Made by a program: the position numbers and the translations under genes. From contig NZ_VLKK01000002.1 of NCBI RefSeq assembly GCF_007830065.1, positions 310,001 to 374,000 of the forward strand: DNA of 64,000 bases. The letters are read 5' to 3'. Under the pieces are notes generated by a model. That model was not told where the DNA came from and made no database searches. It saw only the letters and a program-made list of their open reading frames with translations. The DNA comes from Sphingobium wenxiniae. Lineage in GTDB: Bacteria > Pseudomonadota > Alphaproteobacteria > Sphingomonadales > Sphingomonadaceae. Each line of letters opens with the position of its first letter. Positions within the stretch are counted from its first letter, which is position 1. Shown piece after piece: positions 1 to 64,000 of this stretch.

Positions 1-478
1 TCAGCCTGTCGACGACCTGCTCGGGCTTCAAGGCTTCATATTCCAGCGCCGTCTGCCGGATCAGCGCCAGATCGCGATAGGGCTGGTCGAGCGAACCGTC
101 TTGGGCCATCGCCTGATAGAGGGCGATGGCGGTCTTCGCATCGCCCTTGCGCGATGCCATGCCCGCCTTGATGAGCTGCGCGGAGGCGCGATAGCCCGGC
201 TGGCCCGCTTGCGTCAGCGCATCCAGTTCCTTCGCATCGGGCGTGCCGCCGCCGATGGCGGTATCCAGCACCTTGTCCATCTGTTCGGACACGGCTTCCG
301 ATCGGGTCTTGCTGTGATGCTGCCAATAGAGCCAGCCCCCGAAGGCCGCGAGGCCGACGACCACCGCCGCCACGAGCCAGCGCCCGAACCGCTGCCAGAA
401 GGTCAGCAGTTGGTCCTGACGGACGGCATCGTCCACCTCGCGCATGAAGGCTTCGCTATTTTGCGGCGTCAGGGCCAC
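1..478 (-). CDS. YfgM-like TPR-domain membrane protein (C-terminus cut by window edge)
   Basis: Only the N-terminal 159 codons are inside the window. The start is a GTG with GGAG about 8 bases upstream. The protein reads VALTPQNSEAFMREVDDAV, then a basic, aromatic stretch and one membrane helix at about residues 34-52, then helical repeats typical of the TPR_21/YfgM family. Such proteins are periplasm-facing helpers of the SecYEG translocon or of outer-membrane assembly, and in many proteobacteria lie beside bamB and der, which would be just outside the window. It is transcribed in the same direction as panB. The family call rests on layout and repeat character. Confidence 0.75.
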   Translation of the reverse strand, partial: MALTPQNSEAFMREVDDAVRQDQLLTFWQRFGRWLVAAVVVGLAAFGGWLYWQHHSKTRSEAVSEQMDKVLDTAIGGGTPDAKELDALTQAGQPGYRASAQLIKAGMASRKGDAKTAIALYQAMAQDGSLDQPYRDLALIRQTALEYEALKPEQVVDRL

Positions 479-552
479 GGTCGTCTCCGGGAAATGAGAT
501 GGCAAGGATGGCGAAAAGCGCGATCTTTAGCGGTCGCGCGGCTAGGCGCAAA

Positions 553-1425
553 TCACTTTTTGGGCCGATAGACCTGATCTTCGGTCGGAAAGGCGCGGGA
601 ACGCACGTCGGCGGCATAATTCTTCACGGCGCCCTCGATGGTTTCGGCGAGATTCCCATAGCGCTTCACGAAACGCGGCACCCGGTCGAACATGCCCAGC
701 ATGTCGTCGATCACCAGCACCTGCCCGTCGCATTGCGCCGAAGCGCCGATGCCGATGACGGGGATGTCGATGCTGTTGGTGATGGCGTCGGCCAGTTCCT
801 CCATCACGCCTTCCAGCACGACGGCGAAGGCCCCTGCATCCGCGACGGCACGGGCGTCGGCCATGATCTTGGCGTGTTCCTGCTGGCTTTTGCCCCGCGC
901 GCCATAGCCGCCCAGCGCGTTCACCGCCTGGGGCGTAAGGCCGATATGCGCCATGACGGGGATGCCCCGCTGGCTGAGGAAAGCGATGGTTTCCGCCATG
1001 GCCTGCCCCCCTTCCAGCTTGACGGCGGCGCAGCCGGTTTCGGCGAGGATGCGGCTGGCGGCGGCGAAAGCCTGTTGCGGGGAGGCTTCATAAGCGCCGA
1101 ACGGCATGTCGACGAGGACGACGCTGTGATAGCTGCCGCGCACCACCGCCGCGCCATGGGCGATCATCATGTCGAGCGTGACGGGCAAAGTGGAGGGCAG
1201 GCCGTAAATCACCTGCGCCAGCGAATCGCCCACCAGCAGCATGTCGCAATGGGGATCGAGGATCTGGGCCTGCCGCGCTGTATAGGCGGTCAGCATCACC
1301 AGCGGCTCGTCCGTCTTCCCCTCGAACTTGCGCCGCTGGATGGCGGGCACGGTCAGCCGCTTCATCGGCGCGGGGGTGGGATTGGCGCGGCTGGTCGACG
1401 TGTCGAGCGTGAAGGTCGTGGACAT
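553..1425 (-). CDS. panB: 3-methyl-2-oxobutanoate hydroxymethyltransferase
   Basis: Ketopantoate hydroxymethyltransferase, the first committed step of pantothenate and CoA synthesis. It transfers a one-carbon unit from 5,10-methylene-THF to 2-oxoisovalerate in the cytoplasm. The family motifs are present in order: MLLVGDSL (metal-binding Asp near residue 67), [14 protein letters not shown] and the catalytic-Glu region VVLEGVME. With the start chosen here it has 290 residues, about 20 more at the N-terminus than usual; an ATG at codon 21 ([10 protein letters not shown]) is an equally good start. It lies 54 bases after the stop of the upstream TonB receptor gene on the same strand and could be cotranscribed. 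panC is not in the window. Confidence 0.96.
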
Positions 1426-1479
1426 GGGATGTGCTCTACCCCAGCCGCTTCCCCGGCGCAAATGCCGGCCGCGATGGTG

Positions 1480-3948
1480 TCAGAACGAGAATTTGATCGT
1501 CCCGCCCCAGGTCCGCGGGTCGCCGGGCGTGCCGGCGATGAGGCCGGTATTGCCGGGCGCGACCTGAAGGTTGTCGATATAGTTCACATCGAAGGCGTTC
1601 CGCACCCATCCGAAGAGATCGAAGCCCTCGCCGCGGAAGCCGGCGCGGAAGTTGGTCAGCGCATAGCCCTTTACCTCCGTATAGATCGACGGGGAGGCGT
1701 TCGAATTCCAGTGCGAACGGTAATTGCCGTCGACGCCCAGATAGACCTGGCCTTCCTTCGCCAGCAGCGTGACCGGGATGTTGTATTCCGCGCCATAGGA
1801 GAAGGCCCATTTCGACACGCCGGGAAGGTCCTGGCCGGAAATGTCGCACTGGCGCGGGCTGAGCGCGCCGGGGACGCCGGGCTGCGAATAATCGGGCGTG
1901 GCGTCGGCCGGCTGCGACGTGCCGCCGGACAATTCGGGCGGGCATGGCGCGTTGGTGAATTTCTTGTATTTGGCGTCGGTATAGGCGCCGTTGGCATAAG
2001 CGGTGAAGCGTTCGCTGGCGACGACCTTGAAGTCCGCCTCGATACCCTGCGACCGGACCTTCTCCGCATTGGCGAGGTAGCCGCGCACGGTGCCGAACTG
2101 ACCGCCGTTCACCGTCGCCTGGAAGTTCTTGATTTCGGTGCGGAAGGCGGAAAGGTTGAAGGTGGCCCGGCGATCCCAGAACTGGGTCTTGAGGCCCACT
2201 TCGAAATGGTTGACCGATTCCGGCTTCACCGTGCCCGCGTCGTAATTCACCGTATTGTCGGCATTGAGCGGCAAGCCGTTCTGGTTGATGCCCAGCGTCT
2301 TGAAGCTCTTGGCATAGGTCGCATAGGCGAGGATGTCGCGCGCGACCTTGTAATTGACGTTGAAGTCGTAGGTGAAATTCCAGGCGCTGTCGGACGGCGC
2401 GCTGACCTGCGGCTGGTAGACGCCGCATTGCGCCGCCAGATCCGTGCCGGAAGCCGGGGCCGGAGTGCAGGAAATGACCTGGCCCGCGCCATTGGTCACG
2501 ATGCGCTCATAAAAGCCCGACTTCTTGTCATAGTTGAGGCGCGCGCCCGGCTGGATGGTCAGCGCGTCGGTCACTTTCCAGCTCAACTGGCCGAACAGCG
2601 CCGCGCTGGTGCTCTTGAGATATTGCGTGTTGGTGGCGGTCAGGCCGGCCAGCACTTCAGGCCTGTTATAGGGGTTGGCCGGATCCGTCGAAGGCGCCAG
2701 GCTCCATTTGACGGCGTCGGCGCCCTGCTGCTCGGTGCCCTGCGTGTCGATCCGCTGCTTGAAGCCGAACAGGCCGACGACGAAGTCGATCTTCTGGCTT
2801 TCATAATTGTAACGGAACTCCTGGCTATACTGGTCCTGCTGCGAGGGGTTCTGGGACTTCGACACGACCGAAAGGCCGGTGAAGTCGCGGTCGTTCTCCG
2901 GCTTCCAGTCCCAGAAGCGCCACGCGGTGACGGAGGTCAGGGTGCCGGGGCCGATATCCCACTTCACCTTGGCCGATACGCCGCCGATCTTGTTGCCCGC
3001 GCTCAGGCTGCTGTCGAGATCGGTCAGGCGGTCGTAGGGATTGCGGCTGGCCGCATAGTTGCGGCCGGGATTGGCGGCGTTGATCGCGTCGACCAGCGCA
3101 TCATATTGGCGGGTGAGCGCGCGCTGGGTCCGGCCGACGCGCACGAACACGGTGCCGCAGCATTCCGGGTCCTGCTTGCTATAATCGCCCGACAGCGTGA
3201 CGCTGAAATTCTCGTTGGGCTTGAACAGCAACTGGCCGCGAATGCCCAGATTGTCCTGTTCGTTGATCCAGCGGTCGGTCGTCGTGTTGTAGAGCGTGCC
3301 GCGCCGGCTGGTCGCGGCGACGGCGATGCGGGCGGCGACCGTGTCCGACAGCGGGCCGGAGATGGCGGCCTTGGCCTGCTTGTAGTTGAGATTGCCGACG
3401 GTCAGTTCGGCGCGGCCCTCGAAATCGAAGGTCGGCTGGTTGGTCGTGATGTTGATCGCGCCGGCGGTGGTGTTCTTGCCGTACAGCGTGCCCTGCGGAC
3501 CGCGCAGCACTTCGACCTGAGCGACATCGAGAAAGTCGAAGGTCGCGGCGGCGACGCGCGAATTATAGACGTCGTCGACATAGATGCCGACGCCCTGTTC
3601 AAAGCCGTCGCTGGTCAGGCCGAACGGCACGCCAAGACCGCGGATGTTGACCGATGTGTTGCGCGGATTGGTGGTGTATACCTGCAACGTCGGCGCCAGC
3701 TGCTGGAGCTTCACGACATTGAAGTTGCCGGTGGCTTCGATGCTGTCGCCCCGGATCACGGAGATCGCCAGCGGCACTTCCTGCGCCGTTTCCTGGCGGC
3801 GGCGGGCGGTGACGATGATCACGTCGCCCCGGGCATTGGTTTGTTCGACCCCGTCCGCAGCGGACGGAGCGGCTTCCTGCGCAAAGACGCTGGGCGTGAT
3901 GATGGATGTACCCGCCACGCTGGCGAGCAACAGGAAACGCGCAATCAT
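1480..3948 (-). CDS. TonB-dependent outer-membrane receptor
   Basis: An 822-residue TonB-dependent receptor. It has a signal peptide (MIARFLLLASVAGTS..., cleavage near residue 24), a TonB-box-like DVIIVTA at about 42-48, a plug domain to about residue 160 with VLRGPQGTLYGKNTTAGAIN, and a 22-strand-type barrel ending in aromatic GGTIKFSF. The length and plug sequence fit the large sphingomonad receptor families that import siderophores, vitamins or aromatic and sulfur compounds; the substrate cannot be read from sequence. An AAGGGGAAG Shine-Dalgarno precedes the ATG. Its upstream neighbours (YezD family, RBBP9-type hydrolase) hint at a sulfur-related setting, but that is inference. Confidence 0.93.
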   Translation of the reverse strand: MIARFLLLASVAGTSIITPSVFAQEAAPSAADGVEQTNARGDVIIVTARRRQETAQEVPLAISVIRGDSIEATGNFNVVKLQQLAPTLQVYTTNPRNTSVNIRGLGVPFGLTSDGFEQGVGIYVDDVYNSRVAAATFDFLDVAQVEVLRGPQGTLYGKNTTAGAINITTNQPTFDFEGRAELTVGNLNYKQAKAAISGPLSDTVAARIAVAATSRRGTLYNTTTDRWINEQDNLGIRGQLLFKPNENFSVTLSGDYSKQDPECCGTVFVRVGRTQRALTRQYDALVDAINAANPGRNYAASRNPYDRLTDLDSSLSAGNKIGGVSAKVKWDIGPGTLTSVTAWRFWDWKPENDRDFTGLSVVSKSQNPSQQDQYSQEFRYNYESQKIDFVVGLFGFKQRIDTQGTEQQGADAVKWSLAPSTDPANPYNRPEVLAGLTATNTQYLKSTSAALFGQLSWKVTDALTIQPGARLNYDKKSGFYERIVTNGAGQVISCTPAPASGTDLAAQCGVYQPQVSAPSDSAWNFTYDFNVNYKVARDILAYATYAKSFKTLGINQNGLPLNADNTVNYDAGTVKPESVNHFEVGLKTQFWDRRATFNLSAFRTEIKNFQATVNGGQFGTVRGYLANAEKVRSQGIEADFKVVASERFTAYANGAYTDAKYKKFTNAPCPPELSGGTSQPADATPDYSQPGVPGALSPRQCDISGQDLPGVSKWAFSYGAEYNIPVTLLAKEGQVYLGVDGNYRSHWNSNASPSIYTEVKGYALTNFRAGFRGEGFDLFGWVRNAFDVNYIDNLQVAPGNTGLIAGTPGDPRTWGGTIKFSF

Positions 3949-4109
3949 AGTCTTCCCCTTCCGGCTGTCCGGTGAACGTTGATCGCGGCCTTTCCGGTGG
4001 TCCGGTCAAAACCGATACTGGGGTAATCTCATCGGTGCGGCTTACCCCCCCAAGCCGCGCGCCGCCCTTTGCTGCGACGCCAAAATTCCGTTGCCCCCCG
4101 TTTCCGCCG

Positions 4110-4298
4110 TCAGGCGTGGAGGCGCGTCTTTTCCGTCACGTCGATCTGCACCACGCGCGCGTCATGCACGGTCAGCGTGATGGAGCCGAAGCGGAGCGCT
4201 TCCAGGACGCCGCGCACCTTGTCGATGCTGAGCGCGATGTCGTGGCGCGTTGCCGCGGCTGGATCGTTGCGGATGTCTGTCATAGCCTTTTCACTCAT
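4110..4298 (-). CDS. YezD family (DUF2292) small protein
   Basis: A 62-residue protein with the DUF2292 core VLEALRFGSITLTVHDARVVQIDVTEKTRL. Its function is unknown. From memory, members are often found beside sulfate, cysteine or sulfonate genes. The start is uncertain: an in-frame TTG at 4322, ATG at 4298 (chosen) and ATG at 4283 are all possible, and none has a convincing Shine-Dalgarno. An AT-rich sequence upstream (about 4322-4341) closely resembles one upstream of the hydrolase at 4389-5078, so the two genes are probably co-regulated. A strong hairpin at 4351-4384 separates them. Confidence 0.75.
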   Translation of the reverse strand: MSEKAMTDIRNDPAAATRHDIALSIDKVRGVLEALRFGSITLTVHDARVVQIDVTEKTRLHA

Positions 4299-4321
4299 AA
4301 GGTGTTGCTCGCTATATCTCA

Positions 4322-4341
4322 ACTATTATGATAGACAAAAA
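4322..4341 (-). promoter_or_regulatory. AT-rich promoter/operator motif, copy A (upstream of yezD-like gene)
   Basis: On the minus strand this reads CTTTTTTGTCTATCATAATAG. The core CTATCATAATAG is an imperfect palindrome. Copy B upstream of the hydrolase gene (5105-5131) shares TTGTCTA, TAATAG and the preceding CTTTTT. The context is 65% GC or more, so the two AT-rich copies stand out. It may be a promoter element, a LysR-type operator or both. Confidence 0.45.
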
Positions 4342-4350
4342 AGCAAATAT

Positions 4351-4384
4351 AAGGGGCGCACAAGTTTGTCTTGCAGCGCCCCTT
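4351..4384 (-). terminator. Hairpin between hydrolase gene and yezD-like gene
   Basis: Perfect 9-bp stem, AAGGGGCGC at 4351-4359 pairing with GCGCCCCTT at 4376-4384. The loop can fold further through CAAG/CTTG. On the minus strand it starts just 5 bases after the hydrolase stop codon and is followed by an AT-rich stretch ending in TTTTTT, so it probably terminates the hydrolase transcript. Confidence 0.6.
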
Positions 4385-4388
4385 GGGA

Positions 4389-5078
4389 TCAGCGTGGCAG
4401 GCCGGTACTGATGGGATGCGCGTCCTGATGCACCGGATGGAGGGCGGGCCGGATTTGCCGCATGGCGCTCGCCTGGTCCTGCGCCCGGTCGATCAGATTT
4501 TCCAGCAAGCCCTGGCCGAAGCTCCATTCGCCCAGCCGGGAATCGGCATTGATATGGCCGCTATGGCCTGCATCCACGAAGCTGCTGCCCCAGTTCTTGG
4601 CGATGCTGTGCGCGCGCTCGAAGAAAATATAGGGATCGTCCCGACTCGCCACGAGGATGGATGGAAAGGGCAGCGGCGCGCGCGGCGTCGGACCGAAGCC
4701 GCCGATGGTTTCGGGCGTCTCCATCCGGTCGCAATCGGGCGGCGCCACCAGCAGCGCGCCCGTCACCGGCCAGCCATAGGCCTGGCTTTGCAGCGCTCCC
4801 CACCATGCCACGGCCAGGCAGCCCAGGCTGTGCGCGGCCAGCACCACAGGCCCGTCGGCGCTGCGGATCGCCGCATCGAGTCGCGTGACCCAGGCGTTGC
4901 GATTCGGGCTGGCCCAACTGCCCAGATCGACGCGCTGGCAATCGCCGCGCTTTGCTTCCCATACGCTCTGCCAATGGTCCGGTCCGCTGTTGTTCAGCCC
5001 CGGAATGGTAAGCACGACAGGCTGTCTGCTGTCACGCGCATGTCCGAAATGTTCCATGGTCAGCGGCCTCATCCTCAT
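4389..5078 (-). CDS. RBBP9/YdeN family alpha/beta hydrolase
   Basis: A 229-residue single-domain serine hydrolase. IPGLNNSGPDHWQSVWE near residue 28 is the RBBP9/YdeN signature. AAHSLGCLAVAWW holds the nucleophile Ser (GxSxG-like HSLGC), DDPY gives the acid and DAGHSGHIN gives the catalytic His. There is no signal peptide, so it is cytoplasmic. The substrate is unknown. It may start at the listed ATG or at ATG codon 8 (MEHFGHARD); neither has a clear Shine-Dalgarno. It shares an upstream AT-rich motif with the yezD-like gene downstream. Confidence 0.85.
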   Translation of the reverse strand: MRMRPLTMEHFGHARDSRQPVVLTIPGLNNSGPDHWQSVWEAKRGDCQRVDLGSWASPNRNAWVTRLDAAIRSADGPVVLAAHSLGCLAVAWWGALQSQAYGWPVTGALLVAPPDCDRMETPETIGGFGPTPRAPLPFPSILVASRDDPYIFFERAHSIAKNWGSSFVDAGHSGHINADSRLGEWSFGQGLLENLIDRAQDQASAMRQIRPALHPVHQDAHPISTGLPR

Positions 5079-5104
5079 GCCGATAGAGAGGCTATAATAA
5101 TTCT

Positions 5105-5131
5105 ATTATTTTGGTAGACAATTAAAAAGCG
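5105..5131 (-). promoter_or_regulatory. AT-rich promoter/operator motif, copy B (upstream of hydrolase gene)
   Basis: On the minus strand the site reads CTTTTTAATTGTCTACC followed by AAAATAATAG, with a TATAG further on toward the hydrolase start. It matches copy A at 4322-4341 in CTTTTT, TTGTCTA and TAATAG, with small differences in spacing. Confidence 0.45.
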
Positions 5132-5175
5132 ACGGGCTGTGCCTTGCGGCGGTTGGCCGCATGGGGACAGGAACG

Positions 5176-5212
5176 GGACCGGGCGCGATTCCCGTCGGAC
5201 CGCGCCCGGTCC
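5176..5212 (-). terminator. GC-rich hairpin after PRC-barrel gene
   Basis: Perfect 12-bp inverted repeat, GGACCGGGCGCG at 5176-5187 and CGCGCCCGGTCC at 5201-5212, with a 13-base loop, a few bases past the stop of the PRC-barrel gene. It lacks a U-tract, so it may stabilise the 3' end rather than terminate on its own. Confidence 0.45.
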
Positions 5213-5219
5213 GGCATAG

Positions 5220-5585
5220 TCACCAGGGATAGATCAGCCCATAATATTGAAACACATCGCGCCCATAGCTTTCGTCATAGTCCGGGCGCTCGTCGGCGGT
5301 ATGGCGGGGGGCGTCCTCCAGCACCGCCTTGCTGAGTTCGACGACATAGCCGCCCTTGTCCGTGTCATAGTTCAGCATCGACCAGGGCAGCGGATAATGA
5401 TCGTTGCCGATGCCCAGGAATCCGCCGAAGGACAGGGTGGCGTAGCGCACCTGCCCGCTCCGCTTTTCCACCATGAAATTGGATATGTGGCCCAGCTTTT
5501 CGCCTGCCGGATCGAAGACGGCGGTGCCTTCCACGCGGTCGGAGGCGATCAGGTCGCTGCCACTTTCTTTCACCATGTCGGCCAT
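5220..5585 (-). CDS. PRC-barrel domain protein, probable general stress protein
   Basis: A 121-residue protein with a PRC-barrel fold: SDLIASDRVEGTAVFDPAGEKLGHISNFMVEK followed by VRYATLSFGGFLGIGNDHYPLPWS. Small PRC-barrel proteins are common members of alphaproteobacterial general stress regulons; their molecular role is poorly known. Two in-frame ATGs compete. The second (5585) has AGGAG at a 7-base spacing and is chosen; the first (5591) is only one base from AGGAG. An EcfG-like promoter, GGAAC-N17-GTT, lies at 5636-5660 on the same strand. It is divergent from osmC. Confidence 0.88.
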   Translation of the reverse strand: MADMVKESGSDLIASDRVEGTAVFDPAGEKLGHISNFMVEKRSGQVRYATLSFGGFLGIGNDHYPLPWSMLNYDTDKGGYVVELSKAVLEDAPRHTADERPDYDESYGRDVFQYYGLIYPW

Positions 5586-5635
5586 TGCCATTCTCCTGTA
5601 AGATAAGGCTCCAAAAATTGGCGTCCCGATAATGC

Positions 5636-5660
5636 AACCATGAGAACGGGGCGGAGTTCC
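5636..5660 (-). promoter_or_regulatory. Putative EcfG (general stress sigma factor) promoter for PRC-barrel gene
   Basis: On the minus strand GGAAC (5660-5656) is followed after 17 bases by GTT (5638-5636), matching the EcfG-type GGAAC-N16/17-(C)GTT promoter known in sphingomonads and rhizobia. It lies about 50 bases upstream of the PRC-barrel start codon. The downstream gene belongs to a class typical of the regulon. Confidence 0.6.
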
Positions 5661-5685
5661 ACTCGCGACGGAGCAGGAGAAGGTC

Positions 5686-6117
5686 ATGAAAATCAATCGC
5701 AGCGGATCGGCCGTGTGGAGCGGCGGGCTGAAAGACGGCAAGGGCGCGATTTCCACGCAGAGCGGTGCGCTGAACGCCTATCCCTATGGTTTCGCCTCCC
5801 GTTTCGAGGGCGTGCCCGGCTCCAATCCGGAGGAGCTGATCGGCGCGGCCCATGCCGCCTGCTTCACCATGGCGCTGTCGATGATCCTGGGCGAAGCGGG
5901 GCTGACCGCCGAAAAGATGGAAACGACCGCCGTGGTGACGTTGGAGCAGCAGGAAGGCGGCTTTGCCGTCACCGCCAGCAAGCTGACGCTGAAGGCGAAG
6001 ATTCCGGGCGCCGACGAGGCCGCCTTTCAGGAACTGGCGGGCAAGGCCAAGGCGAATTGCCCCATATCGAAGCTGCTGGATACGCAGATCGGTCTGGATG
6101 CGGAACTTCTTGGCTGA
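5686..6117 (+). CDS. OsmC family peroxiredoxin
   Basis: A 143-residue OsmC/Ohr-type protein: MKINRSGSAVWSGGLKDGKG at the N-terminus, SNPEELIGAAHAACFTMALS with the peroxidatic Cys, and ANCPISKLLD with the second Cys. OsmC proteins reduce organic hydroperoxides with a thiol pair in the cytoplasm. The SNPEEL/AACFTMALS pattern and YPYGFASRFEG favour the OsmC rather than the Ohr subfamily. A strong AGGAG/AAGG ribosome-binding region precedes the ATG. It is divergent from the PRC-barrel gene, another stress function, and a common stress promoter region of about 100 bp is plausible. Confidence 0.93.
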   Translation: MKINRSGSAVWSGGLKDGKGAISTQSGALNAYPYGFASRFEGVPGSNPEELIGAAHAACFTMALSMILGEAGLTAEKMETTAVVTLEQQEGGFAVTASKLTLKAKIPGADEAAFQELAGKAKANCPISKLLDTQIGLDAELLG

Positions 6118-6164
6118 GTGGCAAGACGAGGCAGCGGTTTAATCGCAAACTTGCCGATTATTCC

Positions 6165-6983
6165 CTATTTCGCCGGCTTGCGAAATTTGAGTGTCGTCCG
6201 GTCGCTTTCGCCGATGGCCAGATATTTGTCCCGGTCGGCATCGCGCTGGCTGAGGGTCGGCGGCAGGGTCCAGACACCCTTTTCCCAATCGGCCGTATCC
6301 TTGGGATTGGCGTTGATTTCCGATGCGCCGGCATATTCGAAGCCGGCCGCTTCGGCGATCTTGCGGACGGTCGAAACCTTCAGATAGCCGCTGCTCTTTT
6401 CCGACGCGCTGTCGCGATCCTCGGGCAGGCGATGGTCAACGACCCCCAATGTGCCGCCCGGCTTGAGCATATCGAAAAAGGCCCGGAACGTCGCCGCTTC
6501 GGACCCGTCCGTCACCATGTTGTGCACATTGCGGAAGGTCAGCACCGTGTCGACGGAGCCTGCGGGAATCTGGCCCGCCTGCTCCGGATAGGCGACCAGC
6601 TTCACCCGGTCGTAGGCGTCCGGCTTCGCGGCCAGAAACGCCTTGTATCCGTCCAGATAGCGGCCGCTGGGCTGCAATGCGTAGAAGGTGCCGCGATCGC
6701 GCAGCAGCGGGGCCAGTATCTCGCTATACCATCCGCCGCCGGGCGAATATTCCACCACGGTCTGATCGGGCGTGACGCCGAAGAAGGCGAGCGTTTCAGC
6801 CGGATGGCGGTAACGGTCGCGCGCCACATTGGCGGGCGTGCGACCGCGGCCGGCGACAGCGGCGGCGATCGGATCGGCCGCCATGTGCGCGGCATGATCG
6901 CCCTGGCCGGCATGTTGCGCGGCGAGCGGCGCGACGGGCAAGGCGGCCGTCAGCACAAGGCCGATACAGGCGAAGCGGTTCAT
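6165..6983 (-). CDS. Exported class I SAM-dependent methyltransferase-like protein
   Basis: A 272-residue protein with a signal peptide (MNRFACIGLVLTAALPVAPLAAQ), then a Rossmann methyltransferase fold: VVEYSPGGGWYSEILAPLL in the SAM-binding region, FRNVHNMV and LKPGGTLGVVDHR. The start is fixed by GGAGG 8 bases before the ATG. Related secreted methyltransferase-like proteins are common in proteobacteria but their substrate is unknown, and how SAM would reach the periplasm is unclear. The SAM motif has an atypical YSPGGGW rather than GxGxG. It is convergent with osmC. Confidence 0.85.
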   Translation of the reverse strand: MNRFACIGLVLTAALPVAPLAAQHAGQGDHAAHMAADPIAAAVAGRGRTPANVARDRYRHPAETLAFFGVTPDQTVVEYSPGGGWYSEILAPLLRDRGTFYALQPSGRYLDGYKAFLAAKPDAYDRVKLVAYPEQAGQIPAGSVDTVLTFRNVHNMVTDGSEAATFRAFFDMLKPGGTLGVVDHRLPEDRDSASEKSSGYLKVSTVRKIAEAAGFEYAGASEINANPKDTADWEKGVWTLPPTLSQRDADRDKYLAIGESDRTTLKFRKPAK

Positions 6984-7089
6984 CGGACATCCTCCCTTTT
7001 CCGGACAGGCCCGAAGATGGCGGCTTCGCTGCGTCAGTGCAAGGACATATGGCGGACCACGCCCGTCAGCCATGTTTCGTTACAGAGGC

Positions 7090-8613
7090 TTAAAGGCAGG
7101 CTTCCAGGAAAGGCTGGTCGAACCCGAACTGCCGCGCCTTGTCCAGCGTATAGGGGCGCAGGCCCATGGAGCGATATTCGCCCACGATCTTCCCGCTGTC
7201 GTCCTCGTCATGATATTCGAACTTGAACAGTTCCTGCGTGACGATGACATCGCCTTCCATGCCGATCACCTCGGTGATGTTGGTGACGCGGCGGGAGCCG
7301 TCGCGCAGGCGCTTCACCTGCACGATCAGGTCGACCGAATCCGCGATCTGCTTGGAAATCGCTTCCTTCGGAATCTTGATGTCGCCCATCAGGATCATAT
7401 TCTCCATACGGCCCAGGCATTCGCGCGGGCTGTTGGAGTGGAGCGTGCACATGGAGCCGTCATGGCCCGTGTTCATCGCCGCGAGCAGGTCGAAACATTC
7501 CGCGCCGCGGATTTCGCCCAGGATGATGCGGTCGGGGCGCATACGCAGGGCGTTCTTGACGAGGTCGCCGATGCTGATCGCGCCCTGTCCTTCCAGGTTC
7601 GGCGGGCGGGTTTCCAGCGGCAGCCAGTGCGGCTGCTGCAGGCGCAGTTCGGCCGCGTCCTCGATGGTCAGCACGCGCTCGCCCGGATCGATCATCTTCG
7701 ACAGGGCGTTGAGCATCGTCGTCTTGCCCGAACCCGTGCCGCCCGAAATCACGATATTGAACCGACAGGCGCCCGCGATCTTGAGCGCGGTCGCCATCTT
7801 CTGGCTCATCGCGCCCCATTGGGACAGCATGTCGATGGTGATCGGCTTGGCGGAGAATTTACGGATCGAAATGGCGGTGCCGCGCAGCGAGAGCGGGGGC
7901 ACGATCACGTTGACGCGGGAGCCGTCGGGCAGGCGCGCGTCGGCCAGCGGCGTGGTCTGGTCGACGCGGCGGCCCACCTTGTTCACGATGCGCTGGGCGA
8001 TCTGGAACAGATGCTCCTCGTCGCGGAACTTGATCGGCGCGATCTGGAGCTTGCCCTTCTTTTCGATATAGGTCTGGTCCGGGCCGTTCACCATGATGTC
8101 GGTGACGTCCGGGTCGGCCAACAATTCCTCCAGCGGGCCAAGGCCCAGCAGTTCGTCCACCAGCACCTTTTCCAGCGCGAACTGTTCGCGCCGGTTGAGG
8201 GTGAGTTTCAGTTCCGCCAGCACTTCCATGATGATCGGCCGGAACTCCTCGGCCAGTTCATCCTTGGTAAGGGTCGCGGCGGCTTCGGGATCGACGCGCT
8301 CCAGCAGGCGGGGGAGCACCTGCTCCTTGATCTTGTGGACCGACGCTTCAAAGCCCTGCGGTCCGGTATCCGCCGCATGTTCCAGGTTCGCGCGATCGGC
8401 CAGGCGCTGCATCGCGTCGGCGTTGCGCTGCATCTGGCTGGTGGGCGCGGACAGGGGGTCGAGGGGCATTTCACCCGGCAGAGCGACCGTTTCGAGCGGC
8501 GGAAATTGTTCCCCGCCCCGCGCCTCTTCGCGCACCGGGGCATGCATGGGTCGCGCGACGCCGAAACCCGGCTTGATGCCGGCAGGTCCATTTTTCCGTC
8601 CAAATGCGCTCAT
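7090..8613 (-). CDS. cpaF: CpaF/TadA-type pilus or secretion ATPase
   Basis: A 507-residue type II/IV secretion ATPase of the CpaF subfamily. It has an N-terminal segment of about 80 residues, a domain with KDELAEEFRPIIMEVL and GPLEELLADPDVTDIMVNGP, Walker A GGTGSGKTT at about residue 288, Walker B with ILGEIRG at about 363, and the His-box region MNTGHDGSMCTLHSNS. It would power a Tad/Flp pilus from the cytoplasmic face. GGAGA precedes the ATG; an upstream in-frame start is less likely. No other tad/cpa gene is present on either side, so it is separate from, or a duplicate of, a main pilus locus. Confidence 0.92.
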   Translation of the reverse strand: MSAFGRKNGPAGIKPGFGVARPMHAPVREEARGGEQFPPLETVALPGEMPLDPLSAPTSQMQRNADAMQRLADRANLEHAADTGPQGFEASVHKIKEQVLPRLLERVDPEAAATLTKDELAEEFRPIIMEVLAELKLTLNRREQFALEKVLVDELLGLGPLEELLADPDVTDIMVNGPDQTYIEKKGKLQIAPIKFRDEEHLFQIAQRIVNKVGRRVDQTTPLADARLPDGSRVNVIVPPLSLRGTAISIRKFSAKPITIDMLSQWGAMSQKMATALKIAGACRFNIVISGGTGSGKTTMLNALSKMIDPGERVLTIEDAAELRLQQPHWLPLETRPPNLEGQGAISIGDLVKNALRMRPDRIILGEIRGAECFDLLAAMNTGHDGSMCTLHSNSPRECLGRMENMILMGDIKIPKEAISKQIADSVDLIVQVKRLRDGSRRVTNITEVIGMEGDVIVTQELFKFEYHDEDDSGKIVGEYRSMGLRPYTLDKARQFGFDQPFLEACL

Positions 8614-8794
8614 GACTCTCCACCGCAAATTGCGTGTTCAGGTTGGCCATGCAGGGCAAGGCCGACCGGATATGGCTGGAAAAGGTGAATAGGGCGGAAA
8701 CTTTGACAAATGGCTAATGCGGCCGAGCGCGCGGGTCGCAAACAGCGGCGGCGCTGGCGGTTAGGGGGAGTGGCCTGCCCGCCATTCCCATCTC

Positions 8795-8922
8795 CGTTCG
8801 TCCTGAGTAGGGGCTGAGCGAAGCCGAAGACTCGTATCGAAGGGTTTCTCGCGCGTCACTGTCCTTCGATACGCCCCTTCGACAAGCTTGACCAAGGAAT
8901 CAGCCCCTACTCAGGCCGAACG
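8795..8922. repeat. REP-like nested inverted repeat
   Basis: Outer arms of 23 bases (8795-8817 and 8900-8922) pair with one mismatch around CCTGAGTAGGGGCTGA. Inner arms CGTATCGAAGG (8833-8843) and CCTTCGATACG (8863-8873) pair perfectly. This nested structure in a non-coding gap resembles dispersed palindromic intergenic repeats of sphingomonads. It lies in the 465-base gap between cpaF and the atpC terminator. The rest of that gap (8614-8794 and 8923-8993) shows no gene. Confidence 0.7.
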
Positions 8923-8993
8923 AAGGGGAGAAGTTCGCCTCTGGCCGTAACCGGTCGTCTCGCGATACGAAGGCCCCTCAATCAGCCAGCATT

Positions 8994-9030
8994 CAAAAGA
9001 AAAACCCCGCACCGAAAGGGCGCGGGGTTT
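8994..9030 (-). terminator. atpHAGDC terminator: Rho-independent terminator of the atp operon
   Basis: Stem AACCCCGC (9003-9010) and GCGGGGTT (9022-9029) around an 11-base loop. On the minus strand it is followed by a T-rich tract reading TTTTTCTTTTG, about 50 bases past the atpC stop. A classic intrinsic terminator. Confidence 0.9.
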
Positions 9031-9078
9031 ATTCCCATATCCATACCAATCCTGCGATTGGACCGGAAAGCGGCGATT

Positions 9079-9333
9079 TCAGCCGGCGTGTTCAGCGAGA
9101 ACGGTCAGGCCCTTTTCATTGACCTCTGCAAAGCCGCCCTGCACGGGAATGACCTCCGGCGCGGCGTTCGCCGTGCTGAAAATCTGGATCGCGCCGTCGC
9201 GGACAGTCGACATGAAGGGCGCATGGCCTTCCAGCACGCCGAAGTCGCCATCGGTGCCGGGCACCACGACCTGCCAGACCTCCTCCGAACGGACGAGCTT
9301 TTCCGGGGTCACGAGTTCGAAATGCAGTGCCAT
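9079..9333 (-). CDS. atpC: F1 ATP synthase epsilon subunit (short form)
   Basis: The 84-residue epsilon subunit of F1: [47 protein letters not shown] is the N-terminal beta-sandwich. The C-terminal helical hairpin of the longer E. coli protein (about 138 residues) is absent, as in several alphaproteobacteria, so inhibition by an extended epsilon C-terminus is not expected. It is the last gene of the operon. AAGGA and GAAG lie before the ATG, downstream of a strong intercistronic hairpin at 9347-9369. Confidence 0.95.
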
Positions 9334-9346
9334 CTTCTTTTCCTTG

Positions 9347-9369
9347 GCCCCTCCCGCCGGGGGAGGGGC
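9347..9369 (-). promoter_or_regulatory. Intercistronic hairpin between atpD and atpC
   Basis: Perfect 9-bp stem, GCCCCTCCC (9347-9355) and GGGAGGGGC (9361-9369), with a 5-base loop. It occupies the atpD-atpC gap just before the atpC ribosome-binding site. There is no U-tract. It could attenuate, protect or process the transcript. Confidence 0.65.
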
Positions 9370-9383
9370 TTTGAGCTTGCGAC

Positions 9384-11013
<1,630 letters not shown>

Positions 11014-11898
11014 TTACAGAGCTTCCGCGCCCGAGATAATTTCGACGAGTTCGGTGGTGATCGCGGCCTGACGGCTGCGGTTGTACTGGATCGTCAGCTT
11101 GTTGATGAGGTCGCCGGCGTTGCGCGTCGCATTGTCCATGGCGGTCATCGACGCGCCCTGTTCGGACGCATTGTTTTCCAGCAGCGCCTTGAAAAGCTGC
11201 ACCGTGATGTTGCGCGGCAGCAGATCGTCGAGGATCGCTTCCTCGCTCGGTTCATATTCCACCGTCGCGGCGATGGCGTTGCGGTCGGCGTCCTCGGGGA
11301 TCTTGACCGGGATGATCTGCTGCTCGGTCGGGATCTGGGCGAGGGCCGACTTGAAGCGCGAGAAGAAGAGATGCGCGACGTCGAACTTGCCGTTCAGATA
11401 CATGTCGGTCAGTTCGTGGGCGATCTGCTCGGCCTGGCTATAGCCCGGTTCCTTCGCGCCGGTGGTGTCGAACTGGGCGACGATCATGCCGGGGAAAGTG
11501 CGGTTGATGACCGGACGGCCCTTGCGGCCGATCAGGTAGAAGCGGACCGTCTTGCCCTGCTGGATGAGTTCGTCGGCCCGCGCGCGCGCTGCCTTGACGA
11601 TGTTCGCGTTGAACGCGCCGGCAAGCCCGCGGTCGGAGTTGGCGACGACCAGCAGATGCACTTCATCCTTGCCGGTGCCTGCCAGCAGCGGAGAGGCGCC
11701 TTCGCCCGATCCGCCCGCGATCTTGGACGCGAGGGAGGCGACAACGGCTTCGAGGCGCTGGCTGTAGGGGCGCGCGGCTTCGGCCGCGGCCTGCGCCTTA
11801 CGCAGCTTCGCGGCGGCGACCATCTGCTTCGCCTTGGTGATCTTCTGGGTCGACTTCACCGACCCGATGCGGAGCTTCAGTTCCTTGAGGCTGGCCAT
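11014..11898 (-). CDS. atpG: F1 ATP synthase gamma subunit
   Basis: The 294-residue gamma subunit, the central rotor shaft of F1. The N-terminal helix [36 protein letters not shown] and the C-terminal [25 protein letters not shown] helix are the family's most conserved parts. Its ribosome-binding site AGAAGG lies 6 bases before the ATG but sits in the loop and 3' arm of a hairpin at 11899-11918 that abuts the start codon, so initiation may be restrained. One gamma is needed per three alpha and three beta. Confidence 0.97.
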
Positions 11899-11943
11899 GA
11901 CGAACCTTCTGGTTCGTCATCCCGGCATGGGGACCGGGATGAC
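11899..11943 (-). promoter_or_regulatory. Two overlapping hairpins in the atpA-atpG gap, one covering the atpG ribosome-binding site
   Basis: Hairpin 1 (11899-11918): GACGAACC, loop AGAA, GGTTCGTC in the mRNA sense, ending immediately before the atpG AUG. Its loop plus first stem bases form AGAAGG, the Shine-Dalgarno. Hairpin 2 (11916-11943): GTCATCCCGG and CCGGGATGAC, perfect 10 bp. The two share GAC at 11916-11918, so full pairing of both is mutually exclusive. Confidence 0.65.
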
Positions 11944-11953
11944 GGTTACAATC

Positions 11954-14040
<2,087 letters not shown>

Positions 14041-14221
14041 GCGCTTACCGTCCTCCACTCAATATGCCGGTCATGCAAAGAAAGGGGAGCAGTCATGCCC
14101 GTTCCCCTGTTGCGGGGCCGGTTAGCAGCGCGATTATGATGATGCAAGCCATGGCGCGCGATTCCTTCGCACAGGGTAAAGCATGGCCTTGCGGCCGCGT
14201 GCGCGCCCGCCGGCCAAATGG

Positions 14222-15781
14222 TCAGTTTTGCGGACCGGCGGGGGTCAGGCGGCCCTTCTGGCAGCGATAGACCAGCCGTTCATTGGGCTGGGCGGGCAGA
14301 AGGGCCGAAAGATCGGAGCGGAGCGCGGAAATCCGCGCGAGCCGGTCGGAATCGGCGCCGCAGCCCTTGACGGACATATCCTTCACCAGCGCGCGCGCCT
14401 TGTCCATCACATCCATGTCCGGGAGCCAGCGCTGGATTCGGAGCTGCCCCGTCGCCGGGTCGAATTCACTGATGCTGACGAAATGGCCTTTGTCGGGAAT
14501 CGTCGGGCGCTGCCATTTGGTGCCGACGGAGACATATTGCGTCTGCCCGTCGACGCAGCCGCCTTCGGCCCAGTGGAACGGGACGTCGTTCGCCTGCGAC
14601 ACGGTGAGGCGGCTGCGGTTCACATCGATGCGGCAGATATTGTCGCCCGCCCAGGCATAGGCGTTGTTGCCGACCGCCTTATGGTCGTCGGGAAGGACGA
14701 TCCGTTCGTCGATGCTGGAAAAGCTGGGCTTGAGGAAGAACAGGCCCAGCGCGCCGAACAGGGCTATGCCGCCCCCGGCGAGCCACCATGTCGCGCGTCT
14801 TTCCCGCTTCTGGGTGTAGAACAGCCCGCCCGCGCCCAGGCACAGCACCGCGATGGCCAGCAGCACCGCCGCGCCCGCCATGGCGTTTTCGCGGGCGGAG
14901 ATCACGCCGCGTTCGGCATCGTCGCGGGCCTTGTCCATCGCGGCTTCATGGGCATCGGCCTGCGCGCGTTCGCTTTGTTCGGTCGCCTGCGCCTCGCGCT
15001 GGGTGATCGCCGCTTCGGCCGCGTCCGCCTCCGCCATGGATCGGCAGGGGACGACGGTGTGCAGCGACGACACGCCCGCCTGCCGCAGGAAGGAGGCGAC
15101 CTCCCGCCATGACACGGCGAATCCGAATTCCGCATCATTGCCGTCCGACACCGAACCGAAGCTGTTGACGCCCAGCACCCGTCCGCAATCGTCGACCAGC
15201 GGCCCGCCGCTATTCCCGGCGGCGAGCGGCGCGGTGTGGAGGATCGTGTCGAAGCTCTGGGTCGAACGGCCCGAGGAGGTGTTGCCGCTGGTCTTCACCG
15301 TGCCGAGCGGCTCCACCATCTGCTTGAGGCCCAGTCCCTGCGCGCGGTCGACGGTGCCGGGATAGCCGATGGCGGTCACATGCTGTCCGTCGCCCACCGC
15401 CCCGGCGTAAAAGGTGCTGACGGGCAGGGAGCCTTCCTCCAACTGGATCAGCGCCAGGTCGTTGCCCGGCGAATAGGCGATGACGCGCCCGCCAAAGGTC
15501 TTGCGCCCTTCGGACGGGATCACGCCGATGACGAGATTCTTCTCCTCGCGGGTCAGTTCGACCACATGGGCGTTGGTCAGCACCTTGTCCGGCGCGACGG
15601 CAAGGCCGCTGCCATGGCCCACGAAATAGGCCTCGCTTCCGTCCGTCGCGACCAGCACGACGCGGACCACGCCGCGCGCGGCGGCAGCGATGTCCTGCTG
15701 TTCGGCGCGCGCCATGGCGGGCATCGCGAGGGCAAGGACCAGGCAGAGGCGGCGGAGAAAAGCGACCATAGTGGCGCGCAT
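14222..15781 (-). CDS. Trypsin-like serine protease with coiled coil and two membrane helices
   Basis: A 519-residue S1-fold (HtrA/Do-like) protease. It has a signal peptide (residues 1-26), a protease domain with catalytic His72 (LTNAHVV), Asp108 (PGNDLALIQ) and Ser191 (AAGNSGGP), an Ala/Glu/Gln-rich coiled coil (about 270-312), two adjacent membrane helices (about 318-340 and 348-368) and a C-terminal soluble domain of about 150 residues. No PDZ domain is visible. The layout predicts a periplasmic protease anchored by a helical hairpin; the C-terminal domain is not recognised. Start at ATG 15781; no strong Shine-Dalgarno. Divergent from ada across 115 bases. Confidence 0.85.
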   Translation of the reverse strand: MRATMVAFLRRLCLVLALAMPAMARAEQQDIAAAARGVVRVVLVATDGSEAYFVGHGSGLAVAPDKVLTNAHVVELTREEKNLVIGVIPSEGRKTFGGRVIAYSPGNDLALIQLEEGSLPVSTFYAGAVGDGQHVTAIGYPGTVDRAQGLGLKQMVEPLGTVKTSGNTSSGRSTQSFDTILHTAPLAAGNSGGPLVDDCGRVLGVNSFGSVSDGNDAEFGFAVSWREVASFLRQAGVSSLHTVVPCRSMAEADAAEAAITQREAQATEQSERAQADAHEAAMDKARDDAERGVISARENAMAGAAVLLAIAVLCLGAGGLFYTQKRERRATWWLAGGGIALFGALGLFFLKPSFSSIDERIVLPDDHKAVGNNAYAWAGDNICRIDVNRSRLTVSQANDVPFHWAEGGCVDGQTQYVSVGTKWQRPTIPDKGHFVSISEFDPATGQLRIQRWLPDMDVMDKARALVKDMSVKGCGADSDRLARISALRSDLSALLPAQPNERLVYRCQKGRLTPAGPQN

Positions 15782-15896
15782 ACATATGCTAAGGCCGCTA
15801 TTAGGCAATCGGGAAATATGCGGAAGGACAAGGAAGCGGCTTTTTGACCGCAAGCGGCGGGAAGCGTGGCGATTCCCTTCGGCTTATCCCATATGC

Positions 15897-16958
15897 ATGA
15901 ACCAGATGACTCGCCCCGATGCCTCCGTGCGGACCATGCCCGATCCCGACGCCTGCTGGGCGGCCTTCCTGCGCCGCGACCGATCCATGGACGGCCGGTT
16001 CGTTGGCGCGGTGCTGACGACAGGCATCTATTGCAAGCCAAGCTGCGCGGCGCGCCGCCCCAGGCGGGAAAATATGATCTTCCTGCCCGATCCGGCGGCT
16101 GCGCGGGCGGCGGGATTCCGCGCCTGTCTGCGTTGCCGTCCCGATGAGGTCGGGCGCGATCGGCTGGCGGTGGAAGCGGCCATCGACCTGATAGCCGCCG
16201 CCGAAACGCCGCCATCGCTGGAGCAGGTTGCCGCCCATGCGGGCTATGCGCCGCATCATTTCCATCGCCTGTTCAAGCGGGAAACGGGGATGACGCCGGC
16301 CGCCTATGCCCGCGCCCTGCGCGCCGAGCGGCTGAAATCGGCGCTGGGAAAGGAGAACAATGTGACTCAAGCGATCTACGAAGCGGGCTATAACGCCCCC
16401 AGCCGCGCCTATGCCGATGCGGAGCGCCATCTGGGCATGACGCCGAGCGCCTGGAAGGACGGCGGCAAGGGCGCGACGATTCGCCATATGATCGTCCTCA
16501 CCAGTCTTGGGCGCGCGCTGATCGCCGCGACGGAAAAGGGGCTGTGCCGGATCAGCTTCGAGGAGGATGAAGCCGATCTGCGCCGCCGCTTCCCCAGGGC
16601 GGAGATCTTGCCCGCCGACGCGCGCCTTCATGCGCTGGCGAAGCAGGTCGCGGCTCTGATCGACGATCCGGCGGGCAGTGCGGATCTTCCCGTCGATGTG
16701 CGCGGCACGGTTTTCCAGCAGGCGGTCTGGGCGGCCCTGCGCGCCATTCCGCCCGGCGAGACGCGCAGCTATGGCGAGATCGCGGCCGCCATCGGCAGGC
16801 CCGGCGCGGTGCGGGCGGCGGGGACGGCCTGCGGCGACAATAATCTCGCCGTCCTCATCCCCTGCCACCGCGTGCTGCGCGGCGACGGCGGCATGGGCGG
16901 CTACGCCTATGGGATCGAACGGAAACGGGAACTGCTGGAGCGGGAAAAGGGGCGTTAA
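15897..16958 (+). CDS. ada: Bifunctional DNA-repair methyltransferase and transcriptional activator Ada
   Basis: A 353-residue Ada protein. The N-terminal zinc module has Cys46, Cys50, Cys77 and Cys80 (GIYCKPSC ... FRACLRCRPDE); one of these accepts methyl groups from phosphotriesters and switches on the protein. An AraC-type helix-turn-helix follows (about 95-185, LEQVAAHAGYAPHHFHRLFKRE), then the O6-methylguanine transferase domain with PCHRV active Cys323. It repairs alkylated DNA and activates the adaptive response. All key residues are present. Confidence 0.96.
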   Translation: MNQMTRPDASVRTMPDPDACWAAFLRRDRSMDGRFVGAVLTTGIYCKPSCAARRPRRENMIFLPDPAAARAAGFRACLRCRPDEVGRDRLAVEAAIDLIAAAETPPSLEQVAAHAGYAPHHFHRLFKRETGMTPAAYARALRAERLKSALGKENNVTQAIYEAGYNAPSRAYADAERHLGMTPSAWKDGGKGATIRHMIVLTSLGRALIAATEKGLCRISFEEDEADLRRRFPRAEILPADARLHALAKQVAALIDDPAGSADLPVDVRGTVFQQAVWAALRAIPPGETRSYGEIAAAIGRPGAVRAAGTACGDNNLAVLIPCHRVLRGDGGMGGYAYGIERKRELLEREKGR

Positions 16959-17038
16959 GGGATCAATCCTCTTTCCTTCCCGGACCCCGTGCGTCACCAC
17001 TTTGCATGTGATTCGGTGTCATTGGGGGATGGCTGGAC

Positions 17039-18532
17039 ATGGGGACGTTTCTCAGGCTGCTGGTCCTTCTCGCCGCGCTAACGGTCTTGTCGCCGGGATC
17101 GGCGCGGGCGGAATGGCTTCAGGCCAGAAGCGGCCATTTCACCATCTACAGCGAAGACAACGAAAAGAAGCTGCGCGACTTCGCGGAAAAGCTCGAAAAG
17201 TTCGATTTTCTCCTGCGCCATGTGACGGGGGTGGACGACCCGGAAGCAGGCAGCCCGGTCCATGTTTACCTGCTGGCCAATGAGGCCAAGGTGAAGGGAC
17301 TCGCCCGCAATCCCGATATCGGGGGATTCTACACAACGTCGGACCGTTTCGCCTATGCGGTGCTGGCGCGCGGGGAAAAGGACGGCGCGTTCGATTTCGG
17401 CGCGCAGGAAATCCTGTTCCACGAATATACGCACCATTTCATGCTGCATCATTTCCCGGCGGCCTATCCCGCCTGGTATGTGGAGGGGTTTGCGGAGTTC
17501 TTTTCCACCGTCAAATTCCCGCGCGACGGGGCCATCGAATTCGGCCACATACCCGTAGCGCGTGTTCCGGGTCTGGTGCTGGGGTCGATCTATCCCCTGA
17601 AAGAGCTTTTCGCCCGCGATACCGAAGGCCTCAAACGGGCCGATGGCGACCGCTATTATGGCACGGCATGGCTGCTGGTTCATTATTTCCAATATCGGGA
17701 CAGCCGTAGAGAGGAATTCGTCCATTATCTGAACGATCTGGCGAAGGGCGTTCCGGATATGCAGCTCGACAGCTATTTCGCTGGCGGGCTGGCTGGAATG
17801 GAAAGGGATCTGCGCGCCTATATGCGTCAGCGCCTGACCATGTCCCGCCTCGCGCCCAATGTCGCGACCGTTGGAGAGATTGCGATCACGCCGGTCGAAC
17901 CGGCGCGAGCAGCCTTGGTCGGGGACGAACTGCGGTTGATGGGCCATCCCCGGACCGACGAATTTCCTGCCCTCGTGGCGTCCATCCGCCAGACGGCGGC
18001 AAAATTCCCCTCCAGCGCCTATGCGATGGCCTTGCTGGCGGAAGCGGAGCGGCAGGCGGAGCAGGCGGACGCCGCTCTGGCGGACGCGGATCGCGCCATT
18101 GCGATCGATCCGGGGCTTTCACGCGCCTTTGGCACAAAAGCGCAGATATGGCTGGAGCGCGCGCAGGAGAGCGGCAAGGAAGAGGATTGGCTTGCGGCGC
18201 GCGGCGCGATCCTCAAGGCCAATCGCGCGGATATGGAAGACCCCGTGCCGCTTGCGCTTTTCTATCGTTATCACGCCATGCGGGGCGGGCCGATGCCGGA
18301 AGTGGCCTATGACGGGCTTTACAAGGCCTATGGCCTGCTGCCGCAAAACCCGGACTATCGCCTGGCGCTTGTTCATGCCCTTGCCGCGAAGGGGGATTAT
18401 GCCGCGGCATCGCGCCTGCTCGATCCGCTGGCTTATTCGCCCCATGCTTCCGAAGGGCGCGACATGGCGCTGCAACTCAAGGCGCAGTTCGACGCGGCGG
18501 CGAAAGGGAAGGGGATTTCAGCCGCGCCATGA
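17039..18532 (+). CDS. Exported HExxH metallopeptidase-like protein with TPR-type C-terminus
   Basis: A 497-residue protein with a signal peptide (MGTFLRLLVLLAALTVLSPGSARA), a gluzincin-like zinc site HEYTHH at 128-133 with a downstream Glu149 (YVEGFAEFF), and a helical C-terminal half (about 310-490) with TPR-like ADRAIAIDPGLSRAFGTKAQIWLERA. It resembles DUF1570-type proteins. It is probably a periplasmic or secreted zinc protease with a protein-binding tail; the substrate is unknown. The ATG has a GGGG-rich region upstream. Its last 56 bases overlap the convergent DUF1289 gene. Confidence 0.82.
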   Translation: MGTFLRLLVLLAALTVLSPGSARAEWLQARSGHFTIYSEDNEKKLRDFAEKLEKFDFLLRHVTGVDDPEAGSPVHVYLLANEAKVKGLARNPDIGGFYTTSDRFAYAVLARGEKDGAFDFGAQEILFHEYTHHFMLHHFPAAYPAWYVEGFAEFFSTVKFPRDGAIEFGHIPVARVPGLVLGSIYPLKELFARDTEGLKRADGDRYYGTAWLLVHYFQYRDSRREEFVHYLNDLAKGVPDMQLDSYFAGGLAGMERDLRAYMRQRLTMSRLAPNVATVGEIAITPVEPARAALVGDELRLMGHPRTDEFPALVASIRQTAAKFPSSAYAMALLAEAERQAEQADAALADADRAIAIDPGLSRAFGTKAQIWLERAQESGKEEDWLAARGAILKANRADMEDPVPLALFYRYHAMRGGPMPEVAYDGLYKAYGLLPQNPDYRLALVHALAAKGDYAAASRLLDPLAYSPHASEGRDMALQLKAQFDAAAKGKGISAAP

Positions 18533-18671
18533 TGACGCTGCGTTCCCGATCGGTCATGCGGCTCCAGCGGGCGATTTCCTCCAGCGTGCGTCCGCATCCC
18601 GTGCACGTCCGGCCGGTTTCGTCGAGCAGGCAGACCTTGATGCAGGGGCTTTCGATCACGATCCCGCTCAC
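18477..18671 (-). CDS. DUF1289 small Cys-rich protein
   Basis: A 64-residue protein with the DUF1289 signature SPCIKVCLLDETGRTCTGCGRTLEEIARWSRM, with four cysteines arranged as a small metal-site-like module. Function unknown. The start is a GTG overlapping the priA stop (GTGA), so it is translationally coupled to priA. Its 3' end overlaps the metallopeptidase gene on the opposite strand by 56 bases. Confidence 0.88.
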   Translation of the reverse strand: MSGIVIESPCIKVCLLDETGRTCTGCGRTLEEIARWSRMTDRERSVIMARLKSPSLSPPRRTAP

Positions 18672-20839
18672 ATGAAGCTATAGGGATCGACGTCCACCGC
18701 GACCCGCGTGCCGGATTTCCACGTAAGATTGCCCAGCCATTCGCGGATCGCCGCCTGCACATCCACCTGCCGCGCGGCGTGGATCAGCAGCCGGTGCCGG
18801 TGCCGCCCGCGCAGCACCGAGAGCGGCGCGGGTGCGGGGCCGTAAACCCGCATCCCGTCGATGAGCGGCGCGGATTTGCCGATCAGGCGGGCGACCTGCG
18901 CGGCTTCGTCGGCATCCTCGCTCGACACGATGATCGCGGCGAAGCGGCCGAAGGGCGGCGCGTTGGCGTGGCGGCGATTCTCCGTCTCCACCGCATAGAA
19001 ACGCTCCGCATCGCCCGCGATCAGCGCCTGGATGACCTCCGCTTCGGGCATCCGCGTCTGGATGAAGACGCGCCCCGGCTTCACGCCGCGCCCCGCGCGC
19101 CCCGCCACCTGCACGATCTGCTGGAAGGTCCGCTCCGACGCGCGCAGGTCGCCGCCCTCCAGCCCCAGATCGGCGTCGATCACGCCCACCAGCGTCAGGT
19201 TCGGGAAATGATAGCCCTTCGTCACGAGCTGCGTGCCGATGATGATGTCGACCGCGCCTGCCTCCACCGACTTCACGAACTCCGCCACCTTCGCCGGGGA
19301 CCAGAGCGTGTCGGATGTGACGATGGCGGTGCGCGCCTGCGGCCAGAGCGCCTTCACCTCGTCCGCGATCCGCTCGACGCCCGGACCGCAGGCGACGAGG
19401 CTGTCCTCCTCCTTGCACTCCGGGCAGAAGCGGGGTGAGGGGATCACATGCCCGCAATGATGACAGGCCAGCCGCCGGGTCAGCCGGTGCTCGACCATCC
19501 ACGCGGTGCAATTGGGGCATTGGAAGCGATAACCGCAATGGCGGCACAGCGTCAGCGGCGCATAGCCCCGCCGGTTGAGGAACAGCAGGCTCTGGTCGCC
19601 CTTCGCCATCGTCTCGTCGATGGCGAGGACCAGCGGCGGCGCGATCCAGCGCCCTCGTTCGGGCGGGTCGGTCAGCAGGTTGATGCCCGCAATGTCCGGC
19701 ATTTCCGCCCCGCCATAGCGCCCCGGCAGCTTGATTTCCCGATAACGGCCCAGCTCCACCTGATGCCGCGTCTCTATGGCGGGCGTGGCGGAAGCGAGGA
19801 CGACCGGGAATTTCTCGATCAGCCCGCGCATCACCGCCACGTCGCGGGCATGATAGTGGACGCCATCCTCCTGCTTGAAGCTCGCCTCATGCGCTTCATC
19901 GACGACGATCAGGCCCAGATTGGGATAGGGCAGGAACAAGGCCGATCGCGCGCCCACCACCACCCGCGCCTCGCCCGCCGCGATGGCGCGCCAGGCCCGC
20001 CGCCGCTCGCTCTGCCGCAGGCCGCTGTGCCAGTTGACCGGCACCGTGCCGAACCGCTTCTCGAAGCGTTCGAGGAAAGGCTCCGTCAGCGCGATTTCGG
20101 GGAGCAGCACCAGCACCTGCCGCCCTTCGCGGATCGCGGCGGCGATGGCCTCGAAATAGACCTCCGTCTTGCCCGATCCCGTCACGCCGTCCAGCAGGAA
20201 CGGCGCGAAGTCGCGTGCATGAACCGCCTCCACGAAGCTGTCGGCGGCGGCGCGCTGCTGGTCCGACAAAGCGGGCGGCGCATGATCGGGGTCGGGCTGC
20301 GGGAAGGGGGTGTCGACGCTCACCTCCATCGCCTCGAACGCGCCCGCCTTGATGAGGCCGCGAATCACCGCGTCGCTCACCCCGCCGATCATCGCCAGCT
20401 CGCGGATCAGCCCCTGCCGCTCGCCGATCCGTTCCATGGCCTGCGTGCGCTGCTCGGTCATGCGGTCGGGCAGGGTGCCGGTGGCGCGATATTCGATGAC
20501 CGTCCGCGCGCCCTCCAGCGCCGCCATCGACGCCAGCGTCATCCGCAGCACGGCGGCGGGCGGCGCGAGATAATAATCCGCCGTCCATTCGATCAGCCGC
20601 CGCAGCGTCTCCGGCACCGGCGGCGCGTCGACCAGCGCGACGAGGTTGCGCAGGCGATTGTCGCCCACGCTCTCCACATCGGGGAAAGCATCCTCCTCCC
20701 ACACCACGCCGACGATCTGGCGCGGCCCGAGCGGCGCGACGACGATGCTGCCGGGCTTGGCGTTCATCCCGTGCGGCACGCGATAGTCGAGCGGCCCCAA
20801 GGCGGCGTTCAGCAACAGGACACGGGCGCGCGAACTCAT
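18668..20839 (-). CDS. priA: Primosomal replication protein N' (helicase PriA)
   Basis: A 723-residue PriA. It has an N-terminal 3'-DNA-binding domain (ARVLLLNAALGPLDYRVPHG), helicase Walker A GVTGSGKTEVYFEAI, the DEAH box, a zinc-binding insertion with CRHCGYRFQCPNC, CHHCG and CPEC, and C-terminal helicase motifs (IIGTQLVTKGYHFPNLTLVG, QVAGRAGRG). It restarts stalled replication forks. Start at MSSRARVL (20839), with AGGGA at a proper spacing; the ATG two codons earlier is too close to it. Coupled to DUF1289 downstream. Confidence 0.97.
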   Translation of the reverse strand: MSSRARVLLLNAALGPLDYRVPHGMNAKPGSIVVAPLGPRQIVGVVWEEDAFPDVESVGDNRLRNLVALVDAPPVPETLRRLIEWTADYYLAPPAAVLRMTLASMAALEGARTVIEYRATGTLPDRMTEQRTQAMERIGERQGLIRELAMIGGVSDAVIRGLIKAGAFEAMEVSVDTPFPQPDPDHAPPALSDQQRAAADSFVEAVHARDFAPFLLDGVTGSGKTEVYFEAIAAAIREGRQVLVLLPEIALTEPFLERFEKRFGTVPVNWHSGLRQSERRRAWRAIAAGEARVVVGARSALFLPYPNLGLIVVDEAHEASFKQEDGVHYHARDVAVMRGLIEKFPVVLASATPAIETRHQVELGRYREIKLPGRYGGAEMPDIAGINLLTDPPERGRWIAPPLVLAIDETMAKGDQSLLFLNRRGYAPLTLCRHCGYRFQCPNCTAWMVEHRLTRRLACHHCGHVIPSPRFCPECKEEDSLVACGPGVERIADEVKALWPQARTAIVTSDTLWSPAKVAEFVKSVEAGAVDIIIGTQLVTKGYHFPNLTLVGVIDADLGLEGGDLRASERTFQQIVQVAGRAGRGVKPGRVFIQTRMPEAEVIQALIAGDAERFYAVETENRRHANAPPFGRFAAIIVSSEDADEAAQVARLIGKSAPLIDGMRVYGPAPAPLSVLRGRHRHRLLIHAARQVDVQAAIREWLGNLTWKSGTRVAVDVDPYSFM

Positions 20840-20885
20840 GGGCATGTCCCTAACGCGCCTGGGGGAAGGAGGCAAAGCCGCCCGT

Positions 20886-21551
20886 TCAGATTTTCCAGGC
20901 GAGCGTCAGCCAGGGAACATGCGCCACCGCATCCGGGCGATGATCGCGGAAATTCTGCTGGCGCATATAGAGCAGTTGCACGTCCATCGCCTTGCCCACC
21001 GCATGGCGCAGCCCGATCTGGTGACGCATGGCGGCAAGGCCGCTTTTATCCGAAGGCCGCGCGCGGTTGAGGTGGAAAAAGACTTCCATCGCGCCCACCA
21101 GCGCCCATCGCTTGTCGCGATCCACCGGCACGCTGGCCTGCACCCGCTGCCGCAATCGCCAGCTCGCGCGATCGGCCGTGTCGAACAAACGCTGCTCCAG
21201 CCGGGTGCGCGCCAGCCAGATGCCTTGGTTCAGCGTCACCTGCTGGAACAGGCGCATTTCCTCTTCCGCCTTGCCCTCCACATAAGCGATGCCGCCGCCG
21301 ACCAGCACGCCCCGCGCCACGCGATGATCCAGCGCCAGCCGGAACAGCGCCTGCTCGTCGTCCGACTCCGCGCGCCGGAAGCGTTGGCTCATGTCCAGCG
21401 TCACGATGTCGGTCTCGCTCGCCCTGATCGCCACCGATTCGGTGATCCACGCCTGATTTTCCTCCCTCGCGGCAAGGGCGGGCGGGGCCGTCGGCAGGCC
21501 CAGCGAAAGGAAAACGCCCCACAGCATGCGTGGACGCGCGAAAAAAGGCAT
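20886..21551 (-). CDS. DUF2490 family exported protein (probable outer-membrane beta-barrel)
   Basis: A 221-residue protein. It has a signal peptide (MPFFARPRMLWGVFLSLGLPTAPPALA), then alternating beta-strand segments such as WITESVAIRASETDIVTLDMSQRFRR and QLLYMRQQNFRDH, ending HVPWLTLAWKI. The pattern fits DUF2490, whose members look like small outer-membrane barrels of unknown role. AAAGGA lies 8 bases before the ATG. It lies 46 bases upstream of priA on the same strand and could be its transcriptional leader gene. Divergent from the aldolase gene. Confidence 0.8.
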   Translation of the reverse strand: MPFFARPRMLWGVFLSLGLPTAPPALAAREENQAWITESVAIRASETDIVTLDMSQRFRRAESDDEQALFRLALDHRVARGVLVGGGIAYVEGKAEEEMRLFQQVTLNQGIWLARTRLEQRLFDTADRASWRLRQRVQASVPVDRDKRWALVGAMEVFFHLNRARPSDKSGLAAMRHQIGLRHAVGKAMDVQLLYMRQQNFRDHRPDAVAHVPWLTLAWKI

Positions 21552-21696
21552 GGATCGGTCCTTTGGAAAGGTTGCGCCGCCATAATGTTGCGTCCGTTTC
21601 GATGCAAAGCCTTTGCGGGCAGGGCGATGGCGATTCCGGCGGTCAGCCGCTAAAGGGCAGGAACGATTCGTCCCATCGCCCCCGGAGCAAAGTCCC

Positions 21697-22350
21697 ATGA
21701 AATTCTTCGTCGACACCGCCGACACCGCCGAAATCCGCGAACTGGCCGCCACCGGCCTGCTGGACGGCGTGACCACCAACCCCTCGCTGATCGCCAGGTC
21801 GGGCCGCAAGTTCATTGAAGTGGTGGAAGAGATCTGCGGCATCGTCGAAGGCCCGGTTTCCGCCGAAGTCGTCGCGCTCGACCATGAAACGATGATGAAG
21901 GAAGCCGCCATCCTGCGGAAGATCGCGGACAATGTCTGCATCAAGGTGCCGCTCACCATCGACGGCCTCAAGACCTGCAAGGCGCTGAGCGACGATGGCT
22001 GCATGGTCAATGTGACGCTGTGCTTTTCGGCCAATCAGGCGCTGCTGGCGGCGAAGGCGGGCGCGTCCTTCATTTCGCCTTTCGTGGGCCGTCACGACGA
22101 CAATGGCTTCGACGGCATGAAGCTGATCGAGGACATCCGCCTCATCTATGACAATTACGCCTTCGATACCGAAATCCTGGTCGCGTCGGTCCGCCATCCG
22201 ATCCATGTGCTCGAAAGCGCGAAGATCGGCGCGGACGTGATGACCGCGCCGCCCGCCGTCATCAAGGCGCTGTTCAACCATGTGCTGACCGACAAGGGCA
22301 TCGCCGGGTTCCTCGCCGATTGGGAAAAGACCGGCCAGTCGCTGCTCTGA
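21697..22350 (+). CDS. fsa: Fructose-6-phosphate aldolase / short transaldolase
   Basis: A 217-residue short transaldolase-family protein: [25 protein letters not shown], the Schiff-base Lys83 in VCIKVPLT, and [28 protein letters not shown]. Members act either as fructose-6-phosphate aldolases (dihydroxyacetone plus glyceraldehyde-3-phosphate) or as true transaldolases of the pentose phosphate pathway. Sequence alone does not separate them, though 217 residues is the FSA/TalC length. GGAG precedes the ATG. Confidence 0.93.
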
Positions 22351-22358
22351 TTATGGTC

Positions 22359-22386
22359 CGGGGGCTGGAAACATCTCCGGCCCCCG
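22359..22386 (+). terminator. Hairpin after aldolase gene
   Basis: Stem CGGGGGCTGG (22359-22368) and CCGGCCCCCG (22377-22386) with one G-T wobble, 9 bases past the aldolase stop and followed by a pyrimidine-rich stretch. Moderate intrinsic terminator. Confidence 0.6.
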
Positions 22387-22422
22387 TTCATTCTCTCCTG
22401 TGCAACCAGGGGAGAAAAGGCC

Positions 22423-22761
22423 ATGTTCGTCGCGATCTACTGGTGGCGCGTCCATCCCGGCAAGGAAGACCAGTTCCGCAGCGCCTGGCGACGCGGCACC
22501 GACCTCATCCGCGAAAAATATGGCAGCTATGGATCGCGCCTGCACCGCGACGCGGACGGGCGCTTCGTCGGCTATGCCGAATGGCCGGACGAGGCGACCT
22601 GGCGCGCGGCCTTCGACCGGAAAATGGTCTATGACGACCCTGAAACCCGCGCCGCCTTCGTCGACGCCATCGCCGAAGTCCCGCCCGATGCGGACCCCAT
22701 CTTCACCATGACGGTGACGGACGACCTGCTGCTGCGGTCCCGCCATGAGGACGGCCCATGA
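22423..22761 (+). CDS. Small ABM/dimeric alpha-beta barrel-like protein
   Basis: A 112-residue protein: MFVAIYWWRVHPGKEDQFRSAWRRGTDLIREKYGSYGSRLHRDADGRFVGYAEWPDEATW. The opening strand, the HPGKEDQF helix start and the Y.EW strand are typical of antibiotic-biosynthesis-monooxygenase-type ferredoxin-fold dimers. The function is unknown; such proteins can be monooxygenases, isomerases or heme enzymes. AGGGGAGAA lies before the ATG. It ends close to the convergent phosphatase gene, and the 75 bases between them show no clear feature. Confidence 0.75.
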   Translation: MFVAIYWWRVHPGKEDQFRSAWRRGTDLIREKYGSYGSRLHRDADGRFVGYAEWPDEATWRAAFDRKMVYDDPETRAAFVDAIAEVPPDADPIFTMTVTDDLLLRSRHEDGP

Positions 22762-22836
22762 AAATGTTTCAGGGACGTCCATTATGGCATCGGGAAGAGG
22801 GCCGATGGGCCGGGATCGTGTTTAACGTGAATACAG

Positions 22837-23973
22837 CTATTCCGCCGGCCCTGCGCTTGCGCCGACGAGATAGCGGTCCCGCATCGCCTGAAGCGCGGCG
22901 CTGTCGAGGCCGAGGCCATCGCGAAGATAGGCGTCGAACGACCCATATCGGCGGTCGACGGCGGTGAAGGCCGCTTCCAGATATTCCCGCCGTACGGTCA
23001 ATATGGGTTCAAGCTGCTCGCGGGTAAGCGGGGCCAATTTTGCATAGCTGGCGGCGTTCTTGTCGGCGAGGTAGCTATTGCTCGCCAGATAGTCGGCAAA
23101 GACCGTCTCGCGGGGCACCCCTAACGCCGTCAACAACACGGCGGTCGCCCATCCCGTGCGGTCCTTGCCGGCGGTGCAATGATAGACGAACCGCAATGGC
23201 GCGGCCGACACGCGCGCCACCAGGGCGTGATAGGCTTTCCGGGCGCTATCGGTGACGACGAAATCCCGATTCAGTTCGATCAGGAACTCCGCGCCCCGTC
23301 CCGAGGCGATGGCCTCCATGGCGCGGTCGATATCGCCGCCCTTCTCGCCGGTCGATTGCATGACGTCCAGCACCAGGGGGGCGGCGCCGGGCGGCAGGCG
23401 GTCCGGCTCGCGGGTCCGCTCCTTTTCCGTGCGAAGATCGATGACGAGGTCAAGGCCCAGGGCGGTGATCGTCGCCATATCTTCCGTGCTGATCCGGTCC
23501 ATCTGGTCGGACCGATAGATGGCCCCCATGCGTACCCAGCGGCCATCTGTCGTCCTGTACCCACCCGCGTCGCGGAAGTTGGGCGCCGTGACAAGGCCCA
23601 GGCCGCGGTCGGCAATCGTCAGCGGCGCGCCGGCTTCCGGCTTGAGCGTGAAATACCAGCGCTGCCCGCTGCCCGGCGAGGCGATCCGGATATCCCCGGC
23701 CGATCCGCCATGCGCCACGATCCGGCCATCCCGCCCGTCGGCTTGCAGGCCCGCCAGCACGGTGACGGCGCCGGCCGCCGCCGGGGCTGACCAGCGGAGG
23801 CGATACCCGCCCCCTTCCTCGGCGTGCGCCTGCGCCTCGACGAAGGGGATGACGGCTTGGTTGACGGCCGCGGCGGTGCTGACCGGCCGCTCGACCGGCT
23901 GACCGGCGCAGCCGGCCAGCACCAGGGCGACGGAGAGGCCGGCCGCGAGAGAGGATTTGAACCGCATCGCCAT
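22837..23973 (-). CDS. Lipoprotein tyrosine-phosphatase family protein
   Basis: A 378-residue Y_phosphatase3-type protein. The N-terminal lipobox LVLAGC places the mature protein on a membrane facing the periplasm. The catalytic loop is HCTAGKDRTG (Cys266, Arg272), as in the MptpB-like phosphatases that act on phosphotyrosine or phosphoinositides. An N-terminal beta domain of about 100 residues precedes the phosphatase (RDAGGYRTTDGRWVRMGAIYRSDQ). The start codon overlaps the receptor stop (TGATG), so translation is coupled. A phosphorylated ligand of that receptor is a reasonable substrate guess. Confidence 0.88.
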   Translation of the reverse strand: MAMRFKSSLAAGLSVALVLAGCAGQPVERPVSTAAAVNQAVIPFVEAQAHAEEGGGYRLRWSAPAAAGAVTVLAGLQADGRDGRIVAHGGSAGDIRIASPGSGQRWYFTLKPEAGAPLTIADRGLGLVTAPNFRDAGGYRTTDGRWVRMGAIYRSDQMDRISTEDMATITALGLDLVIDLRTEKERTREPDRLPPGAAPLVLDVMQSTGEKGGDIDRAMEAIASGRGAEFLIELNRDFVVTDSARKAYHALVARVSAAPLRFVYHCTAGKDRTGWATAVLLTALGVPRETVFADYLASNSYLADKNAASYAKLAPLTREQLEPILTVRREYLEAAFTAVDRRYGSFDAYLRDGLGLDSAALQAMRDRYLVGASAGPAE

Positions 23974-26225
23974 CAGAACCGCGTGCTCAGCTCGACGCCA
24001 TAAGTCCGCGGGTCGTTCAGGGCCGCCACCCGGTCATTGGTCAACCCGCTGCCTCCAAAGTTGAATCGGAAGGTCTGGAAATCCTCATTGAACAGGTTTT
24101 TGCCCCAAAGCGACAGGGAAAGCTTGGGCGCGCCGCCCAGCGCGATGTCCGCCAGGGTGATGCGCGCATTGGTCAGCAGATAACTGTCGGCCAGGACCGG
24201 CGAGCTCGCGCTTGTCGGGAAAGTGCCGGAATAGTTGAAATCGGCATGCAGTTTCAAGGTCATGTCGCCGACGGGCACGGCATAGTCCGCCGAAAGACTG
24301 GCGGCATTGCGCGGCGTGAATGCGGGACGCAGGTTCGCCAGGACGCCGCTGAACGGGTTGACGAGCGGCGGGATCTTGGCGTCGGTGAAGGAATAGCTGC
24401 CGGTCAGCGTGAATCCCTGGAGGGGCGCCAGGGTCAGGTCGACCTCGATACCCTTGATCTTCGCCGTCGCATTCGTGTTCAACGTTTCGACCGCGGATGG
24501 ATTGGCCGGATTGGAGAAATCGATCTGCATGTCGCGATAATCCATCGAATAGGCCGCGATGTTCAACCGCGCGCGCCGATCCCAGAATTCCGATTTCAGG
24601 CCGACCTCCCAGCTGCGCACTTCTTCTTCCGCAAAGGGACGGTATGTGGCCGACCGTCCATTGGCGCCGCCGGCCCGATAGCCGATGCTATATTTGGCAT
24701 AGGCGTTCACGTCGCGGCTGAAGTCGAAAGCGATCGTGGCCATCGGGTCCAATCGCGACGAGGTGAATTGATAGGTCAGCGCCGCCGGCGCCCCGCGCAG
24801 CAACGGGATGCGGCCATGTTTCTTGTCGTGGGTGTAACGCAGGCCCCCTGTCAAGTGAAGGCGTTCGTCCAGAATGGCCGGCGTCCAGGTCGCCTGCCCG
24901 AACAGGGCGCGTGATCGTGCGTGGTTATCCGACGCCCGATCGGGCCAGACGCCGCCCGACGGCGGATTGTTCACCGTATAGGCCGTTCCATCGTCGTTCC
25001 AGCGATAGACGAAGGAGGCATAGGCCCAGTCGCTGGCGTCCTCGTTGAACAAATAGGCGCCGAGCACATAGTTGAGGTGATCCGTCGTGCCGATCAGTTG
25101 CAGTTCCTGGCTGAACTGATCCTGGTCGACCCGCGCGGCGCTGCTGCGGGCGAAATTGCCGTTCGGGCGATATCCGGTCTGATGCCCTATGTCATTGTCC
25201 TCCTGGGTTTGGGACAATTTGCGATAGGCGGTGATCGACCGCAGGGTCAGCGCGTCGGAAAGCTCCCAGCTCGCGTTGAGGCTATGCCCTGAAACCTTCG
25301 CGACGCTCGGCTCCAGCGGCACGCCGATCCGCGCCCGGCGGACACGATCGGGTTCAAGGGAAAAGATGGGCGGAAGGGCGATCGGGGCGCCTCCTGCTAT
25401 GGTGCCTTCGATCTGCATATAATTGGGGCTGGAGCGATCCCGGGAGACATCGAACGAATAGAGCAGTTCGATGGCGTCGGTCGGCTGCCAGAGCGCCTGG
25501 GCGCGAAAACCCTCCCGGCGATAGGCGCCCCAATCCCATGCCCCGCGCAGCGGATTGTCCACCAGCCCGTCGCGCCGCGACACCATGCCGTCCAGCTTGA
25601 TGCGGATGCCGGCGAATTCGGGCAGATTGACATGCGCCTCCGCAGTGCGTCCGTCATAATTGGCCAGGCCCACCTTGGCGTCGACCCCGAACTCGCCGCT
25701 CGGGCGCTTCGATATGATGTTCAGTGCGCCGCCCACGGCGTTGCGGCCGAACAGCGTGCCCTGGGGACCGCGCAAGACCTCGATCCGCTCCAGATCGAAC
25801 AGTTCGGTGCCCAGCCCCTGGACGCGGGCGAGATATACGCCGTCCACATAGAGCGCGATGGCGCCGTCACGGCTGATCTGGGTAGCGTCGCCGGAGCTGA
25901 TGCCGCGCATGGCGATGTTGAGGGCGGATGGCCGGCCCGAAAATGGCGCGATGCGCAAGGACGGAATAGCGCCGCCCATCAGATCGCGAAGCCCGGTGAT
26001 GCCCTGCTGTTCCAGCGCCGACTCGCCCAGCACCGACATGGAGATCGGCGTGTCCTGGATATTTTCCGCGCGCTTCTGCGCGGTCACGATGATCTCTTCC
26101 AGTCCGCTATGCTGTTCGGCCGCGTCCTGCGCCCGGACTTCGGCCAATGGCATGGCCAACAACGATACGCCCGCGGCCAGAGCCGTCCGAAAATTCGTTC
26201 TTGCAAGAATTTGCACGAGATGCAT
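23973..26225 (-). CDS. TonB-dependent outer-membrane receptor
   Basis: A 750-residue receptor. It has a signal peptide (cleavage near RAQ, residue 33), TonB box LEEIIVTA at 42-49, a plug with VLRGPQGTLFGRNAVGGALN and a barrel ending in a terminal Phe (ELSTRF). GGAGG lies 6 bases before ATG 26225, which decides the start over two upstream in-frame options. It is translationally coupled to the lipoprotein phosphatase and lies downstream of a double-TetR regulator on the same strand. The imported substrate is unknown. Confidence 0.93.
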   Translation of the reverse strand: MHLVQILARTNFRTALAAGVSLLAMPLAEVRAQDAAEQHSGLEEIIVTAQKRAENIQDTPISMSVLGESALEQQGITGLRDLMGGAIPSLRIAPFSGRPSALNIAMRGISSGDATQISRDGAIALYVDGVYLARVQGLGTELFDLERIEVLRGPQGTLFGRNAVGGALNIISKRPSGEFGVDAKVGLANYDGRTAEAHVNLPEFAGIRIKLDGMVSRRDGLVDNPLRGAWDWGAYRREGFRAQALWQPTDAIELLYSFDVSRDRSSPNYMQIEGTIAGGAPIALPPIFSLEPDRVRRARIGVPLEPSVAKVSGHSLNASWELSDALTLRSITAYRKLSQTQEDNDIGHQTGYRPNGNFARSSAARVDQDQFSQELQLIGTTDHLNYVLGAYLFNEDASDWAYASFVYRWNDDGTAYTVNNPPSGGVWPDRASDNHARSRALFGQATWTPAILDERLHLTGGLRYTHDKKHGRIPLLRGAPAALTYQFTSSRLDPMATIAFDFSRDVNAYAKYSIGYRAGGANGRSATYRPFAEEEVRSWEVGLKSEFWDRRARLNIAAYSMDYRDMQIDFSNPANPSAVETLNTNATAKIKGIEVDLTLAPLQGFTLTGSYSFTDAKIPPLVNPFSGVLANLRPAFTPRNAASLSADYAVPVGDMTLKLHADFNYSGTFPTSASSPVLADSYLLTNARITLADIALGGAPKLSLSLWGKNLFNEDFQTFRFNFGGSGLTNDRVAALNDPRTYGVELSTRF

Positions 26226-26275
26226 GGCGCCCTCCCCCATTTCATGTCCTGAGCCGCCTCTGCCTACATAACAAG

Positions 26276-26300
26276 TGTACGGCTTACTCAAGGGAGTACA
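26276..26300. promoter_or_regulatory. Inverted repeat in receptor promoter region (candidate operator)
   Basis: TGTAC at 26276-26280 and GTACA at 26296-26300 face each other across 15 bases, 51 bases upstream of the receptor start. This is a plausible operator for the adjacent TetR-type regulator or a repressor site overlapping the promoter. Confidence 0.4.
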
Positions 26301-26326
26301 TGGCGCGCTGGATTCGTTCAATGCGT

Positions 26327-26346
26327 CATGAATTTAATCATTCATG
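26327..26346 (-). terminator. AT-rich hairpin overlapping the regulator stop codon
   Basis: CATGAAT (26327-26333) and ATTCATG (26340-26346) form a 7-bp inverted repeat with a 6-base loop spanning the stop of the regulator gene. It could be a weak terminator or another regulator site; there is no T-run. Confidence 0.3.
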
Positions 26347-27567
26347 TGATGTTCTGTAGTATTTAATAAGGTTTTCAAGTATTTCCGCAACGGAACGGAT
26401 CATGGTTTTATCCCATATCCCGCTTGTTATATGTGCGCCGGATGCCACCAGAGATAACACCTGTGCGGCTCCGATATCCATGTTTCCTGTTGCGGCGGCG
26501 GCCGGAAACACAATTCTGGCATGTCGGCCGCGGCGGCTGCGCGCCATTGCCGCGAAGGGGGCGAGGGCCGGGTCGCGCGCCGCCGCAAGACTGATCTGAT
26601 GTCCCACGCGTGAAAGGGTTCGAACGACGGCGCCCGGGGCCGGATCGAGAATTTTCCGGATACCCATGCTGTCGCGGGGACCGCGCGGCATGTCCTGCTG
26701 CAGTCCGTCCTGCAAAGCGGCATAGAGCCATTCGATCCCGGCGTGGAGAATATCCGCCCGCGTCCGAAAATAGTGCGCAACCGTGGACGGAGGAACATCG
26801 GCCCGCATCGCTACCGCCCGATGGCTTATCGCGCCGACGCCGGATGTCGCGACAAGATCTCCGATTGCCTGGGAAATCGTCCCTCGCCGTCCACTATGGT
26901 CGGAAGGCTCGCGCCGCAATTGGGAATGCAGACGGTCGATGAGGGGCGCGAAGTCCAAAGCGTGGGAGGCCGGGAAAACGCCGTCCAACATGCGGGCGAT
27001 GTTGGCGTTCCTCAGCAATCGATATTCCGGCAGGGCGCCCAGCGAAAGGCTGTGCAGCGTTTCTTCGGCAACGAATGCCGCTATGGCGGGTGCAAGCCAG
27101 CCGGCATGGGGATGCCCGCCTTGCTCCAGCAGCTCTTGCCACGCTGCGGTCTGCTCCTTGCGGACCGATTCGATCGCGGCCGCCGTCGCGTCGCTATGTT
27201 CGCGATCGAGCAGAAGCTCAAACCAACTGAGCGACAATGCCCTTCTGTTGGAAACGGCATCATCGATGCAGAGGTTCGTCAGCGCCGCAAGGGTCTGGTT
27301 GTCCAGCGGCGTCATCAGTTTTGCCAGTGCGGCGAAACCGCCTATTGCCTCAATCTGCTCTTTCGCTTCATGATCCGCGAAGGCGTCAAGCAGATATTGT
27401 TTTTTACCGAAGTGATAAGTCAGATCGCCCAGCGTCCATCCAGAGGCTTTCCCCAGCGTGCGCAAGCTCAAGGCGGACAGGCCTTTCTCCGCAACGATGG
27501 AGCGCGCCGCCATCATCAAGCTGTTCATCTTGTCGTCGCTATGACGCGGGCCTTGCATGTTTTCCAT
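26338..27567 (-). CDS. Tandem (double) TetR/AcrR family regulator
   Basis: A 409-residue protein made of two TetR units. The first helix-turn-helix is at about residues 14-60 (AARSIVAEKGLSALSLRTLG..., LTYHFGKKQYLLDAF), followed by its own helical domain. The second is at about 226-280 (GDLVATSGVGAISHRAVAMR..., TVAHYFRTRADIL), also followed by a ligand-type domain. One chain could therefore bind DNA as an intramolecular pseudo-dimer. A palindrome TCTAC-N6-GTAGA lies upstream at 27613-27628 and another repeat lies before the receptor gene, so autoregulation and control of the receptor-phosphatase pair is likely. Confidence 0.88.
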   Translation of the reverse strand: MENMQGPRHSDDKMNSLMMAARSIVAEKGLSALSLRTLGKASGWTLGDLTYHFGKKQYLLDAFADHEAKEQIEAIGGFAALAKLMTPLDNQTLAALTNLCIDDAVSNRRALSLSWFELLLDREHSDATAAAIESVRKEQTAAWQELLEQGGHPHAGWLAPAIAAFVAEETLHSLSLGALPEYRLLRNANIARMLDGVFPASHALDFAPLIDRLHSQLRREPSDHSGRRGTISQAIGDLVATSGVGAISHRAVAMRADVPPSTVAHYFRTRADILHAGIEWLYAALQDGLQQDMPRGPRDSMGIRKILDPAPGAVVRTLSRVGHQISLAAARDPALAPFAAMARSRRGRHARIVFPAAAATGNMDIGAAQVLSLVASGAHITSGIWDKTMIRSVAEILENLIKYYRTSHE

Positions 27568-27612
27568 TTCCGTGACCAGACTTGTGAGGGATGTGTCGCC
27601 TTAGAGCGGATT

Positions 27613-27628
27613 TCTACCGCCGTGTAGA
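27613..27628. promoter_or_regulatory. Palindrome upstream of double-TetR gene (candidate operator)
   Basis: TCTACCGCCGTGTAGA, a 5-bp inverted repeat with a 6-base spacer, 45 bases upstream of the regulator start. The length and position are those of a TetR autoregulatory operator. Confidence 0.4.
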
Positions 27629-27761
27629 GTGGCCCTCCGGGGTCCGTTCCAATGAACTGGATGCGGTTATGGACCGGCAATCTCCGATCTCGACCGCCCT
27701 CTCGCCATGGCCGGGTCGGCGATGCACCCGCCCGGGCCGAAAAAGCACGCCCTGCTTTGCG

Positions 27762-27838
27762 TGGCGACCCCGGCAGGATTCGAACCTGCGACCATTCGCT
27801 TAGAAGGCGAATGCTCTATCCAGCTGAGCTACGGGGCC
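27762..27838 (-). tRNA. tRNA-Arg (anticodon TCT)
   Basis: A 77-base cloverleaf on the minus strand: acceptor GGCCCCG pairing with CGGGGTC (one G-T), the D-arm, anticodon stem ATTCGC/GCGAAT enclosing loop CTTCTAA (anticodon TCT, reading AGA), and T-arm GCAGG-TTCGAAT-CCTGC. The 3' CCA is encoded, with G as discriminator. Downstream on the same strand (to 27568) there is no gene. Confidence 0.97.
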
Positions 27839-27924
27839 GTCGCTGCGCTCGATAGCGGCGCTTGCGCGCGCGCGCAATCGTCAGCGCCATTTGCAATCCC
27901 GCGCGCGCACGATATGCAGCGTGC

Positions 27925-28644
27925 ATGAACGACGTGGAAGTCCGGAAAATCGATGCAACGGCGCTGGGTGCACGCCCGCTGCGCTATTTCGATTTCTTCA
28001 TGGCGGCTTTCGTCGCGATCCTGCTGCTGTCCAACCTGATCGGCGCGGCCAAGCTGTCCTCGCTGGGCGGCGTCACCTTCGGCGCGGGCATATTGTTCTT
28101 CCCGCTGGGCTATGTGATCGGCGACGTCCTGACCGAAGTCTATGGCTACGCCCGCGCGCGGCGCTGCGTCTGGGCGGGGTTCGGCGCGATGCTGTTCATG
28201 GCGCTGATGAGCTGGGTCGTGGTGGCGCTCCCCCCGGCGGAGGGCTGGCCCGACCAGGCGGCCTATGAAGCCGTGTTCGGCAGCACCTGGCGCATCGTCT
28301 TCGCCTCGCTCGCCGCCTTCTGGGCGGGGGAACTGGCGAACAGCTTTGTGCTGGCGAAAATGAAGCTGCTCACCAAGGGTAAATATCTCTGGACCCGCAC
28401 CATCGGCTCGACGATCGTGGGGCAGGGTGTGGACAGCCTGCTTTTCTATCCGCTGGCCTTCTATGGCGACTGGACCAATGCGCAGGTGCTGACGGTGATG
28501 GTCACGAACTGGGCGATGAAGGTGACGTGGGAAGCGGTGCTGACGCCCGTCACCTATCTCGCCGTCAACACGCTGAAGCGCCGGGAAGGGCTGGACGTGT
28601 ATGACGAGGGCACGAACTTCACCCCCTTCCGCACGCGTCTTTAG
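27925..28644 (+). CDS. Queuosine precursor transporter (YhhQ/VUT family)
   Basis: A 239-residue membrane protein with about six helices: [51 protein letters not shown], ending in a [21 protein letters not shown] segment. The [17 protein letters not shown] motif is diagnostic of the VUT/YhhQ family, which imports preQ0 or preQ1 for queuosine tRNA modification. The start is ATG 27925. Its stop codon overlaps the truA stop on the other strand. Confidence 0.92.
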
Positions 28645-29381
28645 GGATAATCCGCCCGCACGAAATACAGCCCGTCCGGCGGCGCGTTGAGCGCCAGCGC
28701 CGCCCGGTCCCGCGCCTCCAGCGCCCTTTGCATATCCGCCGCGCTCCACCGTCCCATGCCCACCATGGCGAGGCAGCCCACCATCGACCGCACCTGATGA
28801 TGCAGGAAGGACCGCGCCGCCGCATGGATCGCGATCCGGTCGCCCGCGCGCTCCACGTCCAGCCGGTCGAGCGTCTTGACGGGACTTGCCGACTGGCAAT
28901 GGGCCGAACGGAACGTCGTGAAGTCATGCAGCCCGACGAGGACTTGCGCCGCTTCCTGCATCGCCTTTTCATCGAGCGGCTGGATCACCCGCCACGCCAG
29001 CCCGCTTTCCCATGTCAGCGGCGCGCGCCGGTTGACGATGCGATAGACATAGGACCGCCCCACGCAGGAAAAGCGCGCATGCCAGTCATCCGGCACCGCC
29101 TCGCACGCCAGCACGGCGACGGGATGGGGCCGCAGCCGCGCATTGACCGCCTCCATCAGCCGGAAGGGCGGCATGTCCTTTTCGACATCGGCATGGCACC
29201 GCATCGCCAGCCCATGCACCCCCGCATCGGTCCGCCCCGCCGCATGGATCACGGCGCGCTCGCCCGTGACAGCGAAGATCGCGTCCTCCATGGCTTGCTG
29301 CACGCTTGGCCCATGCGCCTGCCGCTGCCAGCCCATGAAGGGCCGCCCGTCAAATTCCACGGTGAAAGCGAAGCGGGTCAT
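28641..29381 (-). CDS. truA: tRNA pseudouridine(38-40) synthase
   Basis: A 246-residue TruA with catalytic Asp52 in [10 protein letters not shown], the N-terminal [15 protein letters not shown] and the conserved [13 protein letters not shown] near the C-terminus. It converts U38-U40 in tRNA anticodon arms to pseudouridine. It lies 25 bases downstream of fmt on the same strand, a common alphaproteobacterial pairing, and converges with the queuosine transporter. Confidence 0.97.
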
Positions 29382-29406
29382 GGATTATCGAACGGCCATG
29401 TAGGGC

Positions 29407-30315
29407 TCAGCCATCGACCCGGCTGCCCGCGGGCATGTCGAACCCGCGCAGCAATTCCCCCGCCGACATCGCGCCCTTGCCCGCCCGCTGGATCAGCGTG
29501 GGCCGGATCGCGCCATGCCCGCACCCGATCAGCAGGCTGTTGTCGAGCAGTTCGCCCGCCGCTCCGCCATGCTCCTCCACCTGCGCCGCGAGCACCCGGA
29601 ACCGCTCGCCGCGATATTCGAAGAACGCGCCGGGAAAGGGGTTGAAGGCGCGCACTTGCCGCTCGACCTGATGCGCGTCCCGCGAAAAGTCGATCCGCGC
29701 TTCCGCCTTGTCGATCTTCGCGGCGTAGGTGACGCCCTCTTCCGGCTGCGGCACCGGCGGATGCAGCGACAGGTCATCGAGCACCTCCACCATCAACGCG
29801 CCGCCCGCCTCCGCCAGTTCCTGCGTCAATTCGCCTGCCGTCTTGTCCTCGATCGGCGTCACATGCTTGGCGCGCATCGGACCGGTGTCCAACCCCGCTT
29901 CCATGTCCATGATCGTGACGCCGCTCAGATTGTCGCCCGACAGGATCGCCCGCTGGATCGGCGCGGCGCCCCGCCAGCGCGGCAGCAGCGAGGCATGGAT
30001 ATTGAGGCACCCGAAACGCGGCGCATCCAATATCGCCCTGGGCAGGATCAGCCCATAGGCCGCCACGACCGCCGCATCGGCCTTGAGCGCCGCGAAATCG
30101 GCCTGCACCGCCGCGTCCTTCAGCGTCAGCGGTGTTCGCACCTCGACCCCCATCGCCTCGGCGCGGCTGTGCACGGGGGAGGGGCGCAGCGCCTTGCCCC
30201 GGCCCGCCGGACGCGGCGGCTGGCTATAGACCGCGACGATCTCATGCCCGGCCCGCGCCAGCGCGTCGAGCGCCGGAACGGCGAAATCGGGGGTGCCCAT
30301 ATAGACGATACGCAT
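29407..30315 (-). CDS. fmt: Methionyl-tRNA formyltransferase
   Basis: A 302-residue Fmt. [19 protein letters not shown] at the N-terminus, the formyl-THF catalytic stretch [21 protein letters not shown] and a C-terminal OB-like domain. It formylates initiator Met-tRNA. AAGG lies 6 bases before the ATG. In many bacteria fmt follows def; here def is transcribed divergently with recR in between. Confidence 0.97.
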
Positions 30316-30341
30316 AACGGCCTTCTTGCTTGTTTCCCGCA

Positions 30342-30411
30342 CCAGCCCGCTCCCCCACCCGGCCACCCATAGAATACTGCCGTTGGGTGGCCGGGTGGGG
30401 GAGCGGGCTGG
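30342..30411. repeat. Perfect 28-bp inverted repeat between fmt and recR
   Basis: Arms at 30342-30369 and 30384-30411 are exact reverse complements (core CCCGCTCCCCCACCCGG), separated by a 14-base loop TAGAATACTGCCGT. It lies in the divergent fmt/recR promoter gap. The perfect pairing and GC content fit a REPIN-like mobile palindrome. Confidence 0.85.
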
Positions 30412-30502
30412 CACCGCATCCGAAATGCGCTTGCCGGCGCATTTCCGAGGAAGCCTCTCAAACTCTTTTGACCCTCAGCTTGCAAGCCCTTATCTCGGTT
30501 CC

Positions 30503-31099
30503 ATGGCTTCTCCAGAAATCGACGCGCTGACGCAGGCGCTTTCCCGCCTGCCGGGCCTTGGCCCCCGTTCGGCGCGGCGGGCCGTGCTGCACCTGCTCAA
30601 GAAGCGCGAAACCGCGCTCGAACCGCTCTTGCGCGCATTGGAGGCCGTGAACGAACGGCTCGTCACCTGCGGCATATGCGGCAATGTCGACACGGTCGAT
30701 CCCTGCGGCATCTGCGCCGATCCGCGCCGCGACGCCCGCGCGCTCTGCGTGGTGGAGGATGTGCCGGACCTGTGGGCGCTCGACAAGTCCCGCCTTTTCC
30801 CCGGCCGTTTCCATGTGCTGGGCGGCCGCCTGTCCGCGCTGGAGGGCGTGCGGCCCGAAGACCTCGGCATCGACACGCTGGTCGCCCGCGTGGAGGCGGG
30901 CGGCATAGACGAAGTCGTCCTCGCCATGAACGCCACGCTGGAGGGGCAGACGACCGCCCATTATCTCGCCGAAAGGCTGGAGCGTTTCCCCATCCGCCTT
31001 ACCCAGTTGGCCCATGGCGTGCCGGTCGGCGGAGAGCTGGATTATCTGGACGAAGGCACTTTGGCGCAGGCGTTGCGCGCCCGCCGTCCGGTCGCTTGA
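30503..31099 (+). CDS. recR: Recombination mediator RecR
   Basis: A 198-residue RecR. N-terminal helix-hairpin-helix [20 protein letters not shown], a Cys4 zinc finger ([16 protein letters not shown]) and a Toprim domain ([36 protein letters not shown]). With RecF/RecO it loads RecA at gaps. It is followed 31 bases later by def. Confidence 0.97.
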
Positions 31100-31130
31100 A
31101 AAAAACCGCCGATCCGCTTATTTTGCGATC

Positions 31131-31664
31131 ATGGCCATTCTTCCCATCCTTGAGGCGCCCGATCCGCGCCTGCGTACCATTTCGACGCCCGTTGAGGCGA
31201 TCGACGACGATTTGCAGCGCCTGATCGACGACATGTTCGAAACGATGTATGACGCGCCCGGCATCGGCCTCGCCGCGATCCAGGTCGGCGTGCCCAGGCG
31301 CGTGCTGGTGATCGACCTCCAGGAACCGGAGTCCGACGAAGAAGGCGCGCCGTCGGTCAAGAAGCCGCTGGTCTTCATCAATCCCGAAATCCTCGAAGGC
31401 TCCGACGACCTGTCGGTCTACAATGAAGGCTGTCTCTCCGTCCCCGACCAATATGCCGAGGTGGAGCGCCCCGCGACCATCCGCGCAAGCTGGATGGACC
31501 GCGACGGCCGCATCCATGAGGAACAGTTGGAAGGCCTCCTTGCCACCTGCCTCCAGCATGAGATGGACCATTTGCAGGGCGTCCTCTTCATCGACCACCT
31601 CTCACGCCTGAAGCGCGACATGCTGCTGAAGAAACTCGACAAGGCGCGGAAGGCGGCGGCCTGA
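31131..31664 (+). CDS. def: Peptide deformylase
   Basis: A 177-residue deformylase with all three motifs: [17 protein letters not shown] (metal Cys) and QHEMDHLQG (two His ligands and catalytic Glu). It removes the N-formyl group from nascent proteins. It starts at ATG 31131, just after recR. A bidirectional terminator follows. Confidence 0.97.
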
Positions 31665-31687
31665 ATTCAGCATAGCGCGTAAACAAA

Positions 31688-31724
31688 AGCGCCCCGGCTG
31701 AAAGGCTGGGGCGCTTCTGTTTTG
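31688..31724. terminator. Bidirectional terminator between def and phoB
   Basis: Stem AGCGCCCCGGC (31688-31698) and GCTGGGGCGCT (31705-31715), with T-rich flanks on both sides (TTCTGTTTT on plus, GCTTTTGTTT on minus). It serves the convergent def and phoB transcripts. Confidence 0.85.
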
Positions 31725-31782
31725 GCGGAATGGGCCTGGTCTGGTCGCGACCATTTCCCGCCACCCAAATCGGATAGCGCCG

Positions 31783-32484
31783 CTACGCAACCCCATCCGT
31801 ATCCAGCGCATATCCCGCCGAGCGCACCGTCCGGATGATGTCCTGATATTTGCCGTCCGCGTTGATCGCCTTGCGGAGCCGCCGGATATGCACGTCCACC
31901 GTCCGCAGCTCGATGTCGCTGTCCTGCCCCCACACGCTGTCGAGCAGCCGCTCGCGCGAGAAGACCCAGCCCGGATGCTCCAGAAAGTGCTTCAACAAGC
32001 GGAACTCGGTCGGCCCCAGCGGCACCACCTGTCCGCCGCGCCGGACCTTGTGACCCACCGTGTCCATCTCGACATCGGCGAAGCTCAGCGTCTCGCCGGC
32101 CAGCGCGGGCCGCACCCGCCGCAGCACCGCGCCCACGCGCGCCACCAGTTCGCGCGGCGAAAAGGGCTTGGTCACATAGTCGTCCGCGCCCGTCTCCAGG
32201 CCGCGCACGCGGTCCTCTTCCTCGCCCCGCGCGGTCAGCATGATGATCGGCACGTTCGCGGTCCCGTTCATGCGGCGCAGGCGGCGGCACACCTCGATCC
32301 CCGACAGGCTTTCCACCATCCAGTCGAGCAGCACGATGTCCGGCGCGTTCTCCTGCGCCAGCAGCAGCGCCTCCTCGCCGTCGACGGTATGGGCGACCTC
32401 GAAATCCTCCCGCTTGAAATGCCAGATGAGCAGTTCCGCGAGCGCCGCGTCATCCTCGACCAGCAGCATCTTGGCACGGGCCAC
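31783..32484 (-). CDS. phoB: Phosphate regulon response regulator
   Basis: A 233-residue OmpR-family regulator: receiver with KMLLVEDDAALAE, phospho-Asp in IVLLDWMV and Lys in VTKPFSPREL, then a winged helix (GPTEFRLLKHFLEHPGWVFSRERLLDSVWGQ). The start is a GTG with GGAGGA at 6 bases; a TTG overlapping the phoU stop is less likely. It is the last gene of the phoR-pst operon and would act on the PHO box upstream of pstS. Confidence 0.96.
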   Translation of the reverse strand: MARAKMLLVEDDAALAELLIWHFKREDFEVAHTVDGEEALLLAQENAPDIVLLDWMVESLSGIEVCRRLRRMNGTANVPIIMLTARGEEEDRVRGLETGADDYVTKPFSPRELVARVGAVLRRVRPALAGETLSFADVEMDTVGHKVRRGGQVVPLGPTEFRLLKHFLEHPGWVFSRERLLDSVWGQDSDIELRTVDVHIRRLRKAINADGKYQDIIRTVRSAGYALDTDGVA

Positions 32485-32486
32485 GC

Positions 32487-33182
32487 TCAATCCTCCGCCT
32501 GGCCGCTGCCGCCGCGTTCGCGGTCGGGCGCCGTCTGGCCGGTCGCGGCGTAATAGACCATCTCGGCCACATTGGTCGCATGGTCGCCGATCCGCTCGAT
32601 ATTCTTGGCGACGAACAGCAAATGCGCGCATTCGCTGATCGTCTTGGGGTTTTCGACCATGTAGGTAACGAGCGAGCGGAATACGCTGTCGTAGAAATCG
32701 TCCACCACCGTGTCCCGCTCGATCACCGCCACGGCCAGGTCCGCGTCCCGCGCGGCGAAGGCGTTGAGCGCATCATGCACCATCTCGCCCGCCACCTGCC
32801 CCATGGACGGCAGCATCGACATCGGCTCCAGCGTCCGCCTGTTGGTGGCGATGGAGGGCACGCGCTTGGCGATGTTCTTGGCATAGTCGCCGATCCGCTC
32901 CACCACGCTCACGATCCGCAATGCGGCGATCACGTCGCGCAGGTCGTTCGCCATCGGGGCGCGCAGGGCGATGATCTGGATCACCAGCTTCTCGACCTCC
33001 GATTCCAGCGCGTCGATGCGCTTGTCGTCGGCCACCACTTGCGCGGCCAGTTTCTTGTCATGCCGTTGCAGCGCCAGCATCGCATTTTCTATCGCCGCCT
33101 CCGCGCGCCCGCCCATCTCGGCGATAAGGCCGCGCAGCTTGTCGATTTCCTCGTCGAACGCCTTGATCGTATGTTCAGCCAT
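32487..33182 (-). CDS. phoU: Phosphate signalling complex protein PhoU
   Basis: A 231-residue two-repeat helical PhoU: EHTIKAFDEEIDKLRGLIAEMGGRAEAAI, with a metal-cluster region in each half (VVERIGDYAKNIAKR and NIERIGDHATNVAEM). It links the Pst transporter to PhoR and restrains phosphate uptake when phosphate is plentiful. It starts at MAEHTIKAF, 35 bases after pstB. Confidence 0.97.
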   Translation of the reverse strand: MAEHTIKAFDEEIDKLRGLIAEMGGRAEAAIENAMLALQRHDKKLAAQVVADDKRIDALESEVEKLVIQIIALRAPMANDLRDVIAALRIVSVVERIGDYAKNIAKRVPSIATNRRTLEPMSMLPSMGQVAGEMVHDALNAFAARDADLAVAVIERDTVVDDFYDSVFRSLVTYMVENPKTISECAHLLFVAKNIERIGDHATNVAEMVYYAATGQTAPDRERGGSGQAED

Positions 33183-33217
33183 GTCTCGTCTCTCTCCCGC
33201 GCCGGTCGGCCCCAAAG

Positions 33218-34009
33218 TCAGCCGTAGCGCCCGGTGATGTAATCCTTGGTCCGTTCCTGCCGCGGATTGGTGAAGATGTCGGACGTCACGCCATATTCCA
33301 CCAGCTCGCCCAGGTGGAAAAAGGCCGTCCGCTGCGACACGCGCGCCGCCTGCTGCATATTGTGCGTGACGATCACGATGGCGTAGCGCCCCCGCAATTC
33401 GTGGATCAGTTCCTCGATCTTCGCCGTCGCGATGGGATCGAGCGCGGAACAGGGTTCGTCCATCAGGATCACTTCGGGTTCCACCGCGATGGCCCGCCCG
33501 ATGCAAAGCCGCTGCTGCTGCCCGCCCGAAAGCGCCGTGCCGCTGTCGTGCAGCCGGTCCTTCACCTCGTCCCACAGCCCCGCGCGGCGCAGCGACTTTT
33601 CGACGATCACGTCCAGATCGGCCTTGCCCGCCGCCAGCCCGTGGATGCGCGGCCCGTAAGCGATATTCTCGTAGATCGACTTGGGAAAGGGATTGGGCTT
33701 CTGGAACACCATGCCCACCCGTGCGCGCAACTGCACCACATCCATGGAAGGGGCATAGATATCCTCCCCGTCCAGCGTGATCGCGCCTTCGACGCGGGCG
33801 CTCGCCACCGTGTCGTTCATGCGGTTGAGCGTCCGCAGGAAGGTCGACTTGCCGCAGCCTGAAGGGCCGATGAAGGCCGTCACATTGTCCATGTCGACGT
33901 CGATCGACACGCCCTTGATCGCCTGCTTGTCGCCATAGAACACCTTGACGTCGCGCGCGGTCATCTTGGTTTCGGTGGCGGGGGCCAGCGTTTGCGGTTC
34001 ATGCATCAT
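33218..34009 (-). CDS. pstB: Phosphate ABC transporter ATP-binding protein
   Basis: A 263-residue ABC ATPase. Walker [10 protein letters not shown], signature [14 protein letters not shown], Walker [17 protein letters not shown]. The N-terminal region [22 protein letters not shown] is the PstB type. The ATG (34009) lies two bases after the pstA stop; a GTG inside the pstA end is an alternative. It powers high-affinity phosphate import. Confidence 0.97.
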
Positions 34010-34011
34010 AT

Positions 34012-35256
34012 TTACCACCGTTTTTCAAACTTGTTACGCAGGTAGATGGCCAGGCCGTTCATCGCGAGCAGGAAGACCAGCAGCACGATGATGGCGGCGG
34101 ACGTTTTTTCGACAAAGCCCTTCGACACTTCGTCGGACCACAGGAATATCTGCACCGGCAGCACGGTCGCGGGGTCGGTGATCCCGCCCGGCGGCGTCGC
34201 GATGAAGGCGCGCATCCCGATCATCAGCAGCGGCGCGGTTTCGCCCAAAGCGCGCGCCATGCCGATGATCGTGCCGGTGAGGATGCCGGGCAGCGCCAGC
34301 GGCAGCACATGCTGGAACACCACCTGCACGGGGCTGGCACCGATGCCGAGCGCCGCGTCGCGGATGCTGGGCGGCACGGACTTGATCGCGTTGCGCCCGG
34401 CGATGACGATGACCGGCATGGTCATCAGCGCCAGCGTCATGCCCCCCACCAGCGCGGCCGAACGCGGCAGATGCATAAAGTTGAGGAAGATCGACAGCCC
34501 CAGCAGGCCGAAGATGATCGAAGGCACCGCCGCCAGATTGTTGATCGACACTTCGATAATGTCGGTCCACCAGCTCTTGCGCGCATATTCCTCCAGATAG
34601 AGCGCGGTCGCCACGCCCACGGGAAAGCTCAGCAGCAGCGTCACCAGCATGGTGAGCAACGATCCCTTGAACGCCCCCCAGATGCCGACCTGCGTCGGAT
34701 CGGTGCCGTCGCTCCCTGTCAGGAAGCTCGCGTTGAACCCGGTCGACAACACGCCCTGCTGCTTCAGCCGCGCGACGGCGGCTTCGGCCTGCGGCGATCC
34801 CTTGCCCTTGGCGGCCAGGTCGATCACGGTCGAGGCGGGCACGCTGATGGTTTCGGTGCGGCTGAGAATCTTCGGGTCGGCCTTGATCGCGTCGCGGATG
34901 CTGGTCCAGGCGGTCGGCGACAGCAGCGCGTCGGCGTCCGGCCCCAGCGCCTTCTTCGCGACCTCGCTCGTCACCATGGGCAGGTTCGCGCCGACCAATC
35001 CCTGATCGGTGATATTGGCGGGGTCGAGCAGCAGCGGCGAGGCCGGGAAATCGACTTGCAGCGCGATCTCCGTCCGGGTGAAGCCGCGCAGCCCGTTGCC
35101 CAGCATGGTGAACAGCAGGAAGGCGAGGAAAGCGGCGGAGAGCATCACCGCGAACAGGCCCATGAGCTTGAAGCGCCGTTCGGCCGCATAACGCCGCGCG
35201 ATCCGCTTCTGCATCACGTCCGACTTCCAGTCGGTGGGGTTGCGCGTCGCACTCAT
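34012..35256 (-). CDS. pstA: Phosphate ABC transporter permease PstA (extended N-terminus)
   Basis: A 414-residue permease, longer than the roughly 280-300 residues of the E. coli protein. A first helix (about 32-54) and a periplasmic-type domain of about 120 residues (DUF3333-like) precede the membrane core (about 190-410) with [34 protein letters not shown]. It overlaps the pstC 3' end by 4 bases (ATGA). Confidence 0.94.
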
Positions 35257-36647
35257 TCGTAAGCCTCGCGATATTTCTTCACGACCCGCAGGGCCACGAT
35301 GTTGAGCAGCAGGGTGACGATGAACAGCACCAGCCCCAGCGCGAAGGCCGCCAGCGTCTTGGCGCTGTCGAACTCCTGGTCGCCGGTCAGAAGCTGGACG
35401 ATCTGCGTCGTCACTGTCGTCACGCTGGAAAAGGGATTGAGCGTCAGGTTCGCGGCAAGGCCCGCCGCCATCACCACGATCATCGTTTCGCCGATGGCGC
35501 GGCTCACGGCCAGCAGCACGCCGCCGACCACGCCGGGGAGCGCCGCAGGGATCAGCACCTTGCGGATCGTCTCGCTGGTGGTCGCGCCCATGGCGAGGCT
35601 GCCGTCGCGCATCGACTGCGGCACGGCGGCGATGCTGTCGTCCGCCATGGACGACACGAAGGGGATGATCATCACCCCCATCACCAGTCCCGCCGCCAGC
35701 GCGCTTTCCGAACTCGCGCCATGAATGCCGACGCTCACCGCGAAGTCGCGGAGCGCAGGCGCGATGGTGAGCGCCGCGAAATAGCCGTAAACCACGGTCG
35801 GGACGCCGGCCAGCACCTCAAGGATGGGCTTCATCCATTTGCGGACCTGCGGCCGCGCATATTGGGTCAGGTAGATGGCGCTCATCAGGCCCAGCGGGAT
35901 GGCGACCACCATGGCGATGATCGCGCCGATGAAGATCGTGCCCCAGAATAGCGGCACCGCGCCGAACGCATCCTTGTTGCCATAACCCAGCGCCGCCGAT
36001 TGCGGCGACCATTTGGTCCCGAACAGGAAGTCGACCGGGTTCACCATCGAAAAGAAGCGGATCGATTCCCACAGCAGCGACACGACGATGCCCAGCGTGG
36101 TCACGATCGCCAGCAGCGACGCGATCAGCAGCGACGCCATCACCAGCCGCTCGACCCGCGTGCGCGCCCGGAAATCCGGCCGGACGCGGGTGAAGGCATA
36201 GGCTCCGCCCGCAAAGGCGAGCACCAGCGCCAGCACCGCGCCGATGACGCCATATTCGCTGATCGCCGAACGATAGGGTTCGACCAGCGCCTGCGCGGCG
36301 GGGTTGAAGGCGGCGGCCTGCGCGCCCGACGCGATGTTGCGCGCCTCGCCCAATATGGCGGATCGGGAGAAGGCATCGGCGGGCAGGCTCTGCGCCGCCG
36401 GGTCGCTCAGCACCGTCTGGGTGATCAGGCCGGGCGACACATTGGCCCATATGGCGAGGAAAATGGCGGCGGGGATCAGTGTCCACAGCGCCACATACCA
36501 GCCATGATAGCCCGGCAGGCTATGTACGGCATCACGCCGCCCCGACGTCCGCGCCACGGTTTGCAACCGCAGCGCGCGCGCGCGTGCGCTGACCCAGGCG
36601 ATCGCGCCAAGGCCAGCCAGCAGCAGGAAGATTGCAGGTCCGGTCAT
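35253..36647 (-). CDS. pstC: Phosphate ABC transporter permease PstC (extended N-terminus)
   Basis: A 464-residue permease with an N-terminal extension of two or three helices and a loop, then the PstC core with GLMSAIYLTQYARPQVRKWMKPILEVLAGVPTVVYGYFAALT. Typical PstC is about 300-320 residues; the long form matches the extended PstA beside it and is usual in this bacterial group. It starts 9 bases after pstS. Confidence 0.94.
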   Translation of the reverse strand: MTGPAIFLLLAGLGAIAWVSARARALRLQTVARTSGRRDAVHSLPGYHGWYVALWTLIPAAIFLAIWANVSPGLITQTVLSDPAAQSLPADAFSRSAILGEARNIASGAQAAAFNPAAQALVEPYRSAISEYGVIGAVLALVLAFAGGAYAFTRVRPDFRARTRVERLVMASLLIASLLAIVTTLGIVVSLLWESIRFFSMVNPVDFLFGTKWSPQSAALGYGNKDAFGAVPLFWGTIFIGAIIAMVVAIPLGLMSAIYLTQYARPQVRKWMKPILEVLAGVPTVVYGYFAALTIAPALRDFAVSVGIHGASSESALAAGLVMGVMIIPFVSSMADDSIAAVPQSMRDGSLAMGATTSETIRKVLIPAALPGVVGGVLLAVSRAIGETMIVVMAAGLAANLTLNPFSSVTTVTTQIVQLLTGDQEFDSAKTLAAFALGLVLFIVTLLLNIVALRVVKKYREAYE

Positions 36648-36656
36648 CGCTGTCGC

Positions 36657-37712
36657 TTATTTCAGGACCGAACCATCCAGCACGGTCAGCGATTTCACCG
36701 CTTCCGCGCTCGCCTTCCGCACATCGTCGGGCGCTGCGACCATGCCGCGCTTGGTCAGCGGGCCGTCCGGCCCCCAATTGGCGGCGAAGGCGTTCAGATA
36801 GGCCTGAAGCCCCGGAACCGCCTGCATATGCGCCTTCTTGACGTAGATGTAGAGCGGACGCGCGCCCGGATACTGGCCGGTCGACACCATTTCATAGGTC
36901 GCCTCGACGCCGTTGATCGGCACGTCCTTCAGCGTATCCTTGTTTTCTTCCAGGAAGCTGAAGCCGAAGATGCCCAGCGCGTTGGGATTGGCGCCCAGCT
37001 TCTGCACGATCAGATTGTCGTTTTCGCCCGAGTCCACATATTTGCCGTCCTCGCGGATGCGGGTGCAGGTGGCCTTATATTCGTCCTCATTCTTTTCCTT
37101 GAGCGCCTTCATCGCCTCATCGCTCTGGCAGCCCTTCTCCAGGATCAGTTCGGCCAGCGAATCGCGCGTGCCGCTGGTCGACGGCGGGCCGAAGACGGAA
37201 ATGGGAATGGCGGGCAGGCTGGGGTCTACATCCTTCCAGCTCTGCGCCTTGTTCGGGCCCTTGCCATAGGGGTTGGCGGCCAGCGCCTCATAGACGATCC
37301 TGGGGGTCAGCTTGAAACCCGGTCCCTTGCTCGATTCGGCGAAGGCGAGGCCATCGACGCCGATCTGGATCTCCACGATGTCCTTGACGCCATTTTGCTG
37401 GCACATCTCGAACTCGGCCTTCTTCATGCGGCGCGATGCATCGGCGATGTCGGGATATTGCGCGCCTACGCCCGCGCAGAACAGCTTCATGCCGCCGCCC
37501 GTGCCGGTCGATTCGATGATCGGCGACTTCATGCCCGGATTGCCCTGCACGAACAGTTCGGCGACCGCCGTGGCGAAGGGATAGACAGTGGAGGAACCGA
37601 CCGCGCGGATCTGGTCGCGGGTTCCGCCCGCGCCGCCGCCGCCCTGATCGCCGCAGCCGGCAAGGGTAAGCGCGGCCACGGCCGTCGCGGCAAAGAGAGC
37701 GAAATGCTTCAC
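36657..37712 (-). CDS. pstS: Phosphate-binding lipoprotein PstS
   Basis: A 351-residue substrate-binding protein. The start is a GTG (VKHFALFAATAVAALTLAGC) with GGAGG 5 bases upstream; the LTLAGC lipobox makes it a lipoprotein in the periplasm. The fold shows AVGSSTVYPFATAVAELF, ESTGTGGGMKLFC and SGTRDSLAELIL (phosphate-site residues). It is directly downstream of a PHO box at 37795-37827. Confidence 0.97.
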   Translation of the reverse strand: MKHFALFAATAVAALTLAGCGDQGGGGAGGTRDQIRAVGSSTVYPFATAVAELFVQGNPGMKSPIIESTGTGGGMKLFCAGVGAQYPDIADASRRMKKAEFEMCQQNGVKDIVEIQIGVDGLAFAESSKGPGFKLTPRIVYEALAANPYGKGPNKAQSWKDVDPSLPAIPISVFGPPSTSGTRDSLAELILEKGCQSDEAMKALKEKNEDEYKATCTRIREDGKYVDSGENDNLIVQKLGANPNALGIFGFSFLEENKDTLKDVPINGVEATYEMVSTGQYPGARPLYIYVKKAHMQAVPGLQAYLNAFAANWGPDGPLTKRGMVAAPDDVRKASAEAVKSLTVLDGSVLK

Positions 37713-37794
37713 GGAAACCTCCATCATTGCAAAGGCCGCGATTCGCTGGTCGCCGCCCCCCGATGGGTCTGCGCCTAGCTGCGGTTCATCGCGC

Positions 37795-37827
37795 CTTTGT
37801 GACACTCAGGTTTCAGTTTCATGACAA
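37795..37827 (-). promoter_or_regulatory. PHO box with three 11-bp repeats upstream of pstS
   Basis: On the minus strand the three units read TTGTCATGAAA, CTGAAACCTGA and GTGTCACAAAG, at an exact 11-base period, matching the PhoB direct-repeat (CTGTCAT-like) consensus. It lies 83 bases upstream of the pstS start and just after phoR. Confidence 0.75.
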
Positions 37828-37851
37828 TAGGATAGGAAAGCCGGAAAAACG

Positions 37852-39114
37852 CTATCCTTTCTTCATCTCACTCTTGATTTCGCCCGCAGGCATCTTCGGC
37901 AGCAGCACGGAAATCGTCGTGCCCTCTCCCACGATGCTGGCGATGTCCATCCGCCCGCGATGGCGCTCCACGATATGCTTGACGATGGCCAGGCCCAGCC
38001 CGGTGCCGCCCATGGCCCGGCTTCGGCCCGAATCCACGCGATAGAAACGCTCCGTCAGGCGCGGCAGATGATCGGGCGCGATCCCTTCGCCCTCGTCCGC
38101 CACGATGAGGCGCGTCATGCCGCTCGGTCCTTCCGTCAGGGTCACGCGGATCGGCGTGCCGGGCCGGCCATATTTGGCGGAATTGCCGATCAGATTGTGC
38201 AGTAACTGGGAAAGCTGCGCGCGATCGCCCCGGACGGGCGGCAGACCGGCGTCGATACTGATTTCCACCTCCGCCCCGCGCTCGCCATGGCTGGTGCGGA
38301 ACACGCCCGCGACTTCCGCCACCAGGCCAGAGAGATCGACCGCGCTGTCGGGCGCGCGATATTTGTCGGCTTCGATCCGCGACAGGGAGATAAGGTCGTC
38401 GATCAGGCGCTGCATCCGCCGCGCCTCGCCGTCCATGATCTTCAGGAAACGCTGGCGTGTTTCGGTGTCCTTGCCCAGTTCCGGGTCGGCCAGCGTTTCG
38501 ATGAAGCCCAATATCCCGGCCAGCGGAGTCCGCAATTCGTGGCTGGCATTGGCGACGAAATCGACCCGCATCCGCTCCGCCGCATGGGCGCCGCTATGAT
38601 CGACCAGATGGACCAGCCGTCCCATATCCTCCGCTGCGCCAAAAGGCGCGATCCGCATCTGCCAGCGCTGTTCCCGCGTGCCGAGGCCCACCAGCTCCAC
38701 CATGTCCGCTTCGGTCATCGCCGCCATGTCCGTCAGCCTTTCGGCGGCTGCGGGATGGCGGATGGCGATGCGGGCGTCCTCTCCCTCGATATGCGCGCCC
38801 AGCAGCAGCCGCGCGGCGCGATTGGCGCGCAATATGCGCCCTTTCCCGATCAGCAGAAGCGGATCGGCTATGCCCTCCAGCAGGTCGGCAAAGCCGGGAT
38901 GGTTGATCAGCCTGGGCGATTGCGGCACGCGCTCCGCGCTTTGTTCGGAGACGTCATGTTCGCCGCCCCGGGTGCAGATCAGCAGGACGAGCAAGCCCGC
39001 CAGCACAGGCAGCGCGATGGCCAGCGGCGATGCGCCCAGCAAAAGCGCGCCGCCCGTGCCGAGCAACAGCATGGCGATGGAAGCCGTGATCTGCGATATG
39101 CTCAGTCGATTCAT
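37852..39114 (-). CDS. phoR: Phosphate regulon sensor histidine kinase
   Basis: A 420-residue sensor kinase. Two N-terminal membrane helices (about 10-46), a PAS-like region (LLEGIADPLLLIGKGRILRANRAARLLLG), H-box NASHELRTPL with the phospho-His, N-box HNLIGNSAKYG, and G boxes DEGEGIAPDHL and GGTGLGLAIVKHI. Together with PhoB it senses phosphate through PstSCAB-PhoU. Start at MNRLSISQ; the ribosome-binding site is weak. Divergent from the Tat-signal protein gene. Confidence 0.96.
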   Translation of the reverse strand: MNRLSISQITASIAMLLLGTGGALLLGASPLAIALPVLAGLLVLLICTRGGEHDVSEQSAERVPQSPRLINHPGFADLLEGIADPLLLIGKGRILRANRAARLLLGAHIEGEDARIAIRHPAAAERLTDMAAMTEADMVELVGLGTREQRWQMRIAPFGAAEDMGRLVHLVDHSGAHAAERMRVDFVANASHELRTPLAGILGFIETLADPELGKDTETRQRFLKIMDGEARRMQRLIDDLISLSRIEADKYRAPDSAVDLSGLVAEVAGVFRTSHGERGAEVEISIDAGLPPVRGDRAQLSQLLHNLIGNSAKYGRPGTPIRVTLTEGPSGMTRLIVADEGEGIAPDHLPRLTERFYRVDSGRSRAMGGTGLGLAIVKHIVERHRGRMDIASIVGEGTTISVLLPKMPAGEIKSEMKKG

Positions 39115-39212
39115 GGTTACCGCGCTGGATTCTTCCCGCATTTGCTGCGATGGCTAAGGGCATAGCGCGTAGAATTTACGCTTTGGCAAGCGCGATAGCG
39201 GATCATGACGAA

Positions 39213-39653
39213 ATGAGCGAGCCCATGACCGGACAGGACGATCCCCAGCAGCGCCTCCCGCAGGAGCGGGAAGACGCCGCGCACGAGCCGGTGTCGTCCC
39301 GGCGGCAGTTGCTGATGGGCGGCGCGGTCGCGGCGTCCGCCATCGTGTCGATTCGTCCGGCGCTCGCCAACACGGCGGCCTCCGTGCTCAATTGCACCAT
39401 TCCCGTGCCGGATCAGGCGCGGGCGGGCAATTATATCGCGCCCAACGGGCAGGTCGTGCCTGCCGGAACGCCCGGTGCCTTTCCGGCGGCCGGGCGCAGC
39501 TATACCGGGGAACAGGTGAAGCAGGCGTTGCGGGGACGGCCGCTGCCCGGCGCCGGCTATGAGCAGAATCAGGCTTATCTGAACTATATCCGCCGCCTGC
39601 AATCGGGCACCAGCGGTTTTACCTGCTACGCCTCGCTCCAGATGCCGCGCTGA
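39213..39653 (+). CDS. Tat-signal small exported protein of unknown function
   Basis: A 146-residue protein beginning MSEPMTGQDD. A twin-arginine-type signal SSRRQLLMGGAVAASAI with cleavage near ALA directs export of a mature part of about 90 residues. Mature features: LNCTIPVPDQARAGNYIAP, a Pro/Gly-rich middle, YLNYIRRLQSGTSGF and CYASLQMPR at the C-terminus, with one Cys near each end. It is 70 bases upstream of the glycosyltransferase-PqqD-kinase-nucleotidyltransferase genes and could be their substrate or an unrelated neighbour. An earlier in-frame start (39150) exists but would bury the signal. Confidence 0.7.
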   Translation: MSEPMTGQDDPQQRLPQEREDAAHEPVSSRRQLLMGGAVAASAIVSIRPALANTAASVLNCTIPVPDQARAGNYIAPNGQVVPAGTPGAFPAAGRSYTGEQVKQALRGRPLPGAGYEQNQAYLNYIRRLQSGTSGFTCYASLQMPR

Positions 39654-39723
39654 TTGAAAGGGAGCGGATGGAGCTTCCGCGCGTTGACGTCGCCATATTG
39701 CGGCGCATCGTTGAGAGGCTTTC

Positions 39724-40902
39724 ATGTTTCATGCCCATCCGCCGATGGCGGCGTCCCTTTTCATCGCGATCTATCTCTATGAGCCTAGCGACGGCGGGTT
39801 GGATCGGGTCGCGATTCTGTTCGCCAATCATCTCGTTCAGCGCGGCGTGCGGGCCGAATTGTGGATGGCGCGAACGGAAGGGCCGGTCGCGAGGCTGATC
39901 GACCCCGCCGTCACGGTGCGCCGCGTGCCTTCGCCGCCTCTGGAGCGGCGCTTGGCCATGATCGCGCAATTTCCCGGTTTGGCGGTCATGGTACGGCGGC
40001 ATGGCCCCGATGTCCTCTATTCCGCCGGGAATCAGAGCAACATGCTGGTGGCCCTGGCGGCGCTGGGAACCGGCACGCGCGCGGTGGGACGCATTTCCAA
40101 TCCCTTGATCCGTCCCGGTCAAAAGAGGCTGGCCGCTCATTTCCGCCTGCGCCGCTTCCGCGCCATAGCGCGCGCCAGCGCGATGACTATCGTGATGGGC
40201 GAGGCGGACCGCCGCCTGCTGACCGCGGCGGGGCCGTTGGCAGCGACCGATGTCCGCCTGTTGCCGCGTCCCAGCGTGACGCCCGCGATGGACGCTGCGT
40301 TCGCGGCGCGAAAGCCTCGCCAGCCGGGCGATCCTTGCCGCCTGCTGATGGTTGGCCGTCTTGCCGTGCAGAAGGATCATGCGACGGCGTTACGTGCGGT
40401 GGCTCGCCTGCCGCACCTGGACTGGCGCTTGCAAATCGCGGGCGATGGTCCGTTGCGCGATGAACTGATCCAGCTTTGCGGAGCGCTGGGCATAAGCGAC
40501 AGGGTCGCCTTTCCGGGTTTCATCGCCGATCCGCAGCATGTCGCCGCACTGATGGGACAGGCCGACCTGCTGCTCCAGCCGTCCCGCTGGGAGGGGTTGG
40601 CGGGGACCGTCATCGAAGCGCTGGGCTGCGGCGCCGGCGTGGTGGCGACCGACAGCACGCCCAACATCCGTCCCCTCCTCCAGGCCGCGGGGCAGCATGA
40701 TCCTGTGCCCGTCGGCGATGACGCCGCTTTCGCGCGGGCCGTCGAATGGGCATTGGGCCATCCCGCGCCGCTCCCGCAACTTGCATCCGCCACCGCGCCC
40801 TATCGTCTGGCCGATGCGCTGGACGGATATGCCGGCGCTTGCCGCAGCCTGGCCGGAAACAGGCCGCACCGGTTCAGGGAAAGCTCGCTCATCCGCCCCT
40901 GA
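39724..40902 (+). CDS. Family 4 glycosyltransferase
   Basis: A 392-residue GT-B enzyme. N-terminal donor-independent domain with DGGLDRVAILFANHL, C-terminal domain with LLMVGRLAVQKDHATALRAVARL and the E-x7-E pattern EGLAGTVIE that binds the nucleotide sugar. It is a retaining GT4-type enzyme; the acceptor is unknown. GAGAGG precedes the ATG. It lies at the head of the PqqD/HprK-related/nucleotidyltransferase group. Confidence 0.88.
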   Translation: MFHAHPPMAASLFIAIYLYEPSDGGLDRVAILFANHLVQRGVRAELWMARTEGPVARLIDPAVTVRRVPSPPLERRLAMIAQFPGLAVMVRRHGPDVLYSAGNQSNMLVALAALGTGTRAVGRISNPLIRPGQKRLAAHFRLRRFRAIARASAMTIVMGEADRRLLTAAGPLAATDVRLLPRPSVTPAMDAAFAARKPRQPGDPCRLLMVGRLAVQKDHATALRAVARLPHLDWRLQIAGDGPLRDELIQLCGALGISDRVAFPGFIADPQHVAALMGQADLLLQPSRWEGLAGTVIEALGCGAGVVATDSTPNIRPLLQAAGQHDPVPVGDDAAFARAVEWALGHPAPLPQLASATAPYRLADALDGYAGACRSLAGNRPHRFRESSLIRP

Positions 40903-40965
40903 TGCGTTAGGCACCTGCTTACCCCTTTGCGCTATGGCGGGGCGGCAATCATCGGGGGCAGAGCC

Positions 40966-41256
40966 GTGACAGTCGATCAACGCTATTGTCGGGAGAGGGA
41001 AGGGAACATCCTGTCTCGAACGCTTGGCGACATAGGGCTGCTCTATCATCGCCCCTCGGGCCAGACCCACATAGTCATCAGTCCCGTGCCGGAAATCCTG
41101 GAGGCGATGGAGGATGACAGCCCGGTTTCCGTGGGCGATCTGCTCCAGCGCCTCTCCCGGCGATTTGATCTTGGCCCGCAGGAGACCGCCTTGCCGAAGA
41201 TCGCGGCGCATCTGGCCGATATGGCCGCGCTGGGCCTGATCCGCGCCGTCGCATGA
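40966..41256 (+). CDS. PqqD-family peptide chaperone (HPr-rel-A type)
   Basis: A 96-residue PqqD-like protein: ILSRTLGDIGLLYHRPSGQTHIVISPVPEILEAMEDDSPVSVGDLLQRL, then FDLGPQETALPKIAAHLADMAALGLI. PqqD domains bind leader peptides in RiPP pathways. The chosen start is GTG (40966) with GGGGG before it; an upstream TTG (40927) is possible. Its stop overlaps the kinase start (ATGA). Confidence 0.8.
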   Translation: MTVDQRYCREREGNILSRTLGDIGLLYHRPSGQTHIVISPVPEILEAMEDDSPVSVGDLLQRLSRRFDLGPQETALPKIAAHLADMAALGLIRAVA

Positions 41257-42116
41257 AGCATCGCGTCACCCTTCGCATCGGTCCGGCGACGTTCCGTATC
41301 GGATCGGCATGGTCGGGACCGATAGGGGAGTTGAGGCGCCTCTATGCGGACTATCCCGCGCCTTCGGGCGGCCTGGCCGATTTCACCGTCCGGCTGGAGC
41401 CTGCCGGCCTGCTGCGCCGCTGGCTGCGGCCGTCCATCTTCATCACCGGGGACCATGGCCTTGCGGACGCCGCGCCGATGAGCCTTGCCCATAGCCTGCT
41501 GGCGGCGGAAATGGGAATGAACCTGCAAATGGCGCTGGGCTGGCGGCGGCACCTGCTGCTGCACGCATCGAGCGTGGAGAAAGACGGGCGCGTCCTCCTC
41601 ATGAGCGGCGAGTCGGGGTCGGGGAAATCCACCCTCGCCGCGCAATTGGGCGAACGCGGCTGGCGGCTGATGGGGGACGAGTTCGCGCTGATCGATCTGG
41701 CGGCGGGAGCCGTGCTGCCCTTTCCTCGCCTCGTCTCGCTCAAGAACCGGGCGATAGACGTGATCGCGGCGGACGTGCCCGCCGCGCGCATGGGACCGCT
41801 GCTTGAAGGCACGGCCAAGGGCGATATTCGGCACATGCGTCCCCGCGCCGATGCGGTGGCGCGGATGGATGAAGGCGCGCCGCCCGCGCTGCTGCTGTTC
41901 CCGCGCTTCGGTCATGCCTCCGCGATCCGGCCGATGGGACAGGGCGAGACATTCATGCGCCTGACGCAGGCGTCGACCAATTATGTGGCACTGGGGGAAG
42001 CGGCCTTTGCCGCGCTGGGCCGGTTCGTGGACGAAGTGCCCGCTATGGCGATGGACTTCCCATCCGGCGACGAGGCCATCGCCATGGTCGAGCGGCTGTG
42101 GGAGGAGAGGGCATGA
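41253..42116 (+). CDS. HprK-related kinase (HPr-rel-A type)
   Basis: A 287-residue protein resembling the C-terminal P-loop domain of HPr kinase/phosphorylase: SSVEKDGRVLLMSGESGSGKST (Walker A at about 119-127), RGWRLMGDEFALID, and a conserved LKNRAIDVIAAD region. No HPr or PTS gene is nearby. Related kinases phosphorylate lasso-peptide precursors in other bacteria; here no lasso enzymes are present. Coupled by 4-base overlaps on both sides. Confidence 0.82.
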   Translation: MKHRVTLRIGPATFRIGSAWSGPIGELRRLYADYPAPSGGLADFTVRLEPAGLLRRWLRPSIFITGDHGLADAAPMSLAHSLLAAEMGMNLQMALGWRRHLLLHASSVEKDGRVLLMSGESGSGKSTLAAQLGERGWRLMGDEFALIDLAAGAVLPFPRLVSLKNRAIDVIAADVPAARMGPLLEGTAKGDIRHMRPRADAVARMDEGAPPALLLFPRFGHASAIRPMGQGETFMRLTQASTNYVALGEAAFAALGRFVDEVPAMAMDFPSGDEAIAMVERLWEERA

Positions 42117-43105
42117 GCGCCCTGCCGCTCGTGCGCGCCTTGCGGAGGCCGGAGAGCGCCGCCGCCTTCTCGCCGGAGCAATGGAACGTGCTCATCGCCA
42201 TGGCGCGGGCGGAACGGTTGATCGGCACGCTGGCCTTGCGGATCGGCGACGGGGCGGTGCCTGGCGAGGTGCGCGCCGTTCTGGCAGACGCGCGGCTGGA
42301 TGCGGAGCGGGAGGCGCGGCAGGCTCTTTGGGAAGCGGATCGCGCGGCGGCGGCGCTAGCTCCGCTGGGCTTGCGGGTCGTGCTGCTCAAGGGCACGGCC
42401 TATGCCGCGGCGGGGCTGAAAGCGGGGGCGGGGCGCTTCATCGGCGATCTCGATATTCTCGTGCCGCGCGATTCCATGGATGCGGTGGAGAAGCATCTGA
42501 TCGCGGCGGGATGGGAGTGGGTGAAGTCCGATCCCTATGACGACGCCTATTACCGGCAGTGGATGCATGAGTTGCCCCCGTTGATCCATCGGGATCGGGA
42601 CCGGATGATCGACGTGCATCACACCGTCCTGCCCTTGACGGCGAGGCAGACGCCCGATGCCGAGGCCATGATCGCCGACGCCGTTCCCGTATCCGATGGC
42701 TTATACATCCTGTCGTCGGAGGACCGGGTCTGCCATGCGGTGGCGCACATGCTGGCTGACGGCGATCTGGCGGGCGGCTTGCGGAACCTGTGGGACATAT
42801 ATTGCCTGCTGGGGGAGGCTGACCCGGCGGCATTGGAGACGCGCGCAGAGCGGCATGGTCTCTTGCCCCATGTGCGGCAGGCAAGGCGTCTGGCTGATGC
42901 GCTTTACGGCGAGGGGCGGACGCGGCTGACATTGTGGGACCGCATCGTCATTGCCCGCCTTTTGGCTCGCGACGGCTGGGGAAGGGAGACGCGCAAGGGG
43001 CTGCGATTCGCCTTCTATCTCCGCTCCCACTGGCTGCGGATGCCCCCGTTGATGCTGGCGCGGCACCTCCTGACCAAATGGCGCAAGGGGTATCGGCCGG
43101 CTTAG
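42113..43105 (+). CDS. Nucleotidyltransferase family protein (NTP_transf_5-like)
   Basis: A 330-residue putative nucleotidyltransferase with catalytic Asp pair GDLDILVPR at about 111-119, preceded by LRVVLLKGTAYAAAGLKAGAG and followed by helical regions (SEDRVCHAVAHMLADGDLAGGLRNLWDIY). Members commonly sit beside PqqD and HprK-related genes. The acceptor and nucleotide are unknown. GGAGG is inside the kinase 3' end. The 142 bases after it hold a dispersed repeat. Confidence 0.8.
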   Translation: MSALPLVRALRRPESAAAFSPEQWNVLIAMARAERLIGTLALRIGDGAVPGEVRAVLADARLDAEREARQALWEADRAAAALAPLGLRVVLLKGTAYAAAGLKAGAGRFIGDLDILVPRDSMDAVEKHLIAAGWEWVKSDPYDDAYYRQWMHELPPLIHRDRDRMIDVHHTVLPLTARQTPDAEAMIADAVPVSDGLYILSSEDRVCHAVAHMLADGDLAGGLRNLWDIYCLLGEADPAALETRAERHGLLPHVRQARRLADALYGEGRTRLTLWDRIVIARLLARDGWGRETRKGLRFAFYLRSHWLRMPPLMLARHLLTKWRKGYRPA

Positions 43106-43173
43106 GCGAGGCGGTTATGGGGGTGGGGAGCGGTCATCTCCCATCTCTCTTCCTAGGGCACAACCAAACCTAA

Positions 43174-43202
43174 CGAGATCCCAGCTTTCGCTGGCATGAC
43201 GG
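43174..43202. repeat. Dispersed palindromic repeat fragment
   Basis: GAGATCCCAGCTTTCGCTGG followed by CATGACGG, with CCAGC/GCTGG arms (43181-43185 and 43190-43194). It resembles the short CGTCAT...CCAGC-type palindromes scattered in sphingomonad intergenic regions. Only one copy of this type was noted in the window. Confidence 0.45.
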
Positions 43203-43247
43203 AGGTTGAAGGTCTGTTATGGCCGAAACCAGCCGCAGGAACCCTGA

Positions 43248-43973
43248 TCAGTCCGCCGCTCTTTCCTCGGCCTTGGTGGGGCCGCCCATGGCGACCGGCG
43301 GCCGGGTGTTCATCGCGATCAGATAGTCGGGACCGGCGACGAAGGGGATCGGGTTGATGGCCTGTCCGTCGACGCGGACCTCATAATGGAGGTGGCTGCC
43401 GGTCGAACGGCCGGTCGAACCCATCAGGCCGATGACCTGGCCGCGCCGCACATAGCTGTTCGCGGCCACCAGCACCTTCGACATATGGCCATAGCGCGTT
43501 TCCATGCCGTGACCGTGCGAAATCTGGACGAGGTTGCCATAGCCGCTGGCCCAGCCGGAACGGTTCACGATGCCGTCGGCGGTGGCGTAGATCGGGGTGC
43601 CGACGGGACCGGGGATATCCACGCCCTTGTGCATTCGCGCGCCGCCGTTGAACGGATCGGAACGCACGCCGAAATTGGATGTCAGCGACAGTTTCTGAAC
43701 GGGACGGCCGGAAGGGATATAAGCGGTCGACTTGGCGTTGCCATCCATGCGCTGGAGGCTGGAGAAAAGGTTGGAGAAACCGACATCCGACGGCCCAAGG
43801 GCGCTCATGTTGATTTCGGATGCGTCGCCATAGGGATCGTCGTCGTCCGAAGCATGGGCCGGAGCCGCCGCACACAATGCGCCCGCGATGCCCACGCCGC
43901 CCATGAATTTCACTGCTTTCACGGCAGAATGGAACAAACGCGCACCACGATCATTTATCGAACGAATTGACAT
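43248..43973 (-). CDS. M23 family (LytM-type) peptidoglycan endopeptidase
   Basis: A 241-residue exported protein. N-terminal hydrophobic segment (FMGGVGIAGALCAAAPAHA), then a LytM domain with zinc ligands in ARMHKGVDIPGP and GSHLHYEVRVDG, and NFGVRSDPF. It cleaves peptide cross-links in peptidoglycan or activates amidases. Chosen start at MSIRSINDRG (43973); no strong Shine-Dalgarno. The 178-base gap upstream (43974-44151) carries no gene. Confidence 0.9.
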   Translation of the reverse strand: MSIRSINDRGARLFHSAVKAVKFMGGVGIAGALCAAAPAHASDDDDPYGDASEINMSALGPSDVGFSNLFSSLQRMDGNAKSTAYIPSGRPVQKLSLTSNFGVRSDPFNGGARMHKGVDIPGPVGTPIYATADGIVNRSGWASGYGNLVQISHGHGMETRYGHMSKVLVAANSYVRRGQVIGLMGSTGRSTGSHLHYEVRVDGQAINPIPFVAGPDYLIAMNTRPPVAMGGPTKAEERAAD

Positions 43974-44151
43974 GCCGACCCCGACTTTTCCCGGAGGCTT
44001 ATTGCCTCTCGGCCCTCTCCGTTTGACTTCAAGCGAACTCAATCACCCCGCGACTGAGTGCACAGTGCAAATACCGGCTCATGTTGCAAGCGCGTCATAA
44101 AAATCGCGCGTTAAACCGGCTTGTCGCCGCGCCGAGTCGTTGAACGGCGGT

Positions 44152-44889
44152 TTAATCGGACCACGAAAATGCCTTTTCACAAGGATTTGGTAATGATTGG
44201 CGGGGTCCGCCCCCCATTCGTTCCGTCGCGGCGCAAAACCATTTCGTCCCTGCGGCGACATGGCGAATCTCATCTGTCATGATTCGGCCCAACATGCGCG
44301 CGGACGTTACGTCGCCCGCGCCTTCGAACCGCTCGATGGTGGCGGGCGTGATGTCGAGCGCGCGCGCCTCCAGCACCATCGGCACGATGGCGAGCCGGGC
44401 GAGCGCGTCGCCCGCTGTCTCTATCGCCGCCTGCCAGAGGCCGTCATGAGCGGGCAGCGCGCCATAGAAACTCCCCATCTGACGCAGCCGCCGGTCGAGC
44501 AGGGCGAAGTGCATCGCCTCCTCTGCGCCCACCTGCATCCAGTCGCCGGTGAAAGCCGCCGGGAATCGCCCACCGAACCGCCCGATCAGGTCGAAGGCAA
44601 GGTCGATGGCGACAAACTCGATATGAGCGAGCGCATGGAGCATCGCGATCCGGGCCCGCTCCGACCCGATCTTCCCCCGGCGCGGCATCCGGTTGGGCGG
44701 CAGCAGTTCCGGCGCGTCCGGGCGCGCGGGCCGATCCGGCATCGCGGCATCGAACCGATGCGCCAGCGTTCCCAGCCGCCACGCGCGCGCCGCCGCCCGC
44801 GCTGCCATCAGCTTGCCGCGCGGATGGGGGGTCAGCAGCACATGGGCGCAGGCCGCCCCCACGCTGTCGATGGCGGCAGGCAGGGTCAA
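44152..44889 (-). CDS. DUF455 ferritin-like protein
   Basis: A 245-residue DUF455 protein of the ferritin-like superfamily. Its probable metal ligands fall in AHIEFVAIDLAFDLIG, GAEEAMHFALL and MTDEIRHVAAG. Function unknown; a diiron oxygenase or hydroxylase role is suspected for the family. The start is a TTG that overlaps the bcp stop (TTGA), which includes the family's expected N-terminal AHVLLTPHPRGK segment. Coupled to bcp. Confidence 0.85.
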   Translation of the reverse strand: MTLPAAIDSVGAACAHVLLTPHPRGKLMAARAAARAWRLGTLAHRFDAAMPDRPARPDAPELLPPNRMPRRGKIGSERARIAMLHALAHIEFVAIDLAFDLIGRFGGRFPAAFTGDWMQVGAEEAMHFALLDRRLRQMGSFYGALPAHDGLWQAAIETAGDALARLAIVPMVLEARALDITPATIERFEGAGDVTSARMLGRIMTDEIRHVAAGTKWFCAATERMGGGPRQSLPNPCEKAFSWSD

Positions 44890-45350
44890 AGCGCCTTCGC
44901 CGCCTCCAGCACATCGGCGGCATGGCCCTTCACCTTCACCTTGGGCCAGACGCGTGCGATCCTGCCGTCCGCGCCGATCAGGAAGGTGGACCGTTCGATC
45001 CCCATATATTTGCGGCCATAAAGCGACTTTTCGACCCATGTGCCAAAGGCTTCGCAGGCCGCGCCCGGTTCGTCCGAGGCGAGCGTGACGGTGAGGCCGT
45101 ATTTGTCCGCGAATTTCTTGAGTTTCGCAGGCTTGTCCTTGGAAATGCCGACCACCGGCACGCCCAGCTTCGCGAAATCCGCGCCCAGTTCCGTGAAATC
45201 CTTCGCCTCATTGGTGCAGCCGGGCGTGTCCGCCTTGGGATAGAAATAGACGACCGCCGGCTTGCCCCGATAGCGGTCCAGCGTGAAATCCGCGCCGTCC
45301 GCGTCCTTCAGCGCCACGTCGGGCGCGCTGTCGCCTTGTTCCAGCATCAT
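44886..45350 (-). CDS. bcp: Thiol peroxidase, Bcp/PrxQ family
   Basis: A 154-residue peroxiredoxin. Peroxidatic Cys45 in TPGCTNEA. The nearby Cys present five residues later in E. coli Bcp is replaced by Lys50, while Cys99 (GAACEAFG) is kept, so the catalytic cycle is either 1-Cys or uses Cys99. The start overlaps the glnE stop (ATGA), giving a glnE-bcp-DUF455 coupled unit. Confidence 0.93.
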   Translation of the reverse strand: MMLEQGDSAPDVALKDADGADFTLDRYRGKPAVVYFYPKADTPGCTNEAKDFTELGADFAKLGVPVVGISKDKPAKLKKFADKYGLTVTLASDEPGAACEAFGTWVEKSLYGRKYMGIERSTFLIGADGRIARVWPKVKVKGHAADVLEAAKAL

Positions 45351-48037
45351 CGGTTCTCCTCGAATGGCGCGGCAAGCGCTTGCCATGCCGCGCGCACGCT
45401 TTGCCGCGCATGGGTGTAGCTGTCCAGCAGCGCGTCCCAGCTTTCCTTGCCGCAGGCCCGCGCCACCAGCGCCCGGCTGGCTTCGCGCGGTTCGGTCGAT
45501 TTGGGCGAGACGAGCCGCGATACCACCAGATAGCGGGTGATGAGGTCATGTGCGTCGACCAGATCGCGGGGAAGACGGCCTGCCTCGACCAGTTCGGCCA
45601 GCGCTTTGCCCAGATCGGGATCGAACGCCGTGCCGTAATGGAATTGCGAGATGTGGATCAGGAATTCGAGGTCCACAAGGCCGCCCGGCACCAGCTTCAC
45701 GTCCATCTCGCCGACCGGCGGTTTGTGCTTCGCGATGTCGGCCCGCATCTTCACCGCATGACGCGCCAGATCGTCGAAATCGCGTGGCCGCTCCAGCGTT
45801 TCGGTGAGGATGGCGTTCAACGCTTCGCGGGCCTGCGCGGAGCCAAAGACAGGCCGTGCGCGGGTGAGCGCCAGATGCTCCCAATCCCACGCATCCTCCC
45901 GCTGATATCTGGCGAAGCTGTCGAGGCTGACGGCGAGCAGCCCCTGCGCGCCCGAAGGCCGAAGCCGCGTATCGACTTCATAGAGCGGCCCGGCGGCGGT
46001 CGCGACGGACAGCGCATTGGTGATCCGCTGTCCCAGCCGGTTGTAATATTGCGTCGCGCCCAGCGGTTTGCGCCCATCCGATTCCGCCATGAAGTCGCCG
46101 GTGAAGAGATAGACGAGGTCGAGGTCCGATGCGTGCGTCAGCACGCCGCCGCCCATCCGGCCAAGCGCCAATATGACCAGTTCGCCGCCCGGCACCTTGC
46201 CATGCTGCGCCTCGAACTCCTTGATGGTGGCCCGCCCCAGCGCCTCGATGGCGGCCTCCGCGACGCGGGCATAGCCGCGCCCGACCTCCAGCGGGTCGCT
46301 GCCCCGGATGATCTGCGCGCCCAGCGCAAAGCGCCGGTCGCCCACCTTCTGCCGCACCCGGTCCAGCAGCGTCTGGTAATCCTCGCCCCGTTCGAGATGC
46401 GCGAACTGCTCCGCCAGCGCCTCCACGCAAGGCGGCGGGTCGAAGGCGGATGTGTCGATCAGCCCGTCGAGCAATTCCGCCCGCCGCCCCAATGCATCGG
46501 CCAGCGTCGGCGCATGGCTCAATATCTCCGCCAGCAATTCGACAAGGCCGGGCCGCGCGGCCAGCAGCTTGAAGAAATTGATCGCGCTCGGCAGCCGCCC
46601 GATCATGTCATCCAGCCGGTTGAGCGCCCGGTCCGGGTCCGGCGCTTGCCCCAGCGCGCGCATCAGGCCGGGCAGCAGTTCCTCCAACGCCTCGCGCGCC
46701 GGGGCGCTGCGGAGCGCGCGCACATTGCCGCTGCGCCATCGGGCCACGCGGGCGAAGGGCGTTTCCGCATCGGCAAAGCCCATCTCGCCAAGCTGTGCCT
46801 TCAGCTTGCCCTCGTCATGGGAAAGGCCGGCATCCTCCTGCTCCGGGGTCAGCCGGTCATAATTGCGCCCGACCCATTCCACATCGGGCCGTAGCAGATC
46901 CAGCAGCGCGCCGCCGTCCGACAGCCCGTGCAGCCGCGCCACATTATCCAGCGCTTCGGCCTGCTTGGGCAGTTCGTGGGTCTGCCGGTCCTCCACCATT
47001 TGCAAGCGATGCTCGATGGTGCGGAAGAGGACATAGGCTTCGTCCAGCCGGGCCGAAACCTCCGGCTCGAACACGCCCGCCTGCGCCAGCGCCGCCAGCG
47101 CCTCGCGCGTGTTGCCCGGCCGCAGCGCCGGATTACGCCCGCCATGGATGAGTTGATGCACCTGTGCGAAGAACTCCACCTCGCGGATGCCGCCGCGCCC
47201 GCGCTTGAGGTCATAGCCCGGCCCGAAAGCCTGTCCCTGCGCATAATGGTCGCGGATGCGGCGCGATATGTCGGTGATCGCGTCGATAGCCCCGAAATCG
47301 AGATTCCGCCGCCAGACGAAGGGCCGGATCGCCTGCATGAAATAGTCGCCCAGCGCGATGTCCCCCGCGGCAGGGCGCGCGCGGATGAAGGCGGCCTGCT
47401 CCCATCCCAGGGCCGTCGATTCATAATAGCCGATGGCTGCCTCTATAGGGAGCGCGATGGGCGTGGCTTCGGGGGAGGGGCGCAGCCGCAGGTCCACGCG
47501 GAAGACATAGCCGTCCCCGTCCCGCGCGCTCAGCAATTCGCTCATCCGCCGCCCGATGCGGACGGCGGCGTCCGCCACATCCTCCCGCTCGCCATGGGGC
47601 AGGGTGGCGGGGTCATAAAGCAGGATGGGGTCGATGTCGGACGAATAATTGAGTTCCCGGCTGCCATGCTTGCCCAGCGCCAGCACCACAAAACCGCGCG
47701 GCTCCGCGTCGGGATAGCGTTCCGCCATGGCCGTGCGCAGCGCTTGCTCCAGCGCCTCGTCGGCGAAGTCGGACAGGGTGCGCGTCACGCGGTCGAGGCC
47801 CCATGCGCCCGCAAGGTCCGCCGCCGCCGTCACCAGCGCCAGCGCCCCGCGCCGCCGCCGCAGCGCGCGCGCGACATTGTCGTCGCCCTCCGCCACCGCC
47901 CGCGCAGCCGTCATGGCCGCGTCGAGATCGCCGCTTGCCAGTACCTCCGTCACCGCCGGAAAGCGATCCATCAGCCGCGCCAGAAAGGGCGAATGCGCCC
48001 GTATCCGCGTCTCCACGTCCGCCCACTCTTCCACCAT
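45347..48037 (-). CDS. glnE: Bifunctional glutamine synthetase adenylyltransferase / deadenylase
   Basis: An 896-residue GlnE with two nucleotidyltransferase domains: the N-terminal deadenylase (GKHGSRELNYSSDIDPI) and the C-terminal adenylylase (GRMGGGVLTHASDLDLVYLF), each followed by a helical GlnD-like region. It controls glutamine synthetase according to nitrogen status, with PII. The start ATG at 48037 has GGAGACGG ahead of it; two upstream in-frame starts would add 4-6 residues. Confidence 0.96.
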   Translation of the reverse strand: MVEEWADVETRIRAHSPFLARLMDRFPAVTEVLASGDLDAAMTAARAVAEGDDNVARALRRRRGALALVTAAADLAGAWGLDRVTRTLSDFADEALEQALRTAMAERYPDAEPRGFVVLALGKHGSRELNYSSDIDPILLYDPATLPHGEREDVADAAVRIGRRMSELLSARDGDGYVFRVDLRLRPSPEATPIALPIEAAIGYYESTALGWEQAAFIRARPAAGDIALGDYFMQAIRPFVWRRNLDFGAIDAITDISRRIRDHYAQGQAFGPGYDLKRGRGGIREVEFFAQVHQLIHGGRNPALRPGNTREALAALAQAGVFEPEVSARLDEAYVLFRTIEHRLQMVEDRQTHELPKQAEALDNVARLHGLSDGGALLDLLRPDVEWVGRNYDRLTPEQEDAGLSHDEGKLKAQLGEMGFADAETPFARVARWRSGNVRALRSAPAREALEELLPGLMRALGQAPDPDRALNRLDDMIGRLPSAINFFKLLAARPGLVELLAEILSHAPTLADALGRRAELLDGLIDTSAFDPPPCVEALAEQFAHLERGEDYQTLLDRVRQKVGDRRFALGAQIIRGSDPLEVGRGYARVAEAAIEALGRATIKEFEAQHGKVPGGELVILALGRMGGGVLTHASDLDLVYLFTGDFMAESDGRKPLGATQYYNRLGQRITNALSVATAAGPLYEVDTRLRPSGAQGLLAVSLDSFARYQREDAWDWEHLALTRARPVFGSAQAREALNAILTETLERPRDFDDLARHAVKMRADIAKHKPPVGEMDVKLVPGGLVDLEFLIHISQFHYGTAFDPDLGKALAELVEAGRLPRDLVDAHDLITRYLVVSRLVSPKSTEPREASRALVARACGKESWDALLDSYTHARQSVRAAWQALAAPFEENR

Positions 48038-48086
48038 TCCGTCTCCCATCGGCACAGCCTATCGCGTCCGCTTGCGACGAAATCCA

Positions 48087-48111
48087 GAAACTTTTGCGCC
48101 TTTTGGCCGTT
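48087..48111 (+). promoter_or_regulatory. Putative EcfG-type promoter upstream of NepR-like gene
   Basis: GAAAC (48087-48091) and CGTT (48108-48111) are 16 bases apart, one mismatch from the EcfG GGAAC-N16-CGTT pattern. The start codon at 48121 would leave almost no leader, so the true transcript may be leaderless or the site may be chance. Confidence 0.4.
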
Positions 48112-48120
48112 CTCTAGGGC

Positions 48121-48309
48121 ATGGATATGCATCGCAAAGCAGATGGCCGACCAGCGCAAGGCCCCGGCAGGGGGACCGGGATCGTGACCATCGCCCTGCC
48201 CTCGCCGGGAGAGGGAGTGAGCAGGGCGTTGCGGAACGCCTATCGTCTAGCAAGTGACGCCTTGCCCGACGACATGCTCGCGCTGCTGGCCAAGCTGGAC
48301 AAGCACTGA
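48121..48309 (+). CDS. NepR-like anti-sigma factor
   Basis: A 62-residue protein whose C-terminal half RALRNAYRLASDALPDDMLALLAKLDKH matches the two-helix core of NepR, the anti-sigma factor that holds EcfG until PhyR-P displaces it. The N-terminus is unstructured and basic. No phyR, ecfG or PhyK-type kinase is next to it, so it may be a second copy or a displaced locus. It has an EcfG-like promoter, as expected for feedback control. Confidence 0.65.
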   Translation: MDMHRKADGRPAQGPGRGTGIVTIALPSPGEGVSRALRNAYRLASDALPDDMLALLAKLDKH

Positions 48310-48408
48310 CCGGCTTGGCGGGACGGGCCATATTTGTCAATGTGGCGGAATCCTTGGGTATCCGGCCTTTAAGGCAGGCGTTTCGGCGTTCGAAAAGGTG
48401 ACGGACCG

Positions 48409-49290
48409 CTACCCGCTCCGCCCAAATGTGTCGCACTGGGCCGGATCGCCGCTGTCGAGGCCGCGCCGCAGCCATTCCATCCGCTCCTGGCTGCTGCCGT
48501 GGGTGAAGCTTTCGGGCACCGGCCGCCGTCCCGCCGCCTTCTGGAGGGTGTCGTCGCCGATCGCCTGCGCCGCCTTCATCCCTTCCTCCAGATCGCCCGC
48601 TTCCATAAGGCCTGTGCGCTTGGCCCATACGCCCGCATAGCAATCCGCCTGCAATTCGACGCGCACCTGCAACGCATTGCCCTGCGCCTCGCTGACGGCG
48701 CGCTGCTGCTTGTTCACCTGACCCAGAGTGCCTTCCAGATCCTGCACATGGTGGCCGACTTCATGCGCGATGACATAGGCTTGCGCGAAATCGCCCGGAG
48801 CGCCGAAGCGTTGCTGCAATTCGGTGAAGAAATCCGTGTCCAGATAGACCTTCTGATCGTTGGGGCAGTAAAACGGCCCCATGGCGCTCTGCGCCGCGCC
48901 GCATCCCGACGTGCCGCTCTGGCTGTAGAAGGAGAGGATGGTCGGCTGATAATTCTGCCCCGACTCCTTGAAGACCTGTCCCCACACCCGCTCGGTCGAT
49001 CCCAGCACCTTCAGCGACCAGTGCTGGATATCGGACAACTGCCCGGGATCGCGGCTGGCGGGCGCGCTCTGCTGCTGGGGCGCGCCGCCGCCGCCTATCA
49101 TGCTCAGCGGATTGACCCCCATCACCGCGAGGATGATGAGCACCACCACGATCCCGCCGCAGCCGAAACGGCTGCCGATCAGCGGCAGCAACATGCCAAG
49201 GCCGCCGCCCAATCCTCCCCCGCCAAAGCCGCCTCCACGGCCGCTTTGCACCTCGAAATTGGAGCTTTCCTGTTCGTCGTCCAGCCGCAT
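48409..49290 (-). CDS. YpfJ-family putative zinc metallopeptidase
   Basis: A 293-residue protein. MRLDDEQESSNFEVQSGRGGG N-terminus, one membrane helix (about 45-66, CGGIVVVLIILAVMGVN), then the domain with zinc site HEVGHHVQ and further RVELQADCYAGVW. The family is annotated as neutral zinc metallopeptidases of unknown substrate. Start at ATG 49290 (GAGGA before it), the family's usual N-terminus, rather than the ATG 11 codons earlier. Several Cys in the extracytoplasmic part could form disulfides. Confidence 0.9.
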   Translation of the reverse strand: MRLDDEQESSNFEVQSGRGGGFGGGGLGGGLGMLLPLIGSRFGCGGIVVVLIILAVMGVNPLSMIGGGGAPQQQSAPASRDPGQLSDIQHWSLKVLGSTERVWGQVFKESGQNYQPTILSFYSQSGTSGCGAAQSAMGPFYCPNDQKVYLDTDFFTELQQRFGAPGDFAQAYVIAHEVGHHVQDLEGTLGQVNKQQRAVSEAQGNALQVRVELQADCYAGVWAKRTGLMEAGDLEEGMKAAQAIGDDTLQKAAGRRPVPESFTHGSSQERMEWLRRGLDSGDPAQCDTFGRSG

Positions 49291-49423
49291 CGCGTCCTCG
49301 TTCCTGTGCGCTTGCTCGCCCATTGCCTACGCGATTCGGGGAGGGCTGGGAACTGTCATGAAAGCATGGCGTATCGGAGATTAAGTTGGAATGCCGCCCG
49401 CAAAGACTATATTGCACTGCGAT

Positions 49424-50617
49424 ATGGCAGATATCGAAACAGAATCCGCTCCCTCCCGGCCCCGGCGGCGCGCTGCGCCCCTGCCGCTTCCCCGGCAGGT
49501 CGCGCTGCTGCTGCAGGGCGGCGGCGCACTCGGCTCCTTCCAGGCGGGGGTCTATGAGCGGCTGGATGCGCTGGGAATCGACGTGACGTGGGTTGCGGGC
49601 ATCTCCATCGGCGCGGTCAACGCCGCCATCATCGCGGGCAATCCGCCGCACCGGCGCTTGAGCCGCCTCAAGAAATTCTGGCTGACCGTGTCGGGCGGAA
49701 TACCCAATGTCGTCCTGCCGGAAATCGACCATATCCGCGAATTCGCGCATCTGATGGCGGCGGGCACGGTCGCGACCTTCGGCGTGCCGGGCATGTTCCG
49801 CCCGCGCCTGTGGCCTACGCCGCTGATGCCCGAAGGAACGCCGGGCGCGATCAGCTTCTATGACAGCGCGCCGCTCAAGGACATGCTGGACGCCTGCGTC
49901 GACTGGGATCTTCTGAACGACGGGCCGGTGCGGCTGTCGGTCGGGGCTGTGGACGTGGAAAGCGGCAATTTCGCCTATTGGGACACGCGCGGCCCCGGCG
50001 GCAATTCGACCCGCATCGACGCGCGGCATATCATGGCGTCGGGCGCCCTGCCGCCCGGCCTGCCGCCGGTGGAGATCGATGGGCGCTGGTATTGGGACGG
50101 CGGTATCGTGTCCAACACGCCGCTTGCCCATGTGCTCGATCACCAGACCGACGACATGCTGGTGTTCCAGGTGGACCTGTTCCCCGCCGCCGGGCCGAGG
50201 CCCCGGCAGATCACCGACGTCTATTCCCGCACCAAGGACATCCAATATTCCAGCCGCACCCGGCAGGTGACGGATCAATATCTGCGCCTGCGCCGCGAAC
50301 ATGGCGCGATTCGCGCGCTGCTCGACAAGCTGCCGCCCGAATTGCAGGACGATCCCGACGCGCAGCGCCTGCGCAGCATGATGGATTGCGGATCGGTCAA
50401 CATCGTCCACCTGATCTACCGCAGCCGCAATTGGGAAAGCGGCGCGCGCGACTTCGAGTTTTCGCGCTCCACCATGCTCGACCACTGGAGTCAGGGCCGG
50501 GAAGCCGTGGAGGAAGTGATGCACAAGGGCGACCTGATCGCCCGCAACATCCTGGACGGCAAGAGCGCGACCTTCGACCTCGACGCCCCCGATCATCTCA
50601 AGGAGAAAAAGGCATGA
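49424..50617 (+). CDS. Patatin-like phospholipase family protein
   Basis: A 397-residue patatin. Oxyanion motif QGGGALGSFQAGVYE, nucleophile GISIGAVNA (GxSxG), catalytic Asp in YWDGG, and a C-terminal DUF3734-type region. It hydrolyses acyl esters. Start at MADIETES (49424) or MPPAKTIL (49391); neither has a clear ribosome-binding site. Its stop overlaps the start of the 3-hydroxybutyrate dehydrogenase gene (ATGA), a pairing known in many alphaproteobacteria, suggesting a link to poly-3-hydroxybutyrate or lipid turnover. Confidence 0.9.
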   Translation: MADIETESAPSRPRRRAAPLPLPRQVALLLQGGGALGSFQAGVYERLDALGIDVTWVAGISIGAVNAAIIAGNPPHRRLSRLKKFWLTVSGGIPNVVLPEIDHIREFAHLMAAGTVATFGVPGMFRPRLWPTPLMPEGTPGAISFYDSAPLKDMLDACVDWDLLNDGPVRLSVGAVDVESGNFAYWDTRGPGGNSTRIDARHIMASGALPPGLPPVEIDGRWYWDGGIVSNTPLAHVLDHQTDDMLVFQVDLFPAAGPRPRQITDVYSRTKDIQYSSRTRQVTDQYLRLRREHGAIRALLDKLPPELQDDPDAQRLRSMMDCGSVNIVHLIYRSRNWESGARDFEFSRSTMLDHWSQGREAVEEVMHKGDLIARNILDGKSATFDLDAPDHLKEKKA

Positions 50618-51405
50618 GCAAATCCCTGTCCGGCAAGACCGCGCTTATCACCGGCTCCACGTCCGGCATCGGCCTTGCCTATGCCAAGGCGCTGGCGGGG
50701 GAGGGCGCGAATGTCGTCATCAACGGCTTCGGCGACGCGGATGCGATAGAAAAGGAGCGGCAGGGGCTGGAGGAACTGTCAGGCGCCAGGGCGCTCTATT
50801 CCGGCCATGACCTCACCAAGGTCGACCAGATCGAAGCGATGATGAAGGAAGCGGCGGACGCCTTTGGCGGCGTCGACATCCTCATCAACAATGCCGGGAT
50901 GCAGCATGTCGCCCCGGTGGAGGAATTTCCGCTCCACAAATGGGACCTCATCATCGCGCTGAACCTCAATGCGGCTTTCCATACTACGCGGCTTGCCATT
51001 CCTTATATGAAGTCGCGGAAATGGGGCCGCATCATCCAGACCGCGTCCGCCCATTCGCTGACTGCCTCGCCCTTCAAGAGCGCCTATGTGACCGCCAAGC
51101 ACGGCCTTGCGGGCTTCACCAAGACGGTGGCGCTGGAAACGGCGACCTTCGGCATCACCGCCAACTGCATTTCGCCCGGCTATGTCTGGACGCCGCTGGT
51201 GGAAAACCAGATTCCCGACACGATGAAGGCGCGGGGCATGACCCGCGAGCAGGTGATGAACGACGTCCTCCTCGCGGGCCAGCCGACCAAGCAATTCGTG
51301 ACCGTGGATCAGGTCGCCGCCATGGCGCTGTTCCTGTGCGGCGACGCCGCCGCCAACATCACCGGCGCCAATATGAGCATCGACGGCGGCTGGACGGCGC
51401 AATAG
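50614..51405 (+). CDS. 3-hydroxybutyrate dehydrogenase
   Basis: A 263-residue SDR. NAD motif TGSTSGIGLAYAKAL, NNAGMQHVAPVEEFP, active-site Tyr/Lys in YVTAKHG and the C-terminal GANMSIDGGWTAQ. The closest pattern is D-3-hydroxybutyrate dehydrogenase (BdhA): it oxidises 3-hydroxybutyrate to acetoacetate. Coupled to the patatin gene. Confidence 0.9.
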   Translation: MSKSLSGKTALITGSTSGIGLAYAKALAGEGANVVINGFGDADAIEKERQGLEELSGARALYSGHDLTKVDQIEAMMKEAADAFGGVDILINNAGMQHVAPVEEFPLHKWDLIIALNLNAAFHTTRLAIPYMKSRKWGRIIQTASAHSLTASPFKSAYVTAKHGLAGFTKTVALETATFGITANCISPGYVWTPLVENQIPDTMKARGMTREQVMNDVLLAGQPTKQFVTVDQVAAMALFLCGDAAANITGANMSIDGGWTAQ

Positions 51406-51417
51406 GCGACGCCTTCA

Positions 51418-51446
51418 CTCCCCCTTCCGCTGGCGGGAGGGGGGAG
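51418..51446. repeat. GC-rich imperfect palindrome after dehydrogenase gene
   Basis: CTCCCCCTTCCGC (51418-51430) and GCGGGAGGGGGGAG (51433-51446) form an imperfect stem in the gap before glmS. It resembles the atpD-atpC hairpin and other sphingomonad intergenic palindromes. It could end the upstream transcript, but has no T-run. Confidence 0.45.
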
Positions 51447-51571
51447 GGTGGGACCTTCGTTCTGTGGCGTGAAATCTTCGCCATCTTCCGCCTTCGTTAA
51501 TGCCTTGTGGAAATGACCCCGCTATAGGCGGATGACAGGCGCATCTTTCTCTTCACGGGGCTTTCACATCC

Positions 51572-53395
51572 ATGTGCGGTATTATCGGGATCATCGGCAG
51601 GGACGACGTGGCGCAGCGGCTGGTGGACGGCCTCCAGCGCCTGGAATATCGCGGCTATGACAGCGCGGGCGTCGCCACCGTCCATGACGGCCTGATCGAC
51701 CGCCGCCGCGCCGAGGGAAAGCTCGTCAATCTGGTGAAGGCGCTGGAGGATGCGCCGCTCCCCGGCACCATCGGCATCGCCCACACCCGCTGGGCCACCC
51801 ATGGCGCGCCGACCACCAGCAACGCCCATCCCCATGCCACGCGCGAAGTCGCTCTCGTCCACAATGGCATCATCGAGAATTTCAAGCCGCTGCGCGAGGA
51901 ACTGATCGCGCGGGGCCGCGTCTTCGACAGCCAGACCGACACGGAGGTCGTCGCCCATCTGGTCAGCGAACTGGTCGAGCAGGGTGCGTCCCCTCGCGAG
52001 GCCGTCGAACAGGTCCTTCCCCGCCTGCATGGCGCCTTTGCGCTGGCCATCCTATTCCGCAGCCATCCCGACATGCTGATCGGGGCGCGCCTCGGATCGC
52101 CGCTGGTGGTCGGCTATGGCGAGGGGGAAACCTATCTGGGTTCCGATGCCCTCGCGCTCGCGCCGCTGACCCAGCGCATCGCCTATCTGGAAGAGGGCGA
52201 CTGGGTCGTCGTCACCCGCGACGGCGCGGAAATCTTCGACAAGGACAACAATCCCGTCGAGCGTCCCGTCACCATTTCCGGCGTCACCGGCGAGCTGATC
52301 TCCAAGGGCAATCACCGCCATTACATGCTCAAGGAGATTTACGAGCAGCCGGTGGTCGTGGCGCAAACGCTGCGCTCCTACCTGCGCCGCATGGAGGATC
52401 AGGTGTCGCTGCCGGTCCCCGATTTCGACCTGAGCGCGATCCGCCGCGTCACCATCGTCGCTTGCGGCACCAGCTTCTATGCGGGCATGGTCGCGAAATA
52501 CTGGTTCGAGCAGTTCGCCCGCGTCCCCGCCGACATCGACGTGGCGAGCGAGTTCCGCTACCGCGCGCCGGTGATGGAGGATGGGGGGCTGATGATCGTC
52601 ATCAGCCAGTCGGGCGAAACCGCCGACACGCTCGCCGCCCTGCGCCACGCCCGGGCCGAGGGGCAGAAGATCGCCGCCGTCGTCAACGTCCCCACCAGCT
52701 CCATGGCGCGGGAGGCGGACCTGCTGCTTCCCACCCATGCCGGGCCGGAGATCGGCGTCGCTTCGACCAAGGCGTTCACCTGTCAGCTTGCGGTGCTGGC
52801 CGCCTTCGCCGCCAATCTCGCCCGCGCCAAGGGACGGCTGGACGAAAAGGCGGAGAAGGAACTGGTCCGCCATCTCGCCGAAGCGCCCGCCGCATTGAAC
52901 GCCGCGCTGGCCTATGACGAATCGATCGAGGCGATGGCGCATCTGATCGCCGGGGCGCGGGACGTGCTCTATCTGGGACGCGGGCCGGACTATCCGCTGG
53001 CGCTGGAAGGGGCATTGAAGCTCAAGGAGATCAGTTACATCCATGCCGAAGGCTATGCCGCCGGAGAGATGAAGCATGGTCCCATCGCCCTCATCGACGA
53101 GTCCGTGCCGGTGATCGTCCTCGCCCCCAGCGGGCCGCTCTTTGAAAAGACCGTCAGCAACATGCAGGAAGTGCAGGCGCGCGGCGGCAAGGTGGTGCTG
53201 ATCTCCGACTATGACGGCGTGGCTGCGGCGGGGGAGGGCTGCATCGCGACCATCACCATGCCCAAGGTCCATCCGCTGATCGCGCCGATGGTCTACGCCG
53301 TGCCGGTGCAGTTGCTCGCCTATCATGTCGCCGTGGCCAAGGGCACGGACGTCGATCAGCCAAGGAACCTTGCAAAATCCGTGACGGTCGAATGA
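51572..53395 (+). CDS. glmS: Glutamine-fructose-6-phosphate aminotransferase (isomerizing)
   Basis: A 607-residue GlmS: N-terminal glutaminase with the catalytic Cys right after the initiator Met (MCGIIGIIGR), HTRWATHGAPTTSNAHPH, then two SIS isomerase domains (TIVACGTSFYAGMVAKYW, SQSGETADTLAALRHA) and the C-terminal DVDQPRNLAKSVTVE. It makes glucosamine-6-phosphate for peptidoglycan and LPS. No ribozyme-type leader is visible. Confidence 0.98.
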   Translation: MCGIIGIIGRDDVAQRLVDGLQRLEYRGYDSAGVATVHDGLIDRRRAEGKLVNLVKALEDAPLPGTIGIAHTRWATHGAPTTSNAHPHATREVALVHNGIIENFKPLREELIARGRVFDSQTDTEVVAHLVSELVEQGASPREAVEQVLPRLHGAFALAILFRSHPDMLIGARLGSPLVVGYGEGETYLGSDALALAPLTQRIAYLEEGDWVVVTRDGAEIFDKDNNPVERPVTISGVTGELISKGNHRHYMLKEIYEQPVVVAQTLRSYLRRMEDQVSLPVPDFDLSAIRRVTIVACGTSFYAGMVAKYWFEQFARVPADIDVASEFRYRAPVMEDGGLMIVISQSGETADTLAALRHARAEGQKIAAVVNVPTSSMAREADLLLPTHAGPEIGVASTKAFTCQLAVLAAFAANLARAKGRLDEKAEKELVRHLAEAPAALNAALAYDESIEAMAHLIAGARDVLYLGRGPDYPLALEGALKLKEISYIHAEGYAAGEMKHGPIALIDESVPVIVLAPSGPLFEKTVSNMQEVQARGGKVVLISDYDGVAAAGEGCIATITMPKVHPLIAPMVYAVPVQLLAYHVAVAKGTDVDQPRNLAKSVTVE

Positions 53396-53398
53396 GGA

Positions 53399-53596
53399 TC
53401 AGTGCAGTTCGGTAAAGTCGTAACGGTCGCGCACGCGGGCGTTGAAAAAACGGCCCTTTGATGGCGCAACTCGCATCCGTTCGACGATTTCTTCCGGCAC
53501 GTCGAAATAGCGGTAGCGGCGGCCGCTGACGAATTGGATGTCGAGCGCATGGGCGCTGGCGTCATAATCGAAGCGGCGGATGACGGTCGACGGCAT
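53399..53596 (-). CDS. KTSC domain protein
   Basis: A 65-residue protein: MPSTVIRRFDYDASAHALDIQFVSGRRYRYFDVPEEIVERMRVAPSKGRFFNARVRDRYDF. This is the KTSC domain (named from lysyl-tRNA-synthetase-associated C-termini); standalone versions are common and of unknown function. It is convergent with glmS and follows the GNAT-nitrilase gene on the same strand by 33 bases. Confidence 0.88.
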   Translation of the reverse strand: MPSTVIRRFDYDASAHALDIQFVSGRRYRYFDVPEEIVERMRVAPSKGRFFNARVRDRYDFTELH

Positions 53597-53629
53597 GAAA
53601 CGTCAACCGCCTGCTCAAGAACGGGTTCC

Positions 53630-55246
53630 TCAGCCTCCGCCCGGCGCATTGTGCCCGCCCGCCGGGACCGGCCCGCCGCTGGGCGCATGGGCGTGGTCGG
53701 GGTCGCTGTCCCAGTCGATATGATAGAGATCGAACCGCCGGTCGCGCAGGTTCCTGACCGTGCCCTCCGCCCGCGCCCAGCTCAGGTCCGCGAGGTTCAC
53801 GTCCGCCATCGTCAGCGTCTCGACATTTTCCGTCGATTCCGCCGCGATCCCGTCGCGCGCGAAGGGCAGGTCGCAGGGCGTTAGGATCGCGCTCTGGGCA
53901 TATTGGATGTCCATATTGTCGACATTGGGCAGATTGCCGACATTGCCCGACATGACGACATAGCACTGGTTCTCGATCGCCCGCGCCTGACAGCAATAGC
54001 GCACCCGCATATAGCCCAGGCGGCTGTCGGTGCAGAAGGGGACGAAGATGATCCGCGCGCCCTGATCCACCAGCCGCCGCGCCAGTTCGGGAAATTCGCT
54101 GTCGTAGCAGATGAGCACGCCGATAGGGCCGCAGTCGGTCTGGATCACGTCGAGCGAATCCCCGCCCTTGATGTTCCACCAGAAGGCTTCGTTGGGCGTC
54201 GGGTGGATCTTCTCCTGCCGGTGGAGCGACCCGTCGCGCAGCGCGACATAGGCGATGTTCTGGATGTCGCCGTCCTCGGCGCGGGTCGGGTGGGAGCCGC
54301 CGATGATATTGATGTTGTATTCCAGCGCCATCCGCTCCAGTTCCTTGGTCAGGCGCGGGGTATAGCCGGTCAGCTTGTCGATGGCCTCGATGGGCGACAG
54401 CTTCTTCGTCTCATAGGAGAGGAGGGGGAGGCTCAGCAGTTCGGGAAAGACGATGAAGTCCGACCGGTAATCCGCCGCCACGTCCACGAAATATTCGATG
54501 TTGCGGATGAACTCTTCGAAATCCTTCACCGCGCGTGCTTGTAGCTGGCAGGTGGCGAGGCGGACGCTTTCCACCCCGCGCGGCACCCGCATTTCGGGCG
54601 CTTCGTCCGGATCGACATAGGGGTTGCGCCAGACCAGATGCGCGGCATGACCCACCGACTGCTTGTCCTCGGGGAGGTAGTTTTCCAGCACGCCCAGCGG
54701 TTCGAACTGGTTCTTGAGCTGGAAGCTGAGCACCTGATCGCGCAGCTTGCCGGTGACGACCTTGTCCAGATAATCCGCGGGTCCCTCCACTCGCCGCCGC
54801 GCGCGGGCATAGCCGGGCATCCGCCCGGCAATGACGATGCCGTGCAGGTCCAGCTCCTCCGCCAGCTCCTTGCGCTCGTCATAGAGGCGCTGGCCGATGC
54901 GCAGGCCCCGCAGCTTGGGGTCGACCGCCATCTCATAGCCATAGAGCCATTCGCCCGCCGCGCTGTGCCGCGTGCCGAAGCCGTTGGCGGTGATCTCCTC
55001 CCAGTCATGGGCGGCGAAAGCCATCGCCTTGCTGACCCGCATGGTCGCGCAATAGCCCACGACCTTGTTGTCGTAGAGCGCGACGAAGCAGCCGTTCGGG
55101 AAGTTGTTGATCTGCCCCCTTATGGTGGCCAGCGAATAATTGGGCATCCCCGGATAGACGCGGGCGATCAGCCGCTGGATGCCGCGCACGTCGGACGGAA
55201 CGGCGGCGCGAACCTCAAGCAGGCGCTGGCGGGCTGTCTTCGTCAT
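53630..55246 (-). CDS. GNAT acetyltransferase - carbon-nitrogen hydrolase fusion
   Basis: A 538-residue two-domain enzyme. Residues about 10-210 are a GNAT fold (VRAAVPSDVRGIQRLIARVYPGMP, YEMAVDPKLRGLRIGQRLYDER as the acetyl-CoA loop). Residues about 225-515 are a nitrilase-superfamily amidohydrolase with Glu in FPELLSLPL, Lys in QEKIHPTPNE and Cys in VLICYDSEFPE. The C-terminal tail is His/Gly/Pro-rich. The function is unknown; the fusion is conserved in several proteobacteria. Confidence 0.9.
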   Translation of the reverse strand: MTKTARQRLLEVRAAVPSDVRGIQRLIARVYPGMPNYSLATIRGQINNFPNGCFVALYDNKVVGYCATMRVSKAMAFAAHDWEEITANGFGTRHSAAGEWLYGYEMAVDPKLRGLRIGQRLYDERKELAEELDLHGIVIAGRMPGYARARRRVEGPADYLDKVVTGKLRDQVLSFQLKNQFEPLGVLENYLPEDKQSVGHAAHLVWRNPYVDPDEAPEMRVPRGVESVRLATCQLQARAVKDFEEFIRNIEYFVDVAADYRSDFIVFPELLSLPLLSYETKKLSPIEAIDKLTGYTPRLTKELERMALEYNINIIGGSHPTRAEDGDIQNIAYVALRDGSLHRQEKIHPTPNEAFWWNIKGGDSLDVIQTDCGPIGVLICYDSEFPELARRLVDQGARIIFVPFCTDSRLGYMRVRYCCQARAIENQCYVVMSGNVGNLPNVDNMDIQYAQSAILTPCDLPFARDGIAAESTENVETLTMADVNLADLSWARAEGTVRNLRDRRFDLYHIDWDSDPDHAHAPSGGPVPAGGHNAPGGG

Positions 55247-55276
55247 TATGTCGTTCCCTTGGGCTGACGGTCATGG

Positions 55277-55305
55277 AAAAGGCGGCGCTGATACCCAGCG
55301 CCGCC
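55277..55305 (-). terminator. Intrinsic terminator of icd
   Basis: Stem GGCGGCGCT (55281-55289) and AGCGCCGCC (55297-55305) with a 7-base loop. On the minus strand it is followed by TTTTCC (55280-55277). It lies 38 bases past the icd stop. Confidence 0.85.
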
Positions 55306-55342
55306 CTCGTTCCGTTTCCGTATTGAAAGCCTGAGAAGGCGA

Positions 55343-56563
55343 TCAGTTCCACTTGCCCATTTCGGTTTCCAGGTTGACGCGGATCTGCTCGAAGAACTGC
55401 TCCGTCGTCATCCACGCCTGATCCGGGCCGATCAGCAGCGCCAGATCCTTGGTCATCGCGCCGCTTTCGACGGTCTGGATGCAGACCTTCTCCAGCGTCT
55501 CGGCGAACCTGGTGACGTCCGGCGTGTCGTCGAACTTGCCGCGGAAGGACAGGCCCTGCGTCCAGGCGAAGATCGAGGCGATCGGGTTGGTGGAGGTCGC
55601 CTTGCCCTGCTGGTGCTGGCGATAGTGGCGGGTGACGGTGCCATGCGCCGCTTCCGCCTCGATGGTCTTGCCGTCGGGCGACATCAGCACGGAGGTCATG
55701 AGGCCGAGCGAGCCGAAGCCCTGCGCCACCGTGTCGGACTGCACGTCGCCGTCATAATTCTTGCAGGCCCAGACGAACTTGCCGCTCCACTTGAGGGCGG
55801 AAGCGACCATGTCGTCGATCAGGCGGTGTTCGTAGACGATGCCGGCGGCCTTGAACCTGTCGGCAAATTCGGCGTCGAACACTTCCTGGAACAGGTCCTT
55901 GAAGCGGCCGTCATAGGCCTTGAGGATGGTGTTCTTGGTCGACAGATAGAGCGGCCATCCACGGTCGAGCGCATAGTTCATGCTGGCCTTGGCGAAATCG
56001 CGGATCGATTCGTCGAGATTGTACATGCCCATGGCGACGCCCGAAGAGGGGAAGTCGAACACCTCATATTCCAGTTCCTTGCCGTCCGTGCCGACCCATT
56101 TCATGGTGAGCTTGCCGGGGCCGGGAACGCGGAAGTCGGTGGCGCGATACTGGTCGCCGAAGGCGTGACGGCCCACGACGATCGGGTCGGTCCAGCCCGG
56201 AACCAGACGGGGCACGTTGCGGATCACGATGGGTTCGCGGAAGACGACGCCGCCCAGGATGTTGCGGATCGTGCCGTTGGGCGACTTCCACATCTGCTTG
56301 AGGTTGAATTCCTCCACGCGCGCTTCGTCGGGGGTGATGGTGGCGCACTTCACGCCGACGCCATATTCTTTGATCGCATTCGCGGAATCGATGGTGATCT
56401 GGTCGTTTGTCTCGTCACGCTTCTGAACGGAAAGATCGTAATATTTAAGGTCGATGTCGAGATAGGGAAGGATCAGGCGCTCGCGAATCCACTCCCAGAT
56501 GATCCGCGTCATTTCGTCACCGTCGATCTCAACGACCGGGTTCTTGACCTTGATCTTCGCCAT
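55343..56563 (-). CDS. icd: NADP-dependent isocitrate dehydrogenase
   Basis: A 406-residue NADP-type (eukaryote-like, IDH-II) isocitrate dehydrogenase: [57 protein letters not shown], the substrate/cofactor motif [26 protein letters not shown], and [15 protein letters not shown]. It is the TCA-cycle step isocitrate to 2-oxoglutarate, giving NADPH. Start at MAKIKVKN, the family N-terminus; the upstream extension is out of family. Divergent from psd. Confidence 0.97.
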
Positions 56564-56735
56564 GCGCCTGCTTCGCTTTCTTCGCTTCGGGTGGAATTTG
56601 GGACTTGCCCTAGGGAAAGCGGCGGCAATGTTCAACCGCCCAGTCGCCTTTGCGGGGCGAGATCATTTGAGCGTCGGACCGCCCGCGCGCCATCGGACGT
56701 TGTCACTGCACCACACTCTCCCTAAAGACGATCCC

Positions 56736-57470
56736 ATGGAAAATGACGAACTGACCGTCGCGCTGGGCGGCAATGTGAAATGGCGCTTTCCCTCGGTGCA
56801 TCCCGAAGGCGTCAAATTCGGTCTGATTGCCGCCGCGATCACCGGGGTTCTGTTCCTGCTGGGCTGGGAAATCGCGGGCTGGCTGATGGTCATCGTGACC
56901 ATGTGGGTGCTGGCCTTCTTCCGCGATCCCGTCCGCGCCGTGCCGCAGGATGAAAATGCGATCGTCGCGCCCGCCGACGGCCTCGTCACGCTGATCCAGC
57001 GCGTGCCGCCGCCGCGCGAGATGGCGGGGGCGGACGGCCTTGGCGACCGGCCGATGATCCGCGTGTCGATCTTCATGAGCGTGTTCGACGTGCATATCAA
57101 CCGCACGCCCATCGGCGGGACGGTGAAGGCTGTCGTCTACATCTCCGGCAAGTTCGTGAACGCCGATCTCGACAAGGCGAGCGAGGATAATGAACGTCAG
57201 CACATCCTGGTCGAGCGGCATGACGGCGTGCGCATCGGCTTCACCCAGATCGCGGGGCTGGTGGCGCGGCGGATCGTGCCCTTCGTGAAGCCGGGCGACA
57301 TGGTCGCGGCGGGGCAGCGCATCGGCCTTATCCGCTTCGGCAGCCGGGTCGACGTCTACCTGCCCGCCGGGACCGCGCCGCGCGTGGTGCTGGGCCAGAG
57401 GACGGTCGCGGGCGAAACGATCCTGGGCCAGATCGGCGACATGCGCGTCATCAAGGGCATTCAGCAATGA
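56736..57470 (+). CDS. psd: Phosphatidylserine decarboxylase (short, proenzyme)
   Basis: A 244-residue PSD of the short PSD-A type. Membrane-associated N-terminal helices (about 28-60), then a conserved core with [16 protein letters not shown] and the self-cleavage site RFGSRVDV (Gly-Ser), where Ser becomes the pyruvoyl prosthetic group. It converts phosphatidylserine to phosphatidylethanolamine. It is followed after 10 bases by pssA. Confidence 0.95.
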
Positions 57471-57480
57471 GGGGGCGTCG

Positions 57481-58257
57481 GTGAGGCGGCGGCGCACCAT
57501 CCCGCGCGGCTTGCGCCGGGGGATCACCCTGCGGATGGTCGCGCCCAACGCCGTCACGGCGATGGCGCTGTGCTTCGGCCTGACCGGCGTGCGCTACGGC
57601 ATTTCGGGCGAGTGGGAGAGGGCGGTGCTCTCCATCCTGTTCGCGGGCGTGCTCGATGGGCTGGACGGACGGATCGCGCGGCTGCTGCGCGGGGAGAGCC
57701 GATTCGGCGCGGAACTGGATTCGCTGTCCGATTCGATCGCCTTCGGGGTCGCGCCGGCGCTGATCCTGTATCTCTGGTCGTTGCAGGCCATGCCGAAATT
57801 CGGCTGGATCTTCGCGCTCGCCCATGCACTGTCCTGCGCCCTGCGCCTCGCGCGCTTCAACGCCAATATCGACGCGGATGAGCAGCCGCATAAATCGGCG
57901 GGCTTTCTCACCGGCGTTCCGGCGCCTGCGGGGGCAGGCATTGCCTTCATGCCGATGTATCTGTGGCTGGTGACGGGGGAGCCGATTTTCCGTGAATGGT
58001 ATGTGGTCGCGCCCTGGGCCGCCTTTACCGCGTTCCTGATGATCTCCAGCGTCGCGACCTATAGCTGGTCGGCGCTGCGCTTGCGGAAACGGATCAGGCT
58101 GGAGGCCATCGCCCTTGCCGGCCTGCTCGCGGCGTTGCTGATCAGCGATCCGTGGCTAACGCTGCTGGTCCTGTGCGCTGGCTATATCGCGACCATTCCG
58201 TTTGGCATGTTGTCCTATGCCCGGATCAGGCATCAGCAATTAAATGCTGTTTCCTGA
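57481..58257 (+). CDS. pssA: CDP-diacylglycerol-serine O-phosphatidyltransferase
   Basis: A 258-residue membrane protein with the CDP-alcohol phosphatidyltransferase motif DGLDGRIARLLRGESRFGAE... LDSLSDSIAFG (DGxxAR-x8-Gx3Dx3D) and multiple membrane helices. It makes phosphatidylserine for Psd, so psd-pssA form the PE pathway. The start is a GTG at 57481. Convergent with the small membrane protein gene. Confidence 0.94.
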   Translation: MRRRRTIPRGLRRGITLRMVAPNAVTAMALCFGLTGVRYGISGEWERAVLSILFAGVLDGLDGRIARLLRGESRFGAELDSLSDSIAFGVAPALILYLWSLQAMPKFGWIFALAHALSCALRLARFNANIDADEQPHKSAGFLTGVPAPAGAGIAFMPMYLWLVTGEPIFREWYVVAPWAAFTAFLMISSVATYSWSALRLRKRIRLEAIALAGLLAALLISDPWLTLLVLCAGYIATIPFGMLSYARIRHQQLNAVS

Positions 58258-58270
58258 CATTCGCCCAGAT

Positions 58271-58498
58271 TCATGCCGCCATGGCGTGAACGGGAGAGGT
58301 TCGCGCGCCTGGCCGCTCCCCGGCCGATGCACGGCGGCGGCTGATTCGCAGGCGATAGACCGGCCTTTCCTGCGGGATCGGCTCGAACAGCAGCGCGGCG
58401 ACCATCTTGTCGCGGTAAAGCGCGAACATTCCGATGATCGTGGCGGCCGCCAACAGGAAGGAAGCGAAGAAAACAACTGCTGCGACGAGGGTGAACAT
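58271..58498 (-). CDS. Small single-pass membrane protein under a LexA-like box
   Basis: A 75-residue unrecognised protein: MFTLVAAVVFFASFLLAAATIIGMFALYRDKM with one strong helix (about 2-27), then ALLFEPIPQERPVYRLR and a basic tail. The positive residues after the helix predict an outward N-terminus and cytoplasmic C-terminus. Upstream on its strand (58583-58597) is a perfect GTTC-N7-GTTC SOS box, overlapping the -10 area of a TTGACG promoter. Short SOS-induced membrane proteins that halt division (SidA type) are known in Caulobacter; this one is not visibly homologous. Convergent with pssA. Confidence 0.7.
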   Translation of the reverse strand: MFTLVAAVVFFASFLLAAATIIGMFALYRDKMVAALLFEPIPQERPVYRLRISRRRASAGERPGARTSPVHAMAA

Positions 58499-58582
58499 GA
58501 CGTTCGCTTTCTATCTTGCCATTCGCACGGCTTGACCCAGTATGATGGCGCAAACGGCCCGAAATGGCCTTTTGTTCCGAAT

Positions 58583-58597
58583 GTTCTCTATATGTTC
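58583..58597 (-). promoter_or_regulatory. LexA (SOS) box, alphaproteobacterial type
   Basis: GTTCTCTATATGTTC on the plus strand, that is GTTC-N7-GTTC, the alphaproteobacterial LexA consensus (GAAC-N7-GAAC on the minus strand). It lies 85 bases upstream of the small membrane protein. On the minus strand TTGACG (58615-58610) is followed about 17 bases later by an AT-rich -10-like element inside the box. A third GTTC lies at 58574-58577. Confidence 0.7.
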
Positions 58598-58748
58598 TAT
58601 TCTCGCCGGAGCGTCAAGCCCTCTTGCATCGCCGCGCGCGCGCCGCTAAAGGCCCGCCCTATTCCACATGGGAATCGCACATATCCGGTGCCGCAGGCTT
58701 CCTTCGGTTCCTGATTCCCAGAGGCATCAACCGGAAGGAGAAGAAGTT

Positions 58749-59507
58749 ATGGCGACTCCTGTCGTCTCCATGAATCAGTTGATCGAGGCCGGCGCGCATT
58801 TCGGCCACCAGACCCACCGCTGGAATCCGCGCATGAAGCCGTATATCTTCGGCGAGCGCAACGGCATCCACATCCTCGACCTGTCGCAGACCGTGCCGCT
58901 CTTCGCGCGCGCCCTGGACTTCGTGTCGGGCACGGTCGCCGCGGGCGGCAAGGTTCTGTTCGTCGGCACCAAGCGCCAGGCGCAGGACCCCATCGCCGAA
59001 GCCGCGCGCAAGTCGGGCCAGCATTTCGTCAACCATCGCTGGCTGGGCGGGATGCTCACCAACTGGAAGACGATCAGCCAGTCGATCAAGCGTCTGAAGA
59101 CCTTGGAAGAGAAGCTGTCGGGCGACACCCACGGCCTCACCAAGAAGGAAGTCCTTCAGATGACCCGCGAGCGCGAGAAGCTGGAGCTGTCGCTCGGCGG
59201 CATCCGCGATATGGGCGGCATCCCCGACGTGATGTTCGTGATCGACGCCAACAAGGAAGAGCTGGCGATCAAGGAAGCCAACACGCTGGGCATCCCGGTC
59301 GTCGCGATCCTCGATTCGAACGTCTCGCCCGACGGCATCGCCTTCCCGGTTCCGGCGAATGACGACGCCAGCCGCGCGATCCGCCTTTACTGCGACGCCA
59401 TCGCCACGGCAGCGACCAAGGGCAACCGTGGCGCGCAGCAGGCCGCCGGCGTCGACCTGGGCGCTCTGGACGAGCCCGAGGCCGAAGAGGTCGTCGCGCA
59501 AGCCTGA
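58749..59507 (+). CDS. rpsB: 30S ribosomal protein S2
   Basis: A 252-residue S2: [63 protein letters not shown], and an acidic C-terminal tail. GGAAGGAGAAG lies before the ATG. First gene of the rpsB-tsf-pyrH-frr-uppS-cdsA-dxr cluster. The 250-base upstream region includes the SOS box and the divergent promoter. Confidence 0.98.
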
Positions 59508-59539
59508 CACGCGGTCTTCGAACTGCAATGTAGACAGGC

Positions 59540-59568
59540 CAGGGCGCGCTCCACCGGAACGCGCCCTG
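59540..59568 (+). terminator. Hairpin between rpsB and tsf
   Basis: Perfect 9-bp stem CAGGGCGCG (59540-59548) and CGCGCCCTG (59560-59568), 32 bases past rpsB and followed by CGCTTATTTG. Partial terminator or attenuator; rpsB and tsf are normally cotranscribed. Confidence 0.55.
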
Positions 59569-59605
59569 CGCTTATTTGAACCCCATAGAACTTAGGAGCC
59601 GAAAC

Positions 59606-60535
59606 ATGGCCGAGATTACCGCCGCCGCCGTCAAGGAACTGCGCGACCGTTCGGGCGCGGGCATGATGGATTGCAAGAAGGCGCTCGCCGAAGCCAATGG
59701 CGACATGGAAGCCGCCGTCGACTGGCTGCGTGCCAAGGGCCTCGCTGCCGCGCAGAAGAAGTCGAGCCGCACCGCCGCTGAAGGTCTGGTGGGCGTCGCC
59801 GTCGCGGGCGCCAAGGGCGTTGCCGTCGAAGTGAACAGCGAAACAGACTTCGTCGCCAAGAACGACCAGTTCCAGGATTTCGTCCGCACCGTCGCCGAAA
59901 TCGCGCTCAAGAGCGGCGCGGCCGATGCCGAAGCCCTGGGCGCGCAGGCGCATCCCGCCGGCGGCACCGTGGCCGAAAAGCTGGTGTCGAACATCGCCAC
60001 CATCGGTGAGAACCAGACCCTGCGCCGCGTCGCCCAGCTTGAAGTGAACCAGGGCGTCGTCGTTTCCTATGTCCACAACGCCGCCGCGCCGGGCCTGGGC
60101 AAGATCGGCGTGCTGGTCGCGCTGGAAGGCGATGCGCCCGCCGACGTGCTGGAGCCGTTGGGCAAGCAGATCGCGATGCACATCGCCGCCGCTTTCCCGC
60201 TGGCGCTGTCGGCTGCGGACATCGATCCGGCCCAGCTTGAGCGCGAGCGTTCGATCGCCGCCGAAAAGGCCGCCGAATCGGGCAAGCCCGCCGAGATCGT
60301 CGCGAAGATGGTCGACGGCGCGGTCGCGAAGTTCGCCAAGGAGAACGCTCTCCTGTCGCAGCTCTTCGTGATGGACAACAAGACCCCCGTTGCCGACGTC
60401 GTCGCCAAGGCGGCGAAGGATGCGGGCGCGTCGATCAGCTTGAAGAACTATGTCCGCTTCCAGCTTGGCGAAGGCATCGAGAAGGAAACGAGCGACTTCG
60501 CGGCCGAAGTCGCCGCCGCTGCCGGCGTCGCCTGA
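59606..60535 (+). CDS. tsf: Translation elongation factor Ts
   Basis: A 309-residue EF-Ts with N-terminal UBA-like [42 protein letters not shown], the core [11 protein letters not shown] and a C-terminal dimerisation region. It is the guanine nucleotide exchange factor for EF-Tu. AGGAG at 7 bases fixes the start. A strong hairpin follows before pyrH. Confidence 0.98.
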
Positions 60536-60629
60536 TTTCCGGGGCTGATCTGACAGAACGTTCCGTTCGGGCGTTGTCGGGAGGCCGCGTTTCTCGACAA
60601 GTCCGAAGCGGACGCTAGGGACTTCACAG

Positions 60630-60661
60630 AATGGCGCGCACTGCCTAAGGTGCGCGCCATT
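60630..60661 (+). terminator. Strong hairpin before pyrH
   Basis: Perfect 12-bp stem AATGGCGCGCAC (60630-60641) and GTGCGCGCCATT (60650-60661) with an 8-base loop, followed by TCCTTG. It lies 35 bases before the pyrH start and may end the rpsB-tsf transcript or attenuate pyrH. Confidence 0.65.
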
Positions 60662-60695
60662 TCCTTGCCCGTTTATAAATGGAATATTGCCCCGC

Positions 60696-61421
60696 ATGAC
60701 ACGCCCGGCCTTCAAGCGCATCCTCCTCAAACTGTCGGGCGAGGTGCTGATGGGGCAGGGCCAGTTCGGCATCGATCCCGAAACGGTGGATCGTGTGGCG
60801 GGCGAAATCGCCGCCGCAAAGGATGCGGGGTTCGAGCTTTGCGTGGTGGTCGGCGGCGGCAACATCTTCCGCGGGCTTGCGGGCGCGGCGAAAGGCTTCG
60901 ACCGGGCGAGCGCCGACTATATGGGGATGCTCGCCACCGTCATGAACGCGCTGGCGGTGCAGAACGCGCTGGAAAAGATCGGTTACGACACGCGCGTCCA
61001 GTCGGCGATCCCGATGGCGTCGGTGTGCGAACCCTATATCCGGCGCAAGGCGGTGCGGCACATGGAAAAGGGCCGGATCGTCATCTTCGCGGCGGGCACC
61101 GGCAGCCCCTTCTTCACTACCGACACCACGGCGGCGCTGCGCGCGGCGGAAATGAATTGCAACGCGCTGTTCAAGGGCACCAGCGTCGACGGCATCTACA
61201 ATGCCGATCCCAAGAAGGTGCCGGACGCGGCTCGCTATGAGGCGATCAGCTTCGACAAGGTGCTGAACGACAATCTCAAGGTCATGGACGCGAGCGCCAT
61301 TGCGCTTTGCCGTGAAAACAATATTCCCATCGTCGTCTTCAACATCCGCGAAACCGGAAACCTGGCCAAGGTGCTGGCGGGTGACGGCGTCGCGACGATC
61401 GTGCAAAACCAGGAGCGCTGA
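60696..61421 (+). CDS. pyrH: Uridylate kinase
   Basis: A 241-residue UMP kinase of the amino-acid-kinase fold: [36 protein letters not shown], and [22 protein letters not shown]. It makes UDP for nucleotide and cell-wall synthesis. Start at MTRPAFKR (60696); an upstream in-frame TTG would add three codons. It is coupled closely to frr. Confidence 0.97.
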
Positions 61422-61427
61422 AAACCC

Positions 61428-61985
61428 ATGGCTCAATATGACAAAGCGGACCTTGAGCGCCGCATGGCGGGCGCCGTCGAATCGCTGAAAGGGGATCTGG
61501 CGGGTCTTCGCACCGGCCGCGCCAATGTGCAGTTGCTCGATCCGGTGACGGTCGAGGTTTATGGCGCGCATATGCCTTTGAACCAGGTGGCGACCGTCTC
61601 CGCGCCCGAACCGCGCATGTTGTCGGTGCAGGTGTGGGACAAGAGCAATGTCGGCCCGGTGGACAAGGCGATCCGGTCTGCGGGCCTTGGCCTCAACCCC
61701 ATCGTCGACGGCCAGACGCTGCGCCTGCCGATCCCGGATCTGACCGAGGACCGCCGCAAGGAACTGGCCAAGCTCGCCAGCAAATATGCCGAAGGCGCGC
61801 GCGTCGCCGTCCGCAACGTCCGCCGCGACGGCATGGACAGCCTGAAGGCCGACGAGAAGAAGGGCGAAATCAGCGAGGACGAGCGCAAACGCAAGGAAAC
61901 CGAAGTCCAGAAGCTGACCGACAGCATCATCGCGGACATCGATGCGACCGCGGCGGCCAAGGAGAAGGAAATCCTCGGCCGTTGA
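61428..61985 (+). CDS. frr: Ribosome recycling factor
   Basis: A 185-residue RRF with the conserved [40 protein letters not shown], and the C-terminal KEKEILGR tail. It splits post-termination ribosomes with EF-G. It lies 6 bases after pyrH. Confidence 0.98.
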
Positions 61986-62028
61986 GCCGGGGCTTGTCCT
62001 GCGTGACCTGCACGAGCATCCTCTTCTG

Positions 62029-62769
62029 ATGGCAAGCCAGGCCCAGCCCGATATCCGCCCATCCGGACCTGCCCATGGTGCGCGCCATGTCGCCATCATC
62101 ATGGACGGCAATGGCCGTTGGGCGAAGAAGCGGCTATTGCCCCGAATCGCGGGACATCGGGCCGGGGTGCAGGCGGTGCGCCGCGTTGCGCGCGCGGCGC
62201 AATCGCTGGGGCTGGAGTGCCTGACGCTCTATGCTTTCTCCTCGGAAAACTGGAAGCGCCCGGCGAACGAAGTGGCCGACCTGATGGCGCTGCTGCGGCA
62301 TTTCATCCAGTCCGATCTGGACGAGTTCCATGCCAATGGCGTGCGGCTGCGGGTCATCGGCAATTACCGGGCGCTCGACCCTTCGCTCGTCGCGCTGATC
62401 GACGGCGCGGTCGCGCGCACGGCTGCGAACGCCGGGCCGATCGTCGCCATCGCGCTTAATTACGGCGCGCAGGACGAGCTGGTCCGTGTCGCCCGTATGC
62501 TTGCGAAAAAGGCGGCGGACGGGGAGATCGCGCCGGACCGGATCGGCATAGAGGATATCGACAGCGCGCTGTACACCAGCGACCTGCCCCCGCTCGACCT
62601 GCTGATCCGCACGTCTGGCGAACAGCGGCTCAGCAACTTCATGCTGTGGCAAGCCGCCTATGCGGAGCTGTATTTTACCGACGCGCTATGGCCGGATTTC
62701 GACGAAAAGATGCTCGCGCAGGCGCTGGACGCCTTTCGGTTGCGCGTCCGGCGCTTTGGCGGATTGTGA
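62029..62769 (+). CDS. uppS: Undecaprenyl diphosphate synthase
   Basis: A 246-residue cis-prenyltransferase: HVAIIMDGNGRWAKKR (catalytic Asp), HRAGVQAVRRVARAAQSLGLECLTLYAFSSENWKRP, and RTSGEQRLSNFMLWQAAYAELYFTD. It makes the C55 lipid carrier for peptidoglycan. Confidence 0.97.
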   Translation: MASQAQPDIRPSGPAHGARHVAIIMDGNGRWAKKRLLPRIAGHRAGVQAVRRVARAAQSLGLECLTLYAFSSENWKRPANEVADLMALLRHFIQSDLDEFHANGVRLRVIGNYRALDPSLVALIDGAVARTAANAGPIVAIALNYGAQDELVRVARMLAKKAADGEIAPDRIGIEDIDSALYTSDLPPLDLLIRTSGEQRLSNFMLWQAAYAELYFTDALWPDFDEKMLAQALDAFRLRVRRFGGL

Positions 62770-62773
62770 GTTC

Positions 62774-63550
62774 ATGACGAACGAATTGCGAACGCGGACG
62801 GTCGTCGGATTGGCTCTGATAATCGTGGCGCTCGGTGCGCTGTGGATGGGCGGCTTCCCCTTCTGGCTGCTGCTGGTCGTGGCGGGCGTGCTGATGCAGG
62901 GGGAATGGGGCCTTTTGGTCGGGGCGTCCGAACAGCATCGGAAGATGGCGATGTTCGCCGTTTCCGTGCCGCTCGCCATTTTGTGCCCCCTGGCGGCAGG
63001 CGTGTCGTGGGTCGCTTTCGTCCTGATGGCCACCGCGTTCTTCTTCGTGCTGCTGACGGCGCGCTCGTTCGCTCTGGCGCTCGGCATATTATATGTCTGC
63101 GTGCCGGTCATGGCACTGCTGCTGCTGCGCGGGCAGGCGCCGGACGGACAGGGACTGCTGCTGGCCTTCTGGGCGCTTTCGCTAGTGTGGGCGACGGACA
63201 TCGGGGCCTATTTCGCGGGCCGTTCCATCGGCGGGCCGAAGCTCGCCCCGCGCGTCAGCCCATCGAAGACATGGGCGGGGCTGGCCGGCGGCGTGCTGGC
63301 GGCGCTGCTGACCGGATTTTTGCTGCATCGTTTCGCGGGCCTGCCGATCCAGCTTGCCGCCGCCAGCGGCCTGCTGGCCGTGGCGGCGCAGCTTGGCGAT
63401 CTGCTGGAAAGCGGGATGAAGCGCCGCGCGGGCGTCAAGGACAGCGGCAATCTGCTGCCCGGTCACGGTGGGGTCATGGACAGGCTGGACGGCGTGGTTG
63501 CCGCCGCGCCGCTTGCCGCCGCGTTTTTCCTGCTGCTGGGTGCGGCATGA
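62774..63550 (+). CDS. cdsA: Phosphatidate cytidylyltransferase
   Basis: A 258-residue integral membrane enzyme with seven or eight helices and the CDS signature SPSKTWAGLAGG plus KDSGNLLPGHGGVMDRLDG. It makes CDP-diacylglycerol, the substrate for PssA upstream in this window. It starts 4 bases after uppS; no strong Shine-Dalgarno, likely coupled. Confidence 0.95.
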   Translation: MTNELRTRTVVGLALIIVALGALWMGGFPFWLLLVVAGVLMQGEWGLLVGASEQHRKMAMFAVSVPLAILCPLAAGVSWVAFVLMATAFFFVLLTARSFALALGILYVCVPVMALLLLRGQAPDGQGLLLAFWALSLVWATDIGAYFAGRSIGGPKLAPRVSPSKTWAGLAGGVLAALLTGFLLHRFAGLPIQLAAASGLLAVAAQLGDLLESGMKRRAGVKDSGNLLPGHGGVMDRLDGVVAAAPLAAAFFLLLGAA

Positions 63551-64000
63551 TGCGCAAGGTTTCCGTCTTCGGCGCGACCGGATCGGTCGGCCTGTCGACG
63601 CTGGACCTGATCCAGCGCGACTGCCAGGATTATGACGTCGTGGCGCTGACTGCCCATAGCGACGTGGAGGGGCTGGCCCGCCTCGCAAGGGCGTGCGGCG
63701 CGGCCATGGCCGTGATCGCGCGGGAAGAGCTTTACGGTCCCCTCAAGGATGCCCTCAGCGGTTCAGGGGTGGCGGCGATGGCGGGGGAAAGCGCCCTTGT
63801 CGACGCAGCCCAGGCCGGGGCGGACTGGAGCATGGCGGCGATCGTCGGCTGCGCGGGCTTGCGCCCGACCATGGCGGCGCTCCAGGCGGGCGGCACGGTG
63901 GCGCTGGCGAACAAGGAATCCCTGGTGTCGGCGGGCATGTTGATGATGGACGCCGCCGCCGCGTCGGGCGCGACGCTGCTGCCCGTGGACAGCGAGCATA
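63547..64000 (+). CDS. dxr: 1-deoxy-D-xylulose 5-phosphate reductoisomerase (3' end cut by window)
   Basis: The first 151 codons of Dxr: VSVFGATGSVGLSTLDLI (NADPH motif), ALANKESLVSAGMLMMDAA, and PVDSEH at the edge. It catalyses the second step of the MEP isoprenoid pathway, feeding UppS. Its ATG overlaps the cdsA stop (ATGA); a second ATG immediately follows. Confidence 0.97.
   Translation, partial: MMRKVSVFGATGSVGLSTLDLIQRDCQDYDVVALTAHSDVEGLARLARACGAAMAVIAREELYGPLKDALSGSGVAAMAGESALVDAAQAGADWSMAAIVGCAGLRPTMAALQAGGTVALANKESLVSAGMLMMDAAAASGATLLPVDSEH

Follow-up and report, generated by a model that had tools for sequence, protein, structure and literature searches.

Small membrane proteins that inhibit cell division after DNA damage have been described in several bacteria. 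SidA, encoded by locus tag CCNA_02004 in Caulobacter crescentus (PMC10769358), is a 29-amino-acid inner-membrane SOS inhibitor of FtsW, and GTTC-N7-GTTC is the published LexA site of Caulobacter (PMC4211646). DidA of the same species (CCNA03212) is a damage-induced division inhibitor of 71 amino acids with one transmembrane helix; it is SOS-independent and activated by DriD (PMC4211646). In Bacillus subtilis, the SOS-induced, single-transmembrane division inhibitor YneA binds TM7 of FtsW through its transmembrane domain (PMC13396833). SosA of Staphylococcus aureus is an SOS-induced small membrane protein whose turnover requires its extracellular C-terminus, the presumed substrate for processing by CtpA (PMC6851548). 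AlphaFold 3 models have placed SidA, SosA and ChiZ on FtsW, although their authors do not regard these models as of high confidence (PMC13396833).

We analysed a 64-kb window, the whole stretch of DNA considered here, from the genome of Sphingobium wenxiniae, and focused on a small gene divergent from rpsB that encodes a predicted single-pass membrane protein of 75 amino acids. The protein resembles DidA in size and in its one transmembrane helix, but its gene has a conserved LexA-type box in the core promoter, a feature that speaks against LexA-independent induction of the DriD kind. With SosA it would share SOS induction, small size, membrane location and possibly a C-terminus that controls turnover, a likeness by description between proteins of different phyla. 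With YneA it would share SOS induction and a single transmembrane segment, whereas a predicted disordered basic tail takes the place of the periplasmic LysM domain of YneA. In the open-access literature, outside which most subscription journals fall, our searches gave no previous account of the gene, no mitomycin C study of a sphingomonad and no described SOS-induced division inhibitor of sphingomonads.

Layout and conservation of the locus

The small gene lies between rpsB and a CDP-alcohol phosphatidyltransferase gene, which we take to be pssA (Table 1). The preliminary description of this DNA had reported an exact LexA box, a minus-strand TTGACG hexamer and an open reading frame for a 75-residue single-pass protein. 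All three are present where it had placed them, and a single transmembrane helix is predicted for the product.

Table 1. Features of the small gene, its promoter and its neighbours (positions within the window)
Feature	Position	Strand	Basis and remarks
Gene for small single-pass membrane protein, 75 amino acids	58271..58498	-	Open reading frame and genus orthologues; monocistronic, convergent with pssA
LexA box GTTCTCTATATGTTC (gene strand GAACATATAGAGAAC)	58583..58597	-	Exact GTTC-N7-GTTC; kept in genus and family
-35 hexamer TTGACG	58610..58615	-	TTGAC close 5' of the box in family loci
Putative -10 CATATA, within the LexA box	58589..58594	-	Read from the sequence
Third GAAC half-site, 5 nt past the LexA box	58574..58577	-	Kept in genus
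Putative ribosome-binding site AGAAAG	58507..58512	-	Most genus members have an AGAAAG-like run of purines at about this place
Candidate rpsB promoter, outside the box and back to back with that of the small gene	58624..58652	+	Read from the sequence and from further promoters
rpsB (ribosomal protein S2), divergent neighbour	58749..59507	+	Open reading frame list, rpsB loci
pssA-like CDP-alcohol phosphatidyltransferase gene, convergent neighbour	57481..58257	+	tblastn against family loci; family-wide
Predicted transmembrane helix (residues 2-27); a short helix comes next (29-37)	58418..58495 (transmembrane helix)	-	AlphaFold2, hydropathy
C-terminal Met-Ala-Ala, ssrA-like, degron-like end	58274..58282	-	Family C-termini; degradation presumed

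The DNA upstream of rpsB, used as a query, matched all 31 genomes of the genus. The exact box occupies the identical place in each of the 30 genus loci read, a count that is unconditional, and all 30 also have a divergent open reading frame, with 81-87 nt between box and ATG. TTGAC is kept in the aligned genus promoters, and a GAAC half-site lies 4-5 nt beyond the box in 29 of the 30 members. Over codons 1-42 of the genus orthologues, mean pS is 0.577 and mean pN 0.186. The resulting pN/pS is 0.32, whereas the other two frames give 1.11 and 1.52; the open reading frame is a real, constrained gene under purifying selection. Joint conservation of box and gene, a check that the preliminary description had named, was borne out: the box is kept upstream of the orthologues and travels with the gene.

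A search with the single protein and one with a profile did not extend beyond a few genera, as the protein, to judge from its sequences, diverges fast across the family, and we therefore relied on synteny with rpsB. The box-to-rpsB pattern was present in 50 of 250 genomes and 25 of 96 genera (reversed control, 0). A survey independent of the box covered the region upstream of rpsB in 96 genomes of the Sphingomonadaceae from about 95 genera, roughly one per genus. The exact box lies 150-330 nt before the GAHFGH motif of S2 in 69 of the 96, compared with one each for the reversed motif and for GAAC-N7-GAAC in the same interval; the other 27 loci had no exact box there. Nearly all box-bearing loci have a divergent open reading frame for a single-transmembrane protein of about 65-110 amino acids (median 79), and 10 of the 69 contain more than one exact box. 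Spacers and distances vary between genera. The invariance of the half-sites in the family promoter analysis is not evidence, as those loci were anchored on the box.

None of 36 genomes belonging to other families in the order has the box, and a spurious 42-amino-acid open reading frame was the only candidate there; half of these loci have a DnaE match (tblastn) directly upstream of rpsB. The small gene is also absent from beside rpsB in the family genera that have dnaE upstream of rpsB (L305, L306 and L309). Given these absences, the unit of box and small gene looks specific to the Sphingomonadaceae. We infer that it most likely arose after the link between dnaE and rpsB was broken within the family. 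One of the loci in which dnaE is kept beside rpsB (L306, genome G053) has a LexA-type box upstream of dnaE and no clear small open reading frame. Plasmids searched for the protein gave no match.

The arrangement of the promoter is also conserved. On the strand of the small gene, TTGAC occurs no more than 30 nt 5' of the box in 64 of the 69 family loci (background, 2.9%), and the box either fills the spacer between the -35 and -10 elements, with a gap of mostly 3-6 nt after TTGAC, or covers the -10 element, with a gap of about 14 nt. A repressor acting on the small gene would be expected to bind at these positions. The small gene carries a predicted LexA operator within its promoter, and SOS control of this membrane protein gene through LexA is very probable.

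Features of the protein

The preliminary description had recognised no homology for the protein, and our searches of Pfam and NCBIfam agree with this: they gave no family for the window protein or for the family alignments, and one member reached a marginal E value of 0.0092. Family libraries miss the gene because it is so short and fast-evolving. AlphaFold2 (alignment A1) predicts helices at residues 2-27 and 29-37, with a mean pLDDT of 94-98 over residues 1-30, and a disordered tail after them; the hydropathy maximum is 2.67. No second transmembrane segment was found in 74 family proteins, so that the prediction throughout is of a small protein with one transmembrane helix. Basic residues follow this helix, in a basic tail about 45 residues long, and the positive-inside rule leads us to expect an N-out, C-in orientation. 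In the family survey, the last ATG near the transmembrane segment was taken as the start, a choice that biases the count of uncharged N-termini, and we thus argue topology mainly from the genus sequences.

The C-terminus is strongly shared. Two alanines end 68 of the 74 family proteins, and three alanines end 49, whereas only 10 of 76 PssA proteins from the same loci and 3 of 42 long open reading frames of the window end in AA. Such C-terminal alanines are known ClpXP/ssrA-type signals. The conserved end may be a degron through which the protein is turned over.

A profile built from the genus detects about 19 proteins from other loci at the inclusion threshold. We used this comparison in place of the match between the A1 and A3 profiles, which is inflated because both alignments include the window protein. 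A second main type of protein, tied to the first mainly by position, has a conserved D-S and R directly after the transmembrane segment, and the two main types align with an hhalign probability of 52%, over the transmembrane region only. As this similarity is weak, we group the proteins across the family mainly by position, box and architecture.

Proposed role in division

We propose that the gene encodes a family-specific SOS checkpoint protein that is repressed by LexA, blocks late division and is timed by a degron, and we assign this explanation as a whole a probability of roughly 0.57. In the undamaged cell, LexA bound to the core-promoter box would keep the small gene off and leave the oppositely directed rpsB uncovered. 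DNA damage would lead to cleavage of LexA and expression of the protein of roughly 75 amino acids, which would insert its one N-terminal transmembrane helix, probably N-out, with the disordered basic tail in the cytoplasm. The helix would most likely bind and block a late divisome component and so delay septation. FtsW is the leading candidate, by comparison with SidA (PMC4211646) and with YneA and the AlphaFold 3 models of SidA, SosA and ChiZ (PMC13396833). The -AA end would act as a degron, of ClpXP type if the tail is cytoplasmic, and inhibition would thus end soon after LexA is restored.

Given SOS control, we regard inhibition of division as reasonably likely. The role is plausible in that it fits the size, the single transmembrane helix, the LexA operator and the degron-like tail, and it has its analogues in SidA, YneA and SosA. 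A more specific version, that of a checkpoint protein restricted to the Sphingomonadaceae and unrelated to SidA, N-out and C-in, with degron-timed release and an origin at the time when the dnaE-rpsB linkage broke, is one that we advance tentatively.

Alternatively, the gene may encode an SOS-controlled membrane protein that acts outside the divisome, on the envelope or the proton-motive force, in the control of lipids or transport, or as a growth-arrest toxin. In E. coli, the SOS response induces the small membrane proteins TisB and HokE, and the gene studied here appears to share their regulation and size class; the regulatory evidence fits such a role equally well. However, pore-like toxins do not typically have a basic tail about 45 residues long or a conserved -AA end, and late division is the target of the known SOS-induced single-transmembrane proteins of Caulobacter, Bacillus, Staphylococcus and Mycobacterium (PMC13396833). 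We consider a role outside the divisome possible but doubtful.

Relation to SidA and assignment of the box

Caulobacter and Phenylobacterium encode a protein of 29-30 amino acids that ends in LVA or LAA and has a LexA-type box at a distance of 7-31 nt; its length, box and single transmembrane segment lead us to identify it as SidA. Its gene lies directly upstream of dnaE and 4-5 kb from rpsB (in Caulobacter, in the order sidA-dnaE-rpsB). SidA-type proteins are conserved across the genomes of the two genera (L197, L198, L200 and L205-L208). The gene of the window resembles sidA in having a GTTC-N7-GTTC-class box near its start, a single predicted transmembrane helix, a small product with alanine at its C-terminus (-LVA or -LAA in SidA) and the same broad genomic neighbourhood. 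It differs in length (75 as opposed to 29 amino acids) and in place, as it is found between pssA and rpsB, divergent from the latter, and not in the SidA-like position upstream of dnaE. Basic residues precede the transmembrane segment in SidA, which is apparently N-in, and follow it in the sphingomonad proteins. BLASTP gave no alignment between the window protein and SidA up to an E value of 100. The protein is not a detectable homologue of SidA; the two are alike in kind, which does not prove common descent. The parallel with SidA drawn in the preliminary description stands as far as a small membrane protein with a LexA box is concerned, and falls short in BLASTP similarity, predicted topology and genomic position.

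The protein could still be a diverged SidA orthologue that moved within the rpsB-dnaE neighbourhood, a proposal about descent that is compatible with the functional explanation preferred above. Both proteins have a single transmembrane segment, a LexA-type box (16-31 nt upstream of the SidA-type genes that lie behind dnaE) and a shared broad neighbourhood, and the alanine-ending C-termini of the SidA type point the same way. We nevertheless judge such descent unlikely, given the lack of sequence similarity, the basic residues on opposite sides of the helix and the family genera with linked dnaE and rpsB that are without the gene. In basal genomes of the family, a search upstream of dnaE for a SidA-like gene gave no clear candidate and no bridging form.

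The box might instead serve rpsB, with LexA tuning ribosomal protein S2 after damage and the small open reading frame incidental, as the box falls within the upstream region of rpsB in the 69 genomes. Two family genomes separate the possible targets. In one (G090), an open reading frame of 756 amino acids is inserted between rpsB and the unit, and in the other (G215) the fetched 6 kb contain no rpsB; both genomes keep the box beside the small gene, 37-63 nt from it, and the gene still faces pssA. The candidate rpsB promoter is directed away from the box, which lies beyond the far side of its -35 element. Together with the TTGAC on the strand of the small gene and the purifying selection on the open reading frame, this makes rpsB a very improbable target, and we rejected it.

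Exact GTTC-N7-GTTC matches number 3 in the window (1.29 expected) and 110 genome-wide, compared with 76 for the reversed motif; the bare motif is near chance and not significant alone. The significance of the box comes from its conservation in 30/30 genus loci and 69/96 family loci, against 1/96 for the reversed motif. Its spacer, TCTATAT, ranks second among 100 listed boxes of the genome under a profile of 80 boxes from the rpsB loci of the 96 family genomes, the window box itself among them. The first-ranked box of the same genome lies upstream of an imuA-like gene, whose product does not reach the curated cut-off for its family. A GTTC-N7-GTTC box (C5:98257-98271) also lies directly upstream of the lexA match, which starts at C5:98290. 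Although the window count of the motif is near expectation, a chance match, or binding by a regulator other than LexA, is scarcely credible in view of this conservation, its absence from the 36 genomes outside the family and the imuA and lexA boxes, and we rejected a chance origin on the conservation against controls.

Other LexA-type boxes were noted in the genome. The remaining two exact matches in the window (24985-24999 and 62779-62793) have poor spacer-profile scores and look like chance. A second, LexA-like protein of 205 amino acids, below the lexA cut-off, has a strong GTTC-N7-GTTC box of its own nearby (L045, G000:C3:259338-265352), and a LexA-type box lies 9 nt upstream of a PA0069-family radical SAM gene (L049, G000:C1:193000-198421). 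Another LexA-type box, with a good score, is found 111 nt upstream of a gene for an RlpA-family septal lytic transglycosylase (L057, G000:C29:10699-15713), a possible second SOS link to division.

Overall, we conclude that the small gene probably encodes a protein that pauses division during DNA repair. The finding provides one conserved locus as a specific candidate for the SOS division inhibitor of sphingomonads. It would open a new family in which to test the idea that independently evolved small transmembrane inhibitors converge on late division, and the conserved -AA end may offer a handle on how division arrests end.
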